Virus record (IMG/VR): IMGVR_UViG_3300030104_000522
Coordinates: 1,437 to 46,612 of that record
Source of the DNA: a virus
Reading direction: 5' to 3' (one strand)
DNA length: 45,176 nucleotides
In this document: piece after piece, positions 1 to 45,176 of the stretch
How positions within the stretch are numbered: position 1 is the first letter of the stretch
Layout of the letters: the number at the start of each line of letters is the position of its first letter
Position numbers and translations under genes: made by a program
The notes under the pieces: generated by a model
Database searches by the model: none
What the model was told of the DNA's origin: nothing
The model's input: only the letters and a program-made list of their open reading frames with translations

Positions 1-26
1 AAATAAACTTTATTGGAAGGAAAACA

Positions 27-338
27 ATGAATAAATTTATATATGATTGTTGGAATGTTGTTATGAATTATGAACGCAATCCACTAAGTAACATACAAGA
101 CCTACACGTTAGGCATATGGTCATGCAACTACTTGCTTGGATGTGGTGCATAGCATTCTCTATGTGGGTAGGTAGTATGTGGGTGTTTGGTTTTACTGCT
201 ATAGTACACCTTATACTTATCTTTGCTATCGTAATGACTGTGGCTGTGTTTGAAATATCAAAACGTAAATCAACCTACTTTAACCATTGGTATAGAGAAC
301 GTGGTTTAGGTAGAGGTAATGGAGGAGAACATGAATAG
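27..338 (+). CDS. Small two-helix membrane protein, unknown function
   Basis: The 103-residue product has two hydrophobic segments, about residues 31-50 (tryptophan- and methionine-rich) and 53-77. Ahead of them is an arginine- and histidine-containing N-terminal stretch, and behind them a basic, glycine-rich tail. This predicts an inner-membrane protein with two passes. A GGAAGG ribosome site lies just before the ATG. The stop overlaps the next gene by eight bases, so the two are probably translationally coupled. I do not recognise a family. It stands in the early/metabolic arm far from the lysis genes, so a holin role is possible but not favoured. Confidence 0.75.
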   Translation: MNKFIYDCWNVVMNYERNPLSNIQDLHVRHMVMQLLAWMWCIAFSMWVGSMWVFGFTAIVHLILIFAIVMTVAVFEISKRKSTYFNHWYRERGLGRGNGGEHE

Positions 339-828
339 ATTTCTTATAGAAGATACACCACGAGAGATTGCCAAATCTTTATGTGACCAACATGTAGTGA
401 AGATGCCATTAGAAGAAGCACAAATGTTATGTACTACACTATGGCATCATGCACCTGAGTATGCAGAGAAGCATAACCTATATAAACCTGTACATCAGAA
501 GCATCCTTGTACCCTATGGGCAATGGAAACAAGGGGAAATTTTTTGTTTGCGTATGCGTTATACGTATCCATGTTAAGAGAGTATACATCTAGATATGGT
601 AAAGAGCATGGTGCTAGTAAGCATAAATATTCAATATGCTTTGGTGTGGGATATATACCTAATGGTAATATGACTGCACACCCACAATGTTTTAGTGGTC
701 TTGACGAGTTAAAGACCGATGAATTCTATCCATTGAAAGCCTACCGACAATTTTATATTGTTGACAAAGCTAGATTTGCTAGGTATAACAATGGTAGAGA
801 CAAACCCTCGTGGTTTAACCCCAACTAA
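331..828 (+). CDS. Phage-conserved protein, possibly related to pyrimidine-dimer glycosylases
   Basis: I place the start at the ATG at 331, four bases after GGAGGAG (321-327), rather than at the in-frame ATG at 319, which has no spaced ribosome site; this gives 165 residues. The layout is a recurring phage hypothetical family: an N-terminal 'CDQHVVKM' block, 'HPCTLWAMETRGNF' in the middle, and a C-terminal 'AYRQFYIVDKARFARY' block ending in a 'PSWF' motif. Similar proteins in other phages have been linked by remote homology to pyrimidine-dimer DNA glycosylases, but that is memory of the family and not something the sequence proves. A sigma-70-like promoter for the next gene lies inside its 3' end (761-789). 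Confidence 0.75.
   Translation: MNRFLIEDTPREIAKSLCDQHVVKMPLEEAQMLCTTLWHHAPEYAEKHNLYKPVHQKHPCTLWAMETRGNFLFAYALYVSMLREYTSRYGKEHGASKHKYSICFGVGYIPNGNMTAHPQCFSGLDELKTDEFYPLKAYRQFYIVDKARFARYNNGRDKPSWFNPN
761..789 (+). promoter_or_regulatory. Sigma-70-like promoter P1
   Basis: TTGACA at 761-766, a 17-base spacer and TATAAC at 784-789 match the bacterial housekeeping promoter consensus in 11 of 12 positions. Transcription would begin near 796, inside the end of the upstream gene, and give about a 50-base leader before the DUF932 gene at 847. Confidence 0.6.
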
Positions 829-846
829 CAGGCAAAGGAGATAAAT

Positions 847-1707
847 ATGCCATTAGATTTTGTAAATGATAATAACTTACTACTAGACATGCCAACTAAA
901 TTAGATTTTGGTGTGCAATTTGAGCCAACTAAGGTTCAAGATAAAAAATACGTTATCAACGACGTAACAGGTGAATACTTGGGTGTTGTTGGTCACAATT
1001 TTAGTTGTGCAGACCATCGCCCCTTTTTTCAGGGTGTGGAAGATGCTATGACGGAGAACTTAGACAACTCTCAACTAGATGATGCTAAAGTAACGTGGCG
1101 AAGAGCTAGAAATAACTCTTGGGGTATGATGGATATTACCCTGCCCAACGTACAACGCACGATAGTGTCAGATAAGCACCAGACCACTGTAAATCAAAGA
1201 TTTATAGCACTACATGCAATAGATGGCTCGTGTTCTAATCAAGTTTACTATGGTGCGATAGATACGTTCTGTACAAATGGTATGATTACAGGCGACTATG
1301 ATAAGGTGCGTAGAAAGAATAGTTCTAACTTTAGTATGGATAGGTTTATAGACGAACTTAAAAATTCTAGGCGAGATTTTGATACACAAATGGACACGTT
1401 TCAACAGTGGGCATTTAGTCCTATAGGCAAGTTTGATATTAAGGCAATGCTAGATTCTTTGATGGGTTCTGAAAGTAAATCTGAAAAGATGTATACTTTG
1501 TACAACCAAGAAGTATCTAAACGTGGTAAGACTGTGTTTGCTTTGTATAGTGCGTTTACTAACTATGCAAGTTATGCAGATGAGAGAAATGGGTTTAGAA
1601 TGAGAAACACTGGTAATGACACGCAGGCACAAACAATGTGGCTTCGTGAACAAGAAGTAGCCAAGTGGATAGCTAGCCCACAATTTAAACAACTAGAAGC
1701 TGCCTAA
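847..1707 (+). CDS. DUF932 family protein
   Basis: The 286-residue product matches the DUF932 (phage/plasmid-like) family: a 'VVGHNFSCADHRPFF' N-terminal block, a central 'TVNQRFIALHAIDGS' block, and the family's 'FCTNGMI' motif near residue 138, followed by an alpha-helical C-terminal half. Family members occur in many phages and plasmids, often beside replication or recombination genes; their biochemical role is not established. GGAG at 837-840 precedes the ATG. The stop codon shares a base with the integrase start (TAATG), and promoter P1 lies about 60 bases upstream, so this gene and the integrase may form one transcription unit. Confidence 0.85.
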   Translation: MPLDFVNDNNLLLDMPTKLDFGVQFEPTKVQDKKYVINDVTGEYLGVVGHNFSCADHRPFFQGVEDAMTENLDNSQLDDAKVTWRRARNNSWGMMDITLPNVQRTIVSDKHQTTVNQRFIALHAIDGSCSNQVYYGAIDTFCTNGMITGDYDKVRRKNSSNFSMDRFIDELKNSRRDFDTQMDTFQQWAFSPIGKFDIKAMLDSLMGSESKSEKMYTLYNQEVSKRGKTVFALYSAFTNYASYADERNGFRMRNTGNDTQAQTMWLREQEVAKWIASPQFKQLEAA

Positions 1708-2807
1708 TGACCAAGTATATACGAGAAGCAATACTTACTGATGGTAGTATTTATTATCGTTACAATCCCCCTTCACGTTATGTGGAGGAGGGTATTGTTA
1801 AGCGATGTAATTTAGGCACAAATAAGGCAGATGCATTTAAAAAAGGTGCAGAGTTTAATGCCTTAATAAATGTTTACGAAAAACAACGTAAATTACTACC
1901 TAATGCAACGAATGATAAAACTTTAAATGGGTTAGTGCATGATTATTATTTATCATATGAATTCAATGAGTTACGTGACGAAACTAAAGGACAGTATAAA
2001 TACTTTTTGGGTACGTTGTTGGATACTGTGGTAAATGGTAAGTCTTTACGGCTGTATAAATACAATTCTATTACTACAGGTATTGCTAGGACAGCTTATG
2101 AAATGTGGTGTAAACGTGGCATTTATATGGCAAATCATATTATGTCTTGTGCAAGAGTTGTGTACTCGCACGGAATAAATATGGACTACTGTGAACTAAA
2201 CCCATTTAGTAATGTTAAAAAACATGCTACGCAATCGAGAAGAGTTGTTTGGACAAAAGATAATGTTATGAAATTTCTTGAGGTAGCATACTCTGACTTT
2301 AAAACTAGAAATGTGGGACTAATAGCACAGATGTCATATGAATGGTGTCAAAGAGTTGGTGATATGCGTTTATTGCAATGGTCAAGTCTTGACTTACCTA
2401 GACAAAGAGTTAATATAGAACAATCTAAACGTAGAGCTAAGGTATTTTTACCTATTGAAGATGATTTATGTGAGATGTTAGTCGAACAGGAGAACGATTT
2501 TGGCTTTCAGGAGTGGGTTGTACCTAATCCTGTGCCTAGACGTGGCTCTTACAACCCTTATAGCTTATATAAACTGCCTAGACATGCACGTAGAATTATG
2601 AATGAAGCAGGGTTGTCAACAGATTTAAGATTATCGGACCTCAGACGTACAGGAACGATGGAAATGGTTGATGCAGGGGTTAGTATGGGACAAATTATGT
2701 CGGTGACTGGTCATGTCAACCCACAAAGTGTAAAACCATACTTAAAAAATACATTTGCTAGTGCAAACAATGCATTAAAAATGAGAAAGGAGAATGCGAA
2801 TGGATAA
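1707..2807 (+). CDS. int: Tyrosine recombinase (phage integrase)
   Basis: The 366-residue protein has an N-terminal arm/core-binding region (about 1-185) and a tyrosine-recombinase catalytic domain (about 190-355). Visible catalytic residues are R216 in 'CQRVGDMRLLQW', a beta-hairpin lysine in 'QSKRRAKVF' (K241 or nearby), R313 in 'LSDLRRTGTM', H336 in 'TGHVN' and the nucleophile Y345 in 'VKPYL'. The first histidine of the HxxR box is replaced by serine (S310), a position known to vary in phage enzymes. It would catalyse site-specific integration or resolution, implying a temperate or formerly temperate life style. No repressor, excisionase or tRNA-like attachment site is visible beside it. 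It overlaps the next gene by eight bases. Confidence 0.9.
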   Translation: MTKYIREAILTDGSIYYRYNPPSRYVEEGIVKRCNLGTNKADAFKKGAEFNALINVYEKQRKLLPNATNDKTLNGLVHDYYLSYEFNELRDETKGQYKYFLGTLLDTVVNGKSLRLYKYNSITTGIARTAYEMWCKRGIYMANHIMSCARVVYSHGINMDYCELNPFSNVKKHATQSRRVVWTKDNVMKFLEVAYSDFKTRNVGLIAQMSYEWCQRVGDMRLLQWSSLDLPRQRVNIEQSKRRAKVFLPIEDDLCEMLVEQENDFGFQEWVVPNPVPRRGSYNPYSLYKLPRHARRIMNEAGLSTDLRLSDLRRTGTMEMVDAGVSMGQIMSVTGHVNPQSVKPYLKNTFASANNALKMRKENANG

Positions 2808-2979
2808 ACCTACTAAAAATGATAACTTTATTGAAGAAATGGAGGACTTTTTAAAGCAAGATGACGAAAATATAGGTCATTTTCATGCAGATAAGTTCTT
2901 GTTATCTGAAGATTTTGAAATTAGGGGCTTGACAGATGAAAATTTATCGTATATAAGACAGTCAGCTGTCCGAGGGTAG
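2800..2979 (+). CDS. Small acidic protein, unknown function
   Basis: I choose the ATG at 2800 over 2794 because AAAGGAG (2786-2792) is then seven bases away instead of one; this gives 59 residues. The product is acidic, with many Glu and Asp, and has no hydrophobic segment. It begins inside the last codons of the integrase, so it is probably co-translated with it. An excisionase or DNA-mimic role would be conceivable by position and charge, but no helix-turn-helix or other motif supports it. Promoter P2 lies in its 3' end. Confidence 0.65.
   Translation: MDKPTKNDNFIEEMEDFLKQDDENIGHFHADKFLLSEDFEIRGLTDENLSYIRQSAVRG
2929..2957 (+). promoter_or_regulatory. Sigma-70-like promoter P2 with inverted repeat at the start site
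   Basis: TTGACA at 2929-2934, a 17-base spacer and TATAAG at 2952-2957. Immediately after the -10 box is a perfect inverted repeat, GACAG-TCAG-CTGTC (2957-2970), covering the predicted start near 2964. It could be an operator or a 5' hairpin. The promoter would serve the PP-loop enzyme gene at 3006 and the primase behind it. Confidence 0.6.
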
Positions 2980-3005
2980 TATATTAATAATATAGGAGAT
3001 TAGTA

Positions 3006-3791
3006 ATGATAATAGCTTGGTGGAGTGCAGGTGTTACTAGCGCTGTTGCAACTAAACTAGCAATAGATAAATATGGCAAAGATAATGTAGTGCCTATTTA
3101 TTTTCATATTGATTCAGCACACAAAGATAATAATAGATTTAAAGAACAGTGTGAGGAGTGGTATGGTAGAGACATAGTTGTAAAACAATCAGCAAAGTAT
3201 GGCGACCAGTTCGACGTAATACATAAAGAAAGATATGTAAATGGTCCAAGTGGTGCTAGATGTACACTAGAACTCAAGAAAAAAATTAGAATTAATTTAG
3301 AAAAAGAATTAGATTACAGTGGGCAGATATTTGGTTTTGAGTATTCTAAGAAAGAAATAAATAGGGCTATAAGATTTAGAGAACAATACCCTAGTGCAAA
3401 GCCTTTGTTTCCACTAATAGATAGTAAAATGACTAAACCTGAGTGTTTATACTTTCTAGAAAAACAAGGTATAGAACGACCACTTATGTATACTCTTGGC
3501 TATACAAATAATAACTGTATAGGTTGTGTAAAGGGTGGTAAGGGTTATTGGAATAAAATTAGGGTGGACTTCCCTGACTATTTTGATAAGATGGCTAAGG
3601 CTGAAAGGTATGTGGGTAACTCTTGTATTAGACACACATTTCTTGATGAGTTAGACCCTGAAGCAGGTCGACACACACCTATGGTTATGCCTGACTGTGG
3701 TAATTTTTGTGACTTGGAGTTTACTGATATAAAACACCCAAAAGTTGACACAATTTATAACAATCCTAATGAACTTATGGAGATTGCATGA
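3006..3791 (+). CDS. PP-loop ATPase, PAPS-reductase/FAD-synthetase superfamily
   Basis: The 261-residue protein starts with a beta strand and a PP-loop variant, 'SAGVTS' (residues 7-12), typical of adenine-nucleotide alpha hydrolases that adenylate a substrate. Cysteines C171 and C174 in 'CIGCVKGG', a further Cys in 'GNSCIRHTF', and two Cys in 'CGNFCDLEF' could bind metal or an Fe-S cluster. True PAPS reductases end in an ECGLH-type motif, which I do not see, so sulfonucleotide reduction is unlikely to be the literal function. Phage members of this group are often annotated as phosphoadenosine phosphosulfate reductases. Thiolation or other modification of nucleic acid or small molecules is an inference. 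It overlaps the primase start by four bases (ATGA), which links it to replication genes. Confidence 0.8.
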   Translation: MIIAWWSAGVTSAVATKLAIDKYGKDNVVPIYFHIDSAHKDNNRFKEQCEEWYGRDIVVKQSAKYGDQFDVIHKERYVNGPSGARCTLELKKKIRINLEKELDYSGQIFGFEYSKKEINRAIRFREQYPSAKPLFPLIDSKMTKPECLYFLEKQGIERPLMYTLGYTNNNCIGCVKGGKGYWNKIRVDFPDYFDKMAKAERYVGNSCIRHTFLDELDPEAGRHTPMVMPDCGNFCDLEFTDIKHPKVDTIYNNPNELMEIA

Positions 3792-4552
3792 ACTTATACG
3801 AATACGTTCGTGATTTAGACGTGCCTATAAATGAGACTATGCGAATAAATTGTCCTATGTGTAATGGTTTAAAGACATTTACTATTACAAATAGCATGGG
3901 TACAAGGCTATGGAATTGTTTTAAGGCATCGTGCGACGCTAGTGGTAGGGCTAGAATGCATATGTCAATAGAAGACATGCGTGAAATAGCTGATTCCCGT
4001 AATAGTGAAGCACAAAAGCAAGAACCCTTTGAATTACCCGAATACATAGTTAAAAAATCTAAACATACTATGTATGATGTAAAAGATAATAGAGTAGTAT
4101 ATCTTATACATGATGAAAAGGGTGTACTAGTCGATGCTGTAGGTAAGGCTGAGAGTAAGTACAAACTACCTAAATGGAAACGGTATGGAAAAAGTAGAGT
4201 GCCATATTTTATAGCTTTAGATGGGGCAGGTACTATCATCACCAGTCCTCACGACGCGTCAGATGTATGTGTCGTTGTAGAGGACTGCATTAGCGCTTTA
4301 GTCTGTGCTAAACAAGGTGTTCCTGCCGTAGCCATTCTAGGTACAAGTTTGCTTGAAGAATATAGAAAATATCTAAGTGTATTTAAAAAAGTTATTGTAG
4401 CACTAGACCCTGATGCTTTGCCCAAGACTACGGCAATGGCTAAAGAATTACGTAATTGGGTTGACAATGTAAAAATTTTAAATATAATAGATGACTTAAA
4501 GTATGAAAACGAAACTGATATTAACAAACTAAAGGAGATGGCATGGAATTAG
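3788..4552 (+). CDS. DNA primase, T7 gp4 N-half type (zinc finger plus TOPRIM)
   Basis: The 254-residue protein corresponds to the primase half of T7 gp4. A zinc-binding domain is visible as C22-x2-C25 ... C44-x4-C49, and a TOPRIM fold as 'VVEDCISAL' (E165) and 'ALDPDA' (D207, D209), the residues that bind the catalytic metals. It would synthesise RNA primers for lagging-strand synthesis. The helicase is a separate gene starting ten bases before this one ends, so the two halves that are fused in T7 are split here. Promoter P3 for the helicase lies in its 3' end. Confidence 0.9.
   Translation: MNLYEYVRDLDVPINETMRINCPMCNGLKTFTITNSMGTRLWNCFKASCDASGRARMHMSIEDMREIADSRNSEAQKQEPFELPEYIVKKSKHTMYDVKDNRVVYLIHDEKGVLVDAVGKAESKYKLPKWKRYGKSRVPYFIALDGAGTIITSPHDASDVCVVVEDCISALVCAKQGVPAVAILGTSLLEEYRKYLSVFKKVIVALDPDALPKTTAMAKELRNWVDNVKILNIIDDLKYENETDINKLKEMAWN
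4461..4488 (+). promoter_or_regulatory. Sigma-70-like promoter P3 (full consensus boxes)
   Basis: TTGACA at 4461-4466, a 16-base A/T-rich spacer and TATAAT at 4483-4488: both boxes match consensus at every position. The start would be near 4495, about 48 bases ahead of the helicase ATG at 4543. Confidence 0.6.
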
Positions 4553-5766
4553 CCTTAATACGAAGTTTAATGGATAAAGACTTTTATGATGAGCATAGAG
4601 GTTCTAAATGTCCTGACAGACTATTTAGCAAAGATGTACGTAAAATTAAGTCAGCTATAGATGATGCTATGGGTAGATACGAAAGAAGCGTTACCCCTGA
4701 TGAGATTGAAGCATTATTTATATCGAGTAATCCTACTCTTACTACGTCACAAAAAACTAGCTACAATACTTTATTTAGACAAATAAAGAAAGAAGAAACT
4801 ATGGGTACAGATGTAGCCCAAGAAGTTTTATCTAAACTATTTCAACAAGTTATTGGAGAAGATATAGCCAACATAGGCTTTGATTATGTTAATGGTACAA
4901 AGAATAGTTTAGAACCATTACGTAATATACTAGAACAATATAGCGATGACTTTACACCTAATTTAAATATAGAGTGGGAAGATATATCTATTGAAACTCT
5001 TTTATCTAAAAATGATATGGAGACTAGATGGAAGTTTAATATTCCTAGCCTATCTAGAAAAGTAGCAGGTGTAAATGCAGGACATCTTATAGAAGTGGGT
5101 GCTAGACCCAATACTGGTAAAACATCTTTTCATGCAAGCATGATTGCAGGAATAAATGGTTTTGCTAGACAGGGAGCTAAATGTGTAATACTCTGCAATG
5201 AAGAAGCTGCCCACCGTGTAGGAGCTAGGTATCTTACTGCTGCATCAGGTATGACTGTTGGAGAGATTCAACATAACATGATAAAGGCAGGGGATGCTTA
5301 TAGCCCTGTAAGAGATAATATTAAAATAAAAGATGCTACATCTAGAGATATGTCTTGGGTAGAGAGTGTATGTAAAACATTTAAACCTGACATACTTGTG
5401 TTAGATATGGGAGACAAGTTTGCTAAGATGGGTGGTTTTGCTAGAGCAGATGAAGCATTAAAAGTAAATGCTATTCATGCTAGGCAAATAGCTAAAGAGT
5501 ATGAGTGTGCTGTGTTTTACATGTCACAGTTATCAGCAGAAGCCGAGGGTAAAATTATTCTTAATCAAAGTATGATGGAGGGTAGTCGTACAGGTAAAGC
5601 CGCTGAAGCTGACCTAATGTTACTAGTATCTAAAAATCCCATGAATAATGAGGGAGATGAAGAAGATTTACAAAGGCATATAAACGTAGTAAAGAATAAA
5701 CTAACAGGTTGGCACGGTATTGTTACCTGCGAGCTTAACTATGAAGTAGGGAGGTATGAAGAATGA
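4543..5766 (+). CDS. Replicative DNA helicase, SF4 (DnaB/T7 gp4 C-half type)
   Basis: The 407-residue protein has an N-terminal region (1-160) resembling the DnaB N-domain/linker, then a RecA-type ATPase domain. Walker A is 'ARPNTGKTS' (about 187-195), Walker B is 'ILVLDMGD' (D288), followed by 'FYMSQLSAEAEGK' and 'EGSRTGKAAEADLMLL', which match the sensor and DNA-binding loop region of DnaB-like helicases. It would form a hexamer that unwinds the replication fork with the primase. AAGGAG precedes the start inside the end of the primase gene. Its last codons overlap the DNA polymerase start by four bases, giving a compact primase-helicase-polymerase unit. Confidence 0.93.
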   Translation: MELALIRSLMDKDFYDEHRGSKCPDRLFSKDVRKIKSAIDDAMGRYERSVTPDEIEALFISSNPTLTTSQKTSYNTLFRQIKKEETMGTDVAQEVLSKLFQQVIGEDIANIGFDYVNGTKNSLEPLRNILEQYSDDFTPNLNIEWEDISIETLLSKNDMETRWKFNIPSLSRKVAGVNAGHLIEVGARPNTGKTSFHASMIAGINGFARQGAKCVILCNEEAAHRVGARYLTAASGMTVGEIQHNMIKAGDAYSPVRDNIKIKDATSRDMSWVESVCKTFKPDILVLDMGDKFAKMGGFARADEALKVNAIHARQIAKEYECAVFYMSQLSAEAEGKIILNQSMMEGSRTGKAAEADLMLLVSKNPMNNEGDEEDLQRHINVVKNKLTGWHGIVTCELNYEVGRYEE

Positions 5767-7805
5767 GATTAGTCCTTGATGTAGAAAATACAGTTACTAA
5801 TCGTGATGGTAAAATGCACCTAGACCCTTTTGAGCCTACTAACTCTTTAGTAATGGTGGGAATGATTACAGAAGACAATACAGAAGTTCATGTAACCTTT
5901 GACCATTCTGAAAAACCCAGTACTCAAAATGGTACTAAAATAGTACAGCACATGTTAGATAATACTACTTTACTAATAGGACATAACATTGCATATGATT
6001 TAGTTTGGTTATGGGAGTCAGGGTTTAAATACAATGGTAAAGTATTTGATACCATGTTAGGTGAATACGTATTACAACGTGGTATAAAAGAGCCCCTGTC
6101 TTTAGAAGCTTGTGCTGAAAGATATGAGCTAGATACAAAAAAACAAGACACGTTAAAAGAGTATTTTAAACAGGGCTATACAACTAGAGATATACCTTTT
6201 GACGAGCTATCAGATTATTTATCACACGACTTACATGCAACACAACAGCTATATAATAAAATTAATGACAGGCTTTTAAATGACGAAGACCGTGTGTTAG
6301 AGCGTACCGTTGATTTAACTAATGAGTTGTGCCTGGTTATAGCAAAAATATATCGACGTGGTTTTTCAATTAATATGGATGCACTAAATGAAGTGGAGTC
6401 AGAGTTTGAAAATGAAAAGATAAGTCTTAAAAAAGATTTAGCTAATATGATTACAAACTTAATGGGTGATACACCTATTAACTTAAATAGTCCTGAACAG
6501 CTGTCTACAGTAATATACAGTAGAAAACCTATAGATAAATCTACTTGGGCAGGTAACTTTACACCGTATATGTCAAAGGAAGATTTTAGAAAAGAAGTTA
6601 GCACGCATAGTATAATAGTATATAAGACTACTGCTAAACAATGTAGTAACTGTAAAGGTAAAGGCTACTATACTAGAATTAAAAAAGATGGTAATCCTTT
6701 TGCTAAACCATCTAGATGCCACGAATGTGATACACAAGGGTATCATTTTGTACCTACTAATATACAAGCAGGCTTAAAGTTTAATGCGCCCAAATCTAAA
6801 TGGGTAAGTGCGCACGGTTTTAGTACATCTAAAATTAATTTAGAGTTATTAGAAAAAGCCGCTAAAGATAAAGGCTTGAAACAAGCAGAAGAATTCTTAT
6901 ATAAAGTACGTAGACTAAGTGCAGTAGATACTTATTTATCCTCATTTGTTGAGGGTATAAAAACCCACAAAAAACCTGATGGTAAGTTACATGTTCGACT
7001 ATTACAACATAGAACTTCTACAGGTAGATTAAGTGGGGCAGACCCTAATATGCAGAATATGCCTAGAGGGGGTACATTCCCTGTAAAAAGAGTATTTAAA
7101 TCGCAGTGGAATAATGGTATGATATTAGAAGCTGACTTTGCTCAATTAGAGTTTAGAGCTGCGGCTTTTCTATCACAAGATAAAACAGCAATGAAGGAGA
7201 TTGAAGATGGTTTCGATGTTCACAGTTATACCGCAAAAGTTATTTCGGATAATGGGCAGGCTACTACTCGCCAAGAAGGAAAAGCGCATACGTTCGCCCC
7301 ACTCTACGGAGCTACAGGGTTTGGGAGGACAACTGCTGAAGCAGCGTATTATGGACAGTTCACGGAAAAGTACAAAGGAATCGCACTATGGCATTCCCGA
7401 TTGGCTAAGGAGGCTTTAAACACAGGTAAAATTACTACACCGTCAGGTAGGCAGTTTGCTTTTCCTGATGTAGAAAGAAGAATGCGAGGTGGAGTATCGC
7501 ACTTTACACAGATAAAGAATTACCCTGTGCAGTCTTTTGCTACGGCTGATATTGTACCAGTTGCTTTACTTTATATAGAAAAAAGACTTACAGATATGAA
7601 ATCTTGCATTGTCAATACTGTACACGATAGTATAGTTATTGATGTACATCCACAAGAAGAAAACCAAGTTATCTATATAATTGACTCAACAAATCAAATA
7701 CTTACAGACTTGATACAAAACAAGTGGGATATAGTATTTAATGTGCCTTTAGCATTAGAAGCAAAAATAGGTAAAAATTGGCTTGACACAGTAGATGTTT
7801 TATGA
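5763..7805 (+). CDS. Family-A DNA polymerase with 3'-5' exonuclease and DnaJ-like zinc-finger insert
   Basis: The 680-residue protein replicates phage DNA. The exonuclease domain (1-200) shows D6/E8 in 'LDVEN', N75 and D79 in 'GHNIAYD', and 'YLSHDLHAT' (Exo III). The polymerase domain shows motif A 'EADFAQLEFR' (D458), motif B 'RQEGKAHTFAPLYG' and motif C 'TVHDSIV' (H621, D622). Between them lies a DnaJ-type zinc finger, C294-x2-C297-x-G-x-G ... C319-x2-C322, in a segment of about 70 residues. This is the hallmark I associate with HMO-2011-type phages. Codon use and GC rise sharply around motif B (about 7200-7430) relative to the rest of the gene. Promoter P4 lies in its 3' end. Confidence 0.96.
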   Translation: MRLVLDVENTVTNRDGKMHLDPFEPTNSLVMVGMITEDNTEVHVTFDHSEKPSTQNGTKIVQHMLDNTTLLIGHNIAYDLVWLWESGFKYNGKVFDTMLGEYVLQRGIKEPLSLEACAERYELDTKKQDTLKEYFKQGYTTRDIPFDELSDYLSHDLHATQQLYNKINDRLLNDEDRVLERTVDLTNELCLVIAKIYRRGFSINMDALNEVESEFENEKISLKKDLANMITNLMGDTPINLNSPEQLSTVIYSRKPIDKSTWAGNFTPYMSKEDFRKEVSTHSIIVYKTTAKQCSNCKGKGYYTRIKKDGNPFAKPSRCHECDTQGYHFVPTNIQAGLKFNAPKSKWVSAHGFSTSKINLELLEKAAKDKGLKQAEEFLYKVRRLSAVDTYLSSFVEGIKTHKKPDGKLHVRLLQHRTSTGRLSGADPNMQNMPRGGTFPVKRVFKSQWNNGMILEADFAQLEFRAAAFLSQDKTAMKEIEDGFDVHSYTAKVISDNGQATTRQEGKAHTFAPLYGATGFGRTTAEAAYYGQFTEKYKGIALWHSRLAKEALNTGKITTPSGRQFAFPDVERRMRGGVSHFTQIKNYPVQSFATADIVPVALLYIEKRLTDMKSCIVNTVHDSIVIDVHPQEENQVIYIIDSTNQILTDLIQNKWDIVFNVPLALEAKIGKNWLDTVDVL

Positions 7806-7811
7806 TATAAC
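7783..7811 (+). promoter_or_regulatory. Sigma-70-like promoter P4 with extended -10
   Basis: TTGACA at 7783-7788, a 17-base spacer and TATAAC at 7806-7811, with TG at 7803-7804 making an extended -10 (TGnTATAAC). It overlaps the last codons and stop of the polymerase gene and would give a leader of about 23 bases before the ATG at 7841. Confidence 0.65.
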
Positions 7812-7840
7812 AAAAAAACTTATTAAAGGAGATACTATAT

Positions 7841-8770
7841 ATGAATGATATAATGAATATTAATACTGATAATTACGCAGTAATGGCAAAAGCTATGGGC
7901 TTTGCTAGCGAAAATAAGAAATCTTCTGCGAAAGCAGTTATACTTCCTAGATTTAGGATATGGCATCAACCTATTATGGGGCAAGCCAAAGTTAATGGTA
8001 AAACTGCTAATGTAGAAGTTGTTGAAGGTGGTTCATACAGACTAGAAATACCTTCAAAAGAAGAGGGTGGTGATTCGACTTTTATATTTTCTAAGTCGGC
8101 AACCTTTAGAGTCTTTGCACAAAGATTTATGTGGCGAAGATTTGTTGCTAATAAAAACCCTAAACCTAATGAGCCAAAAGGTTCTTTTCATAGAACATTA
8201 ATGGCAGATAGTTTATCTTTTGATTTAAAGGATAATATGGGTGGTTTTAATTGTGGCAAACCTTCAGGTTACGTAAAAGACTTTAAGGCACTTCCTCAAA
8301 ACATGCAAGACTTACTTAGACAAATACGAAAAGTAAGAGTCTTGTTTGGGTATGCAACTCTAGTAGACCCTGTCGATTCAGATGGTAAACCTACTAAACT
8401 TGATACTACACCTGTGATATGGGAGATAGATAATAGAAATGCTGTCGCTCATTTAGGAGAAGTATTATCTGAAGTTGAAAAGAAAAAGAGATTGCCTATT
8501 CAACACAATATAAATTTAGTAACTGAAAAAAATGAACTGCCTAATGGCACTAGTTACTATACACCAGTCGCCACTGTCGATACGAAAAACTCTATTGATA
8601 TTGTAGAATCTGACCAAGAAGTGTTTAAGGACTTTATGGAATATATTAAAAACTATAATGATTATGTCAACACACAATGGTCTGAAAAGTCTGCAGATGC
8701 AGAGCCATCAAAAAACGACATGAAAACTGTAGAGTCTTTCGTAGACATTGACGACACTGAGGTAGCGTAA
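7841..8770 (+). CDS. Candidate ssDNA-binding protein (unrecognised family)
   Basis: The 309-residue product has no motif I can name. It has a mixed charged/aromatic body ('FAQRFMWRRFVA' near residue 90) and a short acidic C-terminal tail (residues about 293-309, with D/E clustered in 'VDIDDTEVA'), as in T7 gp2.5 and bacterial SSB proteins. It sits between the DNA polymerase and two nucleases, where T7-like phages keep replication accessories. AAAGGAG precedes the ATG and a strong-looking promoter (P4) lies directly upstream, as expected for an abundant protein. ssDNA binding is therefore a reasonable inference from position, tail and expected expression, not a homology call. Confidence 0.75.
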   Translation: MNDIMNINTDNYAVMAKAMGFASENKKSSAKAVILPRFRIWHQPIMGQAKVNGKTANVEVVEGGSYRLEIPSKEEGGDSTFIFSKSATFRVFAQRFMWRRFVANKNPKPNEPKGSFHRTLMADSLSFDLKDNMGGFNCGKPSGYVKDFKALPQNMQDLLRQIRKVRVLFGYATLVDPVDSDGKPTKLDTTPVIWEIDNRNAVAHLGEVLSEVEKKKRLPIQHNINLVTEKNELPNGTSYYTPVATVDTKNSIDIVESDQEVFKDFMEYIKNYNDYVNTQWSEKSADAEPSKNDMKTVESFVDIDDTEVA

Positions 8771-8774
8771 ATTA

Positions 8775-9524
8775 ATGTTAAAGAATAATCCTTTTGAGGT
8801 ACATAACATTAACTACCTATCACCTAGCAATATAAATACCTACATAAGCGATATGCCTATGTGGGTAGCTAGGTATCTATTTGGTATTAAATCAGGTAGT
8901 GGAGCAGGTGCTATTAGAGGTACTGTACAAGAAGCTGTGCTAGCTAATAAGTATACTACAGGAAAGTTTGATTTTAATTTATTAGAAATACAATTTATGG
9001 ATATGTGTGCAGAATCTAATATTAATTTAAGCAATCCTAAAGTAGCTAAAGAAAAAGGTTTACTTAGAAAGTTTGGCGAGGTTATTGATAAAAATTTTAA
9101 GTATGAAAACTTAGAAGAGTATCAAGAAAAAGTTGAAGTACAGTTTGATGATATGCCTGTTCCTGTAATTGGATATATCGACTTTAGATTTAAAGATAAA
9201 ATTGTAGATTTAAAAACATCAACAAGAATGCCAAGTAAACCTACTGAAGCACAGAAGAGACAGATGGCATTATACTCTATGGCATATCCAAATAATAGTG
9301 TTGATTTATTTTTTGCTACACCAAAAGATTATAATAAGTTTACGCTTAATAATTTATCTGTGTATAAAAATCAACTTAAAAAAGTAGCTTTTAGTATACA
9401 GAAGTTTTTGTCTATTAGTAATGACAAACATGAGCTAGCTTCTTTAATCTATCCAAACTATGATTCGTGGACTTGGAGCGATTACTTAAAGAAAGAAGCA
9501 AAGAAAATATGGGGAGATAAATAA
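8775..9524 (+). CDS. PD-(D/E)XK nuclease, RecB/Cas4-like exonuclease
   Basis: The 249-residue protein carries the RecB-family nuclease core: 'GYIDFRF' (D136), then 'VDLKTS' (D145, K147) and a downstream 'QMALYSMAY' helix with the conserved Gln (Q163). The N-terminal 'LSPSNINTYI' helix is also typical of Cas4/RecB-like phage exonucleases. It may degrade host DNA or process recombination intermediates, replacing T7 gp6. GAGGT lies about a dozen bases before the start. Its stop shares a base with the next ATG (TAATG). Confidence 0.85.
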   Translation: MLKNNPFEVHNINYLSPSNINTYISDMPMWVARYLFGIKSGSGAGAIRGTVQEAVLANKYTTGKFDFNLLEIQFMDMCAESNINLSNPKVAKEKGLLRKFGEVIDKNFKYENLEEYQEKVEVQFDDMPVPVIGYIDFRFKDKIVDLKTSTRMPSKPTEAQKRQMALYSMAYPNNSVDLFFATPKDYNKFTLNNLSVYKNQLKKVAFSIQKFLSISNDKHELASLIYPNYDSWTWSDYLKKEAKKIWGDK

Positions 9525-9727
9525 TGTCAGATTTAAAAGCAGATGATATGGCAGAAATGATTAAGGAAAAAGAAAGAGAACTCTTTGAACTTAAAAAAGA
9601 ATATCGCGAACGTAGAACCGAAGGCTTACGTCATGCACTAGAACAGAAAAAAGAAGCTGAAAAACTAGTACGTAATGAGATGAAAGCTCTTGGTTATGAC
9701 ACCACAACCTATCGTTATTGGTTATAG
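9524..9727 (+). CDS. Small coiled-coil protein, unknown function
   Basis: The 67-residue, charged protein is almost entirely one predicted helix (residues about 5-58, rich in Glu, Lys and Arg with Leu/Met at heptad-like spacing) and ends in 'TYRYWL'. The start overlaps the nuclease stop by one base and its own stop abuts the endonuclease I start, so it lies inside a nuclease operon. It might be an accessory subunit of either nuclease, but no family is recognised. Confidence 0.65.
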   Translation: MSDLKADDMAEMIKEKERELFELKKEYRERRTEGLRHALEQKKEAEKLVRNEMKALGYDTTTYRYWL

Positions 9728-10180
9728 ATGTCAGCGTATAGTGCTACCCAAATGGCACGTAAACATGGGTATAGGAGTGGTTTAGAGGATAAAGTTGCTA
9801 CTTATCTTACAGAACAAAACGTCAATTTCCTATATGAAAAAATTAAGATTGAGTGGGAAGACCTCGCGTATCGCACCTATACCCCTGATTTTATATTAGA
9901 TAATGGAATAATAATAGAAACAAAAGGAAGGTTTATCGCATTAGATAGGAGAAAACATCTCGCTATCAAAAAGCAACATCCTGAATTAGATATACGATTT
10001 ATCTTTACAAATAGTAAAAATAAACTTCGTAAAGGAGCAAAGTCTTCGTATGCAGAATGGTGTATTAAATATGGTTTTAGGTACTTTGATAGAATAATAC
10101 CTGAAGACTGGTTAAAAGAAAAGGGTAATAATAAATATCCTAAGTTTATAAAATACAAAAACAAAAAAATAAGGAGATAG
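9728..10180 (+). CDS. Endonuclease I, Holliday-junction resolvase (T7 gp3 type)
   Basis: The 150-residue protein matches T7 endonuclease I in length and motif order: E20 in 'RSGLEDK', D54 in 'YTPDFIL', and E64/K66 in 'IIETKGRF', the full catalytic set of this dimeric resolvase. It cleaves branched DNA, debranching replication products before packaging, and may help degrade host DNA. The start directly follows the previous stop. Its end is lysine-rich. The neighbours (polymerase, RecB-like nuclease) fit a T7-like replication and recombination block. Confidence 0.93.
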   Translation: MSAYSATQMARKHGYRSGLEDKVATYLTEQNVNFLYEKIKIEWEDLAYRTYTPDFILDNGIIIETKGRFIALDRRKHLAIKKQHPELDIRFIFTNSKNKLRKGAKSSYAEWCIKYGFRYFDRIIPEDWLKEKGNNKYPKFIKYKNKKIRR

Positions 10181-10181
10181 T

Positions 10182-10505
10182 ATGCGAATAAACAATGAAG
10201 ATTTCTATATACAACTTGTTCCCGACTTAGATAAAAATAAAAATTGGTTAGGTACACTACAAGTTAATATCGTTACATCAAATGTAAATCCTATAGACGA
10301 CGATGGGTACAATCAAATATTTCATTTGTGCCAACTAATATCCTCTGTAGTTCCTTACATGGATGATAATCCCGATATAATAGCGGAGTTAGAAAAATAT
10401 ATGAAAGTAGAACAAAAAAATAATAAACCTACTAAAAAAATAGTAAGTAAACAAGGCAATGTAATAAATTTAAACTTTACATCTAAAACTAATGGGAGTG
10501 CTTAA
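10182..10505 (+). CDS. Hypothetical protein, 107 aa
   Basis: AAGGAG stands a few bases before the ATG. The product has an N-terminal beta-like stretch ('DFYIQLVPDL', 'GTLQVNIVTS'), a helix around residues 40-75 and a basic C-terminal tail. I do not recognise it. It overlaps the DUF3310 start by one base, so it belongs to the same early operon. Confidence 0.65.
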   Translation: MRINNEDFYIQLVPDLDKNKNWLGTLQVNIVTSNVNPIDDDGYNQIFHLCQLISSVVPYMDDNPDIIAELEKYMKVEQKNNKPTKKIVSKQGNVINLNFTSKTNGSA

Positions 10506-10765
10506 TGGCTGATATAAAAGATTTGATAGATTTTCAAAAAGATACAGCTGATATGGTTAATCATCCACCACATTATAATCAAAAAGGTATAGAGTGTATT
10601 GATGCCATTGAAGCTGCTACAGATATAGGTTTTGAATATTATTTACAGGGCAATATAATTAAATACCTTTGGCGATATAGATATAAGAATGGTATAGAGG
10701 ACCTAAAGAAAGCCCAGTGGTATTTAAATAAATTAGTTAGGATAAAACATGGTAACGAAAGTTAG
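10505..10765 (+). CDS. DUF3310 protein (phage nucleotide kinase-like)
   Basis: The 86-residue protein shows the DUF3310 pattern: 'VNHPPHYNQKGIECIDAIEA' (starting at about residue 18), then 'GNIIKYLWRYRYKNGIEDLKKAQWYL' split over two helices. The family is common in phages and has been annotated as nucleotide kinase-like, though its activity is poorly established. Its position just before ribonucleotide reductase fits a role in nucleotide supply. It overlaps the 58-residue gene that follows by 17 bases. Confidence 0.85.
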   Translation: MADIKDLIDFQKDTADMVNHPPHYNQKGIECIDAIEAATDIGFEYYLQGNIIKYLWRYRYKNGIEDLKKAQWYLNKLVRIKHGNES

Positions 10766-10925
10766 AGTTGCAATGACTGTTATCATAGACGAATCAGAGT
10801 ATCCCATGCCTGCTGATGAAAGAGTAAACGAAGAAGTAAAAGACGTGATAAAAGAAATGTTTCACGACTATGATGGCATGGATATTAAAAGTATTAAAAC
10901 TACTATGGAGAAAATATATGATTAA
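10749..10925 (+). CDS. Small acidic protein, 58 aa
   Basis: An open frame from ATG at 10749 to TAA at 10923-10925 encodes 58 residues, beginning 'MVTKVRVAMTVIIDESEYP' and ending 'TTMEKIYD'. It starts inside the end of DUF3310 and ends eight bases into the RNR gene, filling what would otherwise be a gap of 152 bases in a tightly packed operon. That packing, and its coupling to both neighbours, argue that it is real. The N-terminal half looks like a beta strand, the C-terminal half like an acidic helix. Function unknown. Confidence 0.7.
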   Translation: MVTKVRVAMTVIIDESEYPMPADERVNEEVKDVIKEMFHDYDGMDIKSIKTTMEKIYD

Positions 10926-12891
10926 AAATAATGTAGCCTTACCTACAGACTACCAAAATTTTATAGCATTATCTAGATATGCTAGATGGTTGCCTAATGA
11001 AAATAGAAGAGAGGTATGGTCAGAAACTGTAGATAGATATATGTCTTTTATGGAAAATCATTTAAAAGAAAACCATAATTATTCTATATCTTCTGATATA
11101 AAAGATAGTATATATAATCATATAACAGAACTACAAACGATGCCTAGTATGAGAGCATTAATGACAGCAGGCCCTGCATTAGATAGATGTCATGTAGCAG
11201 GATATAACTGCTCATACTTACCTGTAGATAGCCCTCGTGCGTTTGATGAGTGTATGTATATACTTATGTGTGGTACAGGTGTTGGTTTCTCTGTAGAAAG
11301 AGAAAACGTAGATAAACTACCTATAGTTAATGAACACTTTGAAAATAGTTCTACTGAAATTAGAGTAGCCGATTCTAGGTCAGGGTGGGCAAAAGCCCTA
11401 CGAGAGTGGATAGCTATGTTATATGTGGGACAAATCCCACAATTAAATGTAGACGATGTTAGACCTGCAGGAGCTAGACTTAAAACATTTGGTGGCAGAG
11501 CTTCAGGACCTGCCCCATTAGTTGATTTATTTAATTTTTGTATCGAAGCATTTAAAGGAGCTGCAGGTAGAAGACTGTATCCTATTGAATGCCACGATAT
11601 AATGTGTAAGATTGGTGAAGTTGTTGTCGTCGGAGGGGTACGACGTAGTGCGCTTATCAGTCTTTCCAATCTTGGTGATGACCAAATGCGTCATGCTAAG
11701 TCTGGACAATGGTGGGAAAACGAAGGACAACGTGCATTAGCAAACAACAGCGTTGCCTATAAAGGAAAGATAGACATGGAGACATTCATGCGTGAATGGT
11801 TGTCTCTTGTGCAAAGTAAATCAGGAGAGCGTGGTATCTTTAATCGTAAATCTGCAAAAGAACAAGCAATGAAAAACGGTAGAAGAAAAACAAACTATGC
11901 ATTTGGTTGTAATCCGTGTAGTGAAATTATACTTAGACCGTATCAATTTTGTAATTTATCTGAAGTAGTTGTACGAGCAGACGATACTATTGAAACACTA
12001 AAGGAAAAAGTTAAAATTGCTACTCTGTTGGGTACATTTCAATCTACTCTTACTAACTTTAAATATTTACGTAAGATATGGAAAGACAATACAGAAGAAG
12101 AAAGACTACTAGGGGTATCTTTAACAGGTATTATGGATAGTAAATTACTAAATGACCATAACACTTTATTTTTTGAGGATGGTCAACAAGTATTTGACGA
12201 TGGTCGTATTGGTGATATTCTAAAAGAATTAAAACAAGTTGCTATTGATACAAATAAAAAAATAGCTAAAACTTTAGGCATACCACAATCAACTGCTATT
12301 ACTTGTGTAAAGCCTAGTGGTACAGTATCCCAATTAGTAGATAGCGCGAGTGGTATTCATGCTAGACATAGTAAATACTATATCCGTACCGTTCGTGGCG
12401 ATAACAAAGACCCACTAACAGAATTTATGAAGTCTGCAGGTATACCTAACGAACCCGATGTAATGAAACCTGATAGCACTACAGTATTTAGTTTTCCTAT
12501 GAAAGCACCTGAAGGAGCTTCTACTAGAAATGATTTATCTGCTGTTGACCAGTTACTTATGTGGCAAGCATTTCAAAAACATTGGTGTGAACATAAACCA
12601 TCTGTAACTATTTCAGTAAGAGAAAACGAATGGTTAGATGTAGGTAGTTGGGTATATAAAAACTTCGATGAAATATCAGGTATTAGTTTTTTACCGCATA
12701 GTGACCACACTTATGCACAAGCACCTTACCAAGATGTAAAATATGATGAGTATAAAAAGCTTTTAGATAAAATGCCTGAGATTGATTGGAATCTCTTGAC
12801 AAATTATGAAAAAGATGATACAACATCAGGAGCAAAAGAGCTTGCTTGTACTGCAGGCGCTTGCGAGGTCGTAGACATAGGGGCTACATAA
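10918..12891 (+). CDS. nrdJ: Adenosylcobalamin-dependent (class II) ribonucleotide reductase
   Basis: The 657-residue protein resembles monomeric class II ribonucleoside-triphosphate reductase. It shows the active-site block 'NPCSEI' (N332, C334, E336), the reducible pair C98 ('YNCSY') and C345 ('QFCNLSE'), the 'VKPSGTVSQL' phosphate-binding loop, and a C-terminal redox pair C644/C649 ('ACTAGACE'). It makes deoxyribonucleotides for phage DNA using host vitamin B12 and thioredoxin-type reductants. I start at 10918 (GGAG at 10907-10910) rather than the upstream in-frame ATG at 10870, which lies within the previous gene without a ribosome site. No cobalamin riboswitch is visible. Codon use shifts in the middle of the gene (about 11600-11870). 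Confidence 0.95.
   Translation: MIKNNVALPTDYQNFIALSRYARWLPNENRREVWSETVDRYMSFMENHLKENHNYSISSDIKDSIYNHITELQTMPSMRALMTAGPALDRCHVAGYNCSYLPVDSPRAFDECMYILMCGTGVGFSVERENVDKLPIVNEHFENSSTEIRVADSRSGWAKALREWIAMLYVGQIPQLNVDDVRPAGARLKTFGGRASGPAPLVDLFNFCIEAFKGAAGRRLYPIECHDIMCKIGEVVVVGGVRRSALISLSNLGDDQMRHAKSGQWWENEGQRALANNSVAYKGKIDMETFMREWLSLVQSKSGERGIFNRKSAKEQAMKNGRRKTNYAFGCNPCSEIILRPYQFCNLSEVVVRADDTIETLKEKVKIATLLGTFQSTLTNFKYLRKIWKDNTEEERLLGVSLTGIMDSKLLNDHNTLFFEDGQQVFDDGRIGDILKELKQVAIDTNKKIAKTLGIPQSTAITCVKPSGTVSQLVDSASGIHARHSKYYIRTVRGDNKDPLTEFMKSAGIPNEPDVMKPDSTTVFSFPMKAPEGASTRNDLSAVDQLLMWQAFQKHWCEHKPSVTISVRENEWLDVGSWVYKNFDEISGISFLPHSDHTYAQAPYQDVKYDEYKKLLDKMPEIDWNLLTNYEKDDTTSGAKELACTAGACEVVDIGAT
12796..12824 (+). 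promoter_or_regulatory. Sigma-70-like promoter P5 with extended -10
   Basis: TTGACA at 12796-12801, a 17-base spacer and TACAAC at 12819-12824, with TG at 12816-12817 (TGnTACAAC). The start would be near 12831, giving a leader of about 155 bases that contains the hairpins at 12910-12937 before the gene at 12986. Confidence 0.5.
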
Positions 12892-12909
12892 TCAGGTATA
12901 ATCACACAC

Positions 12910-12959
12910 GGAGGTGTACTTTCACCCCTCTGAGGGGCTTTATATCAAGACTTTTTTTT
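12910..12959 (+). promoter_or_regulatory. Leader or terminator element with two mutually exclusive hairpins
   Basis: Between the RNR stop and the next gene (94 bases) there is a perfect hairpin, CCCCT (12925-12929), loop CTG, AGGGG (12933-12937), and then a run of eight T at 12952-12959. The 5' arm can instead pair with an upstream GGAGGTG (12910-12916) through CACCCCT (12923-12929). The T run is 14 bases past the hairpin, too far for a textbook intrinsic terminator. It may be a weak terminator, an mRNA-stabilising stem or a small attenuator. Confidence 0.45.
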
Positions 12960-12985
12960 AAATATTAACTATTTTGGAGCATTTT

Positions 12986-13405
12986 ATGCAGCATTTAGAA
13001 CCTAACAAGAAAAATCAGAAGAAATTTGACTTAGACCTGCAATATGGCAAAGTTAGAGAAAAAAGAATAGCAGAGATGCTAGAAAATAAAAAGATAGAGG
13101 TAAAAAGTGAAAGAGACATATGGCAAAAAACAGGCAATATCGCGATTGAATATGAGTGTTATGGAAAACCTAGTGGTATCTGTAGTACGGAAGCGGATTA
13201 TTGGTTTCATAATTTATGTATCGGTGAAGACACATTTGCTACTATTGTCTTTGAAACAAAAAGTTTAAAACGTATAATCGACAAACTAGATTATAAGAGA
13301 ACAGTATCAGGCGGAGACAATATGGCATCACGTATGTATTTATTAAATTTACAGAAACTGTTTTCATCTGATGTAATTAAAGCATTTAAAGCAAAGGAGA
13401 ACTAA
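12986..13405 (+). CDS. Phage protein with ExK nuclease-like core
   Basis: I start at ATG 12986, six bases after GGAG (12976-12979), giving 139 residues. The pattern 'IEVKSERD', then 'TGNIAIEYECYGKPSG' and 'STEADYWFH', recurs in phage proteins and resembles a PD-(D/E)XK nuclease core (E and K of 'EVK', with an upstream Glu in 'REKRIAEML'). A role in DNA processing is inferred; no activity is established from the sequence alone. It is the first gene after the RNR leader hairpins and leads a run of small genes ending in mazG. Confidence 0.7.
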   Translation: MQHLEPNKKNQKKFDLDLQYGKVREKRIAEMLENKKIEVKSERDIWQKTGNIAIEYECYGKPSGICSTEADYWFHNLCIGEDTFATIVFETKSLKRIIDKLDYKRTVSGGDNMASRMYLLNLQKLFSSDVIKAFKAKEN

Positions 13406-13666
13406 ATGAGAGAAATGTTAATAAGTGCTGCTCGCACATACTATATGGGCATGATTAATAAACACATAGCTAATATGGAAGTATTACTAACAAATCCAGT
13501 CGGTATCGGAGAAGACGCTCATCAAGATATACAGGCAGTCATTGAAGTAGAATTAGCTAAAATTGCTGACTATCATGATAAGTTAGAAATGCTACAAAAG
13601 TTTTTTGCAAAATCAGAGCAACAAAAACAATCTGAGGAGAATAAGGAAGATGAAAAGAAGAAATAA
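13406..13666 (+). CDS. Hypothetical helical protein, 86 aa
   Basis: AAGGAG lies a few bases before the ATG, which directly follows the previous stop. The product is mostly helical: 'MREMLISAARTYYMGMINKHIANMEVLL' spans the first helix region (two stretches), a second helix covers residues about 40-70, and the tail is highly charged with Lys and Glu. Small proteins of this kind occur in marine phages without known function. It overlaps the next gene by 17 bases. Confidence 0.65.
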   Translation: MREMLISAARTYYMGMINKHIANMEVLLTNPVGIGEDAHQDIQAVIEVELAKIADYHDKLEMLQKFFAKSEQQKQSEENKEDEKKK

Positions 13667-13865
13667 TCTTGCTAAGTATGATGCCCCTTTAAGTATTCAA
13701 TTTAAAAAGGGGCAACATGCATTCTTTAAAAATAAAGGACCTATGTATAATAGGAATACCATGCAGCATAGAGAATGGCAAAGAGGTTATAACTTTGCTT
13801 TTTTTAGTAATTTAGAAAGACTTAAAAAATATGAAGCTAGAAGAAGAAGCAAAAGAGTTTCTTAA
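13650..13865 (+). CDS. Small basic protein, 71 aa
   Basis: I choose ATG 13650 (AAGGAAG just upstream) instead of the in-frame ATG at 13605, which lies deep in the previous gene. The 71-residue product is rich in Arg, Lys and aromatics, for example 'MQHREWQRGYNFAFFSNL', and ends 'RRRSKRVS'. The charge suggests nucleic-acid binding, but no domain is recognised. It ends just before the ribosome site of mazG. Confidence 0.6.
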   Translation: MKRRNNLAKYDAPLSIQFKKGQHAFFKNKGPMYNRNTMQHREWQRGYNFAFFSNLERLKKYEARRRSKRVS

Positions 13866-13875
13866 AAGGAGAAAT

Positions 13876-14199
13876 ATGAGTAATATAACTGCTAAAGAGT
13901 ATCAAGACAAGGCTAAAGTAACTGCTATATTCCCAAAAGAAAAAGCCCTAGAGTATTTAGCTCTAGGGTTATCTTCTGAGTCTGGGGAAGTGGCAGGAAA
14001 GATTAAAAAAATCATACGAGATAAAGGTAAGTTAAATCCTACAGATTTAGGCGCTGAGATAGGCGATGTACTATGGTACTGTGCTTTACTAGCCGATGAA
14101 CTTAATTTAAATCTTGGTAAGATTATGGAAAACAATATTGAAAAACTACACTCTAGAAAAGCACGTGGGGTATTAGGTGGTTCAGGAGATAATCGTTAG
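13876..14199 (+). CDS. mazG: MazG-like nucleotide pyrophosphohydrolase
   Basis: Starting at ATG 13876 (AAGGAG at 13866-13871), the 107-residue protein has the all-alpha NTP pyrophosphohydrolase signature: E35-x2-E38 in 'SSESGEVAGK' and E61-x2-D64 in 'EIGDVLWY', the Mg-binding residues of the MazG family. Single-domain phage MazG proteins hydrolyse nucleoside triphosphates; effects on ppGpp or on the dNTP pool have been proposed. The frame could start earlier at 13831 but without a ribosome site. Its 3' end faces the virion arm with one base between stops, and it contains a terminator for the opposite strand (13935-13968). Confidence 0.9.
   Translation: MSNITAKEYQDKAKVTAIFPKEKALEYLALGLSSESGEVAGKIKKIIRDKGKLNPTDLGAEIGDVLWYCALLADELNLNLGKIMENNIEKLHSRKARGVLGGSGDNR
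13935..13968 (-). terminator. Intrinsic terminator for the virion arm, inside mazG
   Basis: Read on the - strand: CCCTAGAG (13968-13961), a seven-base loop, CTCTAGGG (13953-13946), C, then TTTTTCTTTT (13944-13935). The eight-base-pair perfect stem and following U tract make a standard rho-independent terminator. It lies about 230 bases past the last virion gene, within the coding sequence of mazG on the other strand. Confidence 0.75.
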
Positions 14200-14200
14200 T

Positions 14201-17200
14201 CTATTGTAAATCCATTGTATTTAATGGAGATAGTTTTGCATCTCCTATTTCTTTAAAACGATTAGCGTATAAAAGAACTAAATCATAATCATAAGATAAT
14301 TTATCCTGTGGCATACCGTGTTTTTTATTATATAATTCTATTGCCTGATTTAAGTATACTTTATCCCCACCTGTAAATTTAGTTTCTACTTTTTTCTTTT
14401 TTAGCGGATTAAAACCGTATTCATCATCTAATGTTAAACCAGTTTGGCTACTATATCTTGCTTCACTTTCTTGCATAGCTTCTACTAATTCTACTATTTT
14501 ACCTTTCCAAGCATCTTTTTGTTTTAATATAAACTCTTTTTTTAAATTATCACTATTTAAACTTTGGTAAACTTCACTTTTTTCTAATAAAGGAGATAAA
14601 TACGTACTAGACCATTCTCCGATTAAATCATTTATTAATGCATCAGCTTCAGGAACTCCTGAGTTTCTATTTAGTAATCGTTTATCTAGTTTCATTCTAG
14701 ATATTTCTTTTTCTAAATAATTTTTAGGAGGTGATTGTAGTATACCGTATGTTTGTCTAGTTATAGGAGTTATTCTTCTTATGGGCTCTCCTTTTAAAGG
14801 AGTTTCGTACATTTTAGCTGCTCTAGTTCCTAAAGACTTAGAAAGTATTTCTTCTATTCTATGGTTTGCAGGAAGTCGTGATATAGATTTGTTTATAAAT
14901 AATGAAAACATATCTGATGATTTAGAATCTCTAGCTATTCTTGAATCATCACTACCAATCCAAGTAGTATATATATCTGATATAGGAGTTATTGGTATTG
15001 TAAATGTATTTAAAATATTACCTGCATACTGAGCTGCAAATTTACCTGCGGCTTCGTGTTGGTCATATCCTTTTTCTGAAGCAAATATATCTTCTATTCC
15101 TTCATCTATTATCCATAAACCTAACCCTGCTCTAAACTGAGTACCTGATAACGCTTGAAAAGATTCTTTAGTAAGAGACCTACTGTTTGCTAATTTTTCA
15201 CCCATATAAGCTCTAGCTATTAAATCGCCAACAAATAAATAAGGAGCAGCAGGAAAAAATGGTCTTAGGTCAAAAGTGTTACCATTAGATAATCTACCTT
15301 CCCACCAGTTTTCTCCACCAAGTTCATTACCATTTAACGAGTGATATCTATAAGCTGCAGCCCCAAGTAAAGCACCACTTCCAACTAAACCTTTTGCTAC
15401 TTCAGCATAGTTTTCAGAATCTTTCGCAAGACTTTTTCTAAATGCATTATTAAACGGAGAGACTAGATATGCAGGTGAATACTCATATGTAAATCTCATA
15501 GCATTCATTATAAATCTAGGAAAAGGTACGAGTGAAGAAGTAAGAAAAGGAGTTTTATGCGCAAAATTTATTATTGCTTTTCCTACAGGATTATCAGGTG
15601 TTTTTTGGTATGTAAAATACAAAGTATCTTTAATAGTATCATTCAACATTTTAGAACCTTGTTTACCATTTATGTAAGAAGCAAATCTATTATCTTTTAA
15701 CATGTCATGTATATCGTATTCTTTTTTTACGATAGGTGTTATATCATCTATACTTTTACCATCTAATATTGCTTTTTTTAAATTAGTATTAAAACCTGCT
15801 TCATCAACAGCCTTTTTTAGTTTAGTTTTATTTATCTTGCCTGTAAACCCTTCTTGTAGTTCTTGCATGGTTCTTATGTAGCTTTGATTAAGTCGTTTCT
15901 TTAAAGAACTTACAAACGCCACACGTTTAAAATAATTATCAGACAGTGTATTTAAAGCGTTTAATTGTTTACCTATAGCTCTAGCTTTAGTTAATCTTTT
16001 ACTTCCTTTACCTACCCCACCAATAGCGTTATCTATATCTTGTAACTCTCTATATAAAGTTTGAGCTTGTTTGTGAAAGTTTAATCTAAATAAACTATCT
16101 ATTGCCTCAGTCTCAGTTTTATTTGTTAAACCAAATACTAAAGAAAATATATCATCATTAGGAGTATCATCAAAAAGACTTACCGTACCTTTACCTTTTT
16201 GACCAAGAGTTAGCCCTCTTACTACTGTTGTAATACCTCTATCTACTAAATTAACAGCCGTATCTAATCCAATTCTTGTATAACCTGATGCAGTATTTCT
16301 AACTGTAGTTCCTAATTGAGAAGTCATAGCTGCTAATCTTATATCATCTAAAGGTCTAAAAAATCTAAATTTTTGTGTGTCGTCTATAACTTCTAATGCC
16401 TGTCTAGCATTTCTACTATTTCCTAAATCTTTTGCTTTTTTAAATACTTCTTTTATTTCTAAATCCATACCTAGTAAATCATAAGTGTCATCGCTTATAT
16501 CACTAAATAATTTTTTAAATTGTTTTGCTTGAACAAGAGTTCTACCTGCATTAGAAAATGTAGCTAGAAATAAATTAGCCATATCATCGCCATTTATATT
16601 ATATTTTTCAAATATATCAGATAAAAATTCTTCTCTTGTTTTACCACCTACTCTTTTTTGTTTTAATAAATCAGCTACAGCTTGAGTAGGTCTTATTTTC
16701 CAGTTGCCATCTGCATCTTTAGCATTTTTTAAAAAAGACCTTTCTATATTACCATTTGTAGAAATCATTTCAGATACAGCAGCTAGTATTCTTTTAGTTC
16801 TAGCAGGGTCTATTGATAAAATTGCATCAGGTACTAATTTTTCTCCGATTATTTCTCTACCTAATTGAGTTCCTTTAGCAACTTCATCAGGATTTAATGC
16901 AGGCAATACTTCTGATAATTTATTTTTTAATTCAGCTTTTTGTTTTAGTGTTTTATTAGCTTCTTTATTTGCTTTTATAGTTTTCTTTAATATTGATTTG
17001 TCTATATCTTTTAATACACTTTCAGTTAATTTACTTCCTTTACCTAATTTACTTATTCCTGCACTTGCAACTTTTTTAGCGCCAACAACACCTAAAAACG
17101 CAGGAGCAGCCATTCCTGCACCTACACCTATAGCAGTTTCTCCTGCTTTATATTCGTCTTTTAAACCTATTTCCATTTCTACATTTTGTCTAGATACATC

Positions 17201-17944
17201 TTGTAGTCCACCTGCTGCACCTTCTAATAACATACTTGCTTTTATAGGGTGTCTGCCAACAGTTGCAGCTAAACTTGTTAATGGTGTTTTTAATATGGAT
17301 TTTTGGGCAGCTTGTTTTACAGTTTTTGATACAGCTATTTTAGCAGCTGTAGTGGCAGCTAACGCACCACCTTTAGCTACTTGCCCAAACATGGGAATAA
17401 GACCTACAAGAGTGGAAGGAGCAGATGCTATACCATAAGCATAGTCTTTAAAAGCACCGCCTGCTCCACCCTCTTCATAAAAGTCTGGAAGTTGATGAAA
17501 TTTTTTATATAAAAAAGTATAATCGTCTAGTTTTTTTTGAGCTATGTCAGATAAATCTCTTTCAGTAGTATTTATAGTGTCGTCTCTTTTTGAATCTGCA
17601 GATACACCCGATATATAATTCCAGTCACCTCCTGCAGTAAGTTCATTTACATTAAATGACCTAAAATGTGATATAAAGTTTTTTACAGCTTCTTCATCAT
17701 TTAATTCTTGTTTAATATTATTTCTATCTTTAGCAAATCTTTTGGCTGCTTCTATTACAGACTTATCTCTTTTCATTTGTCCGTAAGTAATAATATTACC
17801 ATTTAAAATATTATCTGTATTTTCTAGCTCTAAATTACTTTCTTCTTCTTCTTCTTTTTTTTCACTATCAAGTATATTAGTTTGTGTATCTAAACCAAAA
17901 TTACCATAAGTATTCTTTAATACAGAGTTTAATAAATCACTCAT
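14201..17944 (-). CDS. Very large internal virion (ejection) protein
   Basis: At 1247 residues this is the largest product in the window, and it ends the virion arm as T7 gp16 ends the internal-protein block. I see no lysozyme or transglycosylase motif. It has an acidic N-terminus, small-residue-rich hydrophobic stretches near residues 165-205 ('ASAPSTLVGLIPMFG') and 270-290, a long lysine-rich helical middle, and a further hydrophobic region in the C-terminal third ('LVGSGALLGAAAYRY'). Such proteins are typically ejected to form a conduit across the cell envelope. The assignment rests on size, position and composition. Its stop is one base from the mazG stop. Confidence 0.8.
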   Translation of the reverse strand: MSDLLNSVLKNTYGNFGLDTQTNILDSEKKEEEEESNLELENTDNILNGNIITYGQMKRDKSVIEAAKRFAKDRNNIKQELNDEEAVKNFISHFRSFNVNELTAGGDWNYISGVSADSKRDDTINTTERDLSDIAQKKLDDYTFLYKKFHQLPDFYEEGGAGGAFKDYAYGIASAPSTLVGLIPMFGQVAKGGALAATTAAKIAVSKTVKQAAQKSILKTPLTSLAATVGRHPIKASMLLEGAAGGLQDVSRQNVEMEIGLKDEYKAGETAIGVGAGMAAPAFLGVVGAKKVASAGISKLGKGSKLTESVLKDIDKSILKKTIKANKEANKTLKQKAELKNKLSEVLPALNPDEVAKGTQLGREIIGEKLVPDAILSIDPARTKRILAAVSEMISTNGNIERSFLKNAKDADGNWKIRPTQAVADLLKQKRVGGKTREEFLSDIFEKYNINGDDMANLFLATFSNAGRTLVQAKQFKKLFSDISDDTYDLLGMDLEIKEVFKKAKDLGNSRNARQALEVIDDTQKFRFFRPLDDIRLAAMTSQLGTTVRNTASGYTRIGLDTAVNLVDRGITTVVRGLTLGQKGKGTVSLFDDTPNDDIFSLVFGLTNKTETEAIDSLFRLNFHKQAQTLYRELQDIDNAIGGVGKGSKRLTKARAIGKQLNALNTLSDNYFKRVAFVSSLKKRLNQSYIRTMQELQEGFTGKINKTKLKKAVDEAGFNTNLKKAILDGKSIDDITPIVKKEYDIHDMLKDNRFASYINGKQGSKMLNDTIKDTLYFTYQKTPDNPVGKAIINFAHKTPFLTSSLVPFPRFIMNAMRFTYEYSPAYLVSPFNNAFRKSLAKDSENYAEVAKGLVGSGALLGAAAYRYHSLNGNELGGENWWEGRLSNGNTFDLRPFFPAAPYLFVGDLIARAYMGEKLANSRSLTKESFQALSGTQFRAGLGLWIIDEGIEDIFASEKGYDQHEAAGKFAAQYAGNILNTFTIPITPISDIYTTWIGSDDSRIARDSKSSDMFSLFINKSISRLPANHRIEEILSKSLGTRAAKMYETPLKGEPIRRITPITRQTYGILQSPPKNYLEKEISRMKLDKRLLNRNSGVPEADALINDLIGEWSSTYLSPLLEKSEVYQSLNSDNLKKEFILKQKDAWKGKIVELVEAMQESEARYSSQTGLTLDDEYGFNPLKKKKVETKFTGGDKVYLNQAIELYNKKHGMPQDKLSYDYDLVLLYANRFKEIGDAKLSPLNTMDLQ
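14226..14254 (+). terminator. Possible weak terminator for the left arm
   Basis: GGAGAT (14226-14231), an eight-base loop, ATCTCC (14240-14245) and TATTTCTTT (14246-14254). The six-pair stem and interrupted U tract make it weaker than the opposing terminator. It lies 27 bases past the mazG stop, within the 3' end of the opposing virion gene. Confidence 0.4.
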
Positions 17945-17945
17945 A

Positions 17946-20222
17946 TTAACTCCTACTCATTAATCCACCTGAATTGTATTTTTTTACAGGTTTAACAATA
18001 TTAGTTATTTCTTTTTGTATATCCTCTGCACTATAATTTTTTTCTGTTAAAAATAATTTTAAAGTTTCTAAAATTTCAGACATACGTTCTGATTTATTTT
18101 TATTTGTACTTGACTTTGCACGGTTATAATCGCTTCTAGCTTGATTAATTACATTTGTATTTGAAGAATTTTTAATTACGCTTTTTACAGTATTCGTAAA
18201 CCAATCTACAATACCATCACCTAGTTTAGCCTCAGGTTCAATTTCTTTATTGTTGTTTTTTGGTTTAGAATAATCTACTATTTTACTTTTGATTAAACTT
18301 AATTGCTCATTAGAAATTTTTAAATTTTTAGCTTCGTGTAATTTTTCTAATGCTTCAACTACTTCTGATGCAGTAGCGTTTTTATCTGTTTCTAAAGATT
18401 TTTTTACAAAGTTATCAATTCCTGTATCAGTTAATGTAAAATCAGTTTGACCTGCAGCTATTCTTCTTTCAGCTATACTAGGTTTTTTAACTGGTGGTTT
18501 AACATCTGAAGATTCTAATATTTCTTTTGTTTGCTTACCTGATGCATTATCATCGCTATCTTCACTACTAGTACTTAAGATAGGCTCTTCTAATTTTCCC
18601 TTTCTTAAATCATCTATTACCGAACCTCTCATTTTGTAAGATTTTCTAAAAGAGTCGTCTATTTTACCAAGGTTATTTTTAGGGTCTGCATAATATAACT
18701 CAGCAACTTTAAAAAGTTCAGGTTCAAATTTTTCTTCAAATATTTCTAGCCTTTGGTCAAGATAATTTTTTCCGATATTAATTTTTGCAGTTTTTATATC
18801 TGAAATTATAGCGTCGGCATCTGCTCCAGTACTTTTTGCTTTTTCTACAGCTCCCATATTAATTGTTACTGTTGAAGAACCATCTTGGCTAAACTCTAAA
18901 AACTTTCGAAGATTTAAATCTTGTCTTAGCTTATTATATATTTCAGTATCTACTGCTTTTTGCCAAGTATTAAATTTACTAGAATCAAAAGGTCCAATAT
19001 TTAATAGGTTAATATCTCTCTGTAAATTAAAAATAGCAAGTTCATCAACTTTAGCGTCTTCGCTATTTACATAGTCTGGATTGTTTACTAGTCTAGCAAA
19101 CCTATCTTTCATAAGTTGTAGTTTCTCGCTATTAGTAGTTGTGTCACTTTCTATTTTTATTGAGTACTTTTCTTCTAATTTTTCATTTAATTCTTCATTT
19201 AAAGAAGCTAATGTAGAATTTTTATCCGATTTACTTGAGTTTTTAGCCTGTTCTATTTCTCTTACTAGTATATCTATATCATGGTCAACAATTTTTAATG
19301 GATTACCATCTAAAACTAATTCTCTTCTTTTTTTAGTATCATTTAATTGTACATTTTCTTGCTGTAGTTCTAGTATTGCAGCTGCATCTTCAGGATTATC
19401 ATTATCTAATGAATCTATTAGAAGTTGATTTGCGTCTATTTGTTCTGTAAGATTTCCTTCTGCTTTTATAATATCTAAAGTCTTCTTTCTCATATTTAAA
19501 TAGTATTCTTTTTTATCAGCATTATAATTTTTATTTATTTCAGGTTTCATTAATTCAGACTTAATTTTTTGTATTCTACCTGAAGGGTCTAATTGCTCTA
19601 AACTAAACTTATAATCTAAAAAATTAAGAGTTGGTAAACTTACACTAGAATTAATAGCCATACTATCTATTCCTGCAGCTTTTAACTTTTGTTCTAATAT
19701 TTTATTCATTTGTTTTCTACTATTTAAAGGTTTACCCATTATATTACCTAAAAATTTAAGAGCAGGAGTTTTAATAGAATACGGTTCTATTTCAGAATAA
19801 TCTGCCATAGGACCTACAAATGCCTGGGCATAATCTTTTGCTGAACCTATTGTATAATCTTCAGGAAGTTGAGAAAAATACTCAATAGGATTAATGTCTC
19901 CTGAGCTTTTAGCTGTTTTTAAGTTAGCTATAAACGCATTATAGTCAGTTAAAGAACCACTTCTTTTTAAAGCAGCTGCAGCATAGTAAACTCCTCTAGG
20001 GTCTCTACTTCCATCAGGCATAGTAAATACAGAAGCACCGTTTTCTAATGCTTTTTTTGCTTCCTCTACATCCTCATCCCACTCGTCTTTTTCATCTATC
20101 TGTCTTTCAAATCTAATTTTATTTATTTCTTTATTGTAATCACGAGTTTCTTGCATTTCTCTCTGTAGAGTTCTATCTATACTAGTCATTACACCTGTAG
20201 CTAAACCACTAAAAAACGACAT
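17946..20222 (-). CDS. Large internal virion protein, probable ejection protein
   Basis: The 758-residue protein is charged and largely helical, with long coiled-coil-like stretches (about residues 210-360) and no signal peptide. The N-terminus ('MSFFSGLATGVMTSIDRTLQ') is followed by a helical segment. The last residues, 'KKYNSGGLMSRS', match a GGL-S/K motif also found at the end of the head protein at 37470-38762. Position just before the 1247-residue protein corresponds to T7 gp15. It overlaps the preceding small gene by one base and is one base from the following one. The function is inferred from context. Confidence 0.75.
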   Translation of the reverse strand: MSFFSGLATGVMTSIDRTLQREMQETRDYNKEINKIRFERQIDEKDEWDEDVEEAKKALENGASVFTMPDGSRDPRGVYYAAAALKRSGSLTDYNAFIANLKTAKSSGDINPIEYFSQLPEDYTIGSAKDYAQAFVGPMADYSEIEPYSIKTPALKFLGNIMGKPLNSRKQMNKILEQKLKAAGIDSMAINSSVSLPTLNFLDYKFSLEQLDPSGRIQKIKSELMKPEINKNYNADKKEYYLNMRKKTLDIIKAEGNLTEQIDANQLLIDSLDNDNPEDAAAILELQQENVQLNDTKKRRELVLDGNPLKIVDHDIDILVREIEQAKNSSKSDKNSTLASLNEELNEKLEEKYSIKIESDTTTNSEKLQLMKDRFARLVNNPDYVNSEDAKVDELAIFNLQRDINLLNIGPFDSSKFNTWQKAVDTEIYNKLRQDLNLRKFLEFSQDGSSTVTINMGAVEKAKSTGADADAIISDIKTAKINIGKNYLDQRLEIFEEKFEPELFKVAELYYADPKNNLGKIDDSFRKSYKMRGSVIDDLRKGKLEEPILSTSSEDSDDNASGKQTKEILESSDVKPPVKKPSIAERRIAAGQTDFTLTDTGIDNFVKKSLETDKNATASEVVEALEKLHEAKNLKISNEQLSLIKSKIVDYSKPKNNNKEIEPEAKLGDGIVDWFTNTVKSVIKNSSNTNVINQARSDYNRAKSSTNKNKSERMSEILETLKLFLTEKNYSAEDIQKEITNIVKPVKKYNSGGLMSRS

Positions 20223-20716
20223 TACTTACCTCTCTTTGCCATTAAACCCTTAGACTCTTTACTTTCTTCTTCGTCAGGTTTTTCTTTGACATCTTGTTTT
20301 ACATTCATCATTGCGTCTTCAAATTTTGAAGAAGCTAATTCTATAGCAGAATCTCTAAGTTTTTTAGGCTCTTCTAAACCTGAAGTGTATTTAATATTTA
20401 CTTCATCTGCCATAAGCATTATAAATTCCATTAGTACAGGAATTAATAGCATACCTACATCTACCGTATGTTTACTTTCTATAACACCTGATAGCTGAAG
20501 TGTATTTGCTATTGTAGTTACAGGAACTCCAAGTTCAAGTGTATCAAATAATTTTCTTCTAAATTCCTTAGATGTTATACGAGGAATATAATAATCTAGT
20601 GCTTCTTCAATAGTATTATATTGTGGGGGTACTTGCCAAGGTCTTCCACCTAGTTCTGCAGTCATTCCCATGCCTGGAATAGGTGCGTTAAATTCAGGTT
20701 GTTCTAGTGTTGCCAT
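20222..20716 (-). CDS. Virion-associated protein, 164 aa, unknown
   Basis: The product has a proline-rich N-terminus ('MATLEQPEFNAPIPGMGM'), a helical middle with a hydrophobic stretch ('VGMLLIPVLMEFIMLMADE', residues about 86-104) that may be a membrane or packed helix, and a charged C-terminus ending 'SKGLMAKRGK'. Proteins of this sort lie beside internal virion genes in marine podoviruses. No enzymatic motif is seen. It overlaps both neighbours slightly, which implies coupled translation within the ejection-protein block. Confidence 0.7.
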   Translation of the reverse strand: MATLEQPEFNAPIPGMGMTAELGGRPWQVPPQYNTIEEALDYYIPRITSKEFRRKLFDTLELGVPVTTIANTLQLSGVIESKHTVDVGMLLIPVLMEFIMLMADEVNIKYTSGLEEPKKLRDSAIELASSKFEDAMMNVKQDVKEKPDEEESKESKGLMAKRGK

Positions 20717-20942
20717 TGTTTAATTCCATTCTTTTATTTCTAAGTGTAATAAAATAGTTAGCTGCTCTTTTTGCAGGAGACTCTTCTTCATTATTAGAAG
20801 AAATTTTAGTACTCATAAAGTTACTATTATTTTTTTGTCCTAATAAACCTGTTTTAGGTGCATTATTAGTTTGTTCTTCTTTTAGTTTATAATATTGTTC
20901 TGCATTATAATACAGTGATTTGGCAGGATTTGTTAAAGCCAT
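20694..20942 (-). CDS. Small virion-arm protein, 82 aa
   Basis: The product is polar and lysine- and asparagine-rich, with 'LYYNAEQYYKLKEEQ' near the start and no membrane segment or known motif. It overlaps the following gene by 23 bases and lies 13 bases after the 623-residue protein, so it is in the same operon. It is probably a minor internal or tail component; this is inferred from position only. Confidence 0.6.
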   Translation of the reverse strand: MALTNPAKSLYYNAEQYYKLKEEQTNNAPKTGLLGQKNNSNFMSTKISSNNEEESPAKRAANYFITLRNKRMELNNGNTRTT

Positions 20943-20955
20943 ATTTACTCCCTTA

Positions 20956-22827
20956 TTACATTGTCATCCAAGTAGTACCTAAAGTACCTATTAAAGAACC
21001 TAGTGCTGTTCCTGCAGAAGTTCTACTTCTTATATTTTCTGCTCTTACTTGTGCGTCTGCGTCTAACTGTGCTATAGCTAATTGATTCATTCTATCTAAT
21101 TCATTATCTGATGCTTTCCACGCAAACTCCATAGTGTCCTGATAATAACCCCAAAGATTAGAATATGCTGTTGAAGATATATCTAGTATAGCTTTAGCAT
21201 TTAACTCATTTGCTCTATTTACAGCGGCTGTATCAGCAGTAGCTATTTCTCTTCTCCATACAGCGTTAGACTGAGCAATTTGTAGTTGATTAGTAGCATT
21301 ATACTGGTCACGTTGATTATCTATTTCTGCATTAAATTTAGCCATTGCGTTTGTTTCGCCTGCGTTAAACTGAGCCTGTGCATTTGTTTGAGATGCATTA
21401 AACTCTTTTGTTCGCTGAGATAAGTTTGCAAAAAATTGGTCTGTTTGATTTTGAGACGTAGCATTAAATTGTCTAGCTGCATTTTCAGCTGCTTGGTCAT
21501 TAAAAATACTTTGAACAACTTGTTGAGCCTTAAATATTGCTGTTTGTTGTTTATTACTTAAATTAGCTAAATCTAATTCTAAGAAATTTTTAGCATTTTG
21601 TACTGCAGCTTGTTGTCTATTATTTAAACTTGTTAGTTCTAGATTAGCTACAGAAGATGCTTCAGCCATAATTAAAGCCTGAGTATTAGATAAGTTTTGT
21701 AAATTCATCGTATTAGCTATACGACTATTTTCAAGAGCTACTTGTTGCTCTGCAGTAAAGTTCATATTAGCTACATCTGCTATTTTACTTGCATTTTGTA
21801 CTCTAGCTTGAAAGGCTTGGTCAAACTCTTGACCCATAAAAGCAGCACGTTGTTCAGCTGCTTGCATAGCTCTTTGTTGTCTGTTAGATAAATTTAACTC
21901 TTCAAATCTTGCTTGTGTACTAGCATCTGCTGATGCAATAGGTAAGGCAGATTCCATTGTAGCTTGAATCATAGCCTGTGCTTCTATAGAACTAGAAGAA
22001 AGACCTCTAGCTGCCATTCTTTCAGCAACAGCTCGCATAGCACCTGATGCCCAAGGTGGAGTTTTACCACCTTCAAATTGTTGCATTAATGAATCTAGTT
22101 GTCCTGCTACAGTAGCTTTTGCTGAAGGAGTAGCTTGAGCTGCTTGTATTTGCTCTGTAAACTCAGCTGCTTTTTGTGAATTAGCTACACCATCAATTAA
22201 TTCACCATCTTGTATTTCTCTTTGGTTAGGACTATCCATTAGGATAGCTTCACCTTTAGCACCTTTTATATCGCCTACAGCTGTTTTAGTTTGTTCTGCA
22301 GCAACTACTTTAGCTCTAGGGTCGTCAGGGTTTGTTTGCGCAGCTTGTACAGAATTTAAGGCACTGTCTACTGCAGGACCTGTTTCAGTAGCTTCCATTT
22401 TATTAGCTGCTTTTGTAGCTACAGGGTCTACTGTTTGAGTTTCTGCTTGAGTAGAGTCAATAGGTGCGGTATCTTCTACCTGACCTGTACCTTCATCTAT
22501 AAATTGAGAATCTGCTTCAGGTATAGATGATACAGTTACAGCTCCTCCTGTTGGTACTTCAGGTTGTAATGCTTGTTTAACCATTGTCTGTGGTAGATTT
22601 TGAGGAGCAGTGGTATCTCCTTCTGTTGTGTCCCCACCTTCTTGTAATTTAAGAGTGTAACCACCCTTTGCCATTTGTATAGCTTTATCTTTATATCTAT
22701 CCATTTTATGTTTTTGTTCAGGGTTTCTATCTAAAAACTGTGAAAATAAATTCATGTCTCCTTGATAACCCATACTGCGAGCTATACGTTCCATTGCTGC
22801 AGGTTTAAATGCTTTAAATTGTGCCAT
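20956..22827 (-). CDS. Ala/Gln/Asn-rich repetitive internal virion protein
   Basis: The 623-residue protein has three parts. The N-terminal domain (1-60) contains 'ERIARSMGYQGDM'. The acidic, threonine-rich region (60-230) looks disordered. The long helical region (about 250-560) is built from short repeats of the type 'NASQTNAQAQFNAGETNA' with Ala, Asn, Gln and Phe at regular spacing, so it likely forms an extended coiled coil or helical bundle. The C-terminus is a small-residue hydrophobic segment ('SAGTALGSLIGTLGTTW'). The long amphipathic helices suit a T7 gp14/gp15-like ejection component. No catalytic motif is seen. Confidence 0.75.
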   Translation of the reverse strand: MAQFKAFKPAAMERIARSMGYQGDMNLFSQFLDRNPEQKHKMDRYKDKAIQMAKGGYTLKLQEGGDTTEGDTTAPQNLPQTMVKQALQPEVPTGGAVTVSSIPEADSQFIDEGTGQVEDTAPIDSTQAETQTVDPVATKAANKMEATETGPAVDSALNSVQAAQTNPDDPRAKVVAAEQTKTAVGDIKGAKGEAILMDSPNQREIQDGELIDGVANSQKAAEFTEQIQAAQATPSAKATVAGQLDSLMQQFEGGKTPPWASGAMRAVAERMAARGLSSSSIEAQAMIQATMESALPIASADASTQARFEELNLSNRQQRAMQAAEQRAAFMGQEFDQAFQARVQNASKIADVANMNFTAEQQVALENSRIANTMNLQNLSNTQALIMAEASSVANLELTSLNNRQQAAVQNAKNFLELDLANLSNKQQTAIFKAQQVVQSIFNDQAAENAARQFNATSQNQTDQFFANLSQRTKEFNASQTNAQAQFNAGETNAMAKFNAEIDNQRDQYNATNQLQIAQSNAVWRREIATADTAAVNRANELNAKAILDISSTAYSNLWGYYQDTMEFAWKASDNELDRMNQLAIAQLDADAQVRAENIRSRTSAGTALGSLIGTLGTTWMTM

Positions 22828-22828
22828 A

Positions 22829-23059
22829 CTATTTACCTATTAATATTTTATCTAACTTGTCTTCAAGCCTTTGTAAGTGTTCAATCACATTATGCATGTC
22901 TTCTTTAACGTCATCACGCTTTGCATACTCTTCACGAGTTTTATTTAAAAGAATGTCAAGTCTTTTCATTTCTACAAGTACACCTCTAAATACCCATATA
23001 GCAGGAGCTATTACTACTGTTAGTAATCCATTCCAAAATAATATAGGATTTATTTCCAT
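22829..23059 (-). CDS. Small membrane protein with coiled-coil tail (holin-like or virion anchor)
   Basis: The 76-residue protein has one membrane helix (about residues 6-27, 'ILFWNGLLTVVIAPAIWVF'), followed by a charged coiled coil through the end ('NVIEHLQRLEDKLDKIL'). This resembles XhlA-type or other small phage membrane proteins. Its place between tail-fibre and ejection-protein genes, away from the lysozyme, leaves open whether it acts in lysis or in DNA entry. Confidence 0.7.
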   Translation of the reverse strand: MEINPILFWNGLLTVVIAPAIWVFRGVLVEMKRLDILLNKTREEYAKRDDVKEDMHNVIEHLQRLEDKLDKILIGK

Positions 23060-23068
23060 ATTTGTCTC

Positions 23069-24457
23069 CTAGTCTACTGCTACAGCCAAGCTGTTTGCAT
23101 TTGTAATTGTACCAACCGATACATCACCTGCTGTAATAACTGTTACTTTATCTGTTCCACTATCAAATGTTGCATCTACACCACTTATAGAATTTAATGC
23201 CGTGGCTATTTGAGTACCTGCACTATCTGTATTTGAATTAGTTGTAATTGTAATATTTGTTGTTGTGCCACCCGTTGTTATAGGTACAACAGATAATGCA
23301 CCTGATTCATTAGTACCTTGATTCACTATAACTTCTGTAACTCCATTAGGAGCATTTACTGAGCCACCTGGAGTTAATGTAGATGTCGCACCATTAGTAT
23401 TAGCAGGTGTAGCACTTCCTGTCTGTGAGCCATTAACTTCTGTAAAAACTAAATCTGTTACTGCTCCTGCTGCAAAGTTTATTGTTACTACATTAGAACT
23501 TGCACTACTGCTTGCACCTGCAGGTAATACACTTTGTATAGCAGTATTTATATCTGATGCAGCTGTTGATGTATTGTCTGTTGCACTAAATGTAGTTGAA
23601 TTTAATGTAAAAGGACCACTAACTGAAAACGTACAATTTCCATTTGCACTTGAATTAGTTGATGTTAGTGCTACCGTATTAGTTGGACCAGTAGAAGTAA
23701 ACGCACCTGATGGGTTATTTAAAAAAGAAGATGCAGTTGAAAAGTTATCTCCTGTCGGATTTTTATTAACTTGTACATACGACATCATCTTAAACGATGT
23801 AACTCCATTTGGTATACCTAAAGATGTTCCACTAGAAATTGTTGTTGTTAATGAAGCACTCGTAGTAGTTGAAGACCCTGACCCTGTAAAGTTAGCATAT
23901 ACATGGGCAGGATTTGATATAGTTCCAGCTGAATTAACAACAGCATCTACATGACAAACTCTTACACCACCACTGAAGCCCATATTAGCAGCATTATCAC
24001 CTTGTCCTGAACCACCTGAAGTAAAAACAATATTACCGTTTGCTGTAACATTTCCATTACTTCCACAAGTCATATTAGATGTAAATTGCGCTCGTTGTGA
24101 AAATGCAACAGAAAACGAACCTTGACCCTGCGCAAGCACAGCAGAGCCTGTTAAATTAGCAACACTGCCACCTACAGTCTGTGTTCCTATTGTTCTTGTA
24201 TAAGTTTCTGACGTAACTTGATTATCTATAGAATTAACAGTAATAGTAACTTGTTCAGCTTGCGCAGTATTTAAAGTGCTTGACGTTCCTGATACAGACA
24301 GGGTATCTGTTTTTGTAAACACATCTCTTACATTACTGCCATCTAAAACAAATGCTTTTCTTATAGGACCTCTAATAGTTCCAGTAGAGTCTTTTACAAA
24401 TATTTTTTGTATGTCTCTTAAAGTATCTGTTGAATCTTTTACGTGTATTTCGCCCAT
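23069..24457 (-). CDS. Ser/Thr/Asn-rich tail or fibre protein
   Basis: The 462-residue protein has an N-terminal region with repeated short units ('IHVKDSTDTLRDIQK', 'IFVKDSTGTIRGPIRK', 'AFVLDGSNVRDVF') that looks like a virion-attachment domain. A beta-rich, Ser/Thr/Gly/Asn-dominated shaft follows, with at least two related 50-residue units near the C-terminus. Such composition is typical of fibres and appendages that bind the cell surface. It starts one base after the 650-residue fibre ends. No enzymatic or chaperone motif is visible. Confidence 0.7.
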   Translation of the reverse strand: MGEIHVKDSTDTLRDIQKIFVKDSTGTIRGPIRKAFVLDGSNVRDVFTKTDTLSVSGTSSTLNTAQAEQVTITVNSIDNQVTSETYTRTIGTQTVGGSVANLTGSAVLAQGQGSFSVAFSQRAQFTSNMTCGSNGNVTANGNIVFTSGGSGQGDNAANMGFSGGVRVCHVDAVVNSAGTISNPAHVYANFTGSGSSTTTSASLTTTISSGTSLGIPNGVTSFKMMSYVQVNKNPTGDNFSTASSFLNNPSGAFTSTGPTNTVALTSTNSSANGNCTFSVSGPFTLNSTTFSATDNTSTAASDINTAIQSVLPAGASSSASSNVVTINFAAGAVTDLVFTEVNGSQTGSATPANTNGATSTLTPGGSVNAPNGVTEVIVNQGTNESGALSVVPITTGGTTTNITITTNSNTDSAGTQIATALNSISGVDATFDSGTDKVTVITAGDVSVGTITNANSLAVAVD

Positions 24458-24458
24458 A

Positions 24459-26411
24459 TTAGTATTGAAAAATTATCTTTGTATTATTAGTAAAATCACC
24501 TGATATAGGTGTGCCACTACTTTCAGCCTCTACTTTAAACACTCCTACTTGTTCTCCTGCTGCTAAGTCTAACAAATTAATTTCTGTTGCACTTGCAGTA
24601 ACTAATGTTCCACCCAATTTTAATCCGCCTGCTACTCCATCATGGGTAGTTATATCTACAGTAATGTTACCATCACTATCAAGACCTGAGATGTCCATTC
24701 CTTTTGTAACTGTTCCATCAAACTCTGCTACATAAAACTCTAAACTACCTTGTTCTTGCCCATTTGTATTATCTACAATAGTACCTGTTATTTTTCCGTA
24801 TGTTTGCACATTTGCATCTGTATCTTCACTTACAAATTCTACGTTACCTACTACATCATCATCAGCAGAGCTACTACCATTTTTATTAAATTTTATAGTT
24901 GCACCATTAGCATCGGCATTTGTATTTAATAATTGTAATACAGGTTTAGCCGATGTAGCACTTTCAATACTTATATCTGAACCTGTTAATACTAAATCAT
25001 CATCACCATCTTCATCATATTCTATTGTCCAATCAGTATTAGCTCCAAATTGTATAGCTTTATCATCCGCAATCGCAATATTATTATTGGCTGTTAAAAC
25101 ACCCCCAATAGTTACTGCATTAGTTACATCTAAGCTATCTACAAAAGCATCTTTCCATCTAACTCCATTAGCACCTAAATCTACATCACCATCAGATTCA
25201 GGTCCAAAAATATTATCTGCTAAATATACTTGCTCTATATTATTTGCATAAAAGTGTATTTCATCGGCTGTTTCAAAGTCAATCTTTGTTTGGTCATCTT
25301 CACCAATCTTTATATCTGTGTCTAATAAATAAGAATTTTTAACGGATACAGCATCACCTGAACCTAATAAAGTTCCTGATGCTATAGGTAGAACTACAAC
25401 AGCACTACTAGATGCTGAGTGAGGTTGTGCTTGTAATGTTTGTGCATGCTGATTGTTATCTTCACAATAGAATTTTACTTTAGTAACTACTCCTGTACCT
25501 GTACGTATATCAATTAAACCATCCGAAATAGATACACCCCCTGTTGAGCCATCACCATCCATAATAATTTTACCAGTACCGTGTGGTAATAAATCAATGT
25601 TAGTATTACTTACAGTTACAATATCTCCTCCAATAGATATATTTCCTGATACATCAAGAGTAGTAGCATCAACATCTATAGTTGTAGCAGTTAAATCTAT
25701 TTCATCAGTAGCACCTAAACTTAATACTGTTGCACTAGAACCTTGAATAAACTGAGTTGCATCATTAAAACATAATTTATTTGTAGAATTAAGAGTAAGA
25801 CCTGTACCATCAGTATGTGTAAGAGTAGTATCGTTGTCTTGACCAAAACCTAAAATAGAGCTATCAGTATTTAATTTTAAATCATTACCTACTGTTAAAT
25901 CAACACTTACAGCTACTGCTGTTGATGCATTAAGATTAATAGTTGCTTCACCGTCTATTCTAAGTACACCATCACTTGCTTGTTGAATAAATGAAGCAGC
26001 ATCACCAAATTCAATTATTTTATTAGTATTGCCTATACGTATATTAGCACCAGTAAACAGCAGTCTATCTGTTGAGGTTTCATCATAACCTATTGTAGCA
26101 TCTTGAGAATCACCAAACTTAACATAATTATCATCAGCAATAAATACATTTTTAAATAAGTTATTAATAGCACCTATTTCTAAAGCCTTACTAGATGATT
26201 GTTTTATGGTATTTGCATCTACTACAATTTGTCCTGCAGGACCTATTTCTAATATTCTTCCACCTTCTCCTGCAGTACCATCATGTGTGTGTCCACCTGT
26301 ACCGTCAAAAGCTGAGTTTAAATTTGTAAATTCTGTAGTAAAATCTTGCGCTCGGATAATACTACCTGATTGAATGTTGCCCCCTGAGCCAAATGTATAT
26401 GAATTTCCCAT
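24459..26411 (-). CDS. Tail fibre-like structural protein with beta repeats
   Basis: The 650-residue product begins with a 'MGNSYTFGSGGNIQSGSII' attachment-like segment and a 'GGHTHDGTAG' motif. It continues as beta-rich repeats such as 'LTVGNDLKLNTDSSILGFG' and 'NKIIEFGDAASFIQQASDG'. The same repeat type occurs in the C-terminal part of the protein at 32803-34128, so the two are partial paralogues. It lies one base after the tail nozzle gene, a usual place for the main tail fibre. The receptor is unknown. Confidence 0.75.
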   Translation of the reverse strand: MGNSYTFGSGGNIQSGSIIRAQDFTTEFTNLNSAFDGTGGHTHDGTAGEGGRILEIGPAGQIVVDANTIKQSSSKALEIGAINNLFKNVFIADDNYVKFGDSQDATIGYDETSTDRLLFTGANIRIGNTNKIIEFGDAASFIQQASDGVLRIDGEATINLNASTAVAVSVDLTVGNDLKLNTDSSILGFGQDNDTTLTHTDGTGLTLNSTNKLCFNDATQFIQGSSATVLSLGATDEIDLTATTIDVDATTLDVSGNISIGGDIVTVSNTNIDLLPHGTGKIIMDGDGSTGGVSISDGLIDIRTGTGVVTKVKFYCEDNNQHAQTLQAQPHSASSSAVVVLPIASGTLLGSGDAVSVKNSYLLDTDIKIGEDDQTKIDFETADEIHFYANNIEQVYLADNIFGPESDGDVDLGANGVRWKDAFVDSLDVTNAVTIGGVLTANNNIAIADDKAIQFGANTDWTIEYDEDGDDDLVLTGSDISIESATSAKPVLQLLNTNADANGATIKFNKNGSSSADDDVVGNVEFVSEDTDANVQTYGKITGTIVDNTNGQEQGSLEFYVAEFDGTVTKGMDISGLDSDGNITVDITTHDGVAGGLKLGGTLVTASATEINLLDLAAGEQVGVFKVEAESSGTPISGDFTNNTKIIFQY

Positions 26412-26412
26412 G

Positions 26413-27948
26413 TTATCTTCTTTCGTTAATTGCGTACTCTATAGTCGCTGAGTCTAATGAAAATGGAGGATTAGTATCCTCACTTATTACTTTAAGAGCA
26501 GCTGTAAACCCTGAACCTACAAGTTGAGATTCAAACTGACTTTGTGTTGAACCTGAGCCATAAGTAGCAGTATTAAAAACTGCTGAAGGATTATCGTAAA
26601 AAAACGCATTTTCAGCCGCACTTGAAAAACTTATAGAACTAGGTTGAAAATTTGAATCTTTTTCAAAATCTAATTTTAAATCTACAGTAGCATCTAAACT
26701 TCCTACAGGGTCAGTATATAATATTAGTTTATAAAAAGTTTTTCTCATTCTTGGGTCTGTAATAGGAAAAAAAGGAGACTGAAATGTTGCAGATATATCA
26801 CTGCCATCAAAAGAATTTCCTGATTCTAATCTATATACATAACCATCATCATTAGCAAAATGAATAAATTCAGTTCCATCTTCCAATGAACTGTGCGCTA
26901 CTAATGCATTTATTCCTCTTGTTTCTCCCCAAGCCATTCCTTCACCACCTTGAAGAGCAAACTGTGTACCTAGTATACCTAAAGCACCTGCATCAGAAAA
27001 ACCTGCATTATATCCAAAGATTCTATATTGACTTTTTTCTCTTATAGTTATACTTGAAAAACTTGTAGAGTTTGCAATAAAACTAGAAAACTCTGACTGA
27101 ATATTTTTAGATACTACTGCTAAACTAAAGTCACCTATTCTTTCGGTAGCACCTAGCAGTCTTAAACCATCAGCTGCTAAAAACATTACATCTGCACCTA
27201 CTTCTTGAACAGTGTCTGCAGCAACAGCTCCTAAATCATTCGATATAGGTAATACAGCAAAAGTATCAGTAGTGTTACCTGTAAGTTTTTGTATACTATT
27301 TTCTGTAAATATAATTAACTGTTCTCTAAAACTTATAAAATCATTTATAGTTTCATCAAAAGTAAAAGAAGTGCTTCCTGAAAAATTATCACTTGTAGCA
27401 CTTGCAGTTGCCGTACAGATAATTTTATTTTCAATAGCGACAAATAATCTGTCTAAATGCACAGTTACAAAATCAGCACCTGTAAAATCACTTGCAAGAC
27501 TTGTTTGCTGTGTTAATGCAGTTCCTGTAAAAATGTAGGGTTTTGCATTGCCGTCAACAATAAATAGTTTACTAGTGCCTGTAAAGTTATATTCTGCAAA
27601 TCTAACTCTTCCTGAACCACTTATATTTACACCAGTACTACTAAAACTTCCGTTGTCTGTTAATTGAGTCCAACCACTTCCTGATGAACGATATAGATGA
27701 GTTCCTCTAGCAACTATTACAGCACCTCCAAAACGAGTGATGCCTCTTATATTTCCGCTTCCTGTTATTTGATTAGTATCAAATTTAGAGTAGCCTTCTA
27801 TTTTTCTATAGCCACCTTCAACAGAAGGTTCAAAGTTTTGTAGTACAGAAGCACTTCCAGGGCTGTTAACACCTTGCTGTAAGGGACTTTGGTTTGTTAA
27901 TAAACCACCTCTAAACTCTATAGGAAATGTTTGCCATGAATCTGCCAT
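26413..27948 (-). CDS. Tail nozzle / tail tubular protein B-like (T7 gp12 position)
   Basis: The 511-residue protein starts 'MADSWQTFPIEFRGGLLTN' followed by 'PGSASVLQNFEPSVEGGYRKIEGY', the pattern found in podoviral tail nozzle or stabilisation proteins. Its middle is a series of beta blades ('FREQLIIFTENSIQKLTG', 'VMFLAADGLRLLG') consistent with a beta-propeller. It would close the tail tip and hold back DNA. It directly follows the adaptor gene (41-base gap), as T7 gp12 follows gp11. Assignment is by pattern and order. Confidence 0.8.
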   Translation of the reverse strand: MADSWQTFPIEFRGGLLTNQSPLQQGVNSPGSASVLQNFEPSVEGGYRKIEGYSKFDTNQITGSGNIRGITRFGGAVIVARGTHLYRSSGSGWTQLTDNGSFSSTGVNISGSGRVRFAEYNFTGTSKLFIVDGNAKPYIFTGTALTQQTSLASDFTGADFVTVHLDRLFVAIENKIICTATASATSDNFSGSTSFTFDETINDFISFREQLIIFTENSIQKLTGNTTDTFAVLPISNDLGAVAADTVQEVGADVMFLAADGLRLLGATERIGDFSLAVVSKNIQSEFSSFIANSTSFSSITIREKSQYRIFGYNAGFSDAGALGILGTQFALQGGEGMAWGETRGINALVAHSSLEDGTEFIHFANDDGYVYRLESGNSFDGSDISATFQSPFFPITDPRMRKTFYKLILYTDPVGSLDATVDLKLDFEKDSNFQPSSISFSSAAENAFFYDNPSAVFNTATYGSGSTQSQFESQLVGSGFTAALKVISEDTNPPFSLDSATIEYAINERR

Positions 27949-27989
27949 ATTAGTACGCTCTTATAGTTTTACATATTTTTTAGCAAAAG

Positions 27990-28715
27990 TCAAGTAATAA
28001 CTGTAGAAGTTAAAGAACCACTTGTACTTCTGCTCACAGCTGTGGACCGAATATAGTCGTATCTATTAATTAATAAACTACGCATATGCTTTATGCCCTC
28101 TGCAAATTTTTCTTTAGCTATTATAGCATCTTGAGAATTTCCCCTAAATAAATATGCATAATGCATTGCTCCATCAACTATAATGTGAGCAAATCGTTCA
28201 GGTATAGAAGGAACATCTGTAGCATTTTCTAAATCTACTGGTATTCTATAATACTCATATACAAGCGTATATGCTTTGTCAGGAGCAGGAACTAAACCAT
28301 ATTCTTGAGAGGGTGTTCTAAAAACAAAATCAGGTACTCCTGAGCTACCATTATCTTCATCATACTCATAATGTATATATTTCTCTAAATACTCTTCGTA
28401 GCTTAGTATTCTTAATTTTTTAGTTTGTACATTTAAACTAGAGCTTTCTTTTATTCTAAAAGTATTAACATCTAGTATTTTAGAATCATCGGGTAATCCG
28501 TACCTTAATGTATTTGCTGTAAGTACATCTTCTTGAGTAACGTGGTTATAAGGCCAGTTATACTCATTTTGATTAATATAACGTATTGAAGCATTTATAG
28601 CATCTTTTGCTTGAGAATAAAATCCTATAGCTGATGCAAAATTGCCTGAAGTTAATTCTACTTCATTTAATCGCCTATTTACTTTATTAACTAATCCTAA
28701 AAAATCATATGCCAT
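27990..28715 (-). CDS. Head-tail adaptor / tail tubular protein A-like (T7 gp11 position)
   Basis: The 241-residue protein is helical at the N-terminus ('FLGLVNKVNRRLNEVEL', 'AKDAINASIRYINQNEYNW'), has a beta middle with 'YGLVPAPDKAYTLVYEYY', and a C-terminal helix 'RFAHIIVDGAMHYAYLFRG'. This is the usual layout of podoviral adaptor (gatekeeper) proteins that bind the portal and carry the nozzle. Length and position before the gp12-like gene agree. A weak promoter-like sequence overlaps its stop but is not convincing. Confidence 0.8.
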   Translation of the reverse strand: MAYDFLGLVNKVNRRLNEVELTSGNFASAIGFYSQAKDAINASIRYINQNEYNWPYNHVTQEDVLTANTLRYGLPDDSKILDVNTFRIKESSSLNVQTKKLRILSYEEYLEKYIHYEYDEDNGSSGVPDFVFRTPSQEYGLVPAPDKAYTLVYEYYRIPVDLENATDVPSIPERFAHIIVDGAMHYAYLFRGNSQDAIIAKEKFAEGIKHMRSLLINRYDYIRSTAVSRSTSGSLTSTVIT

Positions 28716-29038
28716 TATTTTTCCCTTATCTTTAATTTAACACTGCGTTCTGCTGTACTACCTGTGCTATCAGTAATTCTACAGAAAAACGTATATTCTA
28801 CATTGTTTGTACCTAAACCTATATTAATAGTAGCTGTTTTATTATCACTACTTTGAGTCTGAGAAACATTTTGAATACCATTTACTGTAGCACCTCCTGT
28901 AATAGTAGTTTTAACTCCACTCGCATTGTTTACAGACCACACTACACTACTTATAGTAGCACTGCCAAGAAATCTTGACCAATCTATACTATAATCTAAT
29001 TGCTCATCGGGGTCTTTATTTGGCCATCTAAAAGACAT
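28715..29038 (-). CDS. Small beta-rich virion protein, possible Ig-like domain
   Basis: The 107-residue product begins 'MSFRWPNKDPDEQLDYSIDW', a start seen in many phage structural proteins, and then forms a run of beta strands ('SSVVWSVNNASG', 'TATINIGLGTNNVEYTFFCRI') ending 'RSVKLKIREK'. It reads like a single Ig-like or fibronectin-like domain. It overlaps the adaptor gene by one base. It is probably a neck or fibre accessory; the role is inferred. Confidence 0.7.
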   Translation of the reverse strand: MSFRWPNKDPDEQLDYSIDWSRFLGSATISSVVWSVNNASGVKTTITGGATVNGIQNVSQTQSSDNKTATINIGLGTNNVEYTFFCRITDSTGSTAERSVKLKIREK

Positions 29039-29046
29039 ATTTTCTC

Positions 29047-29787
29047 CTATGCTACTCTTGCAGTTCTTTCTGCAGAAGTTGTTTGTCTAGGTACATATAC
29101 TCTCCTATCTTCAAAAATTATATAGACAGTTCTATCTGCTGATGTTGTCTGTCTTTCAACAAAAGATGTTCTATCTACACTATCTACATTTACAGTTCTG
29201 TCAGATGATGTAGTTTGTCTAGGTACATATACCGTTCGTTTTTGACTAAATGTATCTCTAACTGCATTAAAATCAAAAATTACGCCTGAAGCAGTTGTAC
29301 TTGTTGATATATTAGCTTTAGAAGATACTGCTGTAAGTGTAAGTGAACTATCGTGTATTACATTTACAGTATTTACATTTGTTTTAGAATTTACTGCCGT
29401 AGCTACAACTGAACCACCGTGTATTACATTTACAGTATTTACATTTGGTTCTATTGATAAACTTGCAGAAACAATATTTATATTTATAGTAGGTGCAGTT
29501 ATACTAGGTTTAGAGCTTACTGCTGTAGCTACAACCGAACCATCGTGTACTACTGTTACAGTATTTACATTTGGTTTTGTACTAACTCCTGTTAATGTAA
29601 CGCTTGCATTTGTACTTATAGAACCTATATCTGCTTTTGCACTAACACTTGCTATTATAAATAAACCATCGTTAATAACAGTTACAGTGTTTATATTTGG
29701 TTTTGTAGAAACGCTATCTAAAACAACAGAAGATATTACACCTTCAGACGAAAATTGAGTAGATGAAAATGGATTAGTACTAAACAT
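29047..29787 (-). CDS. Repeat-built surface protein (22-residue beta repeats)
   Basis: The 246-residue protein is made of two repeat types. Residues about 18-165 hold units near 22 residues with the core 'NTVNVIHGGSVVATAV', separated by 'SSKPN'-like linkers. Residues about 180-246 hold units with 'VYVPRQTTSSDRTV' separated by 'RTSFVERQTTSADRTV'. The DNA repeats too: a 30-base stretch is identical at 29352-29381 and 29418-29447, 66 bases apart. The protein is probably a fibre or beta-solenoid; repeats of this kind allow length change by recombination. Confidence 0.7.
   Translation of the reverse strand: MFSTNPFSSTQFSSEGVISSVVLDSVSTKPNINTVTVINDGLFIIASVSAKADIGSISTNASVTLTGVSTKPNVNTVTVVHDGSVVATAVSSKPSITAPTININIVSASLSIEPNVNTVNVIHGGSVVATAVNSKTNVNTVNVIHDSSLTLTAVSSKANISTSTTASGVIFDFNAVRDTFSQKRTVYVPRQTTSSDRTVNVDSVDRTSFVERQTTSADRTVYIIFEDRRVYVPRQTTSAERTARVA
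29352..29447. repeat. Direct DNA repeats in the repeat-built surface protein gene
   Basis: A 30-base stretch is identical at 29352-29381 and 29418-29447 (66 bases apart, 22 codons). A diverged third copy starts at 29544. Shorter identical 20-base copies of the second repeat type lie at 29081-29100 and 29213-29232 (132 bases apart, 44 codons). Confidence 0.85.
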
Positions 29788-30242
29788 TATTTAAAATCGT
29801 TAGGAGGTACTGGAAGTTCTGTAGAAGAAGGGTCATCAATATTAATACAATCTCGTAAATCTTGAATATACTTATCTAAAACTACTATATCATCTATTTG
29901 ACTTTTACCTTGTCTTGCAAAACTATGGTATCTCATTATTTTCCATTCTACTTCATCAATAAGTTTATCTCTTTGTATACGATAGCTTTGTAAATCTCTA
30001 TTTTTTATGTCTTTTAATTCTTTGTCTGAAAGACTTTCAGTTACCCATTTAGTTCCATCCCAACTTACTTTATGTGTTCGTACATCTACATTTGGCTTAT
30101 CTTCAACAACTTGCCATCCAGCATCTGTTAAATCAGCATTATCAAAAGTAGTAGAATCTGTTTTAGTAGTACCATCAGATAATCTAATTCTCTCAGGCTT
30201 TGTTAAAACAGGGTATTGTTTATTAAATGAGTACATTGTCAT
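29787..30242 (-). CDS. Tail fibre assembly / tail chaperone-like protein
   Basis: The 151-residue protein has an N-terminal beta part ('RIRLSDGTTKTDSTTF', 'WQVVEDKPNVDVRTHKVSW') and a C-terminal helical part 'RDKLIDEVEWKIMRYHSFA' leading to 'DKYIQDLRDCI' and a 'PVPPNDFK' tail. This resembles the phage tail-assembly-chaperone pattern (RDxLLxExDW ... YRQxLRDI). It lies among fibre genes, so a fibre-folding or attachment chaperone is likely. It overlaps the next gene by one base. Confidence 0.65.
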   Translation of the reverse strand: MTMYSFNKQYPVLTKPERIRLSDGTTKTDSTTFDNADLTDAGWQVVEDKPNVDVRTHKVSWDGTKWVTESLSDKELKDIKNRDLQSYRIQRDKLIDEVEWKIMRYHSFARQGKSQIDDIVVLDKYIQDLRDCINIDDPSSTELPVPPNDFK

Positions 30243-30255
30243 TTTATTTTCTCCT

Positions 30256-31392
30256 TTATGGTGCTACCCAAAAATTAGAATCTCTTATTCTAAGTTTATG
30301 AAAATTAGTAGATTCAGAACCAAGAGAAGCATTATCATAATCTGAACCAATCCCAAAATAAACTGCACTAGTAGTAGAGTAAGCTATAGATAATGGTGTT
30401 GATGTGCCACCAAGAGCAGTACCAGTTATACTCCAATCATCTTCTCCTAATGTTATTTTAGCTCTCATAACACTTGATGATTGGTGATGCCATAAATGTA
30501 ATGTCACAAAGTTGTTTAGTGCTCCCGATATACTACTACCCTGAACATTGCCATTAGGTGTATTTAACTGAGGATAACTTACACAATTCGTTTGAAATGA
30601 AACTCTAGTACTATTAGTACCACTCCATTGCCATTGTGGATAGTTTCTACCATTTGATGCAATCCACATAGCTACTGCAGGGTCGGGACAATTATTATTG
30701 GGCCAATCAACTGTTGCTTGAAATAGCCTATCTCCTATATGGCTATCTGTTAAAGATAATGGATAGGAAAAACCTGTTGCATCACCTGCTGTTTGAAAAC
30801 CATATGTAGTACTCCATCCTGTACTCAAGCTACTAGAAGTAAGGGTTGTTCCAGTGGGTGTTGAACTTACTTTTAAATTTATAGTAGTATCTACTCCCGT
30901 TGATACTGCATCCGTTACAGTTATATTACTAGACTCAATAACTACAGGTCCAGATGTGCTTCCTGTCCTTATCTGCAATTTAAATACATTACTTTCTGCA
31001 TCACCTGGAGTTAGTTCTGCGACTAATCCAAATGTAAGAACAGTATTTAAAAATATTTGATTTAACAAATTAGTGGTATTAAATGAACCGTCTACACCAC
31101 CATTGCCTGGCGAAATAGTAAAATCAGCATCTACCATAGTAGTACCTGAAACAGTAGCTATTGTATAATATAAAGTAGTATTAGGTTCAATATGTTCTGT
31201 AGTAAGTGTAAATGTCATAGAGTTTCCCTCTGTAACAGTTGTTACGGAAGGAGTAAGAGAGACAAACCTTTTAGCTCTAGGCCATGTAGTTGATACTCTT
31301 TTAATATGAACGTCATGTAAATCGTGAACACCTTTAGCTATTGTTGTTGTAGTACCTTGTAGCTCCCCAATAAATCCACTATTTCTTTTCAT
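30256..31392 (-). CDS. Fibre-like protein with Ig/Calx-beta-like domain
   Basis: The 378-residue protein starts with an attachment-like segment ('GVHDLHDVHIKRVSTTWPRA'). Next comes a domain reading 'VTEGNSMTFTLTTEHIEP', 'LYYTIATVSGTTMVDADF', the pattern of Calx-beta or bacterial Ig-like domains, and then an aromatic, Ser/Thr-rich C-terminal half that could be a lectin-like head. It would be a surface appendage. The gene lies between the Gly-rich adhesin and the chaperone-like gene. Confidence 0.7.
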   Translation of the reverse strand: MKRNSGFIGELQGTTTTIAKGVHDLHDVHIKRVSTTWPRAKRFVSLTPSVTTVTEGNSMTFTLTTEHIEPNTTLYYTIATVSGTTMVDADFTISPGNGGVDGSFNTTNLLNQIFLNTVLTFGLVAELTPGDAESNVFKLQIRTGSTSGPVVIESSNITVTDAVSTGVDTTINLKVSSTPTGTTLTSSSLSTGWSTTYGFQTAGDATGFSYPLSLTDSHIGDRLFQATVDWPNNNCPDPAVAMWIASNGRNYPQWQWSGTNSTRVSFQTNCVSYPQLNTPNGNVQGSSISGALNNFVTLHLWHHQSSSVMRAKITLGEDDWSITGTALGGTSTPLSIAYSTTSAVYFGIGSDYDNASLGSESTNFHKLRIRDSNFWVAP

Positions 31393-31401
31393 TTTTAATT
31401 C

Positions 31402-32403
31402 CTAGTTTGTGTAGGTTGTTTCTGTAAAACCTAAATAATTCTGCCCTACATTAGTTGAAGGAAATGTTCTAAATGGACCCCATATAACTCTAACTACACC
31501 TTGTCCACCATTTCCTGCGTGATAACCCCACCATTGTGATGATTTACCACCACCACCACCTCCGTAGTTGCCACCTGCTTGTGTGCCATTTATATTTGTA
31601 GGTATTGAAGAATCATCACCACCTGAACCACCACCTGCTGAACCATTTGTATTGCCTGTTCCACTAGAACCTTCACCATAAGGAGCTACTCCTCCTCCTC
31701 CACCTGATATGTGGTCTACATAAGAGATATTACTACTTGCACCACCTCCTGCACCACCACCACCTGAGCCATCATCTCCTGAAGCAGCGGCATCATCTCG
31801 CCCATCTCCACCATTTCCACTATAACCACCTGCACCACCACCACCTGCAGGACCATAGCCTGAAGCTGAGGTGCAATTTACTCCACCACCATTTCCACCC
31901 CCATAAGTTCCATATGAAGTAGAAACAGTATATGTAGCACCACTTAAATCTAAATTATATCTTCCTGCTGCACCACCATTGGCATTTATTGTAGATGCAT
32001 TTTTAAAAAAACTAGCTCCACCTGATTGTGAATCATTTGAATAATAACCATCTCTACCACCTCCACCTACTTGTATGGAGATACTTTCTCCTGGAGTAAC
32101 AGTTATATTATTTAACCATGCTAAAGCACCACCTGCACCACCTGACATAGCGTAAGTTACAGTAGAACTACTCCCTGACCAAAACATACCACCACCACCA
32201 CCTCCAATACAAACAACAGATACAGAAACTACTTCTTCAGGAACTGTCCAAGTATGTGTGTAGTTTGCGTTAACAACTGTATTGCGAAATAATGCACCCC
32301 CTATTGGACCACCACTTAATCTAGAACTATCTAAACTAGATACACCTTTAGAGACTTTTAGTATGCCAACATAGCTTTTATTATGAAAATAATTGAAAGT
32401 CAT
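31402..32403 (-). CDS. Glycine-rich receptor-binding adhesin
   Basis: The 333-residue protein has a short N-terminal part (1-35), a beta segment with 'TVPEEVVSVSVVCIGG', and then about 200 residues dense in glycine runs ('GGGGGG', 'SGGGGAGGGASS', 'GGGGGGKSSQWW') separated by short polar or aromatic loops, and a final 'VRVIWGPFRTFPSTN' strand. Glycine runs of this sort form polyglycine-II helices in the T-even gp38-type adhesins, where the loops contact the receptor. By analogy this is a candidate host-range determinant. Opposite-strand open frames here are composition artefacts. Confidence 0.75.
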   Translation of the reverse strand: MTFNYFHNKSYVGILKVSKGVSSLDSSRLSGGPIGGALFRNTVVNANYTHTWTVPEEVVSVSVVCIGGGGGGMFWSGSSSTVTYAMSGGAGGALAWLNNITVTPGESISIQVGGGGRDGYYSNDSQSGGASFFKNASTINANGGAAGRYNLDLSGATYTVSTSYGTYGGGNGGGVNCTSASGYGPAGGGGAGGYSGNGGDGRDDAAASGDDGSGGGGAGGGASSNISYVDHISGGGGGVAPYGEGSSGTGNTNGSAGGGSGGDDSSIPTNINGTQAGGNYGGGGGGKSSQWWGYHAGNGGQGVVRVIWGPFRTFPSTNVGQNYLGFTETTYTN

Positions 32404-32405
32404 GT

Positions 32406-32783
32406 TTATGCATCGTCTATTTCTTCATAGGAACACATTAAACTAATATCGCCTGCTGCACTAGCTAAAGCACGAATTTCTTGGTCTTCTTCTAAATAGA
32501 ATGATGTATCTTTTGATATGATAACAAGAGATGAATCTGCTGGAACTGTAATTGTATTTGCTAAAAAGTATCTAGTAGTAGTATTAGAAATAGTTCTAAC
32601 ACTAACAGTAATATCTGCATCATTTGTGCCATCAATGTTAGCTGCAACAATAGTATTAATTTTTAATACCTTATTAGAACTAGCTGCATTTTGTAGTAGT
32701 GATGATGCACTAGTTGCAACATCGCTATCAAAAGCTGTTTTACCTAGAATTGAAGTTACATTTGCTATGTTTGGAGCTGCCAT
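32406..32783 (-). CDS. Small virion protein of a type common in marine phages
   Basis: The 125-residue product begins 'MAAPNIANVTSILGKTAF' and has alternating beta segments ('KVLKINTIVAANIDGTNDAD', 'TRYFLANTITVPADSSLVII'), an 'SFYLEEDQEIRALAS' block and an acidic end. Proteins with this pattern accompany fibre genes in marine T4-like and podoviral genomes. It is probably a fibre-trimer or virion surface component. No enzymatic motif is seen. Confidence 0.7.
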   Translation of the reverse strand: MAAPNIANVTSILGKTAFDSDVATSASSLLQNAASSNKVLKINTIVAANIDGTNDADITVSVRTISNTTTRYFLANTITVPADSSLVIISKDTSFYLEEDQEIRALASAAGDISLMCSYEEIDDA

Positions 32784-32802
32784 ATTTTATTCTCTCTTTC
32801 TT

Positions 32803-34128
32803 TTATCCAAAAACTATTGCTAGTCCTATAGTTTTATTTACAGTGGGTATAATCTTAGTATTATGTTTTAATGCGCCATCTGCAACTAACTCTAAAACAC
32901 CATCTGCCGATTGATGAATGTACGTGTCATCATCACCAAACATGAATTTTTTATCACTATTTATTCTTAAACCTACATCATGTACATGAGCAAGTTCTAC
33001 GTCAAAATCTACACCAAATCTTACTTTAGAAGAATCTGAATTTAATTTTAAATTATTACCTACTACTAGATTTGCTTCATGCTCAAATCTTCCTACTTCA
33101 GTAGCTGCACCTGAAGAACCTAATTTAAATACTAAATCAGTTTTATTAACAGTTTGAGTAAAGGTAGCATCAGCTTCAGCTTCAATAGCTGCAGCAGTTG
33201 TAGCACCATCATTACCAAGAAGATAACTAGGTGTAGCAAATTTTATAGAACCAATAATGTCACCATTTGCTGGCTCAAGTTCGTTTGATTCTAAATTTAA
33301 TGTACCACCATCATTTGCATCAGTACCTTGAATTGTTAATTCAGCAATAGAAGGATTAAAAGTAAAGTCTGATGTATTATTAGCACTATCTAGTAATTTA
33401 TTTGAATTGTCGTGAAAAGCTACAGGAAAATGTGTATTAGTTGTACTATTTGTAACTGCTACTGAGTCACACGTACCATTTAAAAAAGATATACCAAGAG
33501 TAGAAATGACAAATAAAGGAGTAGAACCTTCTAATACTGTGACACCACCACCACTACCAAAAGTAAGATTTGCATTTCCTGCTGATGTAAGATTTAATAC
33601 TTGACTAGCATCTAAGGTAACATCACCATCTGCATCAAGTAAAATATCACCACTAGCACCTGTTGCATCCGTAGTAGCAATCGTAAATGTACCATTTGTT
33701 CCTGCTGTTAATGTAGCTGTATCATTAGTAGAACCTGTCATGGTAATGGCTTTACCATTAACTGTTACATCACTTGTAAGTGAAACTACATCAGTAGCAT
33801 CTTTAAATATTGCTTTATCAGCAGGTTGTGCAATAAAAACCGTAGGTGTAGAATTAGATGGCCAGTTAACTTTATTATTACTATTTGTGCTTTTAATAAC
33901 ATTTCCATCAGTTCGTGTTAACACTTCAGTTGATAGAGTAAATGTACCTATTCCTATTTCAAAACTACCTGCAGTATCGGTTGCTACATAATAAGTAGTA
34001 TTACCGTCACCCACACCTGTAAAGTCTACAAAACCTGTTGGTGGAGCATTAGTTAGAGTGTAATTATCTCCAGTGCCACTCATACTAGTAGCAACTACTT
34101 TTGCTCTATCTAGTAGAACTAAAGCCAT
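32803..34128 (-). CDS. Fibre protein with repeats shared with the 650-residue fibre
   Basis: The 441-residue protein has an N-terminal domain 'MALVLLDRAKVVATSMSGTG' followed by strands ('FVDFTGVGDGNTTYYVA'), the common attachment domain of marine phage fibres. A threonine/asparagine-rich beta shaft follows. The C-terminal repeat region (about 360-430) contains 'LVVGNNLKLNSDSSKVRFG' and 'DDDTYIHQSADGVLEL'. The latter region aligns with the repeats of the protein at 24459-26411, which points to duplication or domain exchange. The role is probably host recognition. Confidence 0.75.
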   Translation of the reverse strand: MALVLLDRAKVVATSMSGTGDNYTLTNAPPTGFVDFTGVGDGNTTYYVATDTAGSFEIGIGTFTLSTEVLTRTDGNVIKSTNSNNKVNWPSNSTPTVFIAQPADKAIFKDATDVVSLTSDVTVNGKAITMTGSTNDTATLTAGTNGTFTIATTDATGASGDILLDADGDVTLDASQVLNLTSAGNANLTFGSGGGVTVLEGSTPLFVISTLGISFLNGTCDSVAVTNSTTNTHFPVAFHDNSNKLLDSANNTSDFTFNPSIAELTIQGTDANDGGTLNLESNELEPANGDIIGSIKFATPSYLLGNDGATTAAAIEAEADATFTQTVNKTDLVFKLGSSGAATEVGRFEHEANLVVGNNLKLNSDSSKVRFGVDFDVELAHVHDVGLRINSDKKFMFGDDDTYIHQSADGVLELVADGALKHNTKIIPTVNKTIGLAIVFG

Positions 34129-34141
34129 ATTCTATTTCCTA

Positions 34142-34600
34142 TTAAGATGGAGGGTCTAAACGTATGATTGCAGTTGCACCACCTGAACCAACAGTAGGAA
34201 ATTGAACTGTTAAATCACCTGCAGTTGCAGTTATAGTACCACCAAAATCAATAACAGCAATAGCTTTATTAGAAGCACTAGAATTATATATTATGCATCC
34301 TCTTGCACTTGTTGTTACATTAGCAAATACTTCATCAGCAATATCTACAAACGCTCTTCCTGAAGATGCATCTGTAGAAATAGTAACACTATCTAAATTG
34401 TTTCCTCCTGCAGAGTAATTTGACCCTGTGGCTTCGTCTGAATTTCCTGTAACATCTGAATAATTAGTAGTTGTTTTATCATAAGTTCCTGACATTGAAG
34501 GTTTTATTAATGCCATTTTTAAAGTATGTGTGTCTAAATCGTGAGTTCCTCCAAGAAGCTCACCTTTAAAACTTGTACATAACGCTGTTGTAATTGCCAT
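34142..34600 (-). CDS. Virion structural protein, 152 aa
   Basis: The product begins 'MAITTALCTSFKGELLGGTH', then 'TLKMALIKPSMSGTYDKTT', 'FVDIADEVFANVTTSARG' and 'AVIDFGGTITATAGDLTVQF', a beta-rich layout seen in phage structural proteins downstream of capsid genes. It may be a head fibre, decoration or tail-associated protein. The gene is the first after the intrinsic terminator at 34614-34643, so its transcription depends on read-through or on the weak promoter at 34748-34776. Confidence 0.65.
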   Translation of the reverse strand: MAITTALCTSFKGELLGGTHDLDTHTLKMALIKPSMSGTYDKTTTNYSDVTGNSDEATGSNYSAGGNNLDSVTISTDASSGRAFVDIADEVFANVTTSARGCIIYNSSASNKAIAVIDFGGTITATAGDLTVQFPTVGSGGATAIIRLDPPS

Positions 34601-34613
34601 ATATTTATTCCTT

Positions 34614-34643
34614 AAAAAAAGAGGGCAAGTTACCCTGCCCCCT
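34614..34643 (-). terminator. Intrinsic terminator between the head and fibre genes
   Basis: On the - strand: AGGGGGCA (34643-34636), loop GGGTAACT, TGCCCTCT (34627-34620), continuing into a run of T to 34614. The stem is eight pairs with one G-U pair, followed by at least seven U. It lies 13 bases after the stop of the gene that follows the capsid gene. It probably limits read-through, so head protein is made in excess of fibre and tail proteins. Confidence 0.85.
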
Positions 34644-34656
34644 TATATTGGATGAG

Positions 34657-35151
34657 TTACGCTAAAGCGTCTCTATCTACTTCGTCAGCTTTATCTAAGC
34701 CACCGACAGGCATAACAACTGCGAATACACGTAGCACACCTGCGCTAATTGTACCTGCAGTTCCTGCGAAAGTCAACTTAAGTGGGTCAGCACCATCATG
34801 TACTTGCGGATTTGCAGTGGCTACAAGTACAGTTGCGTATGTACCTGCAGATGCACCATCAATATCAAATCCATCTACCCATGCATCAGTGTCTCCACTT
34901 TTTGCACCTAAGTCTACAGTAGCGTCTGAAGCCGTGTTAGTTAAAGCAGTCATAACTTCAATACCTGCAAACATACAAATACAATTTGCAGGAATATCGA
35001 TTACTTCTATAGTACTACCATTCGCATCAATATTTTGATTTGAAAAGTCTATAGTATGCTCTACTAGATAAGGCTTTACTCTTGAACTAACTCCATAAGA
35101 AGGTCCATGAGTAGAATTTGTTGTTGCCAACAATGTTGTTGTTGCAGCCAT
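34657..35151 (-). CDS. Head protein next to the capsid gene, probable decoration protein
   Basis: The 164-residue protein is encoded 13 bases after the capsid gene and is followed by a strong terminator, so it is made at capsid-like levels. It is small, acidic and beta-rich ('VEHTIDFSNQNIDANGSTIEV', split by 'IDIPANCICMFAG'), with no enzymatic motif. Position, size and expected abundance suggest a capsid decoration or head-completion protein. Codon use, with more C-ending codons than in neighbours, also fits high expression. Confidence 0.65.
   Translation of the reverse strand: MAATTTLLATTNSTHGPSYGVSSRVKPYLVEHTIDFSNQNIDANGSTIEVIDIPANCICMFAGIEVMTALTNTASDATVDLGAKSGDTDAWVDGFDIDGASAGTYATVLVATANPQVHDGADPLKLTFAGTAGTISAGVLRVFAVVMPVGGLDKADEVDRDALA
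34748..34776 (-). promoter_or_regulatory. Possible weak sigma-70-like promoter before the terminator
   Basis: On the - strand: TTGACT (34776-34771), 17-base spacer, TACAAT (34753-34748). The boxes match consensus in 10 of 12 positions. It lies in the coding end of the 164-residue head protein, about 100 bases before the terminator, so it could make a short RNA or boost the fibre genes. Chance occurrence is possible. Confidence 0.3.
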
Positions 35152-35164
35152 AATCTATTCTCCC

Positions 35165-36262
35165 TTACGCTAAACAATATGCAGCAGTCACGATAGCTTC
35201 AGGTCGAAGTATCTTTCTGCCATACAAATGCATACCACGAACAATATCTGAGAAACTGTCAGGGTCTCTGTAAGTTTCTGTTTTATTGATTTGTTCAGCA
35301 GTAGCCACAGCTGATGAATGACCTGCTACAATAATTCCAAAGTTTGACGCATTCTGACCACCTGTTGTCGCAGGACCTGTGCCTAGTGACGGAAGGTTGT
35401 TAGATGAGTATATTTTAAAACCATGTAAATTATTTAAAACAAGACCATTTTGTAGTCCTGAACCACCAAAATCAGCATTTAAAAGACGTGAATCTTCATC
35501 TTTTAAGATTTCGATAAATACTGGGTCAAGAACTAACCATCTATTTGCCGTATCAACATTTTGTTGGTCTAGCAATCTAGACATACGTGCAATAACTTGT
35601 AATGGAAATGCATTACCAGTTGTTCCACTCTTGGCTGCTGTTGCACCCCCTGCTCTTGGCTCAAGACCAATAGCTTGGTTTGCAGTACCTGCAGTACCAT
35701 CTGCTTGTGTAAAGTCAGAAGAATCAAGTGACATTGAAGCCAATAATTCTGCACCAACTAAGTTAGCACCACTAGAAGCTGAGGATACAGCCTTAGTACC
35801 GTTTACTGTTGTATTAACAGCACTTGCAGCACTGTGAAGTGACGCTTGTTTAAAACCTGACAAGTAGCCAAGAACTTCTTGGTCAAACTGGTCGGCTAGC
35901 CTATAAGCAGCTCTGTCACTTGCTAGCTGTTGAAAGTTTACATGTGAGTGAGCTTCTTCAATATCGTCAACCTTAAATGCAAAGTAATTAGCTTTGTCAA
36001 TAGTTAGGCTGAACTCTTCATCGTCAAGGTCTTGTGGAGTAATAGTTGTACCACGTGCATATTCCTTGACTGTAATTTCAGGTTCTTTAATAACCTTAAC
36101 GGAATCGCCCATATTTGCAATTTCGCCAAAGTAATCTGAATTAGTGATTTCTTCAACGACTGATGACTTGCGGAATGCAAGTTGCACCTGTTTGCTGTAA
36201 ATAATAGGACTAAAATTACCGTTTGGTAAGTTACCATAACCTGCTGCTGATGTAAATGCCAT
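35165..36262 (-). CDS. Major capsid protein (HK97 fold expected)
   Basis: The start is ATG 36262 ('MAFTSAAGYG'), seven bases after AAAGGAG; an upstream in-frame ATG at 36283 has no ribosome site. This gives 365 residues. It has a long N-terminal arm, 'FRKSSVVEEITNSDYFGEI', a spine-helix region 'SDRAAYRLADQFDQEVLGYL', the P-domain stretch 'NRWLVLDPVFIEILKDEDSR' and a C-terminal 'IVRGMHLYGRKILRPEAIV'. These features and the place after a scaffold gene fit podoviral major capsid proteins. A 256-base leader region with its own promoter precedes it. Confidence 0.93.
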   Translation of the reverse strand: MAFTSAAGYGNLPNGNFSPIIYSKQVQLAFRKSSVVEEITNSDYFGEIANMGDSVKVIKEPEITVKEYARGTTITPQDLDDEEFSLTIDKANYFAFKVDDIEEAHSHVNFQQLASDRAAYRLADQFDQEVLGYLSGFKQASLHSAASAVNTTVNGTKAVSSASSGANLVGAELLASMSLDSSDFTQADGTAGTANQAIGLEPRAGGATAAKSGTTGNAFPLQVIARMSRLLDQQNVDTANRWLVLDPVFIEILKDEDSRLLNADFGGSGLQNGLVLNNLHGFKIYSSNNLPSLGTGPATTGGQNASNFGIIVAGHSSAVATAEQINKTETYRDPDSFSDIVRGMHLYGRKILRPEAIVTAAYCLA

Positions 36263-36466
36263 AATTTTTCTCCTTTTTAACATTTATCTCATGCACACAA
36301 AGTTGTGTACTATTCTAGTCATTTTACTTTATAAGGACCATTCATGTTTGAGGTTGTACGATTGGTAGCTAACCATTGTAGGCTCACATAATTGGGTAGT
36401 CTTTAAAGTCGTGTAAGTATATTATAAGTAGTTATAATAAGGTTATAATATACTATATATTATATA
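36263..36466 (-). other. Long leader of the capsid mRNA
   Basis: This non-coding stretch holds no open frame worth calling. Near the gene (36291-36308 on the + strand) ACACA-ACTT-TGTGT forms a hairpin when read on the - strand, and TGGT-TAGCT-ACCA (about 36366-36378) another short one. The A/T-rich part (36420-36470) repeats TTATAATA-like units. A role in mRNA stability or translation control of the capsid protein is plausible. Confidence 0.4.
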
Positions 36467-36494
36467 GTTATATAGTTAAATAACTATTTGTCAA
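36467..36494 (-). promoter_or_regulatory. Sigma-70-like promoter P6 for the major capsid gene
   Basis: On the - strand: TTGACA (36494-36489), a 16-base spacer and TATAAC (36472-36467), preceded by an A/T tract (36495-36510) that could act as an UP element. The start would be near 36460, leaving a leader of about 200 bases. It is the only strong promoter-like site I found on this strand. Confidence 0.6.
36472..36487. repeat. Palindrome between -35 and -10 of P6 (possible operator)
   Basis: ATAGTTA-AA-TAACTAT is a perfect inverted repeat with seven-base arms, lying in the promoter spacer. ATAGTTA occurs again directly beside it (36464-36470), forming a tandem pair of TATAGTTA units at 36463-36478. 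Such placement is typical of repressor or activator sites, but AT-rich sequence makes chance repeats more likely. Confidence 0.45.
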
Positions 36495-36518
36495 CTCTTT
36501 TTTAAAAAAATTGACGGT

Positions 36519-37403
36519 CTATCGTGCAGAACCTGAGACATCATATACGAATTTATTAGAACGTATTGCCTCCATTATAGCTTCAGAATTCTTTTCGTAT
36601 TCTACAGCTGACATTTTTTGCACGTCAGATTCTTTAAAATAATTTGCTGAACTGTCTTCTACAGGTTTTGTTTTAGCATTTTTAGTAGATATAGACCTAG
36701 CTGCATCTTTATTGTTTACAGGTTTTTTACTTTTTTCTGTAATGCCTTTATCGACTTTATATAAGTCTATAGCTCTTGCAGCTGACTTAGCATCATTATC
36801 ATTTTCATATAAAGCATTTTGTACCCAGTTAGGCTGACTATCTGCCCAATCATGGAACTCTTCTGTTTCTCTAATTTCTTGAAAATCAGGATGTAGTCTT
36901 AATAATTCAGCTTCAGCTTTTTCTTTTGTAGCTGTATTTTGTAACTCATTTATTTCAACTAACCTTTTTTCTAAATGCTTTGATTGTTCGTTTGCTTTTT
37001 TCATAGCTATAGTTTCAATTATAGCTGCGACATCAGGATACTTATTTGCCCAAGACTCTATTTCTTCTTCAGTTTTAGGAAACTGTATTTCTTTTTTAGT
37101 AGCTTCCTCTAATTGATTTTGAAGGTTTTTAATCTTAGATTCATAATCTTGCTTTTGTTGCTGTTGATGTTTACGTAAATCTCCGTAACGCTTTTTAAAT
37201 GTTTTTTCTTCAGGGCTATCAGGTTCTTTATCTTCAACAGCTTCTTCTTCTTTTTCACTAGATGTTTCTTTCTTTTGTTCATCTAGTAAGTTTTTAAGCT
37301 CCTCTTCTTCTTTTTTCATTTTTTCTTCTTTAGAATAAGGTTTGCTCATAAATGCAGCTTTTTTAGGTGTTGCGTCCTTTGTCATAACTAATTCTTCAGC
37401 CAT
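36519..37403 (-). CDS. Capsid scaffold protein
   Basis: The 294-residue protein is highly charged and helical, with an acidic N-terminal half (residues 25-65 rich in Glu and Lys), a coiled coil at about 75-110 and 130-165, a 'HDWADSQPNWVQNALYEND' motif near residue 190 and a basic C-terminal third. Composition and the place directly before the major capsid gene are those of a scaffold protein, which guides procapsid assembly and then leaves. GGAG precedes the ATG, and an imperfect 21-base tandem repeat lies just upstream of it. Confidence 0.85.
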   Translation of the reverse strand: MAEELVMTKDATPKKAAFMSKPYSKEEKMKKEEEELKNLLDEQKKETSSEKEEEAVEDKEPDSPEEKTFKKRYGDLRKHQQQQKQDYESKIKNLQNQLEEATKKEIQFPKTEEEIESWANKYPDVAAIIETIAMKKANEQSKHLEKRLVEINELQNTATKEKAEAELLRLHPDFQEIRETEEFHDWADSQPNWVQNALYENDNDAKSAARAIDLYKVDKGITEKSKKPVNNKDAARSISTKNAKTKPVEDSSANYFKESDVQKMSAVEYEKNSEAIMEAIRSNKFVYDVSGSAR

Positions 37404-37415
37404 GTTTTTTCTCCT

Positions 37416-37457
37416 TTGTTGGGGTCATAGTAGCCACTGTGGGGGTATAAGTAGCCA
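37416..37457. repeat. Imperfect tandem repeat before the scaffold gene
   Basis: Two adjacent 21-base units (37416-37436 and 37437-37457) agree at 16 of 21 positions; both end in GTAGCCA on the + strand. They fill most of the 66-base gap between the head protein gene and the scaffold gene, on its mRNA just before the ribosome site. Confidence 0.6.
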
Positions 37458-37469
37458 ACAATATGTAGG

Positions 37470-38762
37470 TTATTTTTTAGAAGCTAACCCACCACGCTTC
37501 ATAGCTTTTTTCTTTTTAGGTTTAGATGCTATTCCACCTTGCTTAAAGCCTCTACTTGTTACTCCTCTTTCTCTATCTTTTAAAACATTTTCAACACGAG
37601 TTTTTTCTTTTTGGGCTTTTGCTTCATTCTGTTCTTTTTCTTCTCTTCTTGCTTCTGCTTTTAAAAATTCTTTTCTAGCTTCGGCTTCTCCTGCACTACC
37701 TTCAGCAGTAGATGTTGGAACTATTGTATCTTTACTTTCTACAGCTTTTTTAACATCTTCATTTTCAGACTCTGTCATATTAAGACTTTTAGCAGAGCCT
37801 GGAGCTACATCATCAGTAACCGTATTCTCTTTATCTGTGGCTATTAATGTACCTCTACGTTTTGGTTCTTCAGCTTCAACGGAAAAAGCTCTATCATAAG
37901 CAGCTGTTATTTCATTTTCATTAAATAAAAAACCTGGAGCATTTATTTTTTTACCAAAAATATTTATAGTAGATTCACCACCTTTTATTTTCTTTGTAAT
38001 TTCTTCAAGGCTAGCACCTGGATTATCTTGCATCACTTGACTAACAACATTATCATAACTACGATTCATATCTTCTCTAGCTTTTTGCATATTTTCAGGG
38101 GATGTAGCATCTCCATCTTTATCTACAATATCTAACATTGCAGTATCAGTAATATCTTGTCCTGTAGAAACTGTTTCATCTTCTTTAAGTCTATAACCTA
38201 CAGGCATATTATAGCCTGGAAGTATACTACCCCTAAAATAAGGCACATTAATAACATTACCTTCGTCGTTTACATATTCTCTATATTCGTCTGCTACAGA
38301 AGGAATAAACTCTTCAGGAGTCGGTATTGTTTCAGGAGCTGTTGCAGTAGGTACTTCAGCAATAGTAGGTGCAACATATGGTGTACCACCACTTTCTAAT
38401 TTAACTGTTCCTCCTTTATATGCAGAAACTTCTTCCTCTTCTTCCATTTCTAAATCGTCTATACTAAAAGGAATATCATCAGGTATAGTAGCTTCTTCAG
38501 AGTTACCCATTTGACCCATAGCTTCCATTTTTTTTAGTCCTGCTTTAGCACTTTGTCTTATTTCCATTAATCTTTCTAAGCCTATAAATCTAACTACGTC
38601 AGCAGGAAATACAAACTCTCCTTCACTTAGTTGTGCAGGTATATCATCTCGAACTTCTTTTTGAGCTGAACCTACAGGTACATCATTGCCTGATACAGGG
38701 TCTACTGTACCACCATCTTGTTCTAGTCCACCATCTTCAAATAAATTCATTTGTTCAGCCAT
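37470..38762 (-). CDS. Head-associated protein common in marine podoviruses, unknown role
   Basis: The 430-residue protein begins with an acidic, glycine-rich segment and then 'DDIPAQLSEGEFVFPADVVR' and 'FIGLERLMEIRQSAKAGLKKM', a strongly conserved block in marine phage proteins encoded near the portal. The middle is disordered and acidic. The C-terminal 100 residues are a lysine/glutamate coiled coil ending 'KQGGIASKPKKKKAMKRGG' and 'LASKK', that is, two GG-[IL]-A-S-K units. Position between portal and scaffold suggests a head or internal protein. No enzymatic domain is visible. Confidence 0.75.
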   Translation of the reverse strand: MAEQMNLFEDGGLEQDGGTVDPVSGNDVPVGSAQKEVRDDIPAQLSEGEFVFPADVVRFIGLERLMEIRQSAKAGLKKMEAMGQMGNSEEATIPDDIPFSIDDLEMEEEEEVSAYKGGTVKLESGGTPYVAPTIAEVPTATAPETIPTPEEFIPSVADEYREYVNDEGNVINVPYFRGSILPGYNMPVGYRLKEDETVSTGQDITDTAMLDIVDKDGDATSPENMQKAREDMNRSYDNVVSQVMQDNPGASLEEITKKIKGGESTINIFGKKINAPGFLFNENEITAAYDRAFSVEAEEPKRRGTLIATDKENTVTDDVAPGSAKSLNMTESENEDVKKAVESKDTIVPTSTAEGSAGEAEARKEFLKAEARREEKEQNEAKAQKEKTRVENVLKDRERGVTSRGFKQGGIASKPKKKKAMKRGGLASKK

Positions 38763-38967
38763 TTACTTCATCCCTTAATAATTTTAACCTACGCAATGTA
38801 GATATAGCTCCTTGAGCCTGATGTATAATAATAATATCACTACTTTGTTCTAATACTTTATGTTGTTGACCTATTATAAAATCTATATAATCAGTAAAAT
38901 CAACCCACTGGTTTTTATTATTGACCAACGGCTTGAGCTTGCTGAGGAGTTCCTTGTGGTTGTTCAT
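38755..38967 (-). CDS. Small helical protein encoded after the portal
   Basis: The 70-residue protein has the pattern 'ELLSKLKPLVNNKNQW', 'YIDFIIGQQHKVLEQ' and 'QGAISTLRRLKLLRDEVNG', which is very common directly downstream of podoviral portal genes. It is helical, with a conserved basic C-terminal helix. It overlaps the portal gene by 50 bases and the next gene by eight. Its role in the virion or in assembly is unknown to me. Confidence 0.8.
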   Translation of the reverse strand: MNNHKELLSKLKPLVNNKNQWVDFTDYIDFIIGQQHKVLEQSSDIIIIHQAQGAISTLRRLKLLRDEVNG

Positions 38968-41017
38968 TTCCTGTAAATCCTTGTTCTTGCGGTAAAGGCA
39001 CTTGACCTGTACCTATAGTTCCACCACCTGTGCCTGCTGAATCCATTGGGTCAGCTCCTGCAACAGGAGATTGTTCAGTTGGAGGTGATTGAAATCCTTT
39101 CATAAGCTCGGCTTGTATTGCAGCTTCATCCATATTATTTGTAACTTTGTCAGGGTCTAAATCTAAAGACTTTGCTATTTCTCTAATTACATACTGAAAT
39201 TTAGCAAATGGAGCAAGAGCTGGATTACTTGCTGTACCTAAAAATTGCATTAATCTCTGACTACGTACTTCATTAGCCATTAGGCTTTCTGTTCCTCTAG
39301 CCTTAACCTCTAAGTCACCACGTATTTTAGGGTCAAAATCAAATTGCATATTAAACCTAAAAAATCCTTCTCCTAAAGGTCTTAATAAATAATCATCTAG
39401 ATTTTTTATTACAGTTCGTATACTACCTGTTGCCGCATTCATTAACATAGATATACCTGATGCGGTTCTACCTACACCTGTTATACCTGTTTGACCATGT
39501 GCAAAAGATGGAAAACCTGTTGACTCGTCAGCTAATTGTCTAGCTTTATCAAACAACTGCATATTTTCTGAAGATACATTTGGATACTTTGTACCAAAAA
39601 TAGCTTGACCTGGAGCGCCGCCTTGTCTTCTAAATATTTTGCCTGGATAGACAGATAAATCTTGACCTGGAACTAAATTTGTTTCGTCTACTTCAATAAG
39701 AAGATTTCCTGACAATATTCCATTATCAACAGCCATACGCATAAAACCATTCATTAGTGTTTGCGTATCATCCATATTTTCAGCTATACCTACACCAAAG
39801 AAAGAGTATGGGTTTAATTCGTATGGAACAGCCATATATGGTATCCTTGCAGGTTTAAATGGATTTAGTACTAGTCTAATTAACTTACCATTACATATCC
39901 AAGCATTAGCCTGTAATTCATCTGCATCTTCTAGTTCTTCAGGTATTTCTATATTTTCTTCTTTAAATATTTCAGAGTTTATAACTCCCCAATACTCAAT
40001 TACAGAAAATCTGTCAATATCGTGTTCAGGTGAGTAATCAGTTAAATCATCTTCCCAATGCTTCTTAACATAATTTTCTCCCATTTCTATACAAGAGTCT
40101 ATTACATTTTCTCTAAAGTATGGTCTTTTCTTAAGACTTCTTAATTGCATTCTAGACATTCTATGTCGCTCTATAGCATATTGAGCTTCATCCATGTTAT
40201 ATGCATCAGGGTCAGGATAAAAGTTCCATACAGATACTTGATTTAATTGAGGTACGGTTTTTATAGTAGGACTATAATCTCCACCTTCACTCCAATTAGG
40301 ATATTCTTTATCTACGGCAAAAGGACCTTTCATTATACCTGTACCAAATAGCGACATTTCAAATGCTACACTACGTAAATGTTTATTGGCATTCGATTCT
40401 TCTAATTGGTCATGTATTTTCTTTTCCATACCTTTAGCTGCAATCATAGCAGGACTAACAGTTACGGATGTAGGAGTTTGACCTGCACCTTCTTTTAAAT
40501 TAGGAACGTCCTGTAACTTTTCTTTAACAGGTCCTAGTAAATCTACTAAACTTTTTTCAGTAGCTCCTGTAGGTAAATCTTGACCATCCCCTGCAAATCC
40601 ATAAGGGCTTGAGTCTCCTGCAGGCTGTTTAGGGTCAAAGTGTACATCTTTAGCTACACCTTCAGGTAATTCTGTTGGGTCTACACTTAAAGGAAATTTA
40701 TTACTTCCAAATAAAACGTCAATAATTTGCCCATAAGCAGCCAAAGTTTTAGTCTTAGTTATTTTAATAAATACCCTAGACTTTTCAGCTTCTGTAAATT
40801 GAACGTCAGGTCCGTACAGACCCCTATAGTTTCTATAAGCCTTTAACCATCTATCTTCGTCCTGCCTTCTATAGTTTTCTGCCCTTCTATATTTAGACAT
40901 TACGTAGTCAATAATAGTACTATTTTTTTCTTCTTTAACTTCAGTATCTTCGTTATCTTCTGAATCTTCTAAAGCTATAGATTCGTCTTCTATAATAAGT
41001 TTATCTTCTTCTGCCAT
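38918..41017 (-). CDS. Portal protein (head-tail connector)
   Basis: The 699-residue protein matches podoviral portals: an acidic N-terminus, 'KYRRAENYRRQDEDRWLKAYRNYRG' (residues about 43-67, in two parts), 'SRVFIKITKTKTLAAYGQI', the wing/stem region with 'NPFKPARIPYMAVPYELNP', 'GVGIAENMDDTQTLMNGFMR' and 'SFAHGQTGITGVGRTASG'. The C-terminal 60 residues are Pro/Gln/Gly-rich. It forms the dodecameric ring through which DNA is packaged and ejected. It lies nine bases after the large terminase gene, the standard order. Confidence 0.93.
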   Translation of the reverse strand: MAEEDKLIIEDESIALEDSEDNEDTEVKEEKNSTIIDYVMSKYRRAENYRRQDEDRWLKAYRNYRGLYGPDVQFTEAEKSRVFIKITKTKTLAAYGQIIDVLFGSNKFPLSVDPTELPEGVAKDVHFDPKQPAGDSSPYGFAGDGQDLPTGATEKSLVDLLGPVKEKLQDVPNLKEGAGQTPTSVTVSPAMIAAKGMEKKIHDQLEESNANKHLRSVAFEMSLFGTGIMKGPFAVDKEYPNWSEGGDYSPTIKTVPQLNQVSVWNFYPDPDAYNMDEAQYAIERHRMSRMQLRSLKKRPYFRENVIDSCIEMGENYVKKHWEDDLTDYSPEHDIDRFSVIEYWGVINSEIFKEENIEIPEELEDADELQANAWICNGKLIRLVLNPFKPARIPYMAVPYELNPYSFFGVGIAENMDDTQTLMNGFMRMAVDNGILSGNLLIEVDETNLVPGQDLSVYPGKIFRRQGGAPGQAIFGTKYPNVSSENMQLFDKARQLADESTGFPSFAHGQTGITGVGRTASGISMLMNAATGSIRTVIKNLDDYLLRPLGEGFFRFNMQFDFDPKIRGDLEVKARGTESLMANEVRSQRLMQFLGTASNPALAPFAKFQYVIREIAKSLDLDPDKVTNNMDEAAIQAELMKGFQSPPTEQSPVAGADPMDSAGTGGGTIGTGQVPLPQEQGFTGNEQPQGTPQQAQAVGQ

Positions 41018-41025
41018 AATTTTCC

Positions 41026-42585
41026 TTAATATCCAAATGTTGTATCTGCTACAGGCATTCCTTTTGTGGGTCTACCTCTAGGGTCATAATCAAATATACT
41101 AAATCTAGGTCTTGACATTATACCATATCTTAATGCATCATACAAGTGGTCTTCGGATTTAGTATCTACGTCTTCAGGATTTTTCTTGTCTAAAGGTATA
41201 GAGGGTAATTGTGCCACTATATTTGTACAGGTATTAAAAAATATTAATCTAGGTTCTTCTGTAAATTCATCTACCTGTAATCTTCTATGTATTTCGTTTT
41301 TACCTGCTACTCTTGAACCTTTACTTCTATCTGAAGGTCTCCAACGACACCCTCTAGTAATCATTTGTTCAGCTAGTGAAGGGCCAGTATCACCTCGTTT
41401 GTGCCACAAACTTGAATCTAGTACCCCATACTTTATATTACCATCGCCTGCTTCTATATCTAATACCATGTCTGCTAAGTCTGTCGCCAAAACTTTTGAT
41501 ACATAAAGCTCACGATATACGATAAGCTGTTCCGCAGGAGATACAGCAAACCAAAGGACACCCGAATAACTACCATAGCCGTAGTCGCAAGCACGAAATT
41601 TAACCCAGTTACTAGGAATTTCATAGGGGTCAATAACATGTATACTCCTATCAAACTCAGTAAATGCTGCACCCTCTTTAATATCCCAATCACCCTCAAG
41701 TAACTGTCTTCTTTGTTGCTCAGGTAAGGAGAGTAGCATTGCTTCATAGTCTCCACCTTGTGAGAGGTATGGATTATCAGATAGTCTTGCAGGAATAAAT
41801 CTCCGTTTGAATAAAGATTTGCCTGCTCTAGAATGTCCTGACGGGTATTTAAGAACTTCCCCTGTTTCAATGTCTGTTGCACTAAATGCCTTTCCATAAG
41901 GAGCAGGGTCAATAAACATCTTTTTAACCCAATGATGACCTACACCCCCTGGGTTGGTAGTAGCTCTCATAAATATTGGTAAGTCATTTGCTGTAGAACG
42001 TAATCTAGAACGCATATAGTTCCAAGCAAAAGGACTAGCCCATTGTGTCAATTCATCAAAGCCTATCCAACTAAATGCCAAACCCTGATAACGCATAACG
42101 TCTTCATCTCTATCAAGATACGACATCCATAATCTTGCACCTGATGGTGCTACCCACTGCATTTTTCTTTCGTACCATTTGATACCTTTCCAAATTTGTG
42201 GATACAACTCTTGAGATTTAAATATAAGTTCTCTAAGTTCTTCTGTTGTATGTCTAAGTAACAATCCACTAAACTGTGGATGACCCATATACCTTAAAGG
42301 GTCTGCTAACATAGCATAACTTTTACCACCTCCTGCAGAACCACCGTATAACACTTCTCTTTCAGAAGCTGCTAAGAAATCAGTTTGAGGTCCTTCATTT
42401 GGTTTAAATAATACATTAGCCTCCTCTTCTTGTATAGACTCTAATGTACTATGATTCTGTAGTGACTGCTCTTTTATTTGCACCTGTTCTTTCGGTTTCG
42501 ATTTGATGCGCTTTGGCAATTGCCTTTTCCGCATATTCTGCCCACTGACGGATGCTTTTAGCTTTGTCCTTACGTCGTCTTTCAT
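41026..42585 (-). CDS. terL: Terminase large subunit (packaging ATPase/nuclease)
   Basis: The 519-residue protein has Walker A 'YGGSAGGGKS' (K88), Walker B 'FSWIGFDEL' (D177, E178), an arginine/coupling region 'RATTNPGGVGHHWVKK', and the nuclease domain with D334 ('RACDYGYG'), D390 ('GVLDSSLW') and D483 ('DHLYDALRY'). It cuts and pumps phage DNA into the head through the portal. Its start is uncertain. The first ATG at 42585 overlaps the preceding gene by 137 bases and has no ribosome site; another in-frame ATG lies 17 codons later. The conserved part begins only near residue 55. Confidence 0.95.
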   Translation of the reverse strand: MKDDVRTKLKASVSGQNMRKRQLPKRIKSKPKEQVQIKEQSLQNHSTLESIQEEEANVLFKPNEGPQTDFLAASEREVLYGGSAGGGKSYAMLADPLRYMGHPQFSGLLLRHTTEELRELIFKSQELYPQIWKGIKWYERKMQWVAPSGARLWMSYLDRDEDVMRYQGLAFSWIGFDELTQWASPFAWNYMRSRLRSTANDLPIFMRATTNPGGVGHHWVKKMFIDPAPYGKAFSATDIETGEVLKYPSGHSRAGKSLFKRRFIPARLSDNPYLSQGGDYEAMLLSLPEQQRRQLLEGDWDIKEGAAFTEFDRSIHVIDPYEIPSNWVKFRACDYGYGSYSGVLWFAVSPAEQLIVYRELYVSKVLATDLADMVLDIEAGDGNIKYGVLDSSLWHKRGDTGPSLAEQMITRGCRWRPSDRSKGSRVAGKNEIHRRLQVDEFTEEPRLIFFNTCTNIVAQLPSIPLDKKNPEDVDTKSEDHLYDALRYGIMSRPRFSIFDYDPRGRPTKGMPVADTTFGY

Positions 42586-42865
42586 TCATTAATCTTTTTC
42601 TTAAACCTATATGAGAAATATTTCTACCTGTATTAGCTGTTAGCCAATTAGCTACTTCTCTATAGGAATATTGATTTATATGTTTTCTAGCTTTTTCTAA
42701 TAAATCTAATTCTGTCGGTACAGGTCTTAAAATATCGGGGTCTTCATTATCTTGTTTATAACCAAATGGTATTGTTCTAGCTATACGAGGTATTGATACC
42801 CATTCATTATCTTCTTTAATATCTGCAGGTTGAGGTAATTTCCATTTACCTAAACTTCTACTCAT
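42449..42865 (-). CDS. Helix-turn-helix protein before the large terminase
   Basis: The 138-residue product starts 'MSRSLGKWKLPQPADIKED', has 'EWVSIPRIARTIPFGYK', then a helix-turn-helix-like part 'YSYREVANWLTANTGRNISH' with 'IGLRKRLMNERRRKDKAKS', and a helical end. It is a recurring gene directly before terL in marine podoviruses. It may bind DNA as part of the packaging machinery or as a regulator. It overlaps the small terminase by eight bases and the nominal terL start by 137. Confidence 0.75.
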   Translation of the reverse strand: MSRSLGKWKLPQPADIKEDNEWVSIPRIARTIPFGYKQDNEDPDILRPVPTELDLLEKARKHINQYSYREVANWLTANTGRNISHIGLRKRLMNERRRKDKAKSIRQWAEYAEKAIAKAHQIETERTGANKRAVTTES

Positions 42866-43235
42866 CTTCTTCTTTTACTACCTGTTTAGCAGGCATTAAC
42901 ATAACACCGCCTGAAGATTCTACTTGTACTTTTTCAGTTTTAATTAAACCAGTTCTATCTAGTAATTCTTTTGCCGCAGCCATTTTATCTTTAATACCTA
43001 ATTCTGTTGGGTCATATAACCCACCAACCATAGCCATTGCAGCTTTAGGGGCATTACTTGCCATATATATTTGTGTAGCTTCTAATATTTCTTCTTTTAA
43101 AGCCTGTATTATTTCTTGGTTATTTGTATTAGGAGAATACCCTGCAATAACTTTAGCATCTCTAATATTACCATTTGCGTCTGCAAATAATGCATCAAGA
43201 AACTTTTGTTGTCTTTCAGTTAATTTTCTAGCCAT
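42858..43235 (-). CDS. terS: Small terminase subunit-like protein
   Basis: The 125-residue protein begins 'MARKLTERQQKFLDALFADA', then 'NIRDAKVIAGYSPNTNNQEI', the N-terminal helix-turn-helix pattern of small terminase subunits (LTxRQxxFL ... AxxAGYS). A helical oligomerisation region and an acidic tail follow. It recognises phage DNA and regulates the large subunit. Its position two genes before terL and the overlap with the intervening gene agree. The 78 bases between it and the lysozyme gene hold no visible feature. Confidence 0.8.
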   Translation of the reverse strand: MARKLTERQQKFLDALFADANGNIRDAKVIAGYSPNTNNQEIIQALKEEILEATQIYMASNAPKAAMAMVGGLYDPTELGIKDKMAAAKELLDRTGLIKTEKVQVESSGGVMLMPAKQVVKEEDE

Positions 43236-43313
43236 ATTTTATAAACTTTCTTTCTCTAGGTTTAAATAACTCTATTAAATTTTTAATATGTTTTTTTCTT
43301 TGTCTTTGTTTTA

Positions 43314-43769
43314 TTAACTCAAGCCGACTGCCTGCATTCGAGATATAAGCCTGTCTGCTCGATTTGTTACTTGTTTGTACCATCTACTGTCTTTCATTTG
43401 ATAACCTGCTTCTAACCAATTACCATCGTGAATAGCCTGTATCATTTTTTTAAATTTAGATAATCTAGGTCTGCCCATATTAAACATCATATTAGCTAAA
43501 ATTAATCTTACTTCTTCAGGAAGGCTATGCCAATCTTCAAACAATTTTTTACATTCACCTATCGTGATGTGTACGTCTTGTTCAAAGATTTCATTAACTC
43601 GTATTTCGTCAACAGGTGTTCCCACTTCCATGCCATGTTCCGTGTCGTTTTCAGTAACGAGATGTCCGATACCAAACGTAGGTAAGCCAAGGTGGTCCAA
43701 ATATATTTCGTATTTGCATCCTTCATCTATCTTTAGTTCCTCTCTTAGTCTATCGGTAAATGTTTCCAT
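43314..43769 (-). CDS. Endolysin, GH24 (T4-lysozyme family)
   Basis: The 151-residue enzyme has the exact E-8-D-5-T catalytic spacing of T4-type lysozymes: E16 in 'KIDEGCKY', D25 in 'IYLDHLG' and T31 in 'LPTFGIGH'. The C-terminal lobe has 'LILANMMFNMGRPRLSKFKK' and 'SRWYKQVTNRADRLISRM'. It would hydrolyse peptidoglycan at lysis. There is no signal peptide, so a holin is needed. The segment around residues 10-75 is richer in G+C and in C-ending codons than the rest. It overlaps the preceding basic-protein gene by one base. Confidence 0.93.
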   Translation of the reverse strand: METFTDRLREELKIDEGCKYEIYLDHLGLPTFGIGHLVTENDTEHGMEVGTPVDEIRVNEIFEQDVHITIGECKKLFEDWHSLPEEVRLILANMMFNMGRPRLSKFKKMIQAIHDGNWLEAGYQMKDSRWYKQVTNRADRLISRMQAVGLS

Positions 43770-44110
43770 TAGTGTGTCCTCTTTAGTTTAACAGTAGGCT
43801 TTATTCCAATCTTTTTCTTTTTTTCCTTTAATTTTTTGTTATACTTTTCATGTACTTTATGTACAGGATAACCTGCTACTACAGCGCCTGACACTATTGC
43901 TTCATCTTTAGTTAAAGCATTCTCTCCTAGTTTTTTGTTCTCTGCTCTTATATCTTTTACAGTAGTTTTAATTCTTTTGCCTATATTCTTTAAACCTGTT
44001 ACTACTTTACCTTTTCCACTTTTTTTAATAAAGGCTTCAGCAGCTTTTTTTGAAGCAAACTGTATTGCTTTACGTGCTGCTAATCCTATTACAAATACTG
44101 GTAATGCCAT
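43769..44110 (-). CDS. Basic protein with hydrophobic N-terminus, lysis or virion arm
   Basis: The 113-residue product has a short N-terminal hydrophobic stretch ('MALPVFVIGLAARKAI'), then a lysine-rich helical body and the tail 'KKKIGIKPTVKLKRTH'. The same KKIGIKPxVKxKR tail ends the protein at 44365-44835, and the DNA coding for it is shared (16 identical bases at 43795-43810 and 44391-44406). The charge suggests binding of DNA or membrane. The function is unknown. It is coupled by one-base overlaps to both neighbours. Confidence 0.65.
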   Translation of the reverse strand: MALPVFVIGLAARKAIQFASKKAAEAFIKKSGKGKVVTGLKNIGKRIKTTVKDIRAENKKLGENALTKDEAIVSGAVVAGYPVHKVHEKYNKKLKEKKKKIGIKPTVKLKRTH

Positions 44111-44364
44111 TATTTTCTCCCACTTATTGCACTAAAACCAAAATATGCTCCGACTAAGCCACACATAGAAATGTACTGAGTCATAAGGATAGACTCTGCT
44201 TCTGCGAGTCTGTCTGGAAATGCTAGGGTTAGTATTGTTGTTATAGCCATTAGATAAATTAGTACCCAAGCCATTCTCCTTTTATTTATTTGATACCCCA
44301 TTTTATCAGGTATTAAATCATTTGAACTGCATTTACAGTCTTCTTTTCCACACGCACAAGTCAT
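44110..44364 (-). CDS. Two-helix membrane protein with Cys-rich N-terminus, holin candidate
   Basis: The 84-residue protein has an N-terminal CxC-x4-CxC cluster (C3, C5, C10, C12), then a hydrophobic helix (about 33-50, 'WVLIYLMAITTILTLAF') and a second one (about 62-80, 'YISMCGLVGAYFGFSAI'). Two membrane helices close to a signal-less endolysin suggest a class II holin. The cysteine cluster could bind metal and is unusual for a holin. Alternative: an unrelated small envelope protein. Confidence 0.7.
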   Translation of the reverse strand: MTCACGKEDCKCSSNDLIPDKMGYQINKRRMAWVLIYLMAITTILTLAFPDRLAEAESILMTQYISMCGLVGAYFGFSAISGRK

Positions 44365-44835
44365 TTATTTTTTTCTCTTTACTTTAACATTAGGCTTTAT
44401 TCCAATTTTTTTACCGTAGCTTGTACTATAAGTTTTTTTAGAGTTTGACGTATCTACCTTACTTAAATTTTCTTTAGTAAATTTTTTAAATCTGTCTTTA
44501 GCAGTTTTTTCACTACCATACCCAAACCCTTGAATATATAACATATCTGCACGAGTAATTTGTTTAGCAGGTTTGTAACTTTCAGAATCGTATATACTAA
44601 CTCTTCCATTTTTACTAATTACTGGAATATTTTTAGTCTCTTTAGCAACTTCAAATTTTGCTTTTTGCGTAGCTGATAAATTTTTGTAATCCTTTTGAGT
44701 TAAAATTTTATTATTATCTAACATCTTTTGTTTATTTTTCTTTTTTATTTGGGCAGGAGTACTAGTAACTTTATCAGCTAATTTTTTTCCACCTACTTTT
44801 TTTAATATACTTCTTAATTTTGAATCATTTGACAT
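44365..44835 (-). CDS. Highly basic protein, 156 aa, unknown
   Basis: The product is rich in Lys (about one residue in five), with 'LSATQKAKFEVAKETKN', 'YKPAKQITRADMLYIQGFGYG' split by short loops, and the tail 'GKKIGIKPNVKVKRKK' shared with the protein at 43769-44110. No membrane segment or known domain is seen. It is likely a DNA-binding or packaged protein, on charge alone. It starts four bases after the upstream holin-like gene ends. Confidence 0.65.
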   Translation of the reverse strand: MSNDSKLRSILKKVGGKKLADKVTSTPAQIKKKNKQKMLDNNKILTQKDYKNLSATQKAKFEVAKETKNIPVISKNGRVSIYDSESYKPAKQITRADMLYIQGFGYGSEKTAKDRFKKFTKENLSKVDTSNSKKTYSTSYGKKIGIKPNVKVKRKK

Positions 44836-44839
44836 TTAA

Positions 44840-45176
44840 TTATCCTTTTTTTCCCATTAACTGCATACCTGTCTTACCAAATCTATATCCAAAGCTACTA
44901 CCTATACATATATACAAACATGTACTAAACCAAGGTGGTGTATTTTCGTTTAGGAAGGTAAAACCCTCTGCTACATACGGCTGACTCCAAGGCAAGAAAC
45001 ATGCTACAAGAATGCCACCAAAAATAATTGTCCAAAACTCATCCTTCCAAGAACCTGCCATTTGATTAGTAAGGTTCTGTTCCATTAACATACTTGATGT
45101 AGCTTCAGTCTCATAGACTTTAGCTTCTGCTTTAGCACGAGCTACCTTTACTTCTGTCTCGGCTTTTTGCTTATCC
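44840..45176 (-). CDS. Holin-like protein with N-terminal coiled coil (5' end outside window)
   Basis: The open frame does not begin at the internal ATG at 45091. It continues without a stop to the right edge, so the start is outside the window. The visible part has a charged helix ('KAETEVKVARAKAEAKVYE'), then 'QMAGSWKDEFWTIIFGGILV', a membrane segment, 'PWSQPYVAEGFTFLNENTP' and a second membrane segment ending in 'SSFGYRFGKTG'. This is the layout of GTA-type 3TM holin family proteins, in which a coiled coil precedes a 'SWKDE' box and membrane helices. It is the likely holin partner of the GH24 endolysin. Confidence 0.7.
   Translation of the reverse strand, partial: DKQKAETEVKVARAKAEAKVYETEATSSMLMEQNLTNQMAGSWKDEFWTIIFGGILVACFLPWSQPYVAEGFTFLNENTPPWFSTCLYICIGSSFGYRFGKTGMQLMGKKG

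Follow-up and report, generated by a model that had tools for sequence, protein, structure and literature searches.

The window, a 45,176-nucleotide stretch of viral DNA taken from positions 1437-46612 of a record of 46,612 bases, carries two promoter-like elements that recur across a group of marine phages, one fused to the stop codon of the DNA polymerase gene and the other on the opposite strand, ahead of the major capsid gene. The best model for these observations, to which we assign a probability of about 85%, is that host sigma-70-type promoters boost the genes for a single-stranded-DNA-binding (SSB)-like protein and the capsid protein, with additional promoters that are specific to particular lineages. 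Elements of this kind are already known; the new features are the way one of them is fixed onto the polymerase stop codon in a major group of marine phages, and the leader RNA of the capsid transcript. At the polymerase/SSB junction a single stop codon combines its role in translation with a predicted role in transcription, under strong synonymous constraint. The comparison provides named isolates with exact expected transcript starts and predicts two universal internal promoters, for the SSB-like and capsid genes.

The window derives from an HMO-2011-type marine phage. Its DNA polymerase A gene (5763-7805, + strand; Pfam, PHROGs), which contains a central DnaJ domain and has the SSB promoter inside its 3' end, encodes a protein 66-67% identical to the polymerases of HMO-2011 and CRP-345, and the window shares with HMO-2011-type relatives this homologous DnaJ-domain polymerase, a replication module preceded by an integrase, a structural module on the opposite strand and the same gene order. 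What sets it apart from them is an inserted PAPS-reductase-like gene, together with promoters at 2929 and 4461 that are specific to its lineage. The record is partial, compared with isolates of roughly 53-55 kb. HMO-2011 is a SAR116 phage (Puniceispirillum phage), CRP-345 and CRP-1 are Roseobacter phages and HTVC033P is a Pelagibacter phage. For comparison, 80 polymerase relatives syntenic with the window were retrieved. The group has been described and ranked among the dominant marine phages (PMC9038755), in a paper whose text does not mention promoters, and a literature search with thin coverage of subscription journals found no publication on promoters or transcription in HMO-2011-type phages.

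The + strand of the left arm has six TTGACA hexamers (761, 2929, 3745, 4461, 7783 and 12796), and five of them (all but 3745) are followed at a fitting distance by a TANAA box; every coordinate, box and spacing of the original prediction could be confirmed. The same is true of the extended -10 TGn at two sites (7783 and 12796) and of the 23-51 nt separating the predicted start from the next ATG at four sites (51 nt for 761, 42 for 2929, 48 for 4461 and 23 for 7783). The hexamer at 3745 was rejected as a promoter, its TATAAC box standing just 8 nt past TTGACA. TTGACA alone is not enriched in the window (21 found, 31.8 expected), whereas TTGACA and TANAA pairs are (six found, 1.41 expected, with one of 100 shuffles reaching six), so the excess resides in the pairing of the boxes and not in TTGACA itself. 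When synonymous codons were permuted within each gene on the + strand of the left arm, the five observed pairs compared with a mean of 0.44, and none of 5000 permutations reached five. None of the seven minus-strand TTGACA hexamers of the left arm has a partner -10 box. In the left arm, the proposed comparison with codon-preserving shuffles and the opposite strand gives an excess of pairs on the + strand and no pair on the minus strand, and the claim that chance is an unlikely explanation stands, although the supporting argument from near-constant spacing is partly circular because the sites had been picked by their spacing. A looser scan accepting 9 of 12 box matches gave no excess (80 found, 91 expected). 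The window also holds a sixth pair, missing from the earlier list and equally good, on the minus strand at 36494-36467 (TTGACA-N16-TATAAC).

The pair at 7783-7811 (+ strand) presents near-consensus hexamers within the 16-18 bp separation of sigma-70 promoters (TTGACA-N17-TATAAC). Its -35 box (7783-7788) falls within the final codons of the DNA polymerase gene (W-L-D-T), the extended -10 TGA (7803-7805) is the stop codon of that gene, and the -10 box (7806-7811) follows directly, with a 17-bp spacer and a predicted start at about 7818, equivalent to positions of about 10339 in HMO-2011 and about 12538 in CRP-1. The -10 box TATAAC falls short of a perfect -10. All 76 polymerase/SSB junctions (76/76) contain the promoter TTGACA-N14-TGA-TATAAC within 1.5 mismatches, compared with 1% in shuffles. 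Across 80 loci TTGAC, TGA and TA-AAC are invariant and the other box positions nearly so, while most spacer positions vary; the polymerase stop codon is TGA in 80/80, whereas most other genes vary in theirs. A codon test that allowed for shared ancestry found only 2 of 295 conserved polymerase codon columns to be confined to a single codon, and these two, Leu674 (CTT) and Asp675 (GAC), are exactly the -35 box; in the polymerase genes the background frequencies of these codons are 21% (CTT) and 46% (GAC). Nucleotide conservation here exceeds what the protein requires. The site also persists when the end of the gene shifts: CRP-2, CRP-603 and CRP-207 retain the promoter, with a spacer of 16, while their stop codon comes before the -10 box, and in HTVC033P, where a gene has been inserted at the polymerase end, a promoter-like pair stands after the inserted gene. 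This persistence argues for selection on the promoter and not on the end of the protein. Weaker pairs occur at the polymerase junction of CRP-212 and CRP-738, and the distant CRP-3 and CRP-235 (about 37% polymerase identity) show no clear match at the polymerase/SSB junction. The comparative support is very strong that the element at 7783 is a real promoter, fixed across most of the HMO-2011-type group.

A mapping of the strict pattern over 752 kb of relatives returned 119 sites on the replication-gene strand and 2 on the other, the former comprising 77 at the polymerase end, 15 before the primase, 8 before DUF932, 7 within the glycosylase gene, 2 before the helicase and 10 elsewhere. Common to HMO-2011, CRP-1 and CRP-345 are the sites at the polymerase end and ahead of the capsid gene, together with a pair at the right-hand map end. 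Two of the remaining sites of the window are supported as promoters by conservation that is limited to its own sublineage. The site at 2929-2957 (+ strand; TTGACA, TATAAG, spacer 17) precedes the PAPS-reductase-like gene (3006-3791) and the primase, and is kept in the relatives L340-L343 and L345, whose PAPS-reductase identity runs from 98% to 86%, but lost in L344; the one relative lacking the site has a tRNA-like sequence upstream of the PAPS-reductase-like gene. PAPS-reductase relatives below about 77% identity have other gene contexts and are uninformative about 2929. Relatives without the PAPS-reductase-like gene carry an equivalent promoter in the 3' end of the integrase gene, before the primase (48/48 within 2.5 mismatches). 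The site at 4461-4488 (+ strand; TTGACA, TATAAT, spacer 16), a perfect consensus, precedes the helicase gene (4543-5766). A junction set of mostly distant relatives showed no conservation of this site, and it was the sublineage primases that revealed it: among 80 primase relatives, 8 retain the promoter. These 8 range from 97% to 46% identity, belong without exception to a sublineage with a WVD motif and preserve the GTT GAC and ATA codons; elsewhere the promoter is absent. The integrase-end and DUF932 promoters of relatives, like those predicted at 2929 and 4461, appear to have been gained and lost among lineages.

The two outermost sites of the left arm fare less well. The site at 761-789 (+ strand; TTGACA, TATAAC, spacer 17) precedes DUF932, and both of its boxes are codons of the glycosylase motif VDK..FARYN, which is found in most glycosylase relatives irrespective of whether DUF932 is the immediate next gene. 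Within this motif the tyrosine codons are a mixture of TAT and TAC and other columns are equally codon-biased, and in many relatives a separate promoter lies nearer to DUF932 than the equivalent of 761. Since the boxes coincide with conserved glycosylase codons, their conservation is no proof of a promoter; 761 had seemed conserved in the junction test and was then demoted, the DUF932 promoter of relatives often being elsewhere and the glycosylase motif accounting for the boxes, although the site may function as a promoter. The site at 12796-12824 (+ strand; TTGACA, TACAAC, spacer 17), in the 3' end of the RNR gene, is common only to L180 and L185/L006 and is missing from six others at about 78-80% identity. 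Its TACAAC falls on conserved EDTTSG codons, and the next ATG (12986) is about 155 nt away, past a terminator-like hairpin. With conservation confined to the closest relatives, 12796 is not supported as a promoter. The proposal that host-type promoters lie inside the 3' ends of upstream genes therefore holds group-wide for 7783 and within the sublineage for 2929 and 4461, fails for 12796 and is ambiguous for 761; alignment of the upstream regions of relatives, suggested as a check, bore this out, with 7783 found everywhere, 2929 and 4461 in the sublineage and 12796 lacking outside the nearest relatives.

The cascade that had been envisaged, with five functional nested promoters dosing the replication genes singly, is unlikely. 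The five do jointly exceed chance and each stands ahead of a gene, but 12796 is unconserved past the nearest relatives and is followed by the terminator-like hairpin, coding explains 761 equally well, and most replication-gene junctions are without a conserved promoter. At the control junctions endo, g10182, rnr, g10749 and mazg the promoter score in relatives is near background, and the polymerase junction shows a weak excess; the idea of one-by-one dosing is thus not supported, there being no conserved promoter at the endonuclease, RNR and MazG junctions of relatives. Among the promoters of replication genes the SSB-like one alone is universal, that of the helicase being lineage-specific.

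Two further readings are each, in our view, very improbable. One regards the boxes as by-products of coding, conserved protein motifs written in AT-rich codons with no transcription start; this fits the VDK..FARYN motif at 761 and the EDTTSG codons beneath the TACAAC of 12796, but at 7783 the Leu and Asp codons are fixed against the background, the TATAAC is not part of the gene and the site shifts along with the gene end, and the capsid promoter is noncoding. The other accepts that the polymerase-end sequence is kept at the nucleotide level and assigns it a different role, such as binding of a phage regulator, signalling in replication or translational coupling. Strong conservation by itself does not name the reader of a sequence, and invariance extends to some flanking positions, the TGG before the site and a GA and a T within the spacer, though these positions are coding too. 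Against such a role, the conserved positions are those of a -35, a TGn and a -10 at 16-17 bp spacing, these boxes are found again around spacers of different sequence at the capsid and integrase-end sites, and both spacer and stop position drift.

The capsid promoter (36467-36494, - strand) precedes the major capsid protein gene (35165-36283, - strand; PHROGs phrog_267, E 2e-66). TTGACA-N16-TATAAC was found in 43/43 loci tested, with a spacer of 17 in one, and a slightly wider pattern in 74/74 loci with enough upstream sequence, a further five that begin too near the gene having been left out. Between promoter and gene the capsid transcript has a predicted structured RNA leader (36284-36466, - strand). 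The leader, roughly 160-230 nt long, has a similar fold in the relatives examined. In an alignment of 19 sequences, 95.8% of cells pair and 20 of 45 pairs are changed on both sides (62 cells in total). None of 500 shuffles reaches the observed values, and slid controls collapse, the structure having been drawn from one of the 19 sequences, which gives it an advantage over the slid versions. An 86-nt core model (R1) matches 36325-36409 of the window and recovers the leaders of HMO-2011 (E 0.003) and, less strongly, of CRP-1. No match for the leader was found in Rfam, and it is a candidate new RNA family. We consider it reasonably probable that the group shares a two-point design in which the host-type SSB promoter fused to the polymerase stop is paired with a host-type capsid promoter, the transcript of which would start with a structured RNA of ~180 nt not described before; this RNA would control the capsid message at the level of stability, translation or elongation.

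Sigma-70 promoters with an extended -10 are used by phages dependent on the RNA polymerase of the host, such as T5 and, early in infection, T4. The elements of the window resemble bacterial sigma-70 promoters in the TTGACA box, the 16-17 bp spacer, TATAAY, the TGn at 7783 and a start 23-51 nt before the start codon; they differ in that at 7783 the polymerase stop codon forms the extended -10 TG and the -35 box lies within the last codons. A search for PF00940 in the 46.6 kb partial record gave no match, the controls being equally silent; eight large minus-strand proteins had no Pfam match, and no single-subunit RNA polymerase is annotated in the records of HMO-2011, CRP-1 and CRP-345. From the consensus boxes, and with no phage polymerase detected, we infer that the promoters are read by a host sigma-70-type RNA polymerase. 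This polymerase would transcribe the phage, engaging the -35 box in the polymerase end, the TGA stop as extended -10 TG and the TATAAC directly after it. Transcripts would begin about 7 nt past TATAAC and supply the SSB-like gene with its own mRNA, and the second group-wide promoter, on the opposite strand, would serve the major capsid gene likewise. SSB and capsid proteins are probably needed in many copies, so local promoters would raise both, lifting stoichiometric products above the enzymes of neighbouring genes.

The product of the gene downstream of the 7783 promoter (7841-8770, + strand) has no sequence-family match in Pfam or PHROGs. Its AlphaFold2 model (pLDDT 78) has a predicted gp32-like OB fold, for which Foldseek returned no significant match. 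The best structural matches of the model are T4 and RB69 gp32 (Z 6.6 to 7.9), despite sequence identity of only about 7%; the VIA-align superposition on RB69 gp32 (Z 7.9, rmsd 3.6, 161 residues) is within the range of chance matches. Taken together, with a middling structural Z, there is moderate evidence for a gp32-like fold, and the 7841-8770 product is a putative single-stranded-DNA-binding protein.

The region between the capsid promoter and the major capsid gene would be transcribed from the minus strand as a leader (36284-36466), for which covariation supports a structured RNA with a core at 36325-36409. The covariation is strong, with both sides changed in 20 pairs (0 of 500 shuffles), and asymmetric internal loops of a CC/NACC-like type are found in both the 5' hairpin and the core of this RNA, which is common to the window phage and the isolate HMO-2011. 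No match for the leader RNA was found in Rfam; autoregulation, stability or antitermination are possible roles.

Downstream of the class II RNR gene a conserved noncoding stretch (12892-12960) is kept in seven loci of relatives (L180-L183, L185, L186 and L190) and follows the pattern TCAGGTA...CACCCCTCTGAGGGGCTTTATAT...T-run; the stretch resembles a terminator or else some structured RNA.

Conserved strings are also observed next to promoters in other relatives. Across L013-L081 a string like ATCACTTAACG or ATCAGTTG recurs 3' of the -10 box of the DUF932 promoter and is possibly an operator. At the integrase/primase junction (for example in L014, L015 and L027) the highly conserved AAGTGCCGCAAAGGAAAGTGATAT lies 3' of the integrase-end promoter and could act as an attachment core, or else as a leader signal. 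In the relative L344 a tRNA-like sequence, immediately 5' of the PAPS-reductase-like gene at 2501, occupies the place expected for the promoter found at 2929 in the window.

The start of the window corresponds to a scaffold gap of the record, because a run of N directly precedes its first base (1437 in the record). On the minus strand of three isolates, HMO-2011 (53181/53396), CRP-1 (53124/53364) and CRP-345 (53842/54051), a pair of promoter-like sites recurs at the right end of the map, a part that is probably absent from the window record.
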